Assembly: GCA_018816345.1 (NCBI GenBank)
Contig: JAHIWG010000045.1
Coordinates: 1-42,636, forward strand
Length of the DNA stretch: 42,636 nucleotides
Reading direction: 5' to 3'
Origin: Spirochaetota bacterium
Lineage (GTDB): Bacteria; Spirochaetota; Spirochaetia; Treponematales; UBA12059
Positions 1-42,636 of this stretch are shown here, piece after piece (position 1 is the stretch's first letter; the number at the start of each line of letters is the position of its first letter). The notes under the pieces were generated by a model, which saw only the letters and a list, made by a program, of their open reading frames with translations, did not search any database and was not told the origin of the DNA. Both the position numbers and the translations under genes were made by a program.

Positions 1-11
1 AAAGGAACGCT

Positions 12-305
12 ATGCTGACATCCAAACAGAGGGCCGCGCTCTCCTCCCTGGCTAACGACCTCAACCCCGTCGTGTTCCTGGGCAAGGCCGGCGCCGCCGA
101 GGGGGTCTCCGAGGCGCTGGACCGCGCGCTCTCCGACCACGAGCTCGTCAAGCTCCGCTTCGTCGACTTCAAGGGCGAGCGCAAGGAGCTGGCCCGGGAG
201 CTCGCGGAGAAGGCCGGCGCCGACCTCGTGCGCGTCATAGGCCATGTCGCCATCATCTACCGGCCCGCCGCGGACCCCGAGAAGCGCAAGATCAAGCTCG
301 CCTAG
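12..305 (+). CDS. yhbY: YhbY/CRM-domain RNA-binding protein
   Basis: This 97-residue protein is a complete single CRS1-YhbY (CRM) domain. The family binds pre-50S ribosomal particles and helps large-subunit assembly in the cytoplasm. The sequence shows the family layout: an N-terminal helix starting MLTSKQRAALSS, the glycine-rich loop LGKAG (residues 23-27, usually GKxG), the helix HELVKLRF, and the closing strand VIGHVAIIYR. Length matches the usual 95-100 residues. The start is supported by AAGGA about 7 nt upstream of the ATG. The gene ends before a G+C-rich hairpin and the opp promoter, so it belongs to a transcript entering from the left. Family assignment is firm; the role is inferred from the family. 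Confidence 0.93.
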   Translation: MLTSKQRAALSSLANDLNPVVFLGKAGAAEGVSEALDRALSDHELVKLRFVDFKGERKELARELAEKAGADLVRVIGHVAIIYRPAADPEKRKIKLA

Positions 306-318
306 CGCCCGCCCCGCG

Positions 319-351
319 CGCCGGGCCCGTTCCGCGAGGGGCCGCCCGGCG
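319..351 (+). terminator. Possible terminator hairpin after yhbY
   Basis: Arms CGCCGGGC (319-326) and GCCCGGCG (344-351) form a perfect 8-bp stem with a 17-nt loop. It lies between the yhbY stop codon and the opp promoter. The following tract is only weakly T-rich, so it is a poor intrinsic terminator by sequence. Confidence 0.4.
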
Positions 352-362
352 AGGCGTTTCTA

Positions 363-391
363 TTGACAGTATACTAGCCCGTCAACATAAT
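363..391 (+). promoter_or_regulatory. Sigma-70-type promoter for oppBCDFA
   Basis: A perfect -35 box TTGACA (363-368) is followed after exactly 17 nt by CATAAT (386-391). This leaves a leader of about 25 nt before the oppB ATG at 422, with GGAG at 413-416 as ribosome binding site. Confidence 0.75.
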
Positions 392-421
392 GGCCGCATC
401 ATAGTAAAATTCGGAGATGCA

Positions 422-1339
422 ATGGCCTGGTATGTCGCAAAACGAGTCGCGACGATGTTCGCGACGCTCTTCGCCGTAGTGCTCCTGACGTTCATGCTGA
501 TGCATTCCATCCCCGGCGGTCCTTTCACCGCCGAGCGAAAGCTCCCGGATGCTGTCGAGCAGGCTCTCGTCAAGAAGTACAACCTGGACGCCCCCCTCCA
601 CGAGCAGTTCATCGACTACGTCCGCGGGCTTCTCGTATTCGATCTCGGCCCCTCGTTCAAGTACGAGGGGCGGTCGGTCAACGAATTCATAGCCGAGGGC
701 TTCCCCCTCTCGAGCCGGCTCGGGCTCATGTCGATCGTGTTCATACTGTTCCTGGCCCTGCCGCTCGGGTGCGTATCGGCCATTAAAAGCGGTAAATGGC
801 AGGACCTCCTGATCATGTTCCTGGCGACGCTCGGCATAACGATACCGTCGTTCGTCATCGCGACTGCGCTTATGTACTTGTTCTCCTATCGGCTCGGCTG
901 GCTCCCTGTCTTCGGCGTATCGAGCGTCAAGGGCTACGTCCTCCCGGTGATAGCCCTGAGCGGATACTCCCTGGCCTTCATCACGCGCCTCATGCGCTCC
1001 AGCCTCCTCGAGGTCATGGGCCAGGATTATATTCGCACGGCGCGCGCCAAGGGCCTCTCGGAGACGGCCGTATTGGTGAAGCACGCGATGCGCAACGCCT
1101 TGCTGCCCGTGGTGACGATACTGGGGCCGACCTTGGCGTCCCTCCTCACCGGGTCGTTCGTCATAGAGAAGATCTTCGCGCTCCCGGGGATGGGCATACA
1201 CTTCGTCACGAGCATAGCCAACCGCGACTACACGGCCATCATGGGCATCACCATATTCTACGCGACGATACTCGTCGCCATGGTCTTCATCGTGGATATC
1301 TTCTACGTGATGATAGACCCGCGAATCAAGCTGCAGTAG
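422..1339 (+). CDS. oppB: Oligopeptide ABC transporter permease OppB
   Basis: This 305-residue inner-membrane permease is the first gene of a complete opp operon. It starts with the OppB/DppB signature: a first membrane helix after MAWYVAKRVATMFATLF, then HSIPGGPF, which is typical of OppB. A periplasmic stretch follows, then about five more hydrophobic segments. The cytoplasmic EAA loop (residues about 195-230, LEVMGQDYIRTARAKGLSE) would contact the OppD and OppF ATPases. The length is standard. OppB and OppC together form the channel that passes peptides delivered by OppA. Translation follows GGAG eight bases upstream. Isoleucine codons in this gene are 12 ATA, 12 ATC and 2 ATT by hand count. 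Confidence 0.95.
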   Translation: MAWYVAKRVATMFATLFAVVLLTFMLMHSIPGGPFTAERKLPDAVEQALVKKYNLDAPLHEQFIDYVRGLLVFDLGPSFKYEGRSVNEFIAEGFPLSSRLGLMSIVFILFLALPLGCVSAIKSGKWQDLLIMFLATLGITIPSFVIATALMYLFSYRLGWLPVFGVSSVKGYVLPVIALSGYSLAFITRLMRSSLLEVMGQDYIRTARAKGLSETAVLVKHAMRNALLPVVTILGPTLASLLTGSFVIEKIFALPGMGIHFVTSIANRDYTAIMGITIFYATILVAMVFIVDIFYVMIDPRIKLQ

Positions 1340-1353
1340 GGACGGGGGCTATC

Positions 1354-2517
1354 ATGGATACGAACGGCTCCCCTTGGGATAGGCTGGAAATAGGCGACGA
1401 CTCCATGGAGACGATCGCGAGCGAGCAGCGGAGCTTCGCCCAGGACGTCTGGTACCGCTTCTCCAGGCGGCCGAGCGCGCTAGGCGGGGCCGTCGTGGTC
1501 GTCGCGCTCGTGCTGTTCGCGGTGCTAGGGCCCTTCGTCACGGGGCATACGTACTTCGAGCAGAACCTCGCCTTCGTCAACATCCCGCCCCGCCTCACCG
1601 CGTGGGCCATCGGCGATTCGGGCCGGTACGCCTACATGACCCAGAACCTCAAGCTCGTCGAGTTGTCGGGGGAGGGCAGGCTCCTCGCGCCCATACCGTT
1701 CGCGCGGGAGGACCTCTCGAGGAAGCTCATTATCTTCGACTACGCCGGGACGCCCGTTTCCATAGACTACTCCGACCGGACCGCGGGCCTCAGGCTGGTC
1801 GGGCCCGACGGCTCGATCCTGCGATCCAGGCGGCTATGGAACCGTTCCTATCTCCTGGGAACCGATTCGCTCGGGCGCGACCTGCTGACGCGGCTGATGT
1901 ACGGCGCCAGGATATCCCTTACCGTCGCGTTCATCGCGGCCTTCATCAACCTGATAATCGGGATACTGTACGGGGGCGTCTCCGGCTACCTCGGAGGCAA
2001 CGTCGACAACGTCATGATGCGCGTCGTCGACGTCATCAGCACGATACCGCTGACCCTCTACGTCATCCTGATCATGGTGATACTGGACTCCGGCTTCCTG
2101 AGCATCATCGTGGCGCTGAGCTCCGTGTACTGGGTGAGCATGGCGCGCGTCGTGCGGGGCCAGATCATGGCGCTCAAGGAGCAGGAATTCGTGCTGGCCG
2201 CCAGGACCATAGGCACGTCCCCCCTGGCCATAGTCGCCAGGCACCTCATACCTAACTGCCTCGGCCCCATCATCGTCACCGCGACCATGCTCATACCGAC
2301 GGCCATCTTCGTCGAGTCGTTCATGAGCTTCATAGGGCTGGGCGTTTCGGCGCCGATGGCTAGCTGGGGGACCATGTGCAACGACGCCCTCGAGACCATG
2401 AAGAGCACCCCGCACCAGCTCTTCGCGCCGGCGACGGCGATATGCCTCACGATGTTCTCGTTCAACTTCATAGGCGACGGCCTGCGCGACGCCCTAGACC
2501 CGAAGATGAGAAAGTAA
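1354..2517 (+). CDS. oppC: Oligopeptide ABC transporter permease OppC
   Basis: This 387-residue permease is the second half of the Opp channel. The open frame extends further upstream, but the ATG at 1354 lies 14 nt after the oppB stop, has a purine-rich AGGGACGGGGG upstream, and gives the expected N-terminus. One membrane helix (residues about 37-60) is followed by a soluble insert of about 95 residues (roughly 65-165). Then comes the OppC signature LLGTDSLGRDLLTRLMYGAR, the remaining helices, and the EAA loop LKEQEFVLAARTIGTSPLAI. The insert is longer than in E. coli OppC (about 300 residues), and its function is not evident from sequence. A later ATG at 1405 is possible but would trim only the cytoplasmic tail. 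Confidence 0.94.
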   Translation: MDTNGSPWDRLEIGDDSMETIASEQRSFAQDVWYRFSRRPSALGGAVVVVALVLFAVLGPFVTGHTYFEQNLAFVNIPPRLTAWAIGDSGRYAYMTQNLKLVELSGEGRLLAPIPFAREDLSRKLIIFDYAGTPVSIDYSDRTAGLRLVGPDGSILRSRRLWNRSYLLGTDSLGRDLLTRLMYGARISLTVAFIAAFINLIIGILYGGVSGYLGGNVDNVMMRVVDVISTIPLTLYVILIMVILDSGFLSIIVALSSVYWVSMARVVRGQIMALKEQEFVLAARTIGTSPLAIVARHLIPNCLGPIIVTATMLIPTAIFVESFMSFIGLGVSAPMASWGTMCNDALETMKSTPHQLFAPATAICLTMFSFNFIGDGLRDALDPKMRK

Positions 2518-2523
2518 GCGGCC

Positions 2524-3555
2524 ATGCCCATCGATAACGTATTCGAGATCAAGAACCTCTCGACGAGCTTCTTCACCCGGGACGGCGAGGTCCAGGCCGT
2601 CCGCGACGTGTCGTTCTCGCTGCGCCGGGGAGAGACCCTCGGCATAGTCGGCGAGTCGGGCTCCGGCAAGAGCGTCACCTTCCTGTCGGCGCTGGGCCTG
2701 CTCGCGGCCTCGGGGAAGGTGAAGGGCGGCCAGGCCCTGTTCAACGGCAGGGACCTCCTGGCCTCCAGCGCGAAGGAGCTCAGGAAGGTGCGGGGCAAGG
2801 ACATAGCCATGGTCTTCCAGGACCCGATGTCGTCCCTCAATCCCCTGAAGACTATAGGCAAGCAGGTGGCCGAGGCCCTCGAGGTCCATACCGGCCTCGG
2901 CCGAGCCGAGATACGGCGACGCGCTATCCGCATGCTCGAGGCGGTCCGGATACCCGAGGCCGCCAAGCGCTACGACTCGTTCCCGCACGAATTCTCTGGC
3001 GGCATGCGCCAGCGCGTGGTGATAGCCATGGCCCTCATCTGCGGCCCGTCCCTCGTCATAGCCGACGAGCCGACCACGGCCCTGGACGTGACCATCCAGG
3101 ACCAGATACTCAGGCTCCTCAGGGAGCTCAAGCGCGAGAGCGACAGCTCCATCGTGTTCATCAGCCACGACCTCGCCGTCATAGCGAGCATGTGCGAGCG
3201 GGTCGTCGTGATGTACGGCGGCATGATAATGGAGGAAGCCCTCATAGGGGAGCTGTTCGAGTCGCCCGCGCACCCGTACACCATGGGGCTGCTGCGCTCG
3301 ATACCGGTCATCGACCAGGACAAGGGCGCGCTCCTGGAGCCTATCCCCGGCTCGCCGCCCGACATGCTCGCGCCGCCGCCCGGCTGTCCCTTCGTGGCCC
3401 GCTGCGTCCACGCCCGCGCCGTCTGCGCGGTCTCTCCTCCCCCGTACCGAGAGGTCTCGAAGACGCGCCGCTCGAGGTGCTGGCTCTGGGCCGACGACGC
3501 GCCCGTCGAGGGCAACGTCTTCAAGGAAAGGAGCGCGGCCTATGCTCGAGCTTAG
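2524..3555 (+). CDS. oppD: Oligopeptide ABC transporter ATPase OppD
   Basis: This 343-residue cytoplasmic ATPase powers peptide import with OppF. Visible motifs are Walker A GESGSGKS (about 43-50), Q-loop VFQDPMSSLNP, signature SGGMRQRV, Walker B VIADEPTTALD and the H-loop histidine in FISHDLAV. The C-terminal oligopeptide-transporter extension carries cysteines in PPGCPFVARCVHARAVCAV, a cluster typical of OppD and DppD that can bind an Fe-S centre in some homologues. It starts 6 nt after the oppC stop and ends overlapping oppF by 14 nt, so translation is probably coupled. Confidence 0.96.
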   Translation: MPIDNVFEIKNLSTSFFTRDGEVQAVRDVSFSLRRGETLGIVGESGSGKSVTFLSALGLLAASGKVKGGQALFNGRDLLASSAKELRKVRGKDIAMVFQDPMSSLNPLKTIGKQVAEALEVHTGLGRAEIRRRAIRMLEAVRIPEAAKRYDSFPHEFSGGMRQRVVIAMALICGPSLVIADEPTTALDVTIQDQILRLLRELKRESDSSIVFISHDLAVIASMCERVVVMYGGMIMEEALIGELFESPAHPYTMGLLRSIPVIDQDKGALLEPIPGSPPDMLAPPPGCPFVARCVHARAVCAVSPPPYREVSKTRRSRCWLWADDAPVEGNVFKERSAAYARA

Positions 3556-4492
3556 GGACATAGTCAAGCGCTTCCCCGTAAAGGGCCCGGGGCGCAGGGT
3601 CGTGCACGCCGTAGAGGGCGTCAGCTTTTCAATACCGCCCGGCGAGACGCTCGGGCTGGTCGGAGAGTCCGGCTGCGGCAAGTCGACGGTGGCGCGGACC
3701 GCGATGCGCATTTACGAGCCGACCTCGGGCTCGATACTGCTCGACGGCGAGGACATCACCGGCATGCGCGAGCGCGAGCTCAAGACGAGGCGCAAGAAGA
3801 TCCAGATGATTTTCCAGGACCCCTACGCGTCGCTCAACGCGCGCATGAAGGTCAGGGACATAATCGCGGAGCCGCTCGTCGCGCACGGGGCCTTCGGCAG
3901 CCAGGCGGAGACGACGGAAGCCGTCGCGTCCATACTCGAGCGCGTCGGTCTCGGGCGCCAGCACATGAACCGCTATCCCCACGAGTTCTCGGGCGGCCAG
4001 AGGCAGCGCATCGGCATCGCCCGCGCCCTGATCCTCGGCCCCAAGGTGATGATATGCGACGAGCCCATATCGGCCCTCGACGTCTCCATCCAGGCCCAGG
4101 TGGTCAACCTCCTCAAGTCGATCCAGCGGGAGAACGGCATCTCCTACCTGTTCATAGCGCACGACCTGGCGATGGTCCGCTACGTCTCGCATACGGTCGG
4201 CGTCATGTACCTGGGCAGGATCGTCGAGAGGTGCCGTAGCGAGGAGATATACGGGAGGCCGTTGCATCCGTATACGAAGGGCCTCCTGGCCTCCGCTCCG
4301 TCGCCGAGGCCGCCGGAGCCGGGGGCCGAGCGCGCCCCGTCGATTGAAGGCGACATTCCCAGCCCGATCGCCCCGCCGCCGGGCTGCGCCTTCCATACGA
4401 GGTGCCGTTACGCCGAGGCGGCGTGCAGGGAGGCTATACCAGTCCTGCGCCAGGTCGAGTCGGGGCACGAGGTCGCGTGCCACCTGTTCTGA
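3542..4492 (+). CDS. oppF: Oligopeptide ABC transporter ATPase OppF
   Basis: This 316-residue ATPase is the partner of OppD. It shows Walker A GESGCGKST (about 41-49), Q-loop IFQDPYASLNARM, signature SGGQRQRIGIARAL, Walker B MICDEPISALD, and HDLAMVRY. The C-terminal cysteine motif PPGCAFHTRCRYAEAAC is the oligopeptide-type extension. The ATG lies inside the end of oppD and is preceded by AAGGAGCG inside that gene, which supports coupled translation. Length and domain order are standard. A 26-nt gap and a very strong ribosome binding site separate it from oppA. Confidence 0.96.
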   Translation: MLELRDIVKRFPVKGPGRRVVHAVEGVSFSIPPGETLGLVGESGCGKSTVARTAMRIYEPTSGSILLDGEDITGMRERELKTRRKKIQMIFQDPYASLNARMKVRDIIAEPLVAHGAFGSQAETTEAVASILERVGLGRQHMNRYPHEFSGGQRQRIGIARALILGPKVMICDEPISALDVSIQAQVVNLLKSIQRENGISYLFIAHDLAMVRYVSHTVGVMYLGRIVERCRSEEIYGRPLHPYTKGLLASAPSPRPPEPGAERAPSIEGDIPSPIAPPPGCAFHTRCRYAEAACREAIPVLRQVESGHEVACHLF

Positions 4493-4518
4493 TCGCGTAT
4501 CCAAGTTAAGGAGGATAT

Positions 4519-6147
4519 ATGAAATTCCGAATGAAATTCCCGCTATCGGCGTTGGCGACGATGACGCTCGCCGCGCTCCTCGCCGCCTGCGGCGGAGCCG
4601 CCAAGGAGGCGGCCGTCGCGCCGGGCAAGATCGTGTTCGCCCTGCAGAGCGAGCCCGACGGCTACGATCCGGGGATCACGAACAACTCGTTCGCCTCCCC
4701 GTTCATGACGCAGCTGTTCGAGGGCCTCGTGACCTACGACGCCAAGGGCGAGATAGTCCCCGGCAACGCGGAGAGCTGGACCATCTCCCCGGACGGCAAG
4801 ACCTACGCGTTCAAGCTCAGGAAGGGCCTCAAGTGGTCGAACGGCAAGCCCTTGACCGCCAAGGATTACGTGTATTCCCTCCTGCGCGTGCTCGACCCCA
4901 AGACCGGGGCCCGCTACGCCGACATGCTGACCGTGTATATCGTAGGCGCCGAGGAGTACTACGCCGGAACTGGGCCCAAGGACGCCGTCGCCGTCAAGGC
5001 CGTAGACGACCTGACGCTCCAGATCACGCTCAAGGAGCCGGCGCCGTACTACCTCGGCATACTCGCGATGTGGGTGTACTCCCCCGTCTACCAGGAAGCG
5101 GTCGAGGCCAGCCCCGAGCGATGGACCATGGATCCCGCTACCTTCATAAGCAACGGACCCTTCAAGGTAGCGTCGATGAAGCTGGGCGAGGGCGTCGTGC
5201 TCCAGAAGAACGAGAACTACTGGAACGCCGCCTCCGTCAAGCTCTCGGAGATAAACTTCAGGTTCATACTGGAGCCCGCCACCGCCCTGTCCGCCTTCGA
5301 GAAGGGCGAGATCGACGGCTTCCGGGAGGTCCCCGCCTCCGACATCCCGCGCCTACGGACCGGCAGCGACTCGCTGCACATCCTGCCCGCCTTCGGCACC
5401 ACGTTCTACGACGTCAACACCACGAAGAAGCCCTATAGCGACGCGAGGGTGCGCAAGGCCCTGGCCCTGGCCCTGGACCGCGACGAGCTCATAGACAACG
5501 TGCTCCAGGCTCCCAGCACCCCGACGCTGGCCCTCGTCGCCCCCGGCTACGTCTTCGGCGGCGCGGACTTCACGGCGGCCCACGCGAAGTACGGATTCAG
5601 CTCCAAGGCCGACGTAGAGGGAGCCAGGAAGCTCCTCGCCGAGGCGGGCTATCCCGACGGCAAGGGCTTCCCCGTGCTGGAGCTGTCCTACTACACCAAC
5701 GCCACCGTCAAGAAGATGGTCGAGGCGATGCAGCAGATGTGGGAGAAGAACCTCGGGATCAAGGTGAAGATCAAGGTCCAGGACTGGGCGATATACTACG
5801 CCGATATCCAGGCGCTCAACTACGACGTCGGAGCCATGGGCTGGGGCGGCGACTACCTCCACCCGATGACCTTCCTCCAGCTGTTCACGTCCAATAGCAC
5901 GAATAACCTCGTCGGCTACAAGAACCCGGAGTACGACGACCTGATAGCCAAGACCATCGTCGAGACCGACCCCGCCAAGGCGGTGGAGCTGATGCACCGG
6001 GCGGAGGACATCTTCGTCCGCGACCAGCCGGTCATCTCGCTCTATAGCCGTAGCAACACGATCATGATGGCCCCGCACGTCAAGAACTGGGCGCTTACCG
6101 CCCTCGCCAACCTGTACTTCAAGGACGCCTACGTAGAGAAGAAGTAG
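4519..6147 (+). CDS. oppA: Oligopeptide-binding lipoprotein OppA (SBP family 5)
   Basis: This 542-residue extracytoplasmic receptor captures peptides for OppBCDF. A lipoprotein signal peptide ends at LLAAC, with the lipidated cysteine at residue 24. The mature protein has family-5 hallmarks: FALQSEPDGYDPG, FEGLVTYDAKGEIVPGNAESW, FKLRKGLKWSNGKPLTAKDYV, FISNGPFKV and VRKALALALDRDEL. The length is normal. Translation should be strong, with AAGGAGG about 7 nt upstream. Being the last gene before a strong intrinsic terminator, it closes the operon. Ligand specificity cannot be read from the sequence; peptides are the family default. Confidence 0.95.
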   Translation: MKFRMKFPLSALATMTLAALLAACGGAAKEAAVAPGKIVFALQSEPDGYDPGITNNSFASPFMTQLFEGLVTYDAKGEIVPGNAESWTISPDGKTYAFKLRKGLKWSNGKPLTAKDYVYSLLRVLDPKTGARYADMLTVYIVGAEEYYAGTGPKDAVAVKAVDDLTLQITLKEPAPYYLGILAMWVYSPVYQEAVEASPERWTMDPATFISNGPFKVASMKLGEGVVLQKNENYWNAASVKLSEINFRFILEPATALSAFEKGEIDGFREVPASDIPRLRTGSDSLHILPAFGTTFYDVNTTKKPYSDARVRKALALALDRDELIDNVLQAPSTPTLALVAPGYVFGGADFTAAHAKYGFSSKADVEGARKLLAEAGYPDGKGFPVLELSYYTNATVKKMVEAMQQMWEKNLGIKVKIKVQDWAIYYADIQALNYDVGAMGWGGDYLHPMTFLQLFTSNSTNNLVGYKNPEYDDLIAKTIVETDPAKAVELMHRAEDIFVRDQPVISLYSRSNTIMMAPHVKNWALTALANLYFKDAYVEKK

Positions 6148-6167
6148 GCAGCTCCCGCCTCTACTCG

Positions 6168-6201
6168 GCCCGGCAGGCGCTCGCCCGCCGGGCTTTTTTT
6201 T
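6168..6201 (+). terminator. Intrinsic terminator of the opp operon
   Basis: Arms GCCCGGC (6168-6174) and GCCGGGC (6187-6193) form a stem closed by a 12-nt loop and followed at once by eight T residues (6194-6201). It lies 20 nt after the oppA stop and works only for the plus strand. Confidence 0.9.
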
Positions 6202-6274
6202 CCGAGGCCCGCGGGGCCGAGCTATGCTTCTCGATAGCGCTCTCCCCGCGCCGCCCTGTGCCGCGCGACGACGC

Positions 6275-7252
6275 CTAGCGCGCGACGACCGCGCAGATGC
6301 GCCCGTCGGTCCCGGCGGCCCAGCCGCGGCCCCCCGATTCGGCGAAGGCTATGACGTTGAACGGCGCCGGATCGACGCTCGCCCACGTCATGCCGCCGTC
6401 CTCGGATAGATGGCTGCCTTGGGTGCCCGTCGCGATGACGACTCTCCCGCCCGTACCCGGCAGGTACGCGACGCAGGAGTTATAGCCCCCGGGCGGGAAC
6501 GCGGCCGATGCCTTCCAGGAGCGCCCTCCGTCCTCGGTGTAGGCGGCCGTGTCCCGGCAAAGCTCGGGCGACGCGTAGTCCCCCCCGACGACGCAGGCTC
6601 GCGCCCCGTCCAGGGCGGCGACCGAGAACGCGCCGCGCGACGGCTTCCCTCTAATGAGGGGCAGGTCCGACGCGCGCCAGGAGGCCCCGTCGTCGTCGCT
6701 CCAGTAAGCCCTGGCGACGGATCCGCCGCCGACGAAGCAGAGGCCGGAGTCCCCGAACGCGGCGAGGCAGGTTCCGCTCGCGGCGAAGTGCGACTCGCCC
6801 TCGACCGCGTCAGGCAGGTCCTCCGGGGGCACGCGCGACCAGGAGGCGCCCGAGTCGCGCGTTCGGAGGACGCAGCGGCCGTCGTCGAGCGGGTCGCCGA
6901 GGGCCAGGCCCGAGCGCCTGTCCCTGAAGGCCATCGCGTCGAGGAACATCCTCCCCGTCGCGTCGCGGAAAGCCTCGCGCCAGCTGGCCCCGCCGTCGTC
7001 CGTCAGGAGTATCGTCGCCGGGGCGCCGGCGCTCGCTACGACCGCGTTGCGGTCGTCGAACGCCTTGATCGACCTGAAGTCTAGCGACTCGTAGCCCCGG
7101 ATCGCGCCCCACGACCAGGACGCCCCGCCGTCGGCGGTACGGGCGAACGACCCGCCCGTACCGCTCGCCCAGGCTATCTCCTCCCCGACCACGGATAGCC
7201 CGCGGAGCCCGACGCCGCCCTTGCTCGCCTGGCTGACGAATTCTAGCGTCAT
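6275..7252 (-). CDS. BNR/Ycf48-like beta-propeller protein
   Basis: This 325-residue protein is made of BNR (Asp-box) repeats: TADGGASW, TDDGGASW, TRDSGASW, SDDDGASW, TEDGGRSW and SEDGGMTW recur about every 45-55 residues. That predicts a propeller of six or so blades. There is no signal peptide or membrane segment, so it looks cytoplasmic. The long open frame runs further upstream, but the ATG at 7252 overlaps the plsY stop by 4 nt (ATGA), which fixes the start. It is the last gene of the six-gene lipid and redox operon. Relatives are annotated as oxidoreductases or photosystem assembly factors (Ycf48), neither of which I can support here. A scaffolding or glycan-binding role is possible. 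Confidence 0.8.
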   Translation of the reverse strand: MTLEFVSQASKGGVGLRGLSVVGEEIAWASGTGGSFARTADGGASWSWGAIRGYESLDFRSIKAFDDRNAVVASAGAPATILLTDDGGASWREAFRDATGRMFLDAMAFRDRRSGLALGDPLDDGRCVLRTRDSGASWSRVPPEDLPDAVEGESHFAASGTCLAAFGDSGLCFVGGGSVARAYWSDDDGASWRASDLPLIRGKPSRGAFSVAALDGARACVVGGDYASPELCRDTAAYTEDGGRSWKASAAFPPGGYNSCVAYLPGTGGRVVIATGTQGSHLSEDGGMTWASVDPAPFNVIAFAESGGRGWAAGTDGRICAVVAR

Positions 7253-7926
7253 GCTCGCTCCTTGATGCCGTCGTATTCCTTGGCGCGCTTCTTCATGAAC
7301 GAGCGGTTGAGCCAGAGGAGCAGTACCGATAGCGCGAGGCATCCCGCGACGACAGACCAGGGGTGCCCGCCTATGGACAGGTGGGCGAATAGCGGTATAT
7401 CCAGGAAGGCGCTCGTCGCCATGGTGACGAACGGCGTGAGCGTCACGAACATGATAGGCGTCCACTGGGCGAATTTGTGCTCCGCCTCCTTGAAGAAGCG
7501 TATAGACACGAGACCGCCCGCCAGCATCGAGAAGAGGAACTCCGCGGGCACGAAGAACAGCGACACGCCGAGCATGGTGCCGATGCCGCCGCCGCCCTTG
7601 AAGCCGTAGAAGACAGGCCTGCAATGCCCGACCACCGCCGCTATGCCCATGACGTAGAGGCTGCCGAGGTCGATCGCGGAGTCCCGCGGGTAGAGGAACA
7701 GCTTGGCGAGGATGAGCGGCGCCATGCCCTTGAACCCGTCGAGGAAGCCAACGAGCACGCCCCAGCCCTTGCCGACCGTCCTTAGCACGTTGGAGCAGCC
7801 GGGGTTGAGGTTGCCTTGCTTACGTATGTCCTTGCCCGTGACGGCCTTCGTGACGATGATCGCGTAGTTGACCGAGCCGGAGAGGTAGCTCGCCGCCGAG
7901 GCGAGCAGGAGGATGACGATTTCCAT
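7249..7926 (-). CDS. plsY: PlsY-like glycerol-3-phosphate acyltransferase (divergent)
   Basis: This 225-residue multi-pass membrane protein belongs to the PlsY family, which transfers an acyl group from acyl-phosphate to sn-glycerol-3-phosphate. Motif 1 reads DIRKQGNLNPGCSNVLR (33-49), where PlsY usually has GSGNxGATN. Motif 3 reads GHCRPVFYGFKGGGGIGT (100-117), where KGGKG is usual, so one conserved lysine is glycine at 113. About five hydrophobic helices are visible. Ribosome binding site AAGGAAGG precedes the ATG. It lies 10 nt after fakA and overlaps the BNR gene by 4 nt. Fak kinases make acyl-phosphate, the exact PlsY donor, so the neighbourhood supports the call. The altered residues could mean a different acceptor or reduced activity. 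No separate plsX is present in the window. Confidence 0.82.
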   Translation of the reverse strand: MEIVILLLASAASYLSGSVNYAIIVTKAVTGKDIRKQGNLNPGCSNVLRTVGKGWGVLVGFLDGFKGMAPLILAKLFLYPRDSAIDLGSLYVMGIAAVVGHCRPVFYGFKGGGGIGTMLGVSLFFVPAEFLFSMLAGGLVSIRFFKEAEHKFAQWTPIMFVTLTPFVTMATSAFLDIPLFAHLSIGGHPWSVVAGCLALSVLLLWLNRSFMKKRAKEYDGIKERA

Positions 7927-7936
7927 GCGCCCTTCC

Positions 7937-9532
7937 TTATTCTATGGATATGATGAGCAGCTCCCTAGGTTGCCCGCCGCGCCTATATTCCACCGAGAGC
8001 CGCGGGTTCAGCTCGGATAGGCCCGCCTTCAGCCGAGGCAGTACGGCGTCGTCGAAGCCGTAACCGGTATAGACGGTGACGTCGCTCTTGTCCTCGGCCC
8101 CGGAGGCCTTCATCGCCTCGAGCGCGGCGTCGGCCAGGTCGTCCCGGACCGCCAGCACGTCGTCGCCGGCCATGACGAAGAAGGAGCCTTCCGGAATGGG
8201 CGTATCGCCGAACGTCGACGCGGTCGCGCTCCGGTAGGCGCGGAGGCAGGCCGCCAGCCCGACGCAGTCCCGCATGTTCTTCGCGTTCTCGCGCATCGAG
8301 TCGTTCTCCGAGTAGCCGTAGGCGGCGGCTATGCCCTCGACGACGTTCCGAGTCGGCACGACAGTGACGTCCCGGCCGCAGATATCCCTGGCGACCATAG
8401 CCGCAGGTACGATGTTGGCGTTGTTCGCGAGGACGATGACGGAAGGGGCGTCTATCTCGGCCAGGGCGTCGAGTATGGCGCCCGCGCTCGGCAACTCGCC
8501 GCGGTAGAGGAGGCAGGCGGCGACGCCGAGGCCCGCGAAGACCTCCTCGAAGCCCTCGCCCGGGATGCAGGCGAGCACCGCGCACGAGCCGTCGTCCCTC
8601 GAGCCGTTCGATACCAGGTCCACCTGCTCGCGCATGTCCTCGATCTTCGACTTGGCGACGGTCCCGAGCGATTCCAGGCGGCCGAGGATATCGTGGGGAT
8701 GGTCGGTATGGATATGGAGCTTGATGAAGCCGCCCTCGATGACGAGGGCTATGCTATTGCCCCTCTCGCCGAGGAAGACGCGGAGGGCCCGGTCGTCGAA
8801 TTCGCGCGGGTTCTCGACGTAGACCTCGGTGCAGTACCGGTACTCCGGAAGGGGCGTCCAGTCGAGCATCGCCCGGGGGTTGGGCTGGAAGCGGTAATCG
8901 GCCTCCGATTCCAGGGGCACCTCCTCCCTGGTGAGGCTGCGCAGCATGCCCTCGACTATGAAGATGAACCCGAGGGCGCCCGCGTCGACGACCCCGGCCT
9001 TCGCGAGCATGGGCAGCATGCTCGGCGTCTTGTAGAGCGTCTCGCGGCCCGCGGAAACGGCCCGCCTGAGGCACGAGCCCGGGTCGTCGCCGGAGCATCC
9101 GCGTAGCGCCTCGGTCATGGCCGCAATGATCGTGATCATCGTGCCCTCAACGGGGGTGAATAGCGACGTGTTGACCCGGTAGGCCCCGCTTGAGAATCCT
9201 TCGAGGAGGCAGTCGTCGGTCAGGTGATCGTAGCGCTCGGCGGCGGCGAAGAAGCCGCAGAAGAACCAGGCGACTATGAAGCCGGAGTTGCCCCTGCTGT
9301 TGCGCAGGAGCTCGCCGCGCATCCTCTCCGATAGCTCGGCGATGCTCGAGACCGGCCCTTCCCCTATGGCCCTGATACCCGCATCGAGGGTGGCGACCAT
9401 GTTGGCTCCCGTGTCGCCGTCGGGCACGGGGAATACGTTGAGGTTGTCCAGGATGCGCTGGTTCCTGCTCAGGTACTCCGCTCCCTTGACGAGGGCCTCG
9501 CGCAGGCCCTCCGCGTCGACCGGCTCAGTCAT
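7937..9532 (-). CDS. fakA: Fatty acid kinase subunit FakA (DhaL/DAK2 + YloV)
   Basis: This 531-residue protein has the FakA layout: an N-terminal DhaL kinase domain (about 1-200), a middle domain, and a C-terminal DegV-like domain. The Mg-ATP motif NVFPVPDGDTGANM (32-45, aspartates 38 and 40), then NSRGNSGFIVAWFF and VEGTMITII, match the kinase. It phosphorylates fatty acid held by a FakB protein to give acyl-phosphate. Two starts are possible. The ATG at 9532 overlaps the upstream fakB stop by 8 nt and gives the usual spacing to the DhaL motif. An ATG at 9556 would add eight residues. FakA and FakB (DegV) are direct neighbours, and PlsY follows, giving a complete route from free fatty acid to lysophosphatidate. 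Confidence 0.88.
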   Translation of the reverse strand: MTEPVDAEGLREALVKGAEYLSRNQRILDNLNVFPVPDGDTGANMVATLDAGIRAIGEGPVSSIAELSERMRGELLRNSRGNSGFIVAWFFCGFFAAAERYDHLTDDCLLEGFSSGAYRVNTSLFTPVEGTMITIIAAMTEALRGCSGDDPGSCLRRAVSAGRETLYKTPSMLPMLAKAGVVDAGALGFIFIVEGMLRSLTREEVPLESEADYRFQPNPRAMLDWTPLPEYRYCTEVYVENPREFDDRALRVFLGERGNSIALVIEGGFIKLHIHTDHPHDILGRLESLGTVAKSKIEDMREQVDLVSNGSRDDGSCAVLACIPGEGFEEVFAGLGVAACLLYRGELPSAGAILDALAEIDAPSVIVLANNANIVPAAMVARDICGRDVTVVPTRNVVEGIAAAYGYSENDSMRENAKNMRDCVGLAACLRAYRSATASTFGDTPIPEGSFFVMAGDDVLAVRDDLADAALEAMKASGAEDKSDVTVYTGYGFDDAVLPRLKAGLSELNPRLSVEYRRGGQPRELLIISIE

Positions 9533-10388
9533 TCCAGGCGATGTAGCCGATGTCATAGAAGTCCGGTCCGGCGTGCGGCATGTTGCTGTGGTTGGTATAC
9601 GAGACCTCTACCGAGGCGTCGTAGCCGAGATCCAGGATACTCTTCCTCAAATGCTCGGCCTCTTCCTCGTGCGGGCCTATGACGCTTATCACCGCCGAGA
9701 GACGGCGGGCGCCCTTGGCCTCCATGTCTTCCTTGACGATGGCCGCGAAGCGCTGGTTGGCCTGCGCGTAGTTCTTCACCTTGCCTATCGACTTGAGCAC
9801 GCCCGGTTCCTCGGACGAGCCGAGGATGGAGATTATCTTGAGCGCCGTCCCGAGCACGGCCTTGGCGAGCCCTATCCTGCCCGTCCTATGGAGGTAGAAC
9901 AGGTCGTATACGACGCCCAGGTGCCTCGTGGCGGCCCTGGCCCGATCGAAGCGGGCGATGACGTCCTCGTACGAGGCTCCGGCCTTGATCGCCTCGGCCG
10001 TATCCTTCACGAGGACGCTATAGGCCGCGGTCAGGTGATGGGAATCGAGGTACGTGACGTCGAGTTCCTTATGCTCCGAGACTATCTTCCTAATGACGGC
10101 GGCCGTGACGGTGGACGCCTTGCCCGACTGATGGAGCGACAGTATCCTCTCGCCCGGGAACCGGCCGTAGAGCTCCAGCAGTTCCTCTTCCTTGAGGCCG
10201 GAGGTCGTGACCTTGTTATCCTTGTCCTTGAGGAGGGCGCGGAGCGCGTCCTTCTCGGCCTTGCCCATTCTGATCGAGACGGGATAGGGCTCTCCGTTCA
10301 GGTACATGGGGTATTCGACGACGTTGACCCCGAGCTCGTCGAGGCTTTCCGGGCTCAGCTGGACCGCGGAGTCGGCTATAAGGATCAT
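9525..10388 (-). CDS. fakB: DegV family fatty-acid-binding protein (FakB)
   Basis: This 287-residue DegV protein would bind a fatty acid and present its carboxyl group to FakA. It shows the N-terminal strand ILIADSAVQL, the loop VTTSGLKEEEL (the DegV TS motif), LSLHQSGKASTVTAA, and LFYLHRTGRIG in place of the usual L.KGGRI. Length matches the family (about 280). The start has a very good ribosome binding site, AAGGAGGAAACGG, and the ATG overlaps the preceding flavin reductase stop by 4 nt. FakB paralogues differ in whether they bind saturated or unsaturated chains, and the sequence does not say which. The adjacent CrtI-like gene makes an unusual or chemically modified chain worth considering. 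Confidence 0.88.
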   Translation of the reverse strand: MILIADSAVQLSPESLDELGVNVVEYPMYLNGEPYPVSIRMGKAEKDALRALLKDKDNKVTTSGLKEEELLELYGRFPGERILSLHQSGKASTVTAAVIRKIVSEHKELDVTYLDSHHLTAAYSVLVKDTAEAIKAGASYEDVIARFDRARAATRHLGVVYDLFYLHRTGRIGLAKAVLGTALKIISILGSSEEPGVLKSIGKVKNYAQANQRFAAIVKEDMEAKGARRLSAVISVIGPHEEEAEHLRKSILDLGYDASVEVSYTNHSNMPHAGPDFYDIGYIAWND

Positions 10389-11635
10389 TCCGTTTCCTCC
10401 TTCGAGTTATCGGGGTTCCTGGGTACCTCTATGGCAATATCCGAAAGCGGATACGATCGGCACGGATGGAAGTATCCTAGCGCGGCGTCGGCGGCCCTGA
10501 GCCCGCGTACGCTATCCGGAGTGAAGACCCGGCCCGAGACTAGCCTGGATCGGCACCAGCCGCAGTCGCCGGATCGGCACGACGACGGAGGGGCCAGTCC
10601 CGCCCTCTCGAGCGCCGTCAGTACCGTCTCCCCGGGGTCGGCCGCGACGGAGGCCAGCTCGCCGTCGGTCATCGCCTCGATAGAGAACGGGCCTCGGGCC
10701 GCGTCCGCCGGGTATCCGGGGTACGCGTACGGGGAAGCCGCTTCCGAGAAGCTCTCCTCGCGCAGCTGCCTGGGCCGCAGGCTCCACGAGGCCGTCTCGC
10801 GGGCTATATGGGACTTCATGGCGTCGGGGCCGCAGATCATGTACGTCGCGTCCCGGTACCCGCTCACGCGGCGCGATATGAGCTCCGCGGTGACGAGGCC
10901 CCGCTCGAGGCCAGCTAAGCCCTCGGGGCCTTCGGCGGCGCGCCCTCCTGGCGGTTCTTCGCAGACTCGGACGTAGGAGAACCGGTCCGGGCGCTCCGAG
11001 GCGAGCCGCTCGAAGAAGCCGGAGAACAGGAGCTCCTCGGGGCGGCGGGCCGCCTGGATAAGGATGAGCTCGGTATCGTCATGGGCCAGGGAGTCGGGTA
11101 TCATAGACTTGAACGGCGTGACGCCCGAGCCTCCCGCGATGCAGACGACGCGCGGCCCGTCCCTGAGCGGCTCGTGGTAGAAGGCGCCCGCCGGGCCGGA
11201 GCAGGCGACCTCGGTTCCCTCGCCCCAATGCTCCATGATATGAGGCGCGCAGAAGCCTCCGGGCTTCGACCGTACCGTCAGCTCGATATAGCCTAGCGCG
11301 GCCTCGTCGGGGCTTGACGAGATGGAGAATGGCCTCGAGACCGGTACGCCGCCTATCCGCATGCGCGCGGAGACGTACTGGCCGGCCCTGAACGGCGGAA
11401 TAGCGTCGCCCGAGACCGCCGGCACCAGGCGGAAGGTCGCCGTGGAGCCGTCCTCCGCCGTACGAGACTCGACGCGGAGGCGCATGGCAGTCGGGTGCAG
11501 GCGAGCGGCGAGCGCGTTCACTGCCGGAGGCGCGGGCGGCACGGGGGACGCCGCCCCGATGCGCCGCGCGCGCTCCCTGAACGGCGACACGAACGAGATA
11601 GCGTCGCGGACGCGCCCGCGGATAGTGATAATCAC
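10385..11635 (-). CDS. NAD(P)H:flavin reductase with C-terminal 2Fe-2S ferredoxin
   Basis: This 416-residue electron-transfer protein has a ferredoxin-NADP reductase module (about 50-290) and a plant-type 2Fe-2S ferredoxin domain (about 320-410). The FAD-binding signature is RPFSISSSP and the nucleotide-binding loop is CIAGGSGVTPFKSM, followed by YMICGPDAM. The ferredoxin cysteines are in CRSGDCGWC plus a later HPC. This is the arrangement of phthalate-dioxygenase-type and CDP-dehydroxy-sugar reductases, which pass electrons from NAD(P)H to a partner. The first 45 residues are basic and proline-rich. It overlaps both the upstream CrtI-like gene and the downstream fakB by 4 nt. I infer that its partner is the CrtI-like enzyme. 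Confidence 0.85.
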   Translation of the reverse strand: MIITIRGRVRDAISFVSPFRERARRIGAASPVPPAPPAVNALAARLHPTAMRLRVESRTAEDGSTATFRLVPAVSGDAIPPFRAGQYVSARMRIGGVPVSRPFSISSSPDEAALGYIELTVRSKPGGFCAPHIMEHWGEGTEVACSGPAGAFYHEPLRDGPRVVCIAGGSGVTPFKSMIPDSLAHDDTELILIQAARRPEELLFSGFFERLASERPDRFSYVRVCEEPPGGRAAEGPEGLAGLERGLVTAELISRRVSGYRDATYMICGPDAMKSHIARETASWSLRPRQLREESFSEAASPYAYPGYPADAARGPFSIEAMTDGELASVAADPGETVLTALERAGLAPPSSCRSGDCGWCRSRLVSGRVFTPDSVRGLRAADAALGYFHPCRSYPLSDIAIEVPRNPDNSKEETE

Positions 11636-13188
11636 CGCCCGCCTCCGGCCATGCGCCCGAGGACGCGTTCCGCGGCGGCCTTGCCGGAGAGTATGGAACT
11701 CCCGTAGCCGTGGCAGCGGTACGAGAAGCCCCCGCAGAAATCAAGGCCGTCAAGGAAGCGCTCCTTGTCGACGGCGAGCGCGCGCGGGATGACCGAGTCC
11801 CAGGGCTCCGGCTCGTAGCCGTAGACGACGCCGTTCCAGGCCCCCGTGTAGCGGGCGAAGGTCTCCGGCGTAGCCACCTCCAGCTCCTCGATGTGGCTCC
11901 TCAGGTCTACTCCCGTCGCCGCCTCGAATTGCGCTATCAGGCGTTCCGCTACGCGCGCCTTGACCCTGTGGTACTCCTCGGGGGCGACGTCGGCCCAGGC
12001 CTCGGGGCGGGTGCCGGCGGTAATCGATAGGATGGTCGTGCCGGGCGGGGAACAGCCGGGGTTGGCCGCGTTGAGGCATACCGAGGCCTGCATCACGTCG
12101 TCCGACTCCAGGTCGTAGAGCCCGTCGTACAGTTCCCGCGTCCTCATGTGCGGGGCTATGAAGTAGCTGTACTCCTTCAGGCCGAGCGTCGCCATGTCCG
12201 CGTCCAGGCCGAGGTAGACGACGACGACGCTGAAGCCCAGCCTGCGGGCGTTGGAGGTCATCGTCGCCCGGGCGGGGACCTGGGAGCGCGGGCTGACGAG
12301 CGTATTGAAGGCGAGGGTGGGCGAGGCGTTCGAAACGACGCCGCGAGCCCGTATCGTCTCGCCGTAGGCGGTCCTGACGCCGACGACGGCGCCGCCCTCG
12401 GCGAGTATGGCCTCGACGGGCGTATTATAGCGTATCTCGCCGCCGGCCTCCCTGATGCCCTTCTCGAAGGCGCACGCTATCTCGTGGGAGCGCATCGCGG
12501 GGATGACCGCTCCGGACGATACGTAGGAATGGAGGAGGGAGGCCCAAATGGGGAACGATAGGCTCTCGGCGGGGACCCCTAAATAGCACCAATAGGCGAA
12601 TAGTATATCGTGGGCCCGCTCCGGTACCCCTAGCGCCTCGGCGACCTCCGAGGCGGTAGCCGAGGCGGTGCGCACGAAGTTGCCCCGCTCGCGGAGGACC
12701 CTGAGGTAGTCAGGCTTGCCGTCGTTACCGTTCAGGTCCCTGAAGGCGGCCTGTACCTCGGCGCATAGCTCGAAATAGGCGCTGACCGAGGAGGCGCTGC
12801 CCGGGACGGCGCGCTCTATCGCGTCGACGCAGGCCGAGACCCCGAAGGGCACGCTGACGTCCAGTCCCGGCTCGCTCAGGATGACCCGGTACGCCTCGGG
12901 CACCGGCAGGAAGCGTACGCCCAGGCCCGCGTCGTCGAGCAGGTACCTGACCACGCCGGTGGCCTCGGACAGCGAGCGCATGTCGGGCAGCTCGTGGAGC
13001 GAGGGCTCGAACTCGAACCTCCCGCGGACGAAGCTCGTAGCGAAGCCGCCGGGAAGGTTGTGCCGCTCTAGCAGGAGTACCCTGACGCCGTTCCGCGCGA
13101 GCTCGAACGCCGCGCACAGGCCGCCTAGCCCGGCTCCCACCACGACGCACTCGTATTCGGACGCGCCGCTCGCGGCTTTGTTTCCCAT
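11632..13188 (-). CDS. CrtI/retinol-saturase-like FAD oxidoreductase
   Basis: This 518-residue flavoprotein belongs to the phytoene desaturase, carotenoid isomerase and all-trans-retinol 13,14-reductase superfamily. The N-terminal Rossmann motif VVVGAGLGGLCAAFELARNG leads into LLLERHNLPGGFATSF. The C-terminal FAD loop is FCGGFSYRCHGYGSSILSGK. There is no signal peptide. Such enzymes remove or add hydrogen at double bonds of isoprenoid or polyene chains. It is the first gene of a six-gene overlapping operon with a ferredoxin reductase, FakB, FakA and PlsY, so an acyl or isoprenyl chain destined for membrane lipid is a plausible substrate. No phytoene synthase or other carotenoid gene is present, which argues against carotenoid synthesis at this locus. 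Confidence 0.8.
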   Translation of the reverse strand: MGNKAASGASEYECVVVGAGLGGLCAAFELARNGVRVLLLERHNLPGGFATSFVRGRFEFEPSLHELPDMRSLSEATGVVRYLLDDAGLGVRFLPVPEAYRVILSEPGLDVSVPFGVSACVDAIERAVPGSASSVSAYFELCAEVQAAFRDLNGNDGKPDYLRVLRERGNFVRTASATASEVAEALGVPERAHDILFAYWCYLGVPAESLSFPIWASLLHSYVSSGAVIPAMRSHEIACAFEKGIREAGGEIRYNTPVEAILAEGGAVVGVRTAYGETIRARGVVSNASPTLAFNTLVSPRSQVPARATMTSNARRLGFSVVVVYLGLDADMATLGLKEYSYFIAPHMRTRELYDGLYDLESDDVMQASVCLNAANPGCSPPGTTILSITAGTRPEAWADVAPEEYHRVKARVAERLIAQFEAATGVDLRSHIEELEVATPETFARYTGAWNGVVYGYEPEPWDSVIPRALAVDKERFLDGLDFCGGFSYRCHGYGSSILSGKAAAERVLGRMAGGGR

Positions 13189-13195
13189 CCGGCCA

Positions 13196-13223
13196 AGTAT
13201 ACACGCTAAACCCCGCCGGGCAA
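13196..13223 (-). promoter_or_regulatory. Candidate promoter of the six-gene lipid operon
   Basis: On the minus strand TTGCCC (13223-13218) is followed after 16 nt by TATACT (13201-13196). The -10 box ends only 7 nt before the ATG at 13188, so a transcript from it would be leaderless or nearly so. No convincing Shine-Dalgarno sequence precedes this ATG. Confidence 0.45.
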
Positions 13224-13298
13224 AATTAAATTTACGCCGTGCCGTCGTCCATGACGTACCGGCTCGCTTCGCTGCGCCGGCTCGTCGTCCGTGACGGA

Positions 13299-13320
13299 CC
13301 CGTCCGATGAAGCGGACGGG
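13299..13320. repeat. Perfect inverted repeat between EF-G and lipid operon
   Basis: Arms CCCGTCCG (13299-13306) and CGGACGGG (13313-13320) form an 8-bp stem with a 6-nt loop. A related imperfect direct repeat (CGTCGTCC.TGACG) occurs at about 13244 and 13282. On the minus strand no T tract follows the stem, so it is not a classical terminator for the EF-G gene. Confidence 0.45.
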
Positions 13321-13379
13321 CCGGGTTTTGGCTCGCCATCCCTGGCTCGCGCCAAGGCCGCGCGACGTATCGTGCCTAG

Positions 13380-15407
13380 TTACCGTTTCTGCTCGAAGTG
13401 GGAGAATTCCATGCTGAAACTGGCGCGGCCTTGGGAGACGGAGCGGAGGCTGGTGGAGAAGCCGAACATCACCGCGAGCGGCGCCTGGGCGTGCACGATG
13501 TCGATGGCGGCGCGGGAGTCGGAGCCGTGTATCATGCCGCCGCGCTGAGACAGGAGGCTCATCACCTCGCCCACGTAGTCCTTGGGGGTCATGATGTCCA
13601 CCTTCATCACGGGCTCGAGCTGGACCGGGCCGGCCTTGCGGCAGGCCTCGTCGAACGCCATGGAGGCGCAGGCCTCGAAGGCGAAGGGCGTGGCGGTCAG
13701 CTCGTCGTACTCGATGCCCACGAGCCTGGCCCCTATGTCGACGCAGGGATACCCGAGCGCGATGCCGCCGCCGAAGGCGTTGGTGATCGCCCGTTCGATG
13801 GCGTCGTATATCTCCTCGGGTACCGCGTTGTTCCTGACCGCCTTGGTATAGGTGTTCCCCTCGCCGCGGGCGAGCGGCTCGACCTCTATAGTAACGCCGG
13901 CCTTCACGTCCTTGCCGGCCATGGCGCGGGCGTAGCTCTCGGCGTGCGTGACCTTCTTCGTTATTGACTCGCGGTACGAGACCTGCGGGTTGCCGACCTT
14001 GGCGCCGACCTTGAAATCCTTGAGGATGCGGGTGACGAGCACGTCGAGGTGTAGCTCGCCCATGCCCCTGATGACGAGCTGGCCCGTCTCCTCGTCGTCG
14101 CCGGTCTGGAAGGTGGGGTCCTCCTTGGACAGGATATCGAGGGTCTCCTTGAGCTTGTCCCTATCGGACACGGTCTTGGGCTCGATGGCGACGGTGATCA
14201 CCGGCTCGGGGAAGTGCATGTGCTCGAGCAGCATCGGCCAGCCCTCGGAGCCTACGGTATCGCCCGTCTGGGCCGTCTTCATGCCGACGAAGACCGCTAT
14301 GTCGCCCGCCTGCAGCTCGTCGATCGCCTCGCTCTTATTGGCGTGCATGCGCAGGATTCGGGTGACGCGCTCGCGCTTCTTCTTGCCTATGTTGTAGACC
14401 ACGCCGGCCGTCTTGACGACTCCCGAGTACATGCGCACGTAGCACAGCGGGCCGGCCTCTCGGTCGTACTGGACCTTGAATACGAGCCCGAGCGGGTTGC
14501 CGCCCGCGTCGCACGGCAGCTCGAAGTGCTCTTCCTTCTTGGGGTTATAGGCCTGCACCGGCGGGACGTCGGTCGGCGAGGGAAGGTAGTCCACCACGGC
14601 GTCCAGGACTGGCTGGACGCCCAGGTTGCGCCTGGACGCGCCGCAAAGCACCGGCACTATCTTCCTGGCTATGGTCTGCTCGCGCAGGGCGGAGCGCAGT
14701 AGCCCGACGGGTATCGCCTCCCCGCCTAGGTACAGCTCGGTGATCTCGTCGGAATGGGACGCGAGCGCGTCCACCATCTTATCTCGCCACTCGGCGGCGA
14801 GCGCGGCCATCTCCGGCCGTATCGGCCCCCTGGAGACGTTCTGGCCGCCCTGGTCGGCGTCCCAGCCCAGCTCCTCCATCGTGACGAGGTCGACGGCGCC
14901 CTCGAAGCCGCCTTCCTTGCCAATCGGTAATTGTATTGGAACCGCGACGGCGGCGAACTTCTCTATGATCTCCTCGACGGCGGCGTAGAAGTCGGCGCCG
15001 AGCCTGTCCATCTTGTTTATGTACGCCACGCGTGGCACGTTGTAGCGGTCGGCCTGGTGCCAGACCGTCTCGCTCTGGGGCTCGACGCCGCCGACCGCGC
15101 AGAATACCGCCACGGCGCCGTCGAGCACGCGCAGGGACCGCTCCACCTCGGCGGTGAAGTCGACGTGCCCTGGCGTATCGATGATATTGATCTGGTGGTC
15201 GCGCCAATAGGTCGTCGTCGCCGCGCTCTGGATGGTGATGCCGCGTTCCTGCTCCTGCTCCATCCAGTCCATGACGGCCTCGCCGTCGTCGACCTCGCCC
15301 AGCTTGTAGGTCTTGCCGGAGTAATAGAGGATGCGCTCCGTCGTCGTGGTCTTGCCCGCGTCGATGTGCGCCATGATGCCGATATTCCTAGTCGTGGTAA
15401 GGTTCAT
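13380..15407 (-). CDS. Elongation factor G paralogue (EF-G2 type)
   Basis: This 675-residue translational GTPase has all EF-G motifs: G1 AHIDAGKT (13-20), the switch region [13 protein letters not shown]3 DTPGHVDF, G4 NKMD, and domains II to V ending [13 protein letters not shown]. It is slightly shorter than canonical EF-G (about 690-700) and starts directly at the G domain. It stands alone, without rpsL, rpsG or tuf. Spirochaetes and some other bacteria carry two EF-Gs, one for translocation and one for ribosome recycling (spdEFG1 and spdEFG2). The isolated location and short N-terminus suggest the second type, but a tree is needed to decide. GGAG precedes the ATG. Confidence 0.9.
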
Positions 15408-15425
15408 GATGTGGCTCCGGGCGCT

Positions 15426-15455
15426 ACTATAGTCGGAAAAGCGCTATCCATGCAA
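15426..15455 (-). promoter_or_regulatory. Candidate promoter of the EF-G gene
   Basis: On the minus strand TTGCAT (15455-15450) precedes TATAGT (15431-15426) with an 18-nt spacer. The leader to the ATG at 15407 would be about 18 nt and holds the ribosome binding site CCCGGAG. Confidence 0.5.
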
Positions 15456-15531
15456 GATAAAGGTAGCGGATGCGAAGGCGCGGGGAGCCGCCCCCTTCCC
15501 TGGCGCGACGCCCGGCGGCGGGGCCTGGTAG

Positions 15532-15870
15532 CTATCGCGGCGCTATACTACCCGATGCCGCGCCGGCCCTCGTCGCCCTGGCCAGCGCGCGGTCGCCGGC
15601 CGGGTAGGCGAGAGGGTAGGCGAGAGGGTAGGCTAGCCAGGACCCGATGTCCCGTAGCCTCGTCCGCCCCCTCTGCTCGAAGACTATCCAGTTTGCGAGC
15701 ATCGCGAACGGGGCGGCCGACGCGATGAGGTTTGACTGTATCGTGAAGCAGCTGTGCGGATTAAGCGCGGCCGCTACATCCTTCGCCATCGATGATTGGG
15801 CGATAGTCGCCGCTAGGCTCGAGGCCGCGATCGTCAGCCTGAAGGCGGCGGCTAGCTTCCGGTTCGTCAT
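15532..15870 (-). pseudogene. Internally deleted Pr6Pr-family membrane protein remnant
   Basis: This 112-codon frame starts MTNRKLAAAFRLTIAASS and contains LNPHSCFTIQSNLIAS, the N-terminal signature of Pr6Pr/FAR-17a-like membrane proteins. It is joined directly to PFAMLANWIVFEQRGRTRLRD and WLAYPLAY, a signature normally found near the C-terminus. Most of the middle membrane helices (roughly 80-100 residues in intact proteins) are therefore missing, and the remaining C-terminus is unrelated sequence. Two and two-thirds copies of a 12-bp repeat have expanded the LAYP segment. No good ribosome binding site precedes the ATG. It sits in a 520-bp stretch with no other gene except the EF-G promoter at its left edge. 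I read it as a decayed gene; a short functional product is unlikely. Confidence 0.55.
15602..15633. repeat. 12-bp tandem repeat inside the Pr6Pr remnant
   Basis: The unit GGGTAGGCGAGA occurs at 15602-15613 and 15614-15625, with an 8-bp partial copy at 15626-15633. On the minus strand it encodes repeated L-A-Y-P and keeps the frame. Confidence 0.85.
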
Positions 15871-15929
15871 TGCGCTTGCATGCCGAAAGCCTAGGCGCCG
15901 CGGGTGGTTCCGATCAAGTCCGTCCTCTG

Positions 15930-18065
15930 TCAGTACCGCCTGATCGCTACGTCCATCATCGAGCCGTAGCTAGTGCCGTCGGCGAGCGGTACGATTTCGC
16001 CGTTCTTCCAGAGCGTCGGTACTTCTCCCTTATAAGAATAGCTCCGCATGCCGGCGACGTAGACGTCCGAACCGTCCACGGCGACGGCGATCCCCGTCTG
16101 GAAATTGTTTGTTTGAGTATTGTCGGTTTCCAGGGCGGACATGAGCCCGTTCTTCCATATCGCCGGCATCCATCCCGTTCCTGCATTGTAGAAGGCGCCT
16201 GTCGCGTAGACGGACGAGCCCTCGACGACGAGGCCGACGAGCCCGGCTTTTTCCGCGCTACCTATATCGAGCGTCGTTTTCGTGAGCGTCGCGCCGCTGA
16301 CTAGCCAATACGCCGGGGCGAACCTTCCCGGGTCCGCCGGGATTCCGCTGGAGCCGCAGAGATACACGTCGGGCCCGGATTGCGCTAGCCCGAATACCGT
16401 GATACTTGGAAGGCCGGTAACGCTCTCTAAATCAGTTCTAATACCGTTCTTCCAGAAGCATATCTTCCAGGTGTCGTTATCAGCGCCGGCTTCGTCTTTC
16501 TCGACGTAGTATCCGGAGACGTAGACGTCGCTACCGACGATGGCGAGCCTGTTGGCTTCACCTCCTAGCGTCCCTCCGATCTCTAGCTCCGAAATCGTTC
16601 CGTTTACCCATAGACACGGGATTTCGCCAGCGCTTGATTTCTTGAAATACCCCGCTACGTAGACGTTCGATTCCGAGACGGCGATATCGGTCGCCGTTCT
16701 GCTAAAGGTGCCCGCCGGGACGGCGAGATCGGTGCGTATGCCGTTCTTCCAATACGCGGCGCCTCCGTCGGTAGAATTTCCCGCGAAGAATATATCATTT
16801 CCATCCAGGTATATCGACGTCGCGAAGCTCGCCTTGAAACTCTCGACCTCCGTCGTATAATCCGCCTCGTACTGGTCGTACATAAGGGCGCCGTTCTGGT
16901 CCATGATGGGACGGTTACTGTCGAACGCTCCGGCGGTATAGACAGCCAGCTTGCCCGAATCGCGGGCGGGCTCTGGTGTTCGCGCCTCGGTAGTGAGCGG
17001 AACCCTCGCATAGCCGCCTGCCGCTCCGTTCGGCAGGGAAAGCGCGTGCCACGCGCCGGCTTCCCAGTACCCAGGTTGGGTCGCGCCGTTCTGCAGGGTC
17101 GCGTACCCGGTAAAGACATTGGCGTCGGGGGTCGTCCCGAACGCTCGGGCCCCTGTCGAGCCGCTAGGAATGGGGAGCGGTATCCATGCGCCGGATTTCC
17201 AATACCCGGCGACTTGTACGTCGTCGTCGCCGTTTTTAACGTAGCATTGCCCTGTCGCTACGAGCTCACCATCGACGAACGCCGCGGAGTAAGGCTTGAT
17301 AATCGAGGGATCGGGAGGCGTTCCCATGATAGACGGGACGCCGTTCTTCCAGGTGCAGGGAGCGTAGGTATCCGCGACGCTCGAGTAGACGTATCCCACT
17401 AGATAGGTGGTATCCCCGTCGAGCGATATAGCCCGGGGATACGCGCGAGCATAGCCGTCAGGGGCCGTGAAGGTCGAGACCGCGCCGTTTTCCCAGACGT
17501 ATACCGAGGAGCCGTAGTATCCGCACGCGACGATCGCGCCGTTCTTCTGGGCGACGGCGGTCGCGTAGCAGCTAGTTATTCCCGCGGGCAGGGCCAGCGC
17601 GTTCCACGACCCGTCAATCCAGTAGCCCGGAAGCTTGTCGCCGCTCCAGTAGATCGCCGTGCCCGCAATAGCGACCTTCCCGTCGATCAGGCTCGCGCTA
17701 TAGACATAGTAGTCATCCGCGTCTGACGGCTCCGCCATCTCGGTGATGACGCCGTTCTTCCAAACGCACGGCACGGAGCGGTTGCCGATCGAGTATGACG
17801 TTCCTCCGGCGTAGACGTCGCCGCCTATCTCGAACGCGCCTATAACGTTGGCGTCGTTGCCTTGATAGGAGAACCACGCATCATCGACCCAATGCCCGGC
17901 CGTAGATAATCCGTGATCATCGATAACGTAGCCTGCGATAATCGTTCTCTTCGTCGGTTTCTCTTCCGGAAGCGTTCCTGGGTCGGTAGCGGGATTCTGG
18001 CAACCCGAGAGCAGCAGGGCCGCGATTACCATGGCGCTCATCGCCAGCTGTTTATTTTGTCGCAT
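15930..18065 (-). CDS. Large repeat lipoprotein with WKNG propeller-like repeats
   Basis: This 711-residue protein has a lipoprotein signal peptide ending LLLSGC (lipidated cysteine 22). After a short P/E/T linker it consists of about 13 repeats of roughly 50 residues, each with a core W-K-N-G or W-x-x-G-x-W followed by a strand such as DVYVAGY. Examples are VWKNGVITEM, YWIDGSWNAL, YWKNGIRTDL and IWKNGLMSAL. This suggests one or two beta-propellers on the cell surface or in the periplasm. The ATG at 18065 is chosen over one 12 codons upstream because AAAAGGA lies about 8 nt before it and it begins a proper signal peptide. At DNA level the repeated element CCGTTCTTCCA is nearly invariant, and the gene is visibly richer in A+T than its neighbours. 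Function is unknown; substrate binding or adhesion is a guess. Confidence 0.85.
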   Translation of the reverse strand: MRQNKQLAMSAMVIAALLLSGCQNPATDPGTLPEEKPTKRTIIAGYVIDDHGLSTAGHWVDDAWFSYQGNDANVIGAFEIGGDVYAGGTSYSIGNRSVPCVWKNGVITEMAEPSDADDYYVYSASLIDGKVAIAGTAIYWSGDKLPGYWIDGSWNALALPAGITSCYATAVAQKNGAIVACGYYGSSVYVWENGAVSTFTAPDGYARAYPRAISLDGDTTYLVGYVYSSVADTYAPCTWKNGVPSIMGTPPDPSIIKPYSAAFVDGELVATGQCYVKNGDDDVQVAGYWKSGAWIPLPIPSGSTGARAFGTTPDANVFTGYATLQNGATQPGYWEAGAWHALSLPNGAAGGYARVPLTTEARTPEPARDSGKLAVYTAGAFDSNRPIMDQNGALMYDQYEADYTTEVESFKASFATSIYLDGNDIFFAGNSTDGGAAYWKNGIRTDLAVPAGTFSRTATDIAVSESNVYVAGYFKKSSAGEIPCLWVNGTISELEIGGTLGGEANRLAIVGSDVYVSGYYVEKDEAGADNDTWKICFWKNGIRTDLESVTGLPSITVFGLAQSGPDVYLCGSSGIPADPGRFAPAYWLVSGATLTKTTLDIGSAEKAGLVGLVVEGSSVYATGAFYNAGTGWMPAIWKNGLMSALETDNTQTNNFQTGIAVAVDGSDVYVAGMRSYSYKGEVPTLWKNGEIVPLADGTSYGSMMDVAIRRY

Positions 18066-18104
18066 AGTTAATTCCTTTTCGCTATAGTTTTGTATTAACA
18101 ATAT

Positions 18105-18132
18105 AAAATAGCACGAGTTTACTGAATGTCAA
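18105..18132 (-). promoter_or_regulatory. Candidate promoter of the repeat lipoprotein
   Basis: On the minus strand a perfect TTGACA (18132-18127) is followed after 16 nt by TATTTT (18110-18105), in an A+T-rich leader of about 40 nt before the ATG at 18065. Confidence 0.55.
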
Positions 18133-18191
18133 ATGGTTGTGTAGATCATGCTGGCTCGTATCGAATGGGTGTCCGCTGTATCGGAGTCATG

Positions 18192-18220
18192 TCGCGAACA
18201 TCTATCGCCTATCCTATAAT
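18192..18220 (+). promoter_or_regulatory. Candidate promoter of the SUMF1 lipoprotein
   Basis: A perfect -10 box TATAAT lies at 18215-18220, preceded at 17 nt by a weak -35 (TCGCGA, 18192-18197). The start codon with its strong ribosome binding site follows 22 nt later. Confidence 0.5.
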
Positions 18221-18242
18221 GAATCTCGTCGAAGGAGGTCCT

Positions 18243-19127
18243 ATGCGATTCCGCTCGTGCCTTCCGAAGATCGCTACGGCGCTCGCCTTTGCCGTCGTAC
18301 CGATAATAGCGCTGGCCTGCGGCGACCCGGCGCGGGATTTCGTGGCCGGTATCGAGGCCGCCATGGTGACCGTGCCCGCCGGGAGCTTCGTCATGGGCTC
18401 GGAGGCCGGGGCGCCCGACGCGTCGCCTCCCCACGAGGTGACCCTGTCGCGCCCCTTCGCGGTACTCAGGCACGAGGTCACCTTCGACGAGTACGACGCG
18501 TATTGCGAGCTGTCCGGGGTCCCCAAGCCCGGCGACGACGGGCGAGGCCGCGGGACCATGCCGGTCATCAACGTCTCCTACGCCGCGGCCGCCCGCTTCT
18601 GCAATTTCCTCAGCGAGGCGGCGGGCCTGAGGCCATGCTACAATTCCACCGGCTTCGAGTTCGACGCGGAGGCCGACGGGTACCGCCTGCAGACCGAGGC
18701 CGAATGGGAATACGCGGCGCGGGGAGGCCCCGCCGGGACGGCGGGGACCGGCCCCGCGTCGGGAGGCCAGGCGTATTCCGGCTCGGCCGTGGCCGATGAG
18801 GTCGCCTGGTACGGCGACCTGGCCGCGCCGAGGCCCGTCGAGGGCAAGGCTCCCAACGCGCTCGGCCTCTACGACATGAGCGGCAACGTCTGGGAATGGT
18901 GCAACGACTGGTACGGCGATGACTACTACGCGAGGAGCCCCGCCGTCGACCCGCTCGGGGCCGCCTACAAAGACGTTTCAGGCGGATACGGCGCCAAGCG
19001 CGTCAGGCGCGGCGGGAACTACCACGAGTCAGCCGAGCACGCGGCGGTCTGGGCGCGTAGCTGCGACCGTCCGACCCAGGCCGACGCGGGCATGGGTTTC
19101 AGGATAGCGAGGACGGCTGGGGGGTGA
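18243..19127 (+). CDS. SUMF1/FGE-sulfatase-domain lipoprotein
   Basis: This 294-residue protein has a lipoprotein signal ending IIALAC (cysteine 26) followed by one SUMF1 (formylglycine-generating-enzyme-like) domain. Domain marks are VPAGSFVMGSE, LQTEAEWEYAARGG, LYDMSGNVWEWCNDWY, RVRRGGNYHESAEH and GMGFRIAR. The catalytic cysteine pair of true formylglycine-generating enzymes is not found in the expected stretch (the segment reads WARSCDRPTQADAGMGFR). Sulfatase activation is therefore unlikely, and carbohydrate or ligand binding is more probable. GAAGGAGGTCC sits just before the ATG, which decides this start over one 39 codons upstream. It is divergent from the repeat lipoprotein. Confidence 0.85.
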   Translation: MRFRSCLPKIATALAFAVVPIIALACGDPARDFVAGIEAAMVTVPAGSFVMGSEAGAPDASPPHEVTLSRPFAVLRHEVTFDEYDAYCELSGVPKPGDDGRGRGTMPVINVSYAAAARFCNFLSEAAGLRPCYNSTGFEFDAEADGYRLQTEAEWEYAARGGPAGTAGTGPASGGQAYSGSAVADEVAWYGDLAAPRPVEGKAPNALGLYDMSGNVWEWCNDWYGDDYYARSPAVDPLGAAYKDVSGGYGAKRVRRGGNYHESAEHAAVWARSCDRPTQADAGMGFRIARTAGG

Positions 19128-19183
19128 GCGCGACCCGCTACGCCGCGAGCGGGGGCCGGGCCGCGTGGCGGGATAGGGACGCG

Positions 19184-19609
19184 CTATTTCGTGAAGCTGC
19201 GGTCGCTTATATCGACGCTCGAATCGGTGAAGCTGCCCGAACCGTTCCCGTCGATGGAGACGGTGAGAACGGGGCTGTTATAGGTCAGTTTTAGCTGGGC
19301 GACGCCCGTGACCAGCGCGACGCCGCTCTGGTTGGACGCGAGCTTCGTGAGCGCCGTCTCGTAGGTGTTGAGCCCCAGGTCGGTTAGCGCGGCGAACTCG
19401 GCCTCGAACCACTGCGTGCTCACGTCGGCCTCGAAGTGCTCGTAGCGAAGCCGTCCCTCCTCGAGCGTCACAACGGTCCTATACGAGTACCCGCCGGAGT
19501 CCGATACCGAGGTGTACGTATCGGCTGGGATGAGGCTGCCGCTAACGCCCCCGAACGAGCACGAGAACAAGGCGGCGCAGGCGATGACGGCTATTACGAA
19601 TTTCTTCAT
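19184..19609 (-). CDS. Small lipoprotein of unknown function
   Basis: This 141-residue protein has a clear lipoprotein signal, MKKFVIAVIACAALFSC (cysteine 17). The mature part is rich in S, T, Y and G and predicts mostly beta strands (YSYRTVVTLEEGRLRYEHFEAD, LKLTYNSPVLTVSIDGNGSG). I recognise no family. AGGAG lies 9 nt before the ATG. It converges on the SUMF1 lipoprotein and diverges from the U32 gene across a 339-bp spacer. Composition is a little richer in A+T than nearby genes, as for the other lipoproteins here. Confidence 0.75.
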   Translation of the reverse strand: MKKFVIAVIACAALFSCSFGGVSGSLIPADTYTSVSDSGGYSYRTVVTLEEGRLRYEHFEADVSTQWFEAEFAALTDLGLNTYETALTKLASNQSGVALVTGVAQLKLTYNSPVLTVSIDGNGSGSFTDSSVDISDRSFTK

Positions 19610-19699
19610 GGTACGGCGCTCCTAGCGAATGATGGTCAGGCATCATAGGCGCGCTATCCGTACCGGATGAAGTACCATCGGTCACGCGCGCTCCCAATA

Positions 19700-19753
19700 T
19701 TTAGTCAGGACGGGGCCATGACTAAAGTCATGAGCGCCGTCCTCGGCTATACA
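19700..19753 (+). promoter_or_regulatory. Nested AGTCA palindromes and possible -10 box upstream of the U32 gene
   Basis: The 339-bp spacer 19610-19948 has no gene. It contains three AGTCA/TGACT half-sites: TTTAGTCA (19700-19707), TGACTAAA (19719-19726) and AGTCATG (19726-19732). The first two form a perfect 8-bp inverted repeat with an 11-nt loop. CATGACT/AGTCATG (19717-19723 and 19726-19732) form a second palindrome with a 2-nt centre. TATACA (19748-19753) lies 16-18 nt downstream, so the palindrome would cover the -35 position of a promoter reading toward the U32 gene. A G+C hairpin with tetraloop CCAA (19792-19807) lies further down the leader. This looks like a regulator binding site; the regulator is unknown. 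Confidence 0.45.
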
Positions 19754-19948
19754 CTGCCGCCTCAATCGTAGTATCTTCTACGCTCGGCCCGCCCCGCCCA
19801 AGCGGGGACCGTCATGCTGCCCGCCGGAGCCCCTAGGCCCGCGGAACGCCGCGATCGCCCCGCGAGGCGCTCGTCGCGCACCAAGAGATAGCGTACCGAA
19901 GTCGATGCGCGCAAGGCCGAGTACCGAACGTTCGAGAGGATCCATACC

Positions 19949-22420
19949 ATGCTGTATACAACCGCCGAGCTGCTCGCCCCGGCGGGCAATCCCGAGGCCC
20001 TGGACGCCGCCATAGGCGAAGGCGCCGACGCCGTCTACCTGGGGCTCAAGACCTTCAACGCCCGCATGCGCACCAGCAACTTCGCCTATAGCCAGTTCGA
20101 GGCGGCCGTTGAGTCGCTCCACAAGCTTGGCAAGCGCCTCTACGTCACCGTGAACACGGTCTTCGAGCAGCGCGAGGCCGACAGGATGTTCCAGTTCCTC
20201 CAGTACCTGGAGCGCGTCGGCCCCGACGGCATCATCGTGCAGGACCTCGGGGTCGTGAAGATGGCGCAGGAGAATTTCCCGGGGCTCAAGCTGCACGCGT
20301 CCACCCAGATGAACGTCGGCACCGCGGCAGGGGCTAATTTCCTGTCCAAGGCCGGCTTCAAGCGCGTCGTGCTCTCCCGGGAGCTGTCGTTAGAGGAGCT
20401 CCGGTCGGTCAGGGCGGAGACGAACGTCGAGCTGGAGACCTTCGTGCACGGCGCGCTCTGCGTCAGCGCCTCCGGCGTCTGCACGTTCTCCAGCTACCTG
20501 GGCGGACGCTCGGCCAACCGGGGCGCCTGCACCCAGGCCTGCCGCCGGCTCTTCGCCGACGAGAGCCGCGACGGCTACTTCTTCAGCCCCGACGACCTCC
20601 AGCTGGTGGAGAAGGTGCCCGAGCTGGTCGAGGCCGGCATCGATACCTTCAAGATAGAGGGCCGGATGAAGAGCTCCGAGTACGTCGGCTCCGTAGTCGC
20701 CGCGTACCGCTATATGCTCGACAATTGGCGCTTCGACCGCGAGCGGGCCTCGGCCAAGGCCGCGTCCATGCTCCAGGGCGACTTCGCCAGGCACAAGACG
20801 ACGTTCTGGTTCGACGGTTCCGCCGCGCCGGACTTCATACGGCCGGACCAGGCCGGGGGCACCGGCATCTCCCTTGGCAAGGTCAAGGTGGTCCGCGTCT
20901 TCGAGGAGAAGCGCTGGATGCTCGTGCGCGGTTTCGAGGGGATCGCCGAGGGCGACTCGATACGCATACATAGCCACGGCGACGCCGGCCGCTCGACGGC
21001 GCGCGTGCGCGGGGTCATGGAGAAGCCCGAGGGCCTCTTCATCCAGGTCGACGCGGAGTTCGGGCCGGAGGACGAGATCTACCTCGTGCAGACCAAGTCG
21101 ATGACGCGCCGCTACAAGCCCGTCCTGCCCTCGTCGCTAGCCAAGTACCACGGCTTCCCGAGCTACGACAAGGCGCCGAGGCCCGAATTCCCGGCCATAC
21201 CCAAGGACCGGCTCGCCGCCCTGCCCGACGGACTCTACGCCATGGTCAGCCGCGTGCAGGACCTGCACACGATACTGACCGACAGGCCGGAGCGCGCCGT
21301 GCTGCGGCTCTCGCGGAAGAACGCGGAGCTCCTGCGGCGCCACGAGAAGGAAACGCCGTTCAAGCGCGATTCCCTCGTACTGTGGCTGGAGCCGTATTTT
21401 CCCCAGGCCGACGCGGCCTGGCTGTCGGGGGAGCTCGATTACTGGACGGGCAAGGGCCAGCGTATCTTCGTCGCCAATAACCTGGGCCACCTGGCCATTC
21501 TCAAGGGCCGCGACGTTACCGTGATAGCCGGTCCCTGGCTCTACGCCTTCAACTCGTGGGCGGCCGCCTTCATCCTGTCGAACGGGGCCGACTTCATTGT
21601 GCCGCCCCTGGAGATATCCAAGCAGGCCTTCGGGAAGCTCGCTGAGACGGTGCCGGGCAAGAGCCTCTTCCCGACGGTGTTCGCGTACCCGCAGCTGTTC
21701 ACTATCAGGGCCGACCTCGGGGAGCGCTTCGACCTGCGCTTCTTCCGCGATCGCGAGGGCGACGACTACGAGCTCGTCTCGTCCCCCGACGGCTCCGTGG
21801 TCATCCCCATCAAGCCGTTCTCGCTCGTCGACCGCATACCCTTCATCAGGAAGGACGGCGCGACGAAGTTCATGCTGGATTTCAGCTTCATAGACCTCAA
21901 GAAGCAGGTATACAAACGAATCATGGCGGCGGCCCGCGACGGGCTAGTACTGGCCGACGCCGGGCGCTTCAACTGGAAGGACGGCTTCTGGAACCCCGAG
22001 GAGGAGCGGCCCGCCTCGAAGTCCGCCGATTCCGGCGACCGTCCGAGGCCTTTCGGCGATAGGCCCCGGGCCGATAAGGCCGGCGCCTCTGACTCGCCTA
22101 AGTCCTACGGCAAGGCGTCGGCCAAGGGAGGCGTTCCCGCGGCCGGAGCCCCCAAGGCCGGAGCCCCGGCCGCGGGGCAGAAGCGCGGCCGTCCCGACAG
22201 GCCGGGCCGCGGGGGGCCGCCCTGGAAGGTGGCGCTCGCGGAGAGGCGCGCCTCGGAGGGCTCCGCTCCCGCGGCGCGCCCGGCGGGCAAGGCGCCCGCT
22301 CGGCCTAAGGCCCCGCGGGACGGGGTCAGGCAATCGGACAGGACCAGCGCCAACGCCCCCGACCGTAAGGGCGGCCGCAAGCCGTCTAGCCGACCCCCGA
22401 AGCCCCGGGGCGGCCGCTAG
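19949..22420 (+). CDS. U32 family protein (RlhA/TrhP-like) with long basic tail
   Basis: This 823-residue protein starts with a U32 domain (ELLAPAGNPEALDAAIGEGADAVYLG). The conserved cysteines are at 171, 178, 194 and 198, within GALCVSASGVC and GGRSANRGACTQACRR. Members such as E. coli RlhA and TrhP (YegQ) use an Fe-S centre and prephenate to hydroxylate a cytidine in 23S rRNA or a wobble uridine in tRNA; protease activity is doubtful for these groups. Residues about 680-823 form a low-complexity tail of A, P, K, R and G, likely disordered and RNA-binding. The start has GAGAGGA upstream. Whether the target is rRNA or tRNA cannot be settled from the sequence; the RlhA-like motif and size lean to rRNA. 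Confidence 0.85.
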   Translation: MLYTTAELLAPAGNPEALDAAIGEGADAVYLGLKTFNARMRTSNFAYSQFEAAVESLHKLGKRLYVTVNTVFEQREADRMFQFLQYLERVGPDGIIVQDLGVVKMAQENFPGLKLHASTQMNVGTAAGANFLSKAGFKRVVLSRELSLEELRSVRAETNVELETFVHGALCVSASGVCTFSSYLGGRSANRGACTQACRRLFADESRDGYFFSPDDLQLVEKVPELVEAGIDTFKIEGRMKSSEYVGSVVAAYRYMLDNWRFDRERASAKAASMLQGDFARHKTTFWFDGSAAPDFIRPDQAGGTGISLGKVKVVRVFEEKRWMLVRGFEGIAEGDSIRIHSHGDAGRSTARVRGVMEKPEGLFIQVDAEFGPEDEIYLVQTKSMTRRYKPVLPSSLAKYHGFPSYDKAPRPEFPAIPKDRLAALPDGLYAMVSRVQDLHTILTDRPERAVLRLSRKNAELLRRHEKETPFKRDSLVLWLEPYFPQADAAWLSGELDYWTGKGQRIFVANNLGHLAILKGRDVTVIAGPWLYAFNSWAAAFILSNGADFIVPPLEISKQAFGKLAETVPGKSLFPTVFAYPQLFTIRADLGERFDLRFFRDREGDDYELVSSPDGSVVIPIKPFSLVDRIPFIRKDGATKFMLDFSFIDLKKQVYKRIMAAARDGLVLADAGRFNWKDGFWNPEEERPASKSADSGDRPRPFGDRPRADKAGASDSPKSYGKASAKGGVPAAGAPKAGAPAAGQKRGRPDRPGRGGPPWKVALAERRASEGSAPAARPAGKAPARPKAPRDGVRQSDRTSANAPDRKGGRKPSSRPPKPRGGR

Positions 22421-22439
22421 CCCCGGCGGAGCGGGCTAG
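22417..22439. terminator. Hairpin spanning two convergent stop codons
   Basis: Arms CTAGCCC (22417-22423) and GGGCTAG (22433-22439) are perfect inverted repeats with a 9-nt loop. They include the stop codons of the U32 gene (TAG) and the GH5 gene (TAG on the minus strand). No T tract follows on either strand, so it would be a weak bidirectional terminator. Confidence 0.45.
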
Positions 22440-24355
22440 GCCCGGACCCGCTCGATGACGAGCCTGCAGGACGTAGCCCCCGGCTCCGCCCTCACGATGA
22501 CCAGCGAGTATCCGGGCCCGTCCTCGACCTCGTGCGCGCCGCCGTTCGCGACGACCGAGAAGCCGTTAGGGTACTGGATGTCGGGCACGTAGACCTCGGT
22601 GTCGCCCGAGGCCGCCGGCCTGAACTCGAACTCGAAGCGGCCGGATCTCCGGTCGAAGCGCATGCGGAGGGGCGCCCCGGCGGTCGCCCTCGCGTAGGGC
22701 CTGACGAAGCCGGCCAGGGCCCTGCCTCCGCGGTCCTCGGGCTCGCCGGACTCGCTGCGCCCCGCCTCGTAGTCGTCCCTGCACCATACGGACAGGTCCT
22801 CGCCGTTCCAGCCGTCTCCCCTGGCGTGCGTATTGCTGGCCGTATAGTTCCAGATCGTCGCCGATAGGAGATTCTCGTCCATCGCGTCGTAGTAGTCGGA
22901 CAGCGCGGAGACGTGGGCCCTATAGTCGCCCGTGCGGTAGGCCCTCGCGCCGTTCATGTCGTACGGCAGGCCGAATTCGCCTATCAGGGTGGGCGCGCCG
23001 TCCATGTCGACAATACCGCGTTCCTTGATCCTCCCCAGGTGCTCGGAGAAGTAGCGCTTGACGGCCTTCCCGCCCAGGACGAGACGGTCCTCCTCCTGGT
23101 CGTAGGCGGCGAACGGGAACCGCCGCTTCATGAACAGCGTCAGGCCGTCGTACCAGTGGCCCGCGTTGGCCGCGCCGGCGACGCCCGCGGCTGCCGTATC
23201 CTCCGCTCCCCAGTGGGGGCTCGCGACCGTGGGCACGCTCTCAATGAACAGCGAGTAGCGGCCGCTTCCCGCCGCCTTGGACACGGCCTCGCCGACGCGC
23301 CTGGCGAACGGCCTGAGGTAGTCCTTGGCGAAATGCGGCGCCGACCCCCGTACCCGGGCGAAGTGGTCCGGCCGCTTGAGGACCGGCTTGCCGCAGGACT
23401 CGTCCCAGACTCCTTCTTTCTTCCAGACGCACTCGGCCCCTTCCTTCCACGCCGACAGGCCGTGCTCGCCTAGGACCGCCTTCCCGACGACGCCCTGCGA
23501 CAGGCCCTTGACCCCGTAGACGTCTACCTCGGCGGGGAAGCCCGAGCCGGCCGACATGGCCTGGAAGGGGCTCGGCATCGGCCCGATCTTCGACATCGCC
23601 CGCTCGAGCCGGGATAGGTCCGCAAGGCCAATATAGCCGTCGCTCGGCTCGTTCAGCGTATCCACGCCTATGACGGCCTCGTAGCGCGCCAGTCGGCCCG
23701 CCATCCTGGCCACGGCGGCGATATAGCTGCCCTGCAGGAAGCTCCGGGAGTCCTGCCCGCCTATCCTGAGCCCCGGCGCGAAATCGTCGCCCGCGAAGAA
23801 GAGCGTGAACATAGTCTGGCAGGCGAGGCGCGAATAGTTGGCCGGCCACAGCATCCTGGGGTAGGGATCCCCCGCCTCCTCGTGCACGAAGGCCGCTCCC
23901 GTCCGGTGCAGCGCTCGGGGGTCTAAGCCTACCTCGTCCAGGGTCCACGCCGGAGCCCCGTCGCCGCCGGTCCAACGGCTCCAGACGTCCTGGTGGGGGT
24001 CTATGAAGAGCCTCAGGCCCCGCTCCGCGGCCATCGCGACTATACGCTCGACGTAGTCGTAGTACGCCTCGTCGTATACGCCCGGGCCGGTAGGCTCCAT
24101 GCCCTCCCAGGTGACGAGGAAGCGCGCCACGTTGAAGCCCCATCGCTTGAGCCTGTCCAGGTGCTCGGGCGCCTCGTCTTCCGGCAGGGGCCTGCCGGAG
24201 AAGCTCGCGCCGGCGTAGTCGTAGAATTCCGGCGCCGTCGGAAGCTCGTTGCGCGGCCTATAGGGCGTCTTGCAGTCTCCCCCCAGGTTGCAGCCCCGCA
24301 GGATCAGCCTGCGCCCCTCCCCGTCTACGAACCAGCCGTCCTCGCCTCGAATCAT
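22436..24355 (-). CDS. GH5 glycoside hydrolase, glucosylceramidase/sterylglucosidase-like
   Basis: This 639-residue protein is a family 5 glycosidase. The acid/base glutamate is E236 in DTLNEP and the nucleophile E460 in LIGEFGLPYD. The loop DPHQDVWSRWTGGDGAPAW (119-137) strongly recalls fungal endoglycoceramidase-related enzymes of subfamily GH5_12 (EGCrP1/2, Sgl1), which cleave glucosylceramide or sterylglucoside. A C-terminal beta-sandwich domain (about 560-639) follows the barrel. There is no signal peptide, so it should act in the cytoplasm. The ATG at 24355 is chosen because GGGAGG precedes it and it begins the conserved N-terminus; the open frame continues 83 codons upstream into the divergent gene. 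The subfamily is recalled from motifs only. Confidence 0.83.
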   Translation of the reverse strand: MIRGEDGWFVDGEGRRLILRGCNLGGDCKTPYRPRNELPTAPEFYDYAGASFSGRPLPEDEAPEHLDRLKRWGFNVARFLVTWEGMEPTGPGVYDEAYYDYVERIVAMAAERGLRLFIDPHQDVWSRWTGGDGAPAWTLDEVGLDPRALHRTGAAFVHEEAGDPYPRMLWPANYSRLACQTMFTLFFAGDDFAPGLRIGGQDSRSFLQGSYIAAVARMAGRLARYEAVIGVDTLNEPSDGYIGLADLSRLERAMSKIGPMPSPFQAMSAGSGFPAEVDVYGVKGLSQGVVGKAVLGEHGLSAWKEGAECVWKKEGVWDESCGKPVLKRPDHFARVRGSAPHFAKDYLRPFARRVGEAVSKAAGSGRYSLFIESVPTVASPHWGAEDTAAAGVAGAANAGHWYDGLTLFMKRRFPFAAYDQEEDRLVLGGKAVKRYFSEHLGRIKERGIVDMDGAPTLIGEFGLPYDMNGARAYRTGDYRAHVSALSDYYDAMDENLLSATIWNYTASNTHARGDGWNGEDLSVWCRDDYEAGRSESGEPEDRGGRALAGFVRPYARATAGAPLRMRFDRRSGRFEFEFRPAASGDTEVYVPDIQYPNGFSVVANGGAHEVEDGPGYSLVIVRAEPGATSCRLVIERVRA

Positions 24356-24380
24356 GGTGCCTCCCGTCGCTATATCCGCG

Positions 24381-24409
24381 AGTATATCCCGACAAACGTC
24401 CCTGGTCAA
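24381..24409 (-). promoter_or_regulatory. Promoter of the GH5 gene
   Basis: On the minus strand TTGACC (24409-24404) is followed after 17 nt by TATACT (24386-24381), 25 nt before the ATG. Its -35 overlaps the -35 of the divergent ODP promoter. Confidence 0.65.
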
Positions 24410-24430
24410 AACGCGACGGGAACGTATACT
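24403..24430 (+). promoter_or_regulatory. Promoter of the ODP-chemoreceptor operon
   Basis: TGGTCA (24403-24408) and TATACT (24425-24430) are separated by 16 nt, giving a leader of about 37 nt to the ATG at 24474. The -35 box overlaps that of the GH5 promoter on the other strand by five bases, so the two promoters may compete for polymerase. Confidence 0.55.
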
Positions 24431-24473
24431 ATAAGGCGAGGGAATCCTATACCGCTCGTGAAACGGGGCATCC

Positions 24474-25250
24474 ATGATTGAAGACAGAGATTCAGGCGGC
24501 GTCGTCCTCTTCGACGACGGCGACCATCGCTTTATTTGGCTAGGCGCCGACGCCCGGGGCAAGAAGGGCGTCGTGCAGACGATGCAGTACCTCATAATCG
24601 ACAAGGGCCGCGGCGTGCTCCTCGATCCGGGCGGAGTGCATCTTTTCCCCCGCGTCGTCGCGGCCGCGAGCCGCTATATATCCATAGACCGTATCGACGC
24701 CATCTTCTTCTCGCACCAGGATCCGGACGTCTCCAGCGGCATAGCGCTGTGGCTCGGCGTCACGGCGGCGAAGATATACATAGCCGAGCTGTGGATACGG
24801 TTCATACCGCATTTCGGCATCGTCGACCAGGGCCGCATCGTCCCGATAGAGGGCTCTGGCAAGTCCATCCGGCTGGGCTCGGGCGCCGAGCTGACCTTCG
24901 TGCCTACCCATTACATGCATTCGCCCGCCGCGTTCTCCCTGTTCGACGCCCGCGCGGGCGTCCTGTTCTCCGGCGACGTCGGCGGCGCGGTCTTCCCCGA
25001 CGGCGAGGAGACGGCCTACGTAGACGACTTCAAGGCGCACCTCAAGTACATAGAAGGCTTCCATAAGCGCCTCGTCGCTTCCAATTCCGTCGCTAAGCGC
25101 TGGGCCGAGAACGCGAGGCGCCTCGGTCCCAAGATGATAGCGCCCCAGCACGGCGCCGTGTACCGCGGAGACTCCGTCGGCGCCTTCCTGGACTGGCTAT
25201 CGGCCCTCCGTTGCGGCGTCGACGAGCTCGACGCGCTGTACCGGATGTGA
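24474..25250 (+). CDS. Oxygen-binding di-iron protein (ODP), metallo-beta-lactamase fold
   Basis: This 258-residue protein is the flavodiiron-type metallo-beta-lactamase domain without a flavodoxin. Candidate metal ligands are H81, D83 and D85 in [11 protein letters not shown]149 in THYMHS, D168 in FSGDVGG and H226 in APQHG. The spacing follows the H-x-E-x-D-H / H / D / H pattern of flavodiiron proteins. The second histidine of the first motif is V86 here, and the glutamate is D83. T. denticola ODP, a di-iron oxygen and iron sensor for chemotaxis, is encoded next to a soluble chemoreceptor. The gene downstream here is exactly such a receptor, which is the main reason to prefer ODP over a generic hydrolase. 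Confidence 0.82.
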
Positions 25251-25255
25251 CGCGC

Positions 25256-26149
25256 ATGGACGCGATCGCGACCGGCGCGGACGCCGGCGAGTCGAGGCGG
25301 ATGGACGAGCTCGAATCGAACTACGGCGACGCCATCGATAATTTCGTCGTCGGATACCATAAGGGGCTCGTGCTCTCCTCCGTGACCAGGCACTCGCTGG
25401 AGATCCTGGACGACTCCATGAGCCATATCGAGGCGGGGCTCTCCACCGTCGTCACCGCCTTCGAGGAGATAAAGGCGACGAGCTCCTCCACGGCCTCGAA
25501 CGCCGAGCGCATCGACTCGATGATGGCCGACGTGCTCGGCGGCAACGACGGCATAGAGGCCGGCATATCGGCCCGCATGGAGGACGTCGAGCGCGGCGTC
25601 TCCGTCGCCAAGGACCTCGGCGGCATGTTCGCCGGGCTCAAGGCGAAGACGAGCGGCGTCGCCGGGATAACCGGGGCCATACAGGACGTCTCCGACCGTA
25701 CCAACATCCTCGCCATCAACGCCTCCATAGAGGCCGCGAGGGCCGGCTCGGTCGGCAAGGGCTTCCGCATCATTGCCAACGAGGTGCGTACCCTGGCCGG
25801 CCAGACGAGCGACTTCGCCAAGCAGATCGACGCGAGCATCGGCGAGCTGTCGAGCGCTGTCGGCGACATAGCCGGGCGCATGGACGAGTTCGTCGAGCTG
25901 TTCACCAGGTTCCGGGAGTCGTTCGCCGAGGTGCGGGCCAGTTCCGGCGAGAACGCCGAGAGCGTCCGTCAGGCCGGCCAGCTCCTCGCCCAGATATCGG
26001 GCGCGATTAAGGAGGAGACCCAGGCCCTAGGCGACGGCCTCCATTCCCTGGAGTCAATATCGGCCAGCGCCAAGGACACGCACGCCGTGTTCGGCGCGCT
26101 GCGCTCCAGCCACGAATTCCTGGACACGCTCCTCGACAGGAAGGCCTGA
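25256..26149 (+). CDS. Soluble methyl-accepting chemotaxis protein (ODP partner)
   Basis: This receptor of about 297 residues has no membrane segment and no recognisable ligand-binding or HAMP domain. It is almost wholly coiled coil, with the kinase-binding hairpin tip at about 143-180 ([20 protein letters not shown], then [14 protein letters not shown]). Such sensor-less receptors bind CheA/CheW and take their signal from a separate protein, here presumably the upstream ODP. The ATG at 25256 is 5 nt after the ODP stop. A GTG at 25247 overlapping that stop, or an ATG at 25301, are alternatives. It is shorter than membrane receptors because the sensory half is absent. Its stop overlaps the next start (TGATG). 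Confidence 0.88.
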
Positions 26150-27117
26150 TGCCCGGGAGGCTATTGGCCGTCGTCACCGACGACCGGTTCGGGCGCGTCG
26201 ACGAGGAGCTGGCCGTGCTCGGGCCGCTCGGCGTCGAGCTGAGGGTCGCGTCGTGCTCGACGTCGGCCGAAGTGGCCCTGGCCTGCGCCGACGCCGACGC
26301 CGTGCTGGCCAACGCGGCTCCCGTCGACGCGGCGGCCGTAGCGGGGATGCGGCGCTGCAGGGTCGTGTCGCGCTACGGCATAGGCCTCGACAGCGTCGAC
26401 GTGGCGGCCTGCGCCGCCCGGGGCATAGCCGTGGCCAACGTGCCCGGCTACTGCGACTCCGAGGTGGCGGAGCACGCGCTCGGCCTCATATTGGCCCTGG
26501 CCCGCGGTATCCCGGAGCGCGACGCCGTCGTCCGCACGGGCGGCTGGAACGTAGCCTCCGCGCAGCGCTCGGTCGCGGGCTCCGTCGTCGGCGTCGCGGG
26601 CTTCGGCGGCTCGGGCAGGGCGTTCGCCCGCGCCGCGCTCGGGCTCCGGCCCGCTAGGCTGATCGCATGGAGCCCTAGCCTTACGCCCGAGGCGCTCGAG
26701 GCCGAGCTCGGGCCCGCGGCCGCCGCGCTCGGCGTCGATATAGCCGCGGCTAGCTTCGACGAGCTCCTGGCCGGAGCCGATTTCCTGTCTATCCACCTAC
26801 GCCTGGTCCCCGAGACGGCCGGCCTGTTCGGCGACGAGGCCTTCTCGCGCGCTAAACCCGGCGCGATCCTCGTCAACACCGCTCGCGGCGGCCTCGTCGA
26901 TTCCGCGGCCCTCGCCCGCGCCCTGCGTTCCGGCCGCCTGTCCGGGGCGGGCCTCGACGTGCTGGACTCCGAGCCGCCCCGTCCCGGGCATCCGCTCTTG
27001 TCCGCCCCCAACGTCGTCCTTACGGACCATTCGGCCTATCGCTCCGCGCGCTCGGTATCGGAGCTTAAGCGGCGCTGCGCCGAGAACGCCGCGCGGGGCC
27101 TGGGCCTGCTGGCCTAG
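26149..27117 (+). CDS. D-2-hydroxyacid dehydrogenase (SerA/PdxB-like family)
   Basis: This 322-residue NAD-dependent enzyme has the family order: a catalytic N-terminal domain with GIGLDSVDVAACAARG and VANVPGYCDSEVAEHALGL, then a Rossmann domain with VVGVAGFGGSGRAFARAALG. The active-site segments are VNTARGGLVDSAALARAL and DVLDSEPPRPGHPLL, with the catalytic histidine in LTDHSAY. It reduces a 2-keto acid or oxidises a D-2-hydroxy acid, but the exact substrate cannot be told. The ATG overlaps the chemoreceptor stop (TGATG), so the two are translationally coupled. The nucleotide loop GFGGSG departs from the common GxGxIG, as some paralogues do. Confidence 0.87.
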   Translation: MPGRLLAVVTDDRFGRVDEELAVLGPLGVELRVASCSTSAEVALACADADAVLANAAPVDAAAVAGMRRCRVVSRYGIGLDSVDVAACAARGIAVANVPGYCDSEVAEHALGLILALARGIPERDAVVRTGGWNVASAQRSVAGSVVGVAGFGGSGRAFARAALGLRPARLIAWSPSLTPEALEAELGPAAAALGVDIAAASFDELLAGADFLSIHLRLVPETAGLFGDEAFSRAKPGAILVNTARGGLVDSAALARALRSGRLSGAGLDVLDSEPPRPGHPLLSAPNVVLTDHSAYRSARSVSELKRRCAENAARGLGLLA

Positions 27118-27134
27118 GCGGCCGAATCTGATAC

Positions 27135-27163
27135 TTGCTACGTTCGCGGCCTAGAGGTATAGT
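27135..27163 (+). promoter_or_regulatory. Promoter of yjjI-yjjW
   Basis: TTGCTA (27135-27140) is followed after 17 nt by TATAGT (27158-27163). Transcription should begin near 27170, giving a leader of about 150 nt before the yjjI ATG. Confidence 0.65.
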
Positions 27164-27167
27164 TGAG

Positions 27168-27320
27168 GCTAACATCGCGCGTCGTCGCGATAAAGAACCC
27201 CGGTTAGCACGCGCGCCCGAAGGCGCGGGAGCGCAATCCAGAGCGGAGGGCCTACGGCCCCCGTCAAAACCGGCGAGGTTAAACTTCCAGAGCCTAACGT
27301 CTCTTACAGGGAGTATAACC
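27168..27320 (+). promoter_or_regulatory. Structured 5' leader of yjjI
   Basis: The leader holds several perfect stems. GCTAAC (27168-27173) pairs with GTTAGC (27203-27208), enclosing ATCGCG/CGCGAT (27174-27179 and 27186-27191). Next is a 6-bp CGCGCC/GGCGCG hairpin with tetraloop CGAA (27212-27227), then GGGCC/GGCCC (27248-27260). A second CTAAC at 27294-27298, just before the ribosome binding site (AGGGAG, 27308-27313), could compete for GTTAG at 27203-27207. This is the layout of a riboswitch or other regulatory leader. It matches no riboswitch class that I recognise. Confidence 0.5.
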
Positions 27321-28811
27321 ATGAGCCCAGCCCTCGCCGTGATCACCGACAGGACGCTAACGTACCAGCAGAAGGTCGCCGGCCTCGCCCGCGTCGGCGA
27401 ATCCACCGAAAGCCCGCTCCGCATAGGCCCCGAGCTACGCCGCTATATCGACGCCGGCGCTATCTGCGACCTATACGAGGGCTCCGCGCCGTATAGGCCC
27501 CGCTATATAGTGCCCGACTACGAGCGATTCATGAGCCGGGGCTCGGCCTTCCTGGGCCTCGAGCCTCCCCGCGACATATGGGAGGCTACCGCGGCCCTCC
27601 TCGTGCTGTATCGCCACGTTCCGAGCATCACGACCTTTCCCGTCTACCTGGGCGACATAGACGCCCTGCTCCAGCCCTTCGTAGCCGACGAGGCGGAGGC
27701 GCGCAAGGCCATAGGACTATTCCTCCTCTCGATAGACAGGACCATCAACGACTCGTTCTGCCATGCCGACATAGGCCCGGACGCGACCGCAGCCGGGCGG
27801 CTTATCCTGGAATTGACGCGAGAGCAGAAGAACGCGGTCCCCAACCTCAGCCTCAAGTACGAGGCAGGGCGTACGCCCGACGACTTCGCCGCGCTCGCCG
27901 CCTCGGTCGCCCTGGAGGTGGCCAAGCCGAGCTTCGCCAACCACGCTATGTTCGGCCGGGAGTTCCGGGACATGGGCCTGGGGGATTACGCGATAGCGTC
28001 GTGCTACAACGGCCTGCCGAAGGGCGGCGGCTCGTGCACGCTGGTACGGCTCAACCTCGCCAAGGCCGCGCCGCTAGCCGCGGGCTTGGCCGATTTCTCA
28101 AGCCGCGTGCTCCCCGACGTCGTCGCCCGCCAGCTCGAGTACATGGACGAGCGCGTGCGCTTCCTCGTGGCGGAGTCCGGCTTCTTCGAGTCGAGCTTCC
28201 TCGTCAAGGAGGGCCTCGTACGGGCCGACCGCTTCAGCGCCATGTTCGGCATCGTCGGGCTCGCGGAGTGCGTCAACGCGTTCTCGGGCGGCGCCCGATT
28301 CGGGAAGTCCGACGAGGCCGACGCCCTAGGCCTGGAGATAATCGAGCGCATCGCCGCCCTCGTCGCGGCCCACCGCACGCCGCTCCTCGCCGCGAACGGC
28401 GGGGCCTACCTCCTCCACGCCCAGGTGGGGATAGACGACGACCGGGGCGTTAGCCCGGGATGCCGCATCCCAATAGGGGAGGAGCCGGACCTGCCCGAGC
28501 ACATACTCCGCTCCGCGCCCTTCCATAGGTTCTTCCCGAGCGGAATAGGCGACGTCTTCGCCTTCGAGCCCACGGCCAAGGCCAATCCCCGGCACCTCCT
28601 CGACATAGCCAAGGGAGCCCTGGCGAGCGGCCTCCGCTATTTTAGCGCCTACGCGGCCGACGCCGACGTCGTGCGGATCACCGGCTACCTGGTCAAGCGC
28701 TCGGAGATAGAGCGGCTCGGCCGAGGAGAGCAGTCGCTACAGGACACCACGGCGCTGGGCCGCAACGCGGTCAATAACCTCGGCGTCCTCGAACGCCGTA
28801 TCCGCTCGTGA
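27321..28811 (+). CDS. yjjI: YjjI-family glycyl radical enzyme
   Basis: This 496-residue protein is close in size to E. coli YjjI (about 516). The glycyl radical loop is near the C-terminus: VVRITGYLVKR, with G455 as the radical site. A conserved cysteine lies in ASCYNGLPKGGG (C228), a good candidate for the thiyl radical. Other family stretches are SIDRTINDSFCHADIGP and FFPSGIGDVF. The reaction of YjjI is not established to my knowledge. The enzyme must be activated by its radical-SAM partner and is destroyed by oxygen. The ATG at 27321 has AGGGAG 7 nt upstream and replaces an earlier in-frame ATG inside the leader. It overlaps yjjW by 4 nt. Confidence 0.88.
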   Translation: MSPALAVITDRTLTYQQKVAGLARVGESTESPLRIGPELRRYIDAGAICDLYEGSAPYRPRYIVPDYERFMSRGSAFLGLEPPRDIWEATAALLVLYRHVPSITTFPVYLGDIDALLQPFVADEAEARKAIGLFLLSIDRTINDSFCHADIGPDATAAGRLILELTREQKNAVPNLSLKYEAGRTPDDFAALAASVALEVAKPSFANHAMFGREFRDMGLGDYAIASCYNGLPKGGGSCTLVRLNLAKAAPLAAGLADFSSRVLPDVVARQLEYMDERVRFLVAESGFFESSFLVKEGLVRADRFSAMFGIVGLAECVNAFSGGARFGKSDEADALGLEIIERIAALVAAHRTPLLAANGGAYLLHAQVGIDDDRGVSPGCRIPIGEEPDLPEHILRSAPFHRFFPSGIGDVFAFEPTAKANPRHLLDIAKGALASGLRYFSAYAADADVVRITGYLVKRSEIERLGRGEQSLQDTTALGRNAVNNLGVLERRIRS

Positions 28812-29680
28812 TTCCCGATCCCGCCGCGGAAGATGTCGTCGCGCGCGGAGTCGTCGCGAAGATCCTGCCGTTCAGCGCCGTGGACGGCCCTGGCAACCGG
28901 GCCGTGGTGTTCCTGCAGGGCTGCGACTTCGACTGCCGCTACTGCCATAATCCCGAGACCCGGGCCGCCTGCATCCATTGCGGCGAATGCGTCCCCGCCT
29001 GCCCCGCCCGGGCGCTGTCGATAGCGCCCGGCCCCGGCCTAGTATCGTGGGACCCCGCGCGCTGCACCGGCTGCGGGGCCTGCGTCGCGGCCTGCCGCCA
29101 TGATTCGTCGCCGAAGGCGAGGCTCATGGAGCCGGCCGAGGTCCTGTCGGCCCTTTCTCGCTATAGGCCTTTCCTATCGGGGATCACGGTGACCGGGGGA
29201 GAATGCGGGCTCCAGCCGGAATTCCTCGAGGCCCTGCTACGGGAGTCGCGGGCGGCCGGCCTGCCGGGGCTCGTTGACACGAACGGCTCCGCCGACTACG
29301 CGGCCCTCCCCGGCCTCGTCGAGGCGGCCGAGGGCTTCATGCTGGACGTGAAGGCCTGGGACGAAGCCGAGCATCGCGCCCTGACCGGCGTCTCAAATAG
29401 CGCCGTCATCGCCAGCCTCCGCTTCCTCCTCTCCGTTGGCAAGCTGAGCGAGGTCAGGACCGTCGTCGCCCCCGGCCTCCTCGACGCGGAGGAGACGGTG
29501 GGCGGGGTTTCCGCTATCGTCGCGGCCTCGGGGAGGGCGGTACGCTACAAGCTGATACGCTTCCGGCCGCAGGGCGTCCGCGCCGCGTGGCGGGATATCC
29601 CGACGCCCGACGACGCGACCATGGCGTCCCTGGCCGCGATAGCGCGCGGCGCGGGGCTCCGGGACGTCGTCGTCGTGTGA
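28808..29680 (+). CDS. yjjW: YjjW-type glycyl radical enzyme activase (radical SAM)
   Basis: This 290-residue activase uses S-adenosylmethionine and a 4Fe-4S cluster to place a radical on the glycine of YjjI. The radical SAM cysteines are C39, C43 and C46 in GCDFDCRYCHNPE. Two inserted ferredoxin clusters follow: CIHCGECVPAC (C55, C58, C61, C65) and CTGCGACVAAC (C86, C89, C92, C96). This insert is typical of YjjW-like activases. The TVTGGECGLQPEF segment matches the SAM-binding GGE motif. The start is a GTG overlapping the yjjI stop (GTGA), so the pair is co-translated. Confidence 0.92.
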   Translation: MIPDPAAEDVVARGVVAKILPFSAVDGPGNRAVVFLQGCDFDCRYCHNPETRAACIHCGECVPACPARALSIAPGPGLVSWDPARCTGCGACVAACRHDSSPKARLMEPAEVLSALSRYRPFLSGITVTGGECGLQPEFLEALLRESRAAGLPGLVDTNGSADYAALPGLVEAAEGFMLDVKAWDEAEHRALTGVSNSAVIASLRFLLSVGKLSEVRTVVAPGLLDAEETVGGVSAIVAASGRAVRYKLIRFRPQGVRAAWRDIPTPDDATMASLAAIARGAGLRDVVVV

Positions 29681-29700
29681 GCCTAGGGGCGCGCGCGATC

Positions 29701-29729
29701 TTGTATCGACGGCGGCGCTTCGGTATCCT
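29701..29729 (+). promoter_or_regulatory. Candidate promoter of the TrmH-PIN pair
   Basis: TTGTAT (29701-29706) and TATCCT (29724-29729) are 17 nt apart. The start codon GTG at 29736 coincides with the expected transcription start, so the mRNA may be leaderless. Confidence 0.45.
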
Positions 29730-29735
29730 GTCGCC

Positions 29736-30485
29736 GTGAAGAATACCCAACGCCGCGAGCTCGCCATATGCGGGCTGGAATCGGTCAAGGCCCTCGCCGC
29801 CGTCCGCCCCGACGCTATCAAGCGCTTCTTCTACGTAGAGGAGCGCGCGCGGGAATTCGGGCAGCTGTGCTCGCGTCTCGCTGGCCTCCGCAGGCCGTAC
29901 AGGCTGGTAGGCCCCGACGAGCTGGAGAAGCTGTCCGGCACGGCCCACCACCAGGGCGTGGTCGCCATGGCCGACGATATTCCGCCGCGATGGGTCGACG
30001 ACGCCCTCGTCGAGGCGTGGGCGCGCTCCGGCGCGCGCATCGTCGCCCTCGACCGCGTCGGCGACGACCATAACCTAGGCTCGATAGCGCGCTCGGCGGC
30101 CTTCTTCGGCTGGGCCGCCCTCGTGGTCGGCCGGGACGACGGGGCCGCGGGGCTGTCGACCAGCGCCTACCGAGTGGCCCGTGGCGCCCTCGAGCGCATC
30201 CCCGTCTTCTCCGACGAGTCGGCCGCCCGATTCGCCGCCCGCTGCCGCGGGCGCCTGCCGACCATAGGCGCGGATCACCGCGGCCCGGCCACGGTGCGCG
30301 ACGCGCGGCGCCCGGCCGGGGCCGCGGCGCTGTTCCTGGGCAACGAGGAGACCGGGCTCTCGGCCGCGACCCGCTCGTCGTGCGATACGCTGGCGCGCAT
30401 CGACGGGGCCGGCTCCGTGGAGAGCCTCAACGTCTCACAGGCGGCCGCCGTATTCCTCTACGAGCTGGCTCCGGGAAGGCGATGA
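29736..30485 (+). CDS. TrmH/SpoU-family RNA 2'-O-methyltransferase
   Basis: This 249-residue protein has an N-terminal substrate-binding domain (ICGLESVKALAAVRPDAIKRFFY) and a SPOUT knot domain. The three SpoU motifs are DRVGDDHNLGSIARSAAFFG, LFLGNEETGLS and SLNVSQAAAVFLYE. It should methylate a ribose 2'-OH in rRNA or tRNA using S-adenosylmethionine. The start is a GTG without a clear ribosome binding site but directly downstream of promoter-like boxes. Its stop overlaps the next ATG by 4 nt. The target nucleotide cannot be inferred. Confidence 0.9.
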   Translation: MKNTQRRELAICGLESVKALAAVRPDAIKRFFYVEERAREFGQLCSRLAGLRRPYRLVGPDELEKLSGTAHHQGVVAMADDIPPRWVDDALVEAWARSGARIVALDRVGDDHNLGSIARSAAFFGWAALVVGRDDGAAGLSTSAYRVARGALERIPVFSDESAARFAARCRGRLPTIGADHRGPATVRDARRPAGAAALFLGNEETGLSAATRSSCDTLARIDGAGSVESLNVSQAAAVFLYELAPGRR

Positions 30486-30955
30486 CCCGCCGCTCGCGCT
30501 CGATACGGGCGATGCTCGACTCTAACGTCTTCGACAGGCTCGACGCGGACCCCGAGGCCGTCTCGGAGCTGGCTAACCGGCCGGATATACGCGCCTACGT
30601 CACCGCGGTCCAGCTCGACGAGCTGTCGCGCATACCCGACGAGGCCAAGCGGGCCCGTCTCCTGGCCCTCGCGGACGGACTCTGCTTCGTCGCGTCCGCC
30701 GGCGTTCCCCCCGCGGTCGATGGGACTCCCGGGGCGGTCGCCGGGGATCCGCCGTCGGACAGCGGGGCTCCGTCGGGGCCCGCGGCGGAGGCGGATAGGC
30801 ACGAGGCGGATAGGCTGATAGCCGCGGCGGCCGCGTCGCGCTGCGATCTGCTCGTCAGCGACGACGCGCGCCTCGCCCTCTACGCGCGCGAGCGGGGGCT
30901 CAGGGCCGTCGCGTGGGATCGTTTCGTCGCGGCTCACTTGTTCCGGCCCCGATAG
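30482..30955 (+). CDS. PIN-domain protein
   Basis: This 157-residue protein shows the PIN nuclease layout: MLDSNVFDRL (first acidic residue), TAVQLDELSRI (second), then ADRLIAAAAASRCDLLVSDDARL with the last aspartates. A P/G/A/D-rich insert of about 35 residues (roughly 83-117) splits the domain. The ATG overlaps the methyltransferase stop (ATGA), which sets the start inside a longer frame. Many PIN proteins are VapC toxins, but no antitoxin-like gene is adjacent. An RNA-processing role with the methyltransferase is as likely. It ends 2 bp from a convergent gene. Confidence 0.75.
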   Translation: MTRRSRSIRAMLDSNVFDRLDADPEAVSELANRPDIRAYVTAVQLDELSRIPDEAKRARLLALADGLCFVASAGVPPAVDGTPGAVAGDPPSDSGAPSGPAAEADRHEADRLIAAAAASRCDLLVSDDARLALYARERGLRAVAWDRFVAAHLFRPR

Positions 30956-30957
30956 GC

Positions 30958-32106
30958 CTACTTGAGCAGCTCCATCCCCTCGAATTTCCTATAGAGGGAC
31001 AGCTCCTCGAAGAGCTGGGGCGCGACGCCCGGGCCGTCCACTATTGCGGACGCCAGAATCTTGCCGAGGCCCGGGCCGAGCATGAAGCCCTGGCCGCACA
31101 TACCCACGGCGAGCAGCAGGTTAGAGTACTCCCTGGGATAGCCGACTATAGGCAGGCCGTCCGGGGTCATCGGGTACATGCCCCGCCAGGTGCGGCGGAC
31201 CTTGAGGTTCTTGAGCCGCGGATACAGCTCCGTCATCCTCCTCGAGACGAGCGGCAGGAAGCTCGACGTGGCGTCGGTGTCCTTGCCCCAGATCTGCGGC
31301 TTGGGCGTGATGCAGAAGACCACCTGCCCGGTCGTAGTCTGGTAGAAATAGTAGTTGCCCGATTCCTCGTCAGGGCGTATATCGACGAGCATGGGCTCCA
31401 TGAACCGCTCGCACGGCTCGGTGACCCCGGCCTCGTGGCAGTCCGGGTGCACCGGCAGGTCGAGGTCGAGGAGGCCGCCGAGCTCGGCGGCGTCGGAGCC
31501 GGCCGCGTTGACGACGGCGCCCGCGGCGTACTCGCCTGCGTCGGTGCGGACCGAGACGACGCGCCCGCCCTCGGCCTTCATCGCGACTACGGTCTCCCCG
31601 AAGCGGAACTCCGCCCCGGCCGCCCTGGCGAGCCTATGAAAGGCCGTGCTCGTCATCAGCGGGGAGGCGTAGCCGTCCCCCGGGCTGAAGGTCCCCCCGC
31701 GCAGGCCGTCCTTCCTGATGCCGGGGCACAGCTCGGCGACGCGCTCGGGCCCTATCCAGTCTATGCCGAGGCCGGCCTCCTTCTGGATCGCTAGGAGGTC
31801 CCTGAAGGCGCTCTCCCGCCGCTCGTCGTAGGCGACGAAGAGGTAGCCGCCGGCGCGCCATTCGACGTCGATGCCGCGCTCGGCCTCGAGGCCGGAGACG
31901 ATGCGTATCGATTCCTGGCAGATGCGTATCTTGGCCGGATCGGAATGCGTGGCCCTGATGCCGCCTATGGCGGCCCGGTTCTGGCCGCGGCCCCACGAGG
32001 CGTTCTTCTCTATGACGACGACGGAGAGGCCGCGCTCGGCGCAGTACAGGGCGAGGGGCACGCCTACGGAGCCTCCTCCGATTATAAGTACGTCGCAAGT
32101 CCTCAC
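30958..32106 (-). CDS. DAO-family FAD dehydrogenase, HcnC/hydroxyproline-dehydrogenase-like
   Basis: This 382-residue flavoprotein is of the D-amino-acid-oxidase/sarcosine-oxidase-beta type. It has the dinucleotide motif IIGGGSVGVPLALYCAERG, then NRAAIGGIRATHSDPAKI, VVNAAGSDAAELGGLL and the C-terminal MTPDGLPIVGYP and GMCGQGFMLGPGLGK. It would oxidise a secondary amine or imino acid such as sarcosine, proline or hydroxyproline. Electrons would then pass to the large Fe-S flavoprotein encoded just upstream, whose gene overlaps it by 4 nt. Together they resemble HcnABC or opine/hydroxyproline dehydrogenases rather than oxygen-using oxidases, which suits an anaerobe. The substrate is not identified. 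Confidence 0.85.
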   Translation of the reverse strand: MRTCDVLIIGGGSVGVPLALYCAERGLSVVVIEKNASWGRGQNRAAIGGIRATHSDPAKIRICQESIRIVSGLEAERGIDVEWRAGGYLFVAYDERRESAFRDLLAIQKEAGLGIDWIGPERVAELCPGIRKDGLRGGTFSPGDGYASPLMTSTAFHRLARAAGAEFRFGETVVAMKAEGGRVVSVRTDAGEYAAGAVVNAAGSDAAELGGLLDLDLPVHPDCHEAGVTEPCERFMEPMLVDIRPDEESGNYYFYQTTTGQVVFCITPKPQIWGKDTDATSSFLPLVSRRMTELYPRLKNLKVRRTWRGMYPMTPDGLPIVGYPREYSNLLLAVGMCGQGFMLGPGLGKILASAIVDGPGVAPQLFEELSLYRKFEGMELLK

Positions 32107-34289
32107 GCTCGGCCTCCTTCGCGCTCGGCGGCGGCGACTCGGACTTCGTCGGCTCCGCGGTCGTCGCCGGCTACGCGGTCGTCGCCGGCTACGCGGTCGT
32201 CGCCGGCTAGCCCGCCTGCCTCGCCGATACGGCCCGCGAGCTCGCCGAGCGCCGCCTCGAGGGTCAGGGGGCGGATCGTGCCGGGCGCGACCGCCTTGGG
32301 ATCGACCCCCGCCTTCTTGAATATCTGCGGAAGGAGCACCGAGCAGGTCTTGGAGCCGCAGGCGCCCATGCCCACCCGGATCGTCTTCAGCTGGTTGACG
32401 TCGCGGATCTCGTTTTCCTTAATGAAGCCCACTATCTCGCCCACGCTTATCCGCTCGCAACGGCAGACTATGGCGTCGTCGGGGAGATAGTCGTAGCGAG
32501 GCGTCGGGAGGGGCCGGGTCGCGGCCTCGTCCTGGACGCGGACGCCTATGATGCGGACGGCGTCCTCCGCCCGCGCCCGCAGGGTGAGCACCCAGGTCCT
32601 ATGCTTCTTGTAGTACTTCTTGTCGACGAGCTCGGCGTCGGCGACGAAGCGGCCGTCCTGGTCCAGGGCGGGCAGGGTCGAGCCGAGTCCTAAGCCGCTC
32701 GCGTCGAACTCGAAGGGGATGCGGGCCTCGGCCCGATCGTCGCCGACGCGGCGCACGAGGGAGACCGCGAGGCCCGGGCAGGCGGCGACGCAGGCCGAGC
32801 AGCCCTTGCAGTCGGAGCCCTCGAAGTACGGCAGGTCAAGCAGCGAGCCCTTGCGGGGCCTGAGCCTGATGGACTCTGTGGGGCAGACCGTGGTACAGGG
32901 GTTGCAGGGTATCTCCTCGTTGCAGAAGAAGACCGGCTTCCAGGTAGCGCCGGGCTCGACGGGCTCGCGCCCTATGACGTCGCCCGGCCGGCTCTTGAGC
33001 ACCTCGCGCTTGTCCAGCCATTCGCGGTCTATCTCGACCCTGCGACCCAGGAGCTTGGCCAGCGACAGGGCGGCTATGCGGCCGCCGAACATCGCGCTCG
33101 ACGCCTCGGCTATCTCCTCGGCGTCGCCGGCCTTGACGGCGGGGAAGCCGAACGCGAGGGCCTGCCTGTAAAGCTCGTCGCAGGGAGACAGGCCGGTGGC
33201 GATCAGCACGGTATCCACCTCGTAGGTGCGGGCCGTGCCGAGGAGGGGCCTCCATCCCTCGTCGACCTCGGCCACGGTGATGCGCTCGACCTTGCCCTCG
33301 CCCTCCACCGATACGACCGTCGTATTCAGGTGCACCGGCACGCCCATGCGGATGATCTTGTCCGCGTGCACCTTGTAGCCGTTGATCTTGGGCAGGATCT
33401 CGCAGATGCCCGCGACCTGTATGCCCGCCTGCAGGGCGTGGTACGAGCCGATGAGGCCGACGTTGCCCGAACCCACGACGAAGACCCTGTCCGCGGCCTT
33501 CACGAGGTCCCGGTTTACGAGGGTCTGGAACGCGCCAGCCCCGTAGACGCCCGGCAGGTCGTTGCCGGGGAAGAGTATAGAGCGCTCCCGCGCCCCGGCG
33601 GCCACTATCACCGCCTGGAAATCGACGAGGACGTAGCGCTCGTAGCCGGCGTAGACGCCCGCCTTGCGGTCCTTATAGATCGCTAGCACCGGGGAGTTCG
33701 CGAGCACCCGCACGTTCGGGAAGGCCCTGACCTTCTTTTCCAGGATCGCGGCGATGTCGTAGCCGCGGGTCCCCGCGTAGCAGTCTTCCTCGGAACCGAA
33801 GAACTTATGGGTCTGCAGGACGAGCTTGCCGCCCAGGGTCTCCTTGTCGTCGGCCAGCACGACGTCGAAGCCCCGCTCGGCCAGCTCCGCGGCGGCGGCG
33901 AGGCCGGAGGGGCCGCCGCCTATGACGAGGACCTCGGTCTTGATGGCCTCGACGCGGGCCTCGCGCGCGGCGTCGTCGTCGGCGACCAGCGCCGGGACGC
34001 CGCGGACCGTCCGTACGTCCATGCCGGCCGCGAGCGCCGTGACGCAGGCCTTGCGCACGATGCCGTCGACGAGCACGTTGCACTGCGAGCATTGGCCGTT
34101 GGCGCAGAATATGCCCTGCGGCGCCGCGCCCTTGCGATGCTCAGAGAAGCGCTTTATCCCGTTCGCGAACAGGGCTGAGCTGATCGCCTCGCCCTCGTAG
34201 CCCGACAGCGGCTCGCCGTCGAACGAGAACGCCGCGGCCGCGTTCGTCGAGCGCTGGTCTATCACGGGATGGCTGGTTATTCGGTTCAT
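32103..34289 (-). CDS. Fused HcnAB-like Fe-S flavoprotein dehydrogenase subunit
   Basis: This 728-residue protein joins several electron-transfer domains. First is an N-terminal 2Fe-2S domain (C62, C67, C70, C82, in CANGQCSQC). Next is a pyridine-nucleotide-disulfide-type FAD domain beginning VLVIGGGPSGLAAAAELAERG and containing VFVVGSGNVGLIGSYHA. Two 4Fe-4S motifs follow (CNPCTTVC and CKGCSACVAAC). Last is a BFD-like 2Fe-2S domain (CRCERIS, then GACGSKTC). In many bacteria HcnA and HcnB are separate and the 4Fe-4S part is absent. The start at 34289 has GGAG about 8 nt upstream and the expected N-terminus. It ends in an 18-bp tandem repeat encoding AGDDRV, and overlaps the DAO gene by 4 nt. 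Confidence 0.86.
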   Translation of the reverse strand: MNRITSHPVIDQRSTNAAAAFSFDGEPLSGYEGEAISSALFANGIKRFSEHRKGAAPQGIFCANGQCSQCNVLVDGIVRKACVTALAAGMDVRTVRGVPALVADDDAAREARVEAIKTEVLVIGGGPSGLAAAAELAERGFDVVLADDKETLGGKLVLQTHKFFGSEEDCYAGTRGYDIAAILEKKVRAFPNVRVLANSPVLAIYKDRKAGVYAGYERYVLVDFQAVIVAAGARERSILFPGNDLPGVYGAGAFQTLVNRDLVKAADRVFVVGSGNVGLIGSYHALQAGIQVAGICEILPKINGYKVHADKIIRMGVPVHLNTTVVSVEGEGKVERITVAEVDEGWRPLLGTARTYEVDTVLIATGLSPCDELYRQALAFGFPAVKAGDAEEIAEASSAMFGGRIAALSLAKLLGRRVEIDREWLDKREVLKSRPGDVIGREPVEPGATWKPVFFCNEEIPCNPCTTVCPTESIRLRPRKGSLLDLPYFEGSDCKGCSACVAACPGLAVSLVRRVGDDRAEARIPFEFDASGLGLGSTLPALDQDGRFVADAELVDKKYYKKHRTWVLTLRARAEDAVRIIGVRVQDEAATRPLPTPRYDYLPDDAIVCRCERISVGEIVGFIKENEIRDVNQLKTIRVGMGACGSKTCSVLLPQIFKKAGVDPKAVAPGTIRPLTLEAALGELAGRIGEAGGLAGDDRVAGDDRVAGDDRGADEVRVAAAEREGGRA
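32157..32210. repeat. 18-bp tandem repeat in the HcnAB-like gene
   Basis: Three contiguous copies of an 18-bp unit (GCGGTCGTCGCCGGCTAC; the last copy ends in G) encode AGDDRV repeats near the C-terminus of the minus-strand gene. The unit length is a multiple of three, so copy number can change without a frameshift. Confidence 0.9.
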
Positions 34290-34311
34290 GTGGTGTCTCC
34301 GATGCGAGCTA

Positions 34312-34340
34312 ATGGAAACACGCCGACAATAAACTGTCAA
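34312..34340 (-). promoter_or_regulatory. Weak candidate promoter of the dehydrogenase operon
   Basis: On the minus strand a perfect TTGACA (34340-34335) is followed after 17 nt by TTCCAT (34317-34312), a poor -10 box. The rest of the A+T-rich spacer 34290-34475 shows no firm promoter for the divergent kinase. Confidence 0.35.
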
Positions 34341-34475
34341 TATGAAACGAAGTGTCGAAAAATGAAATAAAATACTGAAATCTAACTATATGTAAGGTAC
34401 GCTATCGATCCTGGCGCGCGAGCCTGGAATCGATTACCATTATGTCCGATGAAACGGCGAAATAAGGAAACATCG

Positions 34476-36428
34476 ATGGCGCGCGGACCGTTCAGGTATA
34501 GGGATGCGATACTGCCTATCTCCGTCATTTTCCTCGGCTTGGCGTGTACCGGCTTAGCCTATCGCCTGCTCGCCGGCGATAGGCGCGCTCATCACGAAGC
34601 CGACTTCGATTTCGACGCGACTTTGCGGGCCGAGAGCGTCTCGGACGCGTTCTCCGGGCTCGTCGACGCGCTCGATTCGATTGGCCGCTTTTTCGAGAAC
34701 TCGAGCGCGATCAGCCGCGATGAATTCTCTCGATTCGTTACCCCCTGGGTCTCTTCCGATCGTTTCTCCGTCATCCTGTGGGCCGCGCCGGCCGGCGGCT
34801 CGGAGCGGATCGAACCGGACGGGACGGTCGATCTGGAGGCGATCTATTTCGCGCCTAGCCTGGAGCCGACGGGCGAGCTGCCGGCCGTGCTCGGGACGGA
34901 GGAGCTTAGGCGGGCGGCGGCCAAGGCCGTGACGAGCGGGAGGACCGCGGCCTCGGTCATAACCCGGCTGCCGTGGAGCCGGCCCCAACCCGCCGTCGCC
35001 GTCTTCCGGCCGGTATTCGGGGGCGCGGACGAGTCGGGAACGCGGCGCGTGGGGATCGTGATAGGCCTCGTGTGCCTGAGCTCGGTCTCGGAGCGGGCCA
35101 TCCTGTCCAGCGAGCCCGCGGGGCTCCCAACCGTGATCCGCGACGCCGGAGCGGGCTCGGACTCCGGCGCCTCGACGTACGCTCACGACGCGCGAATCGG
35201 GGGGCCGGTCCCGAGCGGCCATAGGAACGCGGGCCTCGCCTATTCGCAAGCGGCGGCGTTCGCGGACAGGACGTGGATCGTAGAGGTCCGGCCGTCCTCG
35301 GCGTACGGGGCTGAGGAGGATAAGAGCGCGGCTTACTTCTCAGTCGCCGGCATAGTCGCCTCGCTCGCCCTGGGCGGCCTCGTCCTGTCCCTCGTAAGGG
35401 CCAAGGCGAAGGCGGAGGCCCTCGCCGACGCCAAGAGCGGCGAATTCGAGTTGTTCTTCACGACGAGCCTCGACCTGTTCGCGTTGGCGGGCGTCGACGG
35501 TACCTTCAAGCGGCTCAACCGCCAATGGGAGAGCGCCCTAGGCTACTCTGTCGAGGAGCTGCAGGGGCAGAGGTTCCTCGACTTCGTGCATCCCGACGAC
35601 AGGGCGGCCACGACCGAGGCCGTCTCGACGCTCTCGGCGGGCGTCGACGTCGCGGGCTTCGTGAACCGCTACCGCACCAAGGGCGGCGCGTACCGGAGCA
35701 TGGAGTGGCGCTCTACCATATCGGGCGATCGCGCGACTATCTTCGCCGCCGCGAGGGACATCACCGATAGGGTCACGGTGGAAGAGGTCCTGCGCCGCTC
35801 CCTCCAAGAGAAGGAAGCCCTGCTCAAGGAAGTGCACCACCGGGTCAAGAATAACATGCAGGTTATTTCCAGCCTCCTGGACCTCGAGGCGATGAAGTCG
35901 GACGAGCCCGGCTTCGCCGCCGCGGCCAAGGAGGCGCAGGGTAGGATCAGGTCGATGGCGATGGTCCACGAGCAGCTCTACAAGCAGGACTCGGCGTCTG
36001 CGGTCGACCTCGGCGCGTACATCAAGGAGCTATCGGAGCGGGTAGTCGAGGAGCATTCCGGGGGGCCTGTATCGCTTACAGTCGAGGCCGACACGGTGCT
36101 CCTCGACCTCGATACCGCCATACCCTGCGGCCTGGCGGTCAACGAGCTCCTGACCAACGCGTTCAAGTACGCGTGCAAGGGAAGGGCGGCCGTCATCTCG
36201 GTTACGGCCGCCCTCGGCTCGGGGCTGTGCGCCATACTCGTCGAGGACGACGGGCCCGGATTGCCGGCCGGAGCCATGGAGCGCTCCGAAGACGGCCAGA
36301 CCCTAGGCCTGAGCCTCGTCTCCGGCCTGGCCCAGCAGCTCCACGGGGAGCTGCTCGTGCTGCCCGGCGCCGGCGCCCGCTTCGAGTTGCGCTTCCCCTA
36401 CGAGGCCAAGGCGCGGGCCTCGCCGTAG
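34476..36428 (+). CDS. Membrane sensor histidine kinase (CHASE-like, PAS, HisKA_2)
   Basis: This 650-residue kinase has an N-terminal membrane helix (ILPISVIFLGLACTGLAYRLL) and an extracytoplasmic domain of about 245 residues with CHASE-like stretches (PWVSSDRFSVILWAAP, RVGIVIGLVCL). A second helix (YFSVAGIVASLALGGLVLSLV), a PAS domain (LDLFALAGVDGTFKRLNRQW) and a HisKA_2 dimerisation domain (EVHHRVKNNMQVISSLL) follow, then an HATPase domain with NELLTNAFKYA and VEDDGPGLP. The start at 34476 is preferred because AAGGAAACATCG lies just upstream; an ATG nine codons earlier lacks one. No response regulator is adjacent, so the partner is unknown. The signal is probably a small external molecule. 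Confidence 0.87.
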   Translation: MARGPFRYRDAILPISVIFLGLACTGLAYRLLAGDRRAHHEADFDFDATLRAESVSDAFSGLVDALDSIGRFFENSSAISRDEFSRFVTPWVSSDRFSVILWAAPAGGSERIEPDGTVDLEAIYFAPSLEPTGELPAVLGTEELRRAAAKAVTSGRTAASVITRLPWSRPQPAVAVFRPVFGGADESGTRRVGIVIGLVCLSSVSERAILSSEPAGLPTVIRDAGAGSDSGASTYAHDARIGGPVPSGHRNAGLAYSQAAAFADRTWIVEVRPSSAYGAEEDKSAAYFSVAGIVASLALGGLVLSLVRAKAKAEALADAKSGEFELFFTTSLDLFALAGVDGTFKRLNRQWESALGYSVEELQGQRFLDFVHPDDRAATTEAVSTLSAGVDVAGFVNRYRTKGGAYRSMEWRSTISGDRATIFAAARDITDRVTVEEVLRRSLQEKEALLKEVHHRVKNNMQVISSLLDLEAMKSDEPGFAAAAKEAQGRIRSMAMVHEQLYKQDSASAVDLGAYIKELSERVVEEHSGGPVSLTVEADTVLLDLDTAIPCGLAVNELLTNAFKYACKGRAAVISVTAALGSGLCAILVEDDGPGLPAGAMERSEDGQTLGLSLVSGLAQQLHGELLVLPGAGARFELRFPYEAKARASP

Positions 36429-36440
36429 CCGCGGGCCGGC

Positions 36441-37061
36441 TCAGCTATCGGCGTTGAGTATCGTGTTGATGAAGGTGACGAGGACGTGGAGCGCGTTCTC
36501 GTTGGCGCCGCCCTCGGGGATGATGATGTCGGCGTAGCGCTTCGTCGGCTCGATGAACTGGTAGTGGCCCGGCCTGACGACGTTAAGGTACTGGTCTATC
36601 ACCGAGTCGACCGTGCGGCCGCGCTCCTTGATGTCGCGCGACAGCCTGCGTATGAACCGGATGTCGTCGGGGGTGTCCACGAATATCTTCAGGTCTATCA
36701 GGTCTCGCACCCTCTCGTTCGTGAATACCATGATGCCCTCGAAGATGACGAGCTTGCGCGGCGTCACCTTGACGGTCTCCTCGGCCCTGCGGTGGTGCAC
36801 GAAGTCGTAGGTGGGCATCTCCACCGGCTCCATCCTCTTGAGCGCGGCCAGCTGGCTCCATAGGAGCTCGTTGTCGAAGGCCTCCGGGTGGTCGAAGTTG
36901 AAGGCCGTGATGTTGGAGTTGGAGATGTACTCCGCGGACTTGTAGTAGTTGTCCTGGGGGATGAACACGAAATCCGAGACCAGCTCCGATATCTTGCGCA
37001 CTATGGTCGTCTTGCCCGAGCCCGAGCCGCCGCATATCCCTATCAGCTTTGCTTCTGCCAT
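36441..37061 (-). CDS. udk: Uridine kinase
   Basis: This 206-residue enzyme phosphorylates uridine and cytidine to UMP and CMP. It shows the P-loop [12 protein letters not shown] (8-19), the DNYYKS segment, [23 protein letters not shown] and the C-terminal [22 protein letters not shown]. Length is standard. The start codon has no good ribosome binding site. It is the last gene of the nucleoside cluster, 69 nt downstream of ispH, and converges on the sensor kinase with a 12-nt gap. It lets the cell reuse pyrimidine nucleosides that the hydrolases do not cleave. Confidence 0.94.
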
Positions 37062-37077
37062 GGTCGCCAGGATAGCA

Positions 37078-37103
37078 CGGCGGCGTATTTCAGTATACCG
37101 CCG
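37078..37103 (-). promoter_or_regulatory. Hairpin carrying a possible -10 box before udk
   Basis: A 10-bp imperfect stem (37078-37087 with 37094-37103, one mismatch and one wobble pair) lies between ispH and udk. On the minus strand it contains TATACT (37097-37092), but no good -35 box is seen. It could allow separate udk expression. Confidence 0.3.
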
Positions 37104-37130
37104 CCGCGCCGCGCGTCGGTCGGTCCCCGG

Positions 37131-38024
37131 TCAGTCCCCGGTCAGTTCTCGCGAGCTGCCCGCCCGGGATAGGCCCAGCTCCAGGAGCCTGGCTTCCGCC
37201 TCGTCTATATCCTCGTCCGGGGTCGAGGCGCCCGCGGAGAGGCCGACTGAGGCGTACGAGCCTAGCTCGGGAGGGATGCCGGCCGCGTTCTCCACGTGCC
37301 AGGCCGGGACGCCCAGGGAGCGGGCGAGCTCGGCGAGGCGGCGCGTGTTGGCGGAGTTCATGCCGCCCACGACGACGACGGCGTCTACCAGGCCGCGGAA
37401 GTCCTCGATGGCGGCCTGGCGCTCGCGGCTGGCCCCGCAGACGCCGCCGGAGTCGGCGAGGTCAGGCCTCCGCGATAGGAGGGCGGAACGGATGGCGGCG
37501 TACTCCGATTCCGATATGGTAGTCTGCGCTATCAGGGCGACGGGGCGGTCGGCGGGGACGGCCAGCGCCTCGTCGGGATCGGATACCACGATAGCCCCCG
37601 GGGCGTGCCCGGCGACGCCGAGCGTCTCGCCGTGGCCCTTGTCTCCGGCGATGACGACGAGGTAGCCGCGCGCCGCGTACGAGGCGGCGGCCTTCTGGTT
37701 GGCGGCGACCCTCGGGCAGGTCGCGTCGACGATATCGGCGCCGGCGGCCCGTAGCCCGGCTACGACCTCCGGCGCCGCGCCGTGGGAGCGTATTACGACG
37801 ACGGCGCCCGTTAGCTCGCCGGCCGCCAGGTCGAGGGGCTCGTCGAGGCGGTCCATGCCCAGTCCCGTGAGCCGCGCGGACACGCGGGGGTTATGGACTA
37901 TCTGCCCCAGCACGAAGCCGCGCCCGCCCGATTCGGAGGCGCGGGCGGCGGCCGCCTCGGCGGCCTCGACCGCCCTCCTGACGCCGGGGCAGAAGCCTAG
38001 CGTCCTGGCACGCAAGACCTTCAT
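37131..38024 (-). CDS. ispH: 4-Hydroxy-3-methylbut-2-enyl diphosphate reductase
   Basis: This 297-residue 4Fe-4S enzyme makes IPP and DMAPP in the last step of the MEP isoprenoid pathway. Cluster cysteines are C12 (LGFCPGV), the one in DATCPRV and the one in GGVCGAS. Also present are the histidine stretches IVHNPRV and RSHGAAPEV, the KGHGE motif, AQTTIS and VVGGMNSANTRRLAE. The ATG at 38024 has GGGAG upstream, and the open frame beyond it overlaps deoD only by chance. It lies 20 nt after deoD in the same direction, so it appears to be co-transcribed with nucleoside genes. Confidence 0.93.
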   Translation of the reverse strand: MKVLRARTLGFCPGVRRAVEAAEAAAARASESGGRGFVLGQIVHNPRVSARLTGLGMDRLDEPLDLAAGELTGAVVVIRSHGAAPEVVAGLRAAGADIVDATCPRVAANQKAAASYAARGYLVVIAGDKGHGETLGVAGHAPGAIVVSDPDEALAVPADRPVALIAQTTISESEYAAIRSALLSRRPDLADSGGVCGASRERQAAIEDFRGLVDAVVVVGGMNSANTRRLAELARSLGVPAWHVENAAGIPPELGSYASVGLSAGASTPDEDIDEAEARLLELGLSRAGSSRELTGD

Positions 38025-38044
38025 GCTGTCGCGCGCTCCCGGCC

Positions 38045-38746
38045 CTAGGCCAGCTCGAGCGCTATCTCCATCATCGACTTGAACGTGTTCTGGCGCTCCT
38101 CGGGGGTGGTCTCCTCGTGGGTGACTATGCTGTCGCTGACGGTCAGGAGGGTCAGCGCGCGCTTGCGGTACTTCGCGGCGATCGTGTAGAGGGCCGCCGT
38201 CTCCATCTCGGCCGCCAGCACGTTGTAGGCGGCCCACATCTTCCACGAGTCCGGGTCGTCGCCGTAGAAGGTGTCCGAGGTAAGGACGTTGCCCACCTTC
38301 AGGGCGATCCCCTTGGCCTCGGCTACGCCCCAGGCCTTCTGCATGAGGCCGAAGTCGGCTATGGGCGCGTAGTCCAGGCCCCTGAAGCGCACGCGGTTGA
38401 CGTTAGAGTCGCTGCACGAGCCCTGGGCCATGATGACGTCGCGTATCTTTATCTCCGGCTGCATGGAGCCGCAGGAGCCTATGCGTATCAGGTTCTCGGC
38501 GCCGTACTCGTTTATGAGCTCGGTGACGTATATCGATATGGACGGTACGCCCATGCCGGTGCCCTGGACCGATACGCGCCTGCCCTTGTAGGTGCCCGTA
38601 TAGCCGAACATGTTCCGGACGGTGTTATAGCAGACGGGGTTCTCGAGGAAGGTCTCCGCTATGAATTTCGCCCGCAAGGGGTCTCCGGGAAGAAGCACGG
38701 TCTGGGCTACGTCGCCCTTCTTAGCCGCGTTATGGGGTGTCGCCAT
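38045..38746 (-). CDS. deoD: Purine nucleoside phosphorylase DeoD
   Basis: This 233-residue enzyme is a hexameric-type purine nucleoside phosphorylase. It shows [69 protein letters not shown] and [20 protein letters not shown]. It cleaves purine nucleosides with phosphate to base and (deoxy)ribose-1-phosphate. A very good ribosome binding site (AAGGAGAAAG) precedes the ATG. It lies 11 nt after the ribokinase gene. Length and all motifs are standard. Confidence 0.96.
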
Positions 38747-38757
38747 GGTCTTTCTCC

Positions 38758-39681
38758 TTATGGGCGCCGTAGCGCCATGAATTGATCCACTTCGGATATC
38801 GTGGGTATGGAAGGCTGGGCGCCCAGCCTGGTGGCGGCGATGGCTCCGGCGGCGTTGCAGAAGGCCAGGTCCTCCGGGGTTACGCGCCCGCTTCCGAGCC
38901 TAGTCGCCAGGGCTCCGTTGAAGCTGTCGCCGGCGGCCGTCGCGTCGACGGCGTCTATCCGGTACGATGGTACAGTAAACGTCCCGACCTCGTCCACGTA
39001 GAGGCAGCCGGCGCTCCCGAGCGTGACGACGACGGCCCCGACGCCCTTGGCCAGCAGCGCGCGGGCGCCGTCCTCTATGCCCGGCACGCCGGATAGTATA
39101 GCCAGCTCCGTCTCGTTGGGAGTCACGGCCGAGCAGAGCCTCAGGAGCTCGTCGGGCAGGGCCCGCGCCGGCGCGGGATTGAGGAGTACGGGCACCCCTG
39201 CGCGCCCGGCTATGCGGGCGGCCTCGAGCGCGGACTCCAGGGGGGTCTCGAGCTGGAGCATCAGGCAATCGCCGTCCTCTATGGCCCGCGCGTTGGCCCT
39301 GACCCAGTCCGGGCCGAGGGCGGCGTTGGCGCCTGGATAGACGACGATGGTGTTGTCGCCGTTCGCGTCGATGCTGATCATGGCCACGCCGCTCGGGCCT
39401 TCCGCGACTAGGAGCCCCGAGGCGTCGACGCCGTTGTCCTCCAGGTTGCGCCTCATGGCCTCCCCCGTGGAGTCGGAGCCGACGGCGCCGATCATGCGGA
39501 CGCTCGCCCCGAGGCGGGCTGCGGCTACCGCCTGGTTGGCGCCCTTGCCGCCGAAGGCCGTGACGTGGGAGCGGGCCGTCAGCGTCTCCCCGAGGCCGGG
39601 CAGGCGGTCTAGCACGCAGACGAGGTCGAAGTTGAGGCTGCCGACGACGGCTACGCTTTTCCTTGTATCGTTAGAAGGCAA
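38758..39681 (-). CDS. rbsK: Ribokinase
   Basis: This PfkB-family sugar kinase of about 307 residues matches E. coli RbsK in length (309). Motifs are [59 protein letters not shown] and the catalytic [14 protein letters not shown]. It phosphorylates ribose released by the two nucleoside hydrolases of the cluster. The frame has an ATG at 39744, but that would run 74 nt into the upstream gene. A TTG at 39681 with AAAGGAAAG about 9 nt upstream gives the normal N-terminus and an 11-nt overlap. I use the TTG; the start remains uncertain. Confidence 0.9.
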
Positions 39682-41011
39682 GGTCGGTCTTTCCTTTCCC
39701 CTTGCGGAGTATGCCCGCGGCCCGCTCCCCGGCCCGGGCGACAATGGCCTCGACGTCGAGGAGGAGCTCCCCGTCGCGCTTGACCCAGCGCCCGGCGACC
39801 ATGGAGTGCCTCGCGTTGGAGGCGTCCGCGCTGTATAGGAGGGCCGCTAGCGGGTCGTAGGCGGGGAAGGTATTGGGCCTGCGGAGGTCCCAGAGCACGA
39901 GGTCGGCCGGAGCCCCCGCCTCTATCCGGCCCGAGCCGAAGGGCAGGGCGTCGTGGCCGCGCATGAGCGTCTTCCAGGCCGACCGTAGCGGGAAGGCCTC
40001 GGCGTCGCGCTCCTGGTACTTGCCCATGAGGGCCAGGATACGCGCCTGCTCCAAGGGCGAGAGCGTGTTGGAGCTAGCGGCCCCGTCCGTGCCTATGCAC
40101 AGGGGCAGCTCGTCGGGCCTGCGCCAGACCCTCCCCGGGCCCTCGCCTAGCTTCATGTACGTCTTCATGCAGACGGCGATCCAGTTGCCTTCGCGCAGGA
40201 GCTCGCGTTCCTCGTCCATTATCCAGTAGCCGTGGCCTATGATCAGGGGAAGGGACGTGAGCCCCGCGTCGGCGACTACCCGTAGGGGCGTGCGGCCGTA
40301 GCGCTCGACGCTGGCGGCTATCTGCGGCTCCGAGTCCTCCACGTGGATATGCGTCCCGACGCCGAGGTCGCTGGCGGCCTTCGCGCACTCGGCCAGCTCC
40401 TCCGGGGAGCAGGTGTACGGCGAGTGGGGGCCGAGCCGCATGGAGATCCTGCCTGCCCGGCCGTTCCACTCGCGGACCAGGTCGGCGGCCCGGGCCAGCT
40501 GGCCCTCGAAGTCCCCGGCCATGCCGAACAGTGTGGGCGCGACGTCGGCCCGTATCCCGCTCTTCTCGACGGCCGAGCAGACGCGCTCGGCCGAGAAGTA
40601 GTGGTCGGCGTAGGCGGTCACGCCGTTGTCGAGCATCTCCGCTATGGCGAGCGCGGCTCCCGCCTCCACGTCGTCGCCGTCCATCTTGCTCTCGTAGGGC
40701 CAGATCTCCTCGTTGAACCAGCGATCGGGCGTCGCGTCCTCGGCTATGCCCTTGAATATGTTCATGGGCGAGTGGGTGTGGAGGTTCACGAGCCCGGGCG
40801 AGAGGACCAGCCTCGAGCAGTCTACGACCTCGTCTCCCGGGAGCGGCCGTAGCGGCTCGCCGGCGGCTCGGCCGACTGCGTGCTGACCGTCGGCGGCCAG
40901 ACCGCTCACGACCGCCGAAATCAGGCCGTTCTCGACGATGACCGTCTTAGGGCCGGAGACGGCTCCGTCGCGGCCTAGGACGGTGGCGTCTCGTAGGATT
41001 ACGCGGCTCAT
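39671..41011 (-). CDS. Amidohydrolase, MTA/SAH- or nucleoside-deaminase-like
   Basis: This 446-residue metal hydrolase belongs to the ATZ/TRZ amidohydrolase group that includes 5'-methylthioadenosine/S-adenosylhomocysteine deaminase and guanine deaminase. Metal and substrate motifs are LVNLHTHSPMN, RLGPHSPYTCSPEEL, THIHVEDSE, LIIGHGYW and IGTDGAASSN. The C-terminal composite domain ends the protein. Usual family wording is HTHLPM and H.HEAE, so this one is somewhat divergent. It sits between nucleoside hydrolase and ribokinase genes, overlapping both, which suggests deamination of a purine nucleoside or base. The exact substrate is open. Confidence 0.85.
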   Translation of the reverse strand: MSRVILRDATVLGRDGAVSGPKTVIVENGLISAVVSGLAADGQHAVGRAAGEPLRPLPGDEVVDCSRLVLSPGLVNLHTHSPMNIFKGIAEDATPDRWFNEEIWPYESKMDGDDVEAGAALAIAEMLDNGVTAYADHYFSAERVCSAVEKSGIRADVAPTLFGMAGDFEGQLARAADLVREWNGRAGRISMRLGPHSPYTCSPEELAECAKAASDLGVGTHIHVEDSEPQIAASVERYGRTPLRVVADAGLTSLPLIIGHGYWIMDEERELLREGNWIAVCMKTYMKLGEGPGRVWRRPDELPLCIGTDGAASSNTLSPLEQARILALMGKYQERDAEAFPLRSAWKTLMRGHDALPFGSGRIEAGAPADLVLWDLRRPNTFPAYDPLAALLYSADASNARHSMVAGRWVKRDGELLLDVEAIVARAGERAAGILRKGKGKTDLAF

Positions 41012-41970
41012 TCGAGCCCCTGGAGCGGGCCCGGCGCGCCGGGGGCGTCGTACGAGCGGAGGAGCCGCGTCATCAGGGCGACGAAGCCGTCGGGATCGAG
41101 CTCTACGCCGACGAGCGCGTTTGGCGGGCGCTTGGCCACGCTATGGATATCGACGACGGTCTTGCCCGTGGCGTACTGCCCGTCCGTCTCTACGGCGACG
41201 TAGTAGGGCTCGAGGGTCACGAGGGCGGGGTCGAGGAGCCAGGCGATCACGAGGGGATCGTGCAGCGCCAGGCTGTCCCGGCCGAAGGTCCTGTACGCGG
41301 CCAGGTAGTGGTCGAGCATCGAGCAGCAGGGAGTCAGGACCCTGCCCCCGACGGTCCTCAGGTCCTCGAGCCCCCGGGCCGAGAGGGAGGCGCGGTTGGT
41401 CACGTCGAGGCCGAGCATCGTTATGGGCACGCCCGACTGGAATACCGCCGCGGCCGCGTGGGGGTCCGCGAGGATGTTGAATTCGGCCGCGGGCGTGGCG
41501 TTGCCGTAGGCTATGGAGCCGCCCATGAGGTGGATGCCCTTGATGCGGCTCCTCGTCTCCGGGTAGGCGGATAAGGCCATCGCTATATTGGAGAGCGGTC
41601 CTATCGCCGCGATCTCGAGCTGGCCCGGGTACCGGGCCGCCATGTCCCTGATGAACTCCCAGGCCGGGGCCTTCTCCTCGGCGTACGCCGGCGCGGGCAG
41701 CCGCGCGCCTCCCAGGCCGTCCAGGCCGTGGACGGATTCGGCCCGCTTTGTCTCCGCAACGAGGGCCGCGTCCCTGCCGCGGGCGACGGGAACCCTCCGC
41801 CCGGCCAGCGTAGCCAGCGCCAGGGCGTTCCTCGTCGTCGCCTCCGCGCCGACGTTCCCGCCCACCGTCGTTATCCCGACGACCTCCAGCTCCGGGGCGG
41901 CGAGCGCCATCATTATGGCTATCGCGTCGTCTATGCCGGGGTCGCAGTCTATGAGTATCGTTCGTTTCAT
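41008..41970 (-). CDS. Inosine-uridine-preferring nucleoside hydrolase
   Basis: This 320-residue hydrolase cleaves ribonucleosides to base and ribose. The calcium-binding motif DCDPGIDDAIA (8-18) is intact, followed by GITTVGGNVGAEATTRNAL, IGPLSNIAMAL, IHLMGGSIAYGNATPAAEFNI, ITMLGLDVT and LHDPLVIAWLLDP. There is no signal peptide, so it acts in the cytoplasm. AAGGACGG precedes the ATG, and the stop overlaps the amidohydrolase start by 4 nt. It is a paralogue of the partial gene to its right. Two hydrolases in tandem may differ in purine or pyrimidine preference. Confidence 0.93.
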   Translation of the reverse strand: MKRTILIDCDPGIDDAIAIMMALAAPELEVVGITTVGGNVGAEATTRNALALATLAGRRVPVARGRDAALVAETKRAESVHGLDGLGGARLPAPAYAEEKAPAWEFIRDMAARYPGQLEIAAIGPLSNIAMALSAYPETRSRIKGIHLMGGSIAYGNATPAAEFNILADPHAAAAVFQSGVPITMLGLDVTNRASLSARGLEDLRTVGGRVLTPCCSMLDHYLAAYRTFGRDSLALHDPLVIAWLLDPALVTLEPYYVAVETDGQYATGKTVVDIHSVAKRPPNALVGVELDPDGFVALMTRLLRSYDAPGAPGPLQGLE

Positions 41971-41980
41971 CGCGCCGTCC

Positions 41981-42636
41981 TTAATCGAGCCGCCGCAAGG
42001 CGCCGTCTAGCAGCTCTATGAACCGCTCCCTGTCGAGGCCCGTCACCAGGTCCACGTTCAGCTCCCCAGACCTGCCCGTGAAGTCGGCCACCGTGGCCCC
42101 CGTGGTCAGCCTGCCGCGGCACTCCACGTCTACGTGCGCCTTCCTCGAGACGAAGATGCTAGGGTCTATGAGCCACGCCACGGCGCAGGGGTCGTGGAGG
42201 GGGCTGCCGCCGAAGCTGAAGTTGGCCTCGTGGAATTTCACGAAGAAGTCCATGAGCTCCGCGACCATGGTGGAGCAGCGCTTGCCGATGGAGCGGAAGC
42301 GCTCGGTGTCGGCCCTGGTCACCAGGGCCTGGTGGGTCACGTCCAGGCCGCACATCGTCACCGGGAGGCCGCTGTTGAATACTATATGCGCGGCCTCGGG
42401 GTCGACGAGGATGTTGAACTCGGCGGCCGGGGTCCAGTTGCCGCCTACGGCGGAGCCGCCCATCAGGCTGACGCGCTCTATCCTGGCCTTCAGCTCGGGG
42501 TGGGCCAATAGCAGGGCCGCCACGTTAGTCAGGGCGCCGGTGGGCACCAGCGTCACCGGCCTCTCCGATTCCCGCAGGGTCTTGGCGGCCAGCTCCACCG
42601 CCGAGAGAGGGGACTCGGGCAGCCGGGGCTCAGGCA
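41981..42636 (-). CDS. Nucleoside hydrolase, N-terminus beyond the window
   Basis: The frame stays open to the window edge. The codons beyond the GTG at 42598 read PEPRLPESPLSA, typical of the region before the helix AVELAAKTLRES, so the gene is cut by the window and not started there. About 218 residues are present. Visible motifs are VPTGALTNVAALLLAHP, VSLMGGSAVGGNWTPAAEFNI, VTMCGLDVT and LHDPCAVAWLIDP. The calcium-binding DxDxxxDD motif should lie just outside. The stop is 10 nt before the next nucleoside hydrolase, and the two share operon and family. Confidence 0.92.
   Translation of the reverse strand, partial: PEPRLPESPLSAVELAAKTLRESERPVTLVPTGALTNVAALLLAHPELKARIERVSLMGGSAVGGNWTPAAEFNILVDPEAAHIVFNSGLPVTMCGLDVTHQALVTRADTERFRSIGKRCSTMVAELMDFFVKFHEANFSFGGSPLHDPCAVAWLIDPSIFVSRKAHVDVECRGRLTTGATVADFTGRSGELNVDLVTGLDRERFIELLDGALRRLD

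Follow-up and report, generated by a model that had tools for sequence, protein, structure and literature searches.

A conserved and covarying leader RNA upstream of yjjI-yjjW in spirochaetes, a candidate riboswitch

The window, which is the whole 42,636-nt stretch of Spirochaetota DNA analysed here, possesses a yjjI gene followed by an overlapping yjjW gene (Table 1). The NCBIfam label for YjjI is 'YjjI family glycine radical enzyme', of the type hypothetical equivalog, and no PDB chain matched YjjI by sequence. Upstream of yjjI, at 24474-26149, a gene for an ODP-family (oxygen-binding di-iron) protein and then a gene for a methyl-accepting chemotaxis signalling protein are situated. Near its yjjI, G003 also has an ODP-like gene (L116 981-1757), and G007 has an MCP resembling that of the window (L112 3679-4530); the ODP and MCP genes near yjjI are possibly an oxygen-sensing pair. 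The promoter which a preliminary description of this DNA had placed before the yjjI leader was recovered by consensus scan as the sole promoter-like site within 1 kb, with 0.1 expected by chance. A -35 of the TTG type recurs in the relatives, as does a -10-like hexamer, which is placed 6-7 nt 5' of an invariant AACA; in the window the last base of the -10 hexamer is 27163 and the first base of AACA is 27171. As the promoter is phased to the invariant AACA in the relatives, transcription probably begins at AAC or slightly 5' of it, and from this spacing the 5' end of the transcript is expected at about 27170-27171.

Table 1. Features of the yjjI locus and of its leader RNA (window coordinates)
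Feature	Position	Strand	Basis
Promoter, sigma-70-like: -35 TTGCTA, 17-nt spacer, -10 TATAGT	27135-27163	+	consensus scan
Invariant 5' AAC, close to the probable transcription start	27171-27173	+	AACA invariant in 15/15
P1 hairpin AUCGCG/CGCGAU plus C27180-G27184, conserved GUC triloop 27181-27183	27174-27191	+	4/7 pairs with compensatory changes
Invariant AAA, P1-P2 joint (27191-27194 is the UAAA of invariant GAUAAA)	27192-27194	+	invariant in 15/15
P2 5' strand AACC, partner GGUU 27277-27280	27196-27199	+	found by RNAalifold; all cells paired, none vary
P3 5' strand CCGGUU, partner AACCGG 27268-27273	27200-27205	+	3/6 pairs compensatory
P3/P4 junction AGCA	27206-27209	+	mostly conserved
P4 arm, GCGC 27211-27214 with GCGC 27231-27234	27211-27234	+	3/5 pairs compensatory (model-fitted alignment A3)
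P5 arm GA(G)CGG ... CCGUC, 27241-27246 with 27261-27265	27241-27265	+	2/5 pairs compensatory
Conserved A's, then P3 3' strand AACCGG (27268-27273)	27266-27273	+	CAARAC kept in nearly all copies
GGUUAAACUUCC: GGUU is the P2 3' strand, the entire strand is anti-RBS	27277-27288	+	GUUAA invariant
RBS region GGGAGUAUAACC, predicted to be masked by 27277-27288	27309-27320	+	folding, complementarity
yjjI, glycyl radical enzyme of unknown reaction	27321-28811	+	PF11230 E 9.8e-205; TIGR04040 E 2.2e-201
yjjW, radical-SAM activase, overlaps the end of yjjI	28808-29680	+	TIGR04041 E 7.8e-98

The conserved RNA spans 27171-27289 of the window, and copies of it are present in 15 spirochaete species. Its first part is a hairpin whose loop is GUC (P1), and after this comes a domain which is closed by P2 and P3 and carries the inner arms P4 and P5. 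The motif common to the relatives, with variations, is AACAUC[hairpin]GAUAAANAACC-CCGGUU ... GUCAAAACCGG-NNN-GGUUAA. The highly conserved unpaired bases are the 5' AAC, the GUC loop, AAA, CAARA and UUAA. The GCGC/GCGC strands of P4 are replaced in relatives by GCCC/GGGC and by GUCC with GGGC or GGAC. Apart from the pairs of the model, CGCGCGU of P1 (27176-27182) and ACGCGCG of P4 (27209-27215) are perfect complements, through which members rich in G+C might misfold or pair in another way; this complementarity is not conserved in Gracilinema.

Folding of the leader was found to be more stable than that of all 200 dinucleotide shuffles (z = -3.25), and the G+C-rich hairpins noted in the preliminary description are present. 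In the model-fitted alignment, 34 compensatory (doubly changed) cells were present against 10.4 in shuffled alignments, a number reached in 0 of 500 shuffles, and sliding the structure dropped the paired cells from 93% to 40% or less. In an alignment of the 15 sequences made by MAFFT only, 95.4% of the cells were paired and 31 were doubly compensated against 8.6 when shuffled (0/500), while slid partners reduced pairing to 23-43%; shuffle tests of this kind are inflated by the relatedness of the sequences, and 15 copies from one order make up a small sample. RNAalifold recovered P1, P2, P3 and P5 unaided from MAFFT-only alignments, and the model-fitted alignment added P4. When those of the 6,820 column pairs that are at least 90% complementary were ranked by background-corrected covariation, the four highest all belonged to the model, as did six of the first seven. 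P3 holds the top two, and the P1 column pairs 15-19, 10-24, 11-23 and 14-22 rank among the best. Compensatory changes were found in several genera and in four helices. The P2 pairs are invariant and so have no covariation of their own; the case for P2 comes from this invariance and from its nesting. At the level of sequence comparison, the compensatory base changes establish a single conserved RNA structure. The preliminary description had proposed covariation among leaders of yjjI homologues as a check, with a lack of conservation and covariation in relatives counting against a switch; a conserved, covarying structure is what the relatives contain.

The element is organised differently from what had been described and is larger. 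Two CUAAC segments had been proposed to compete for one GUUAG, and the base positions given for them are correct (CUAAC 27169-27173, GUUAG 27203-27207 and CUAAC 27294-27298), but the alternation between them shows no covariation. The 5' CUAAC:GUUAG pairing has a probability of about 0.31 in the ensemble of this genome, and its covariation in the 15 species is not beyond that of shuffles; GUU varies to GUC or GCC along with P3 while AAC remains fixed. Given a transcript start at about 27170-27171, G27168 and C27169, which this pairing needs, may be untranscribed. The 3' CUAAC:GUUAG pairing has an ensemble probability of about 0, and CUAAC 27294-27298 is unconserved even within the genus. Of the switch-like architecture, the conserved structured leader before yjjI was retained, whereas the GUUAG/CUAAC competition was given up in favour of one between P2 and a helix masking the ribosome binding site (RBS).

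This second helix is formed by the tail of the RNA. GGUUAAACUUCC is complementary to GGGAGUAUAACC, which represents the Shine-Dalgarno sequence and the spacer up to the base before AUG, with a pairing energy of -15.3 kcal/mol. A mechanical pick of 39 start contexts with a Shine-Dalgarno sequence from the window averaged -6.8 kcal/mol, and only one of them reached -15.3; this single context is taken as yjjI's own, and none of the other 38 equals it. A tail:RBS helix was found in 13 of the 15 leaders (-7.3 to -17.3 kcal/mol), and the distance from tail to start codon ranges from 34 to 182 nt. The helix of G012 has changed on both sides, AAAGCUU pairing with AAGCUUU, and G028 and G056 have leaders without it. 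The P2 strand doubles as the RBS-pairing strand in 13 of the 15 leaders. As GGUU can serve only one of them at a time, P2 and the complete masking helix should exclude each other, and a competition between these two predicted helices is supported by the sequences. When P2 was forced in silico in the genus of the window, 4 nt before the AUG were opened and the Shine-Dalgarno stayed paired with ACUUCC, so switching through P2 alone looks incomplete.

To define the distribution, 99 related genomes were screened for YjjI and the regions upstream were inspected, of which 12 had one common motif. A covariance model was built from those 12 leaders, and its search of the order and the phylum detected 15 genomes with one copy each (E 1e-10 to 1e-26). 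Every copy immediately precedes yjjI. The hosts come from three families of the order, and among those with names are HGW-Spirochaetae-3 and -7, Gracilinema caldarium and several Treponema and Spirochaetales MAGs. A pattern scan of an 84,980-species collection gave 53 stretches, among which the good model scorers were all spirochaetal and the remainder were at noise. The weak matches L058, L080 and L094 were rejected as copies before other genes, lying within or antisense to unrelated genes. Fifteen clostridial yjjI loci showed no copy of the RNA. None was found in the sampled genomes of two other phyla either, a weak negative as a positive control was absent.

The YjjI tree grouped all 15 RNA-bearing proteins in one supported clade (95/91) along with two members without the RNA, which fits a history of one gain and two losses. 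The yjjI loci of G004 and G065 (L007, L012) fall in the same protein clade and possess no RNA, as apparent losses; the yjjI of G004 seemingly starts right after another reading frame. Gracilinema YjjI proteins nest inside the clade of another family, suggesting that leader and gene moved or were inherited together. In genera g8 and g10, additional G+C-rich hairpins are present between the domain and yjjI (L008:1330-1500, L009:1328-1500 and the L006 leader). They are weakly terminator-like, and in g8 they read CCGCCC...GGGCGG and then UCAUUUCG.

Scanning with Rfam 15 gave no match at gathering in the window. Nor did any family match the leader at E values up to 5, or the aptamer region of any of the 14 other members up to E 1, in agreement with the earlier remark that the leader fits no known class. 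No co-mention of yjjI and a riboswitch was found in the literature searched, which took in few subscription papers, and an earlier report may exist. The RNA is real and clade-restricted and, judged from Rfam 15 and this literature, uncatalogued. Three other readings of the leader were rejected. The yjjI frame is open upstream here (27135-28811), and a coding leader or an extended yjjI is contradicted by frame shifts and stops in the relatives, where leader lengths differ by non-multiples of three and many copies have in-frame stops 12-39 nt before the AUG. For an upstream ORF or attenuator peptide, no Shine-Dalgarno-bearing upstream ORF common to the relatives was found. A transcriptional riboswitch acting through an intrinsic terminator was set aside as no G+C-rich hairpin with a U run was found before yjjI in 26700-27700.

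Taken by its conservation and covariation, the leader is almost certainly a functional RNA. It is rather likely to be a small-molecule riboswitch, with the domain as candidate aptamer of a new orphan class governing yjjI-yjjW translation. That it represents a new spirochaete class which responds to the YjjI substrate or product and switches the translation of its own operon is an evenly balanced proposition. For the ligand, a compound used or made by YjjI would be the obvious candidate to begin with. Besides yjjW, no neighbour is conserved across genera, and as only one gene is under control, gene context gives no independent pointer to the ligand. In the mechanism proposed, transcription would start at or just upstream of the 5' AAC, and in the ligand-free state the masking helix would dominate and keep yjjI translation low. 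On binding to the domain, a small molecule connected with the YjjI reaction would then stabilise P2, which would remove the masking helix over its outer half and raise translation. Within the riboswitch reading this ON direction appears fairly probable, the reverse being the alternative; it is the direct reading of the exclusion between P2 and the masking helix, and simple thermodynamics gives no clean switch.

The conserved hairpin and junction could also be bound by a protein (YjjI, YjjW or another regulator) which controls translation. The association with one gene, the short invariant triloop on a conserved hairpin and the co-inheritance of the RNA with the YjjI clade suit such a site. It is nevertheless judged unlikely, since the conserved unpaired bases are spread across P1, the junctions and P2, as in ligand pockets, and no RNA-binding domain was matched in YjjI or YjjW by Pfam and NCBIfam. 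Even less probable is a ligand-free element, either a stable 5' leader which protects the mRNA or tunes translation or a thermometer-like RBS hairpin. The masking helix is indeed predicted to be stable regardless of the upstream domain, with a probability close to 1, but a 120-nt domain with invariant unpaired bases across divergent genera would be superfluous for protection or thermosensing. P1 read as DNA (ATCGCG-N6-CGCGAT) is a perfect 6-bp dyad immediately 3' of the promoter and could be a repressor operator at the transcription start, the remainder being incidental; the spacing of its arms differs by up to 3 nt (17-20 nt overall) and the strongest covarying pairs are those of P3, about 90 columns apart, which makes this very improbable. 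A non-functional leader which folds through composition alone would agree with the G+C-richness of the region and is refuted by the comparative data, as the excess stability over dinucleotide shuffles is joined by conservation and covariation that include copies of about 50% GC.

If the riboswitch reading is true, the identity of the ligand would reveal the pathway of YjjI. As the RNA is dedicated to one operon it offers an independent handle, by which any modulator is a candidate substrate, product or cofactor of YjjI. Rare, clade-restricted candidates of this kind tend to escape general surveys. A comparable case is the yjdF motif RNA, described as an orphan riboswitch candidate nearly always tied to one gene of unknown function (PMC4793209). 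The likeness lies in an orphan candidate bound to one uncharacterised gene; the gene is unrelated to yjjI and no Rfam family matched any copy of the yjjI leader. With translational riboswitches the leader shares a conserved multi-arm domain whose closing strand can alternatively mask the RBS, whereas it is a candidate only and its architecture is outside all Rfam 15 classes. Autoregulatory leaders of the ribosomal-protein type are likewise structured and restricted to one operon and one clade, but the products of the yjjI operon are an enzyme and its activase rather than proteins that bind RNA. The Moco riboswitch (RF01055) is also a structured leader of anaerobic metabolism; it is a separate element, and the yjjI leader gave no RF01055 match. 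Upstream of yjjI in G056, at L013:3481-3612 on the + strand, opposite to that of yjjI, a match to RF01055 with 39.5 bits, above gathering, marks a Molybdenum/Tungsten cofactor riboswitch.
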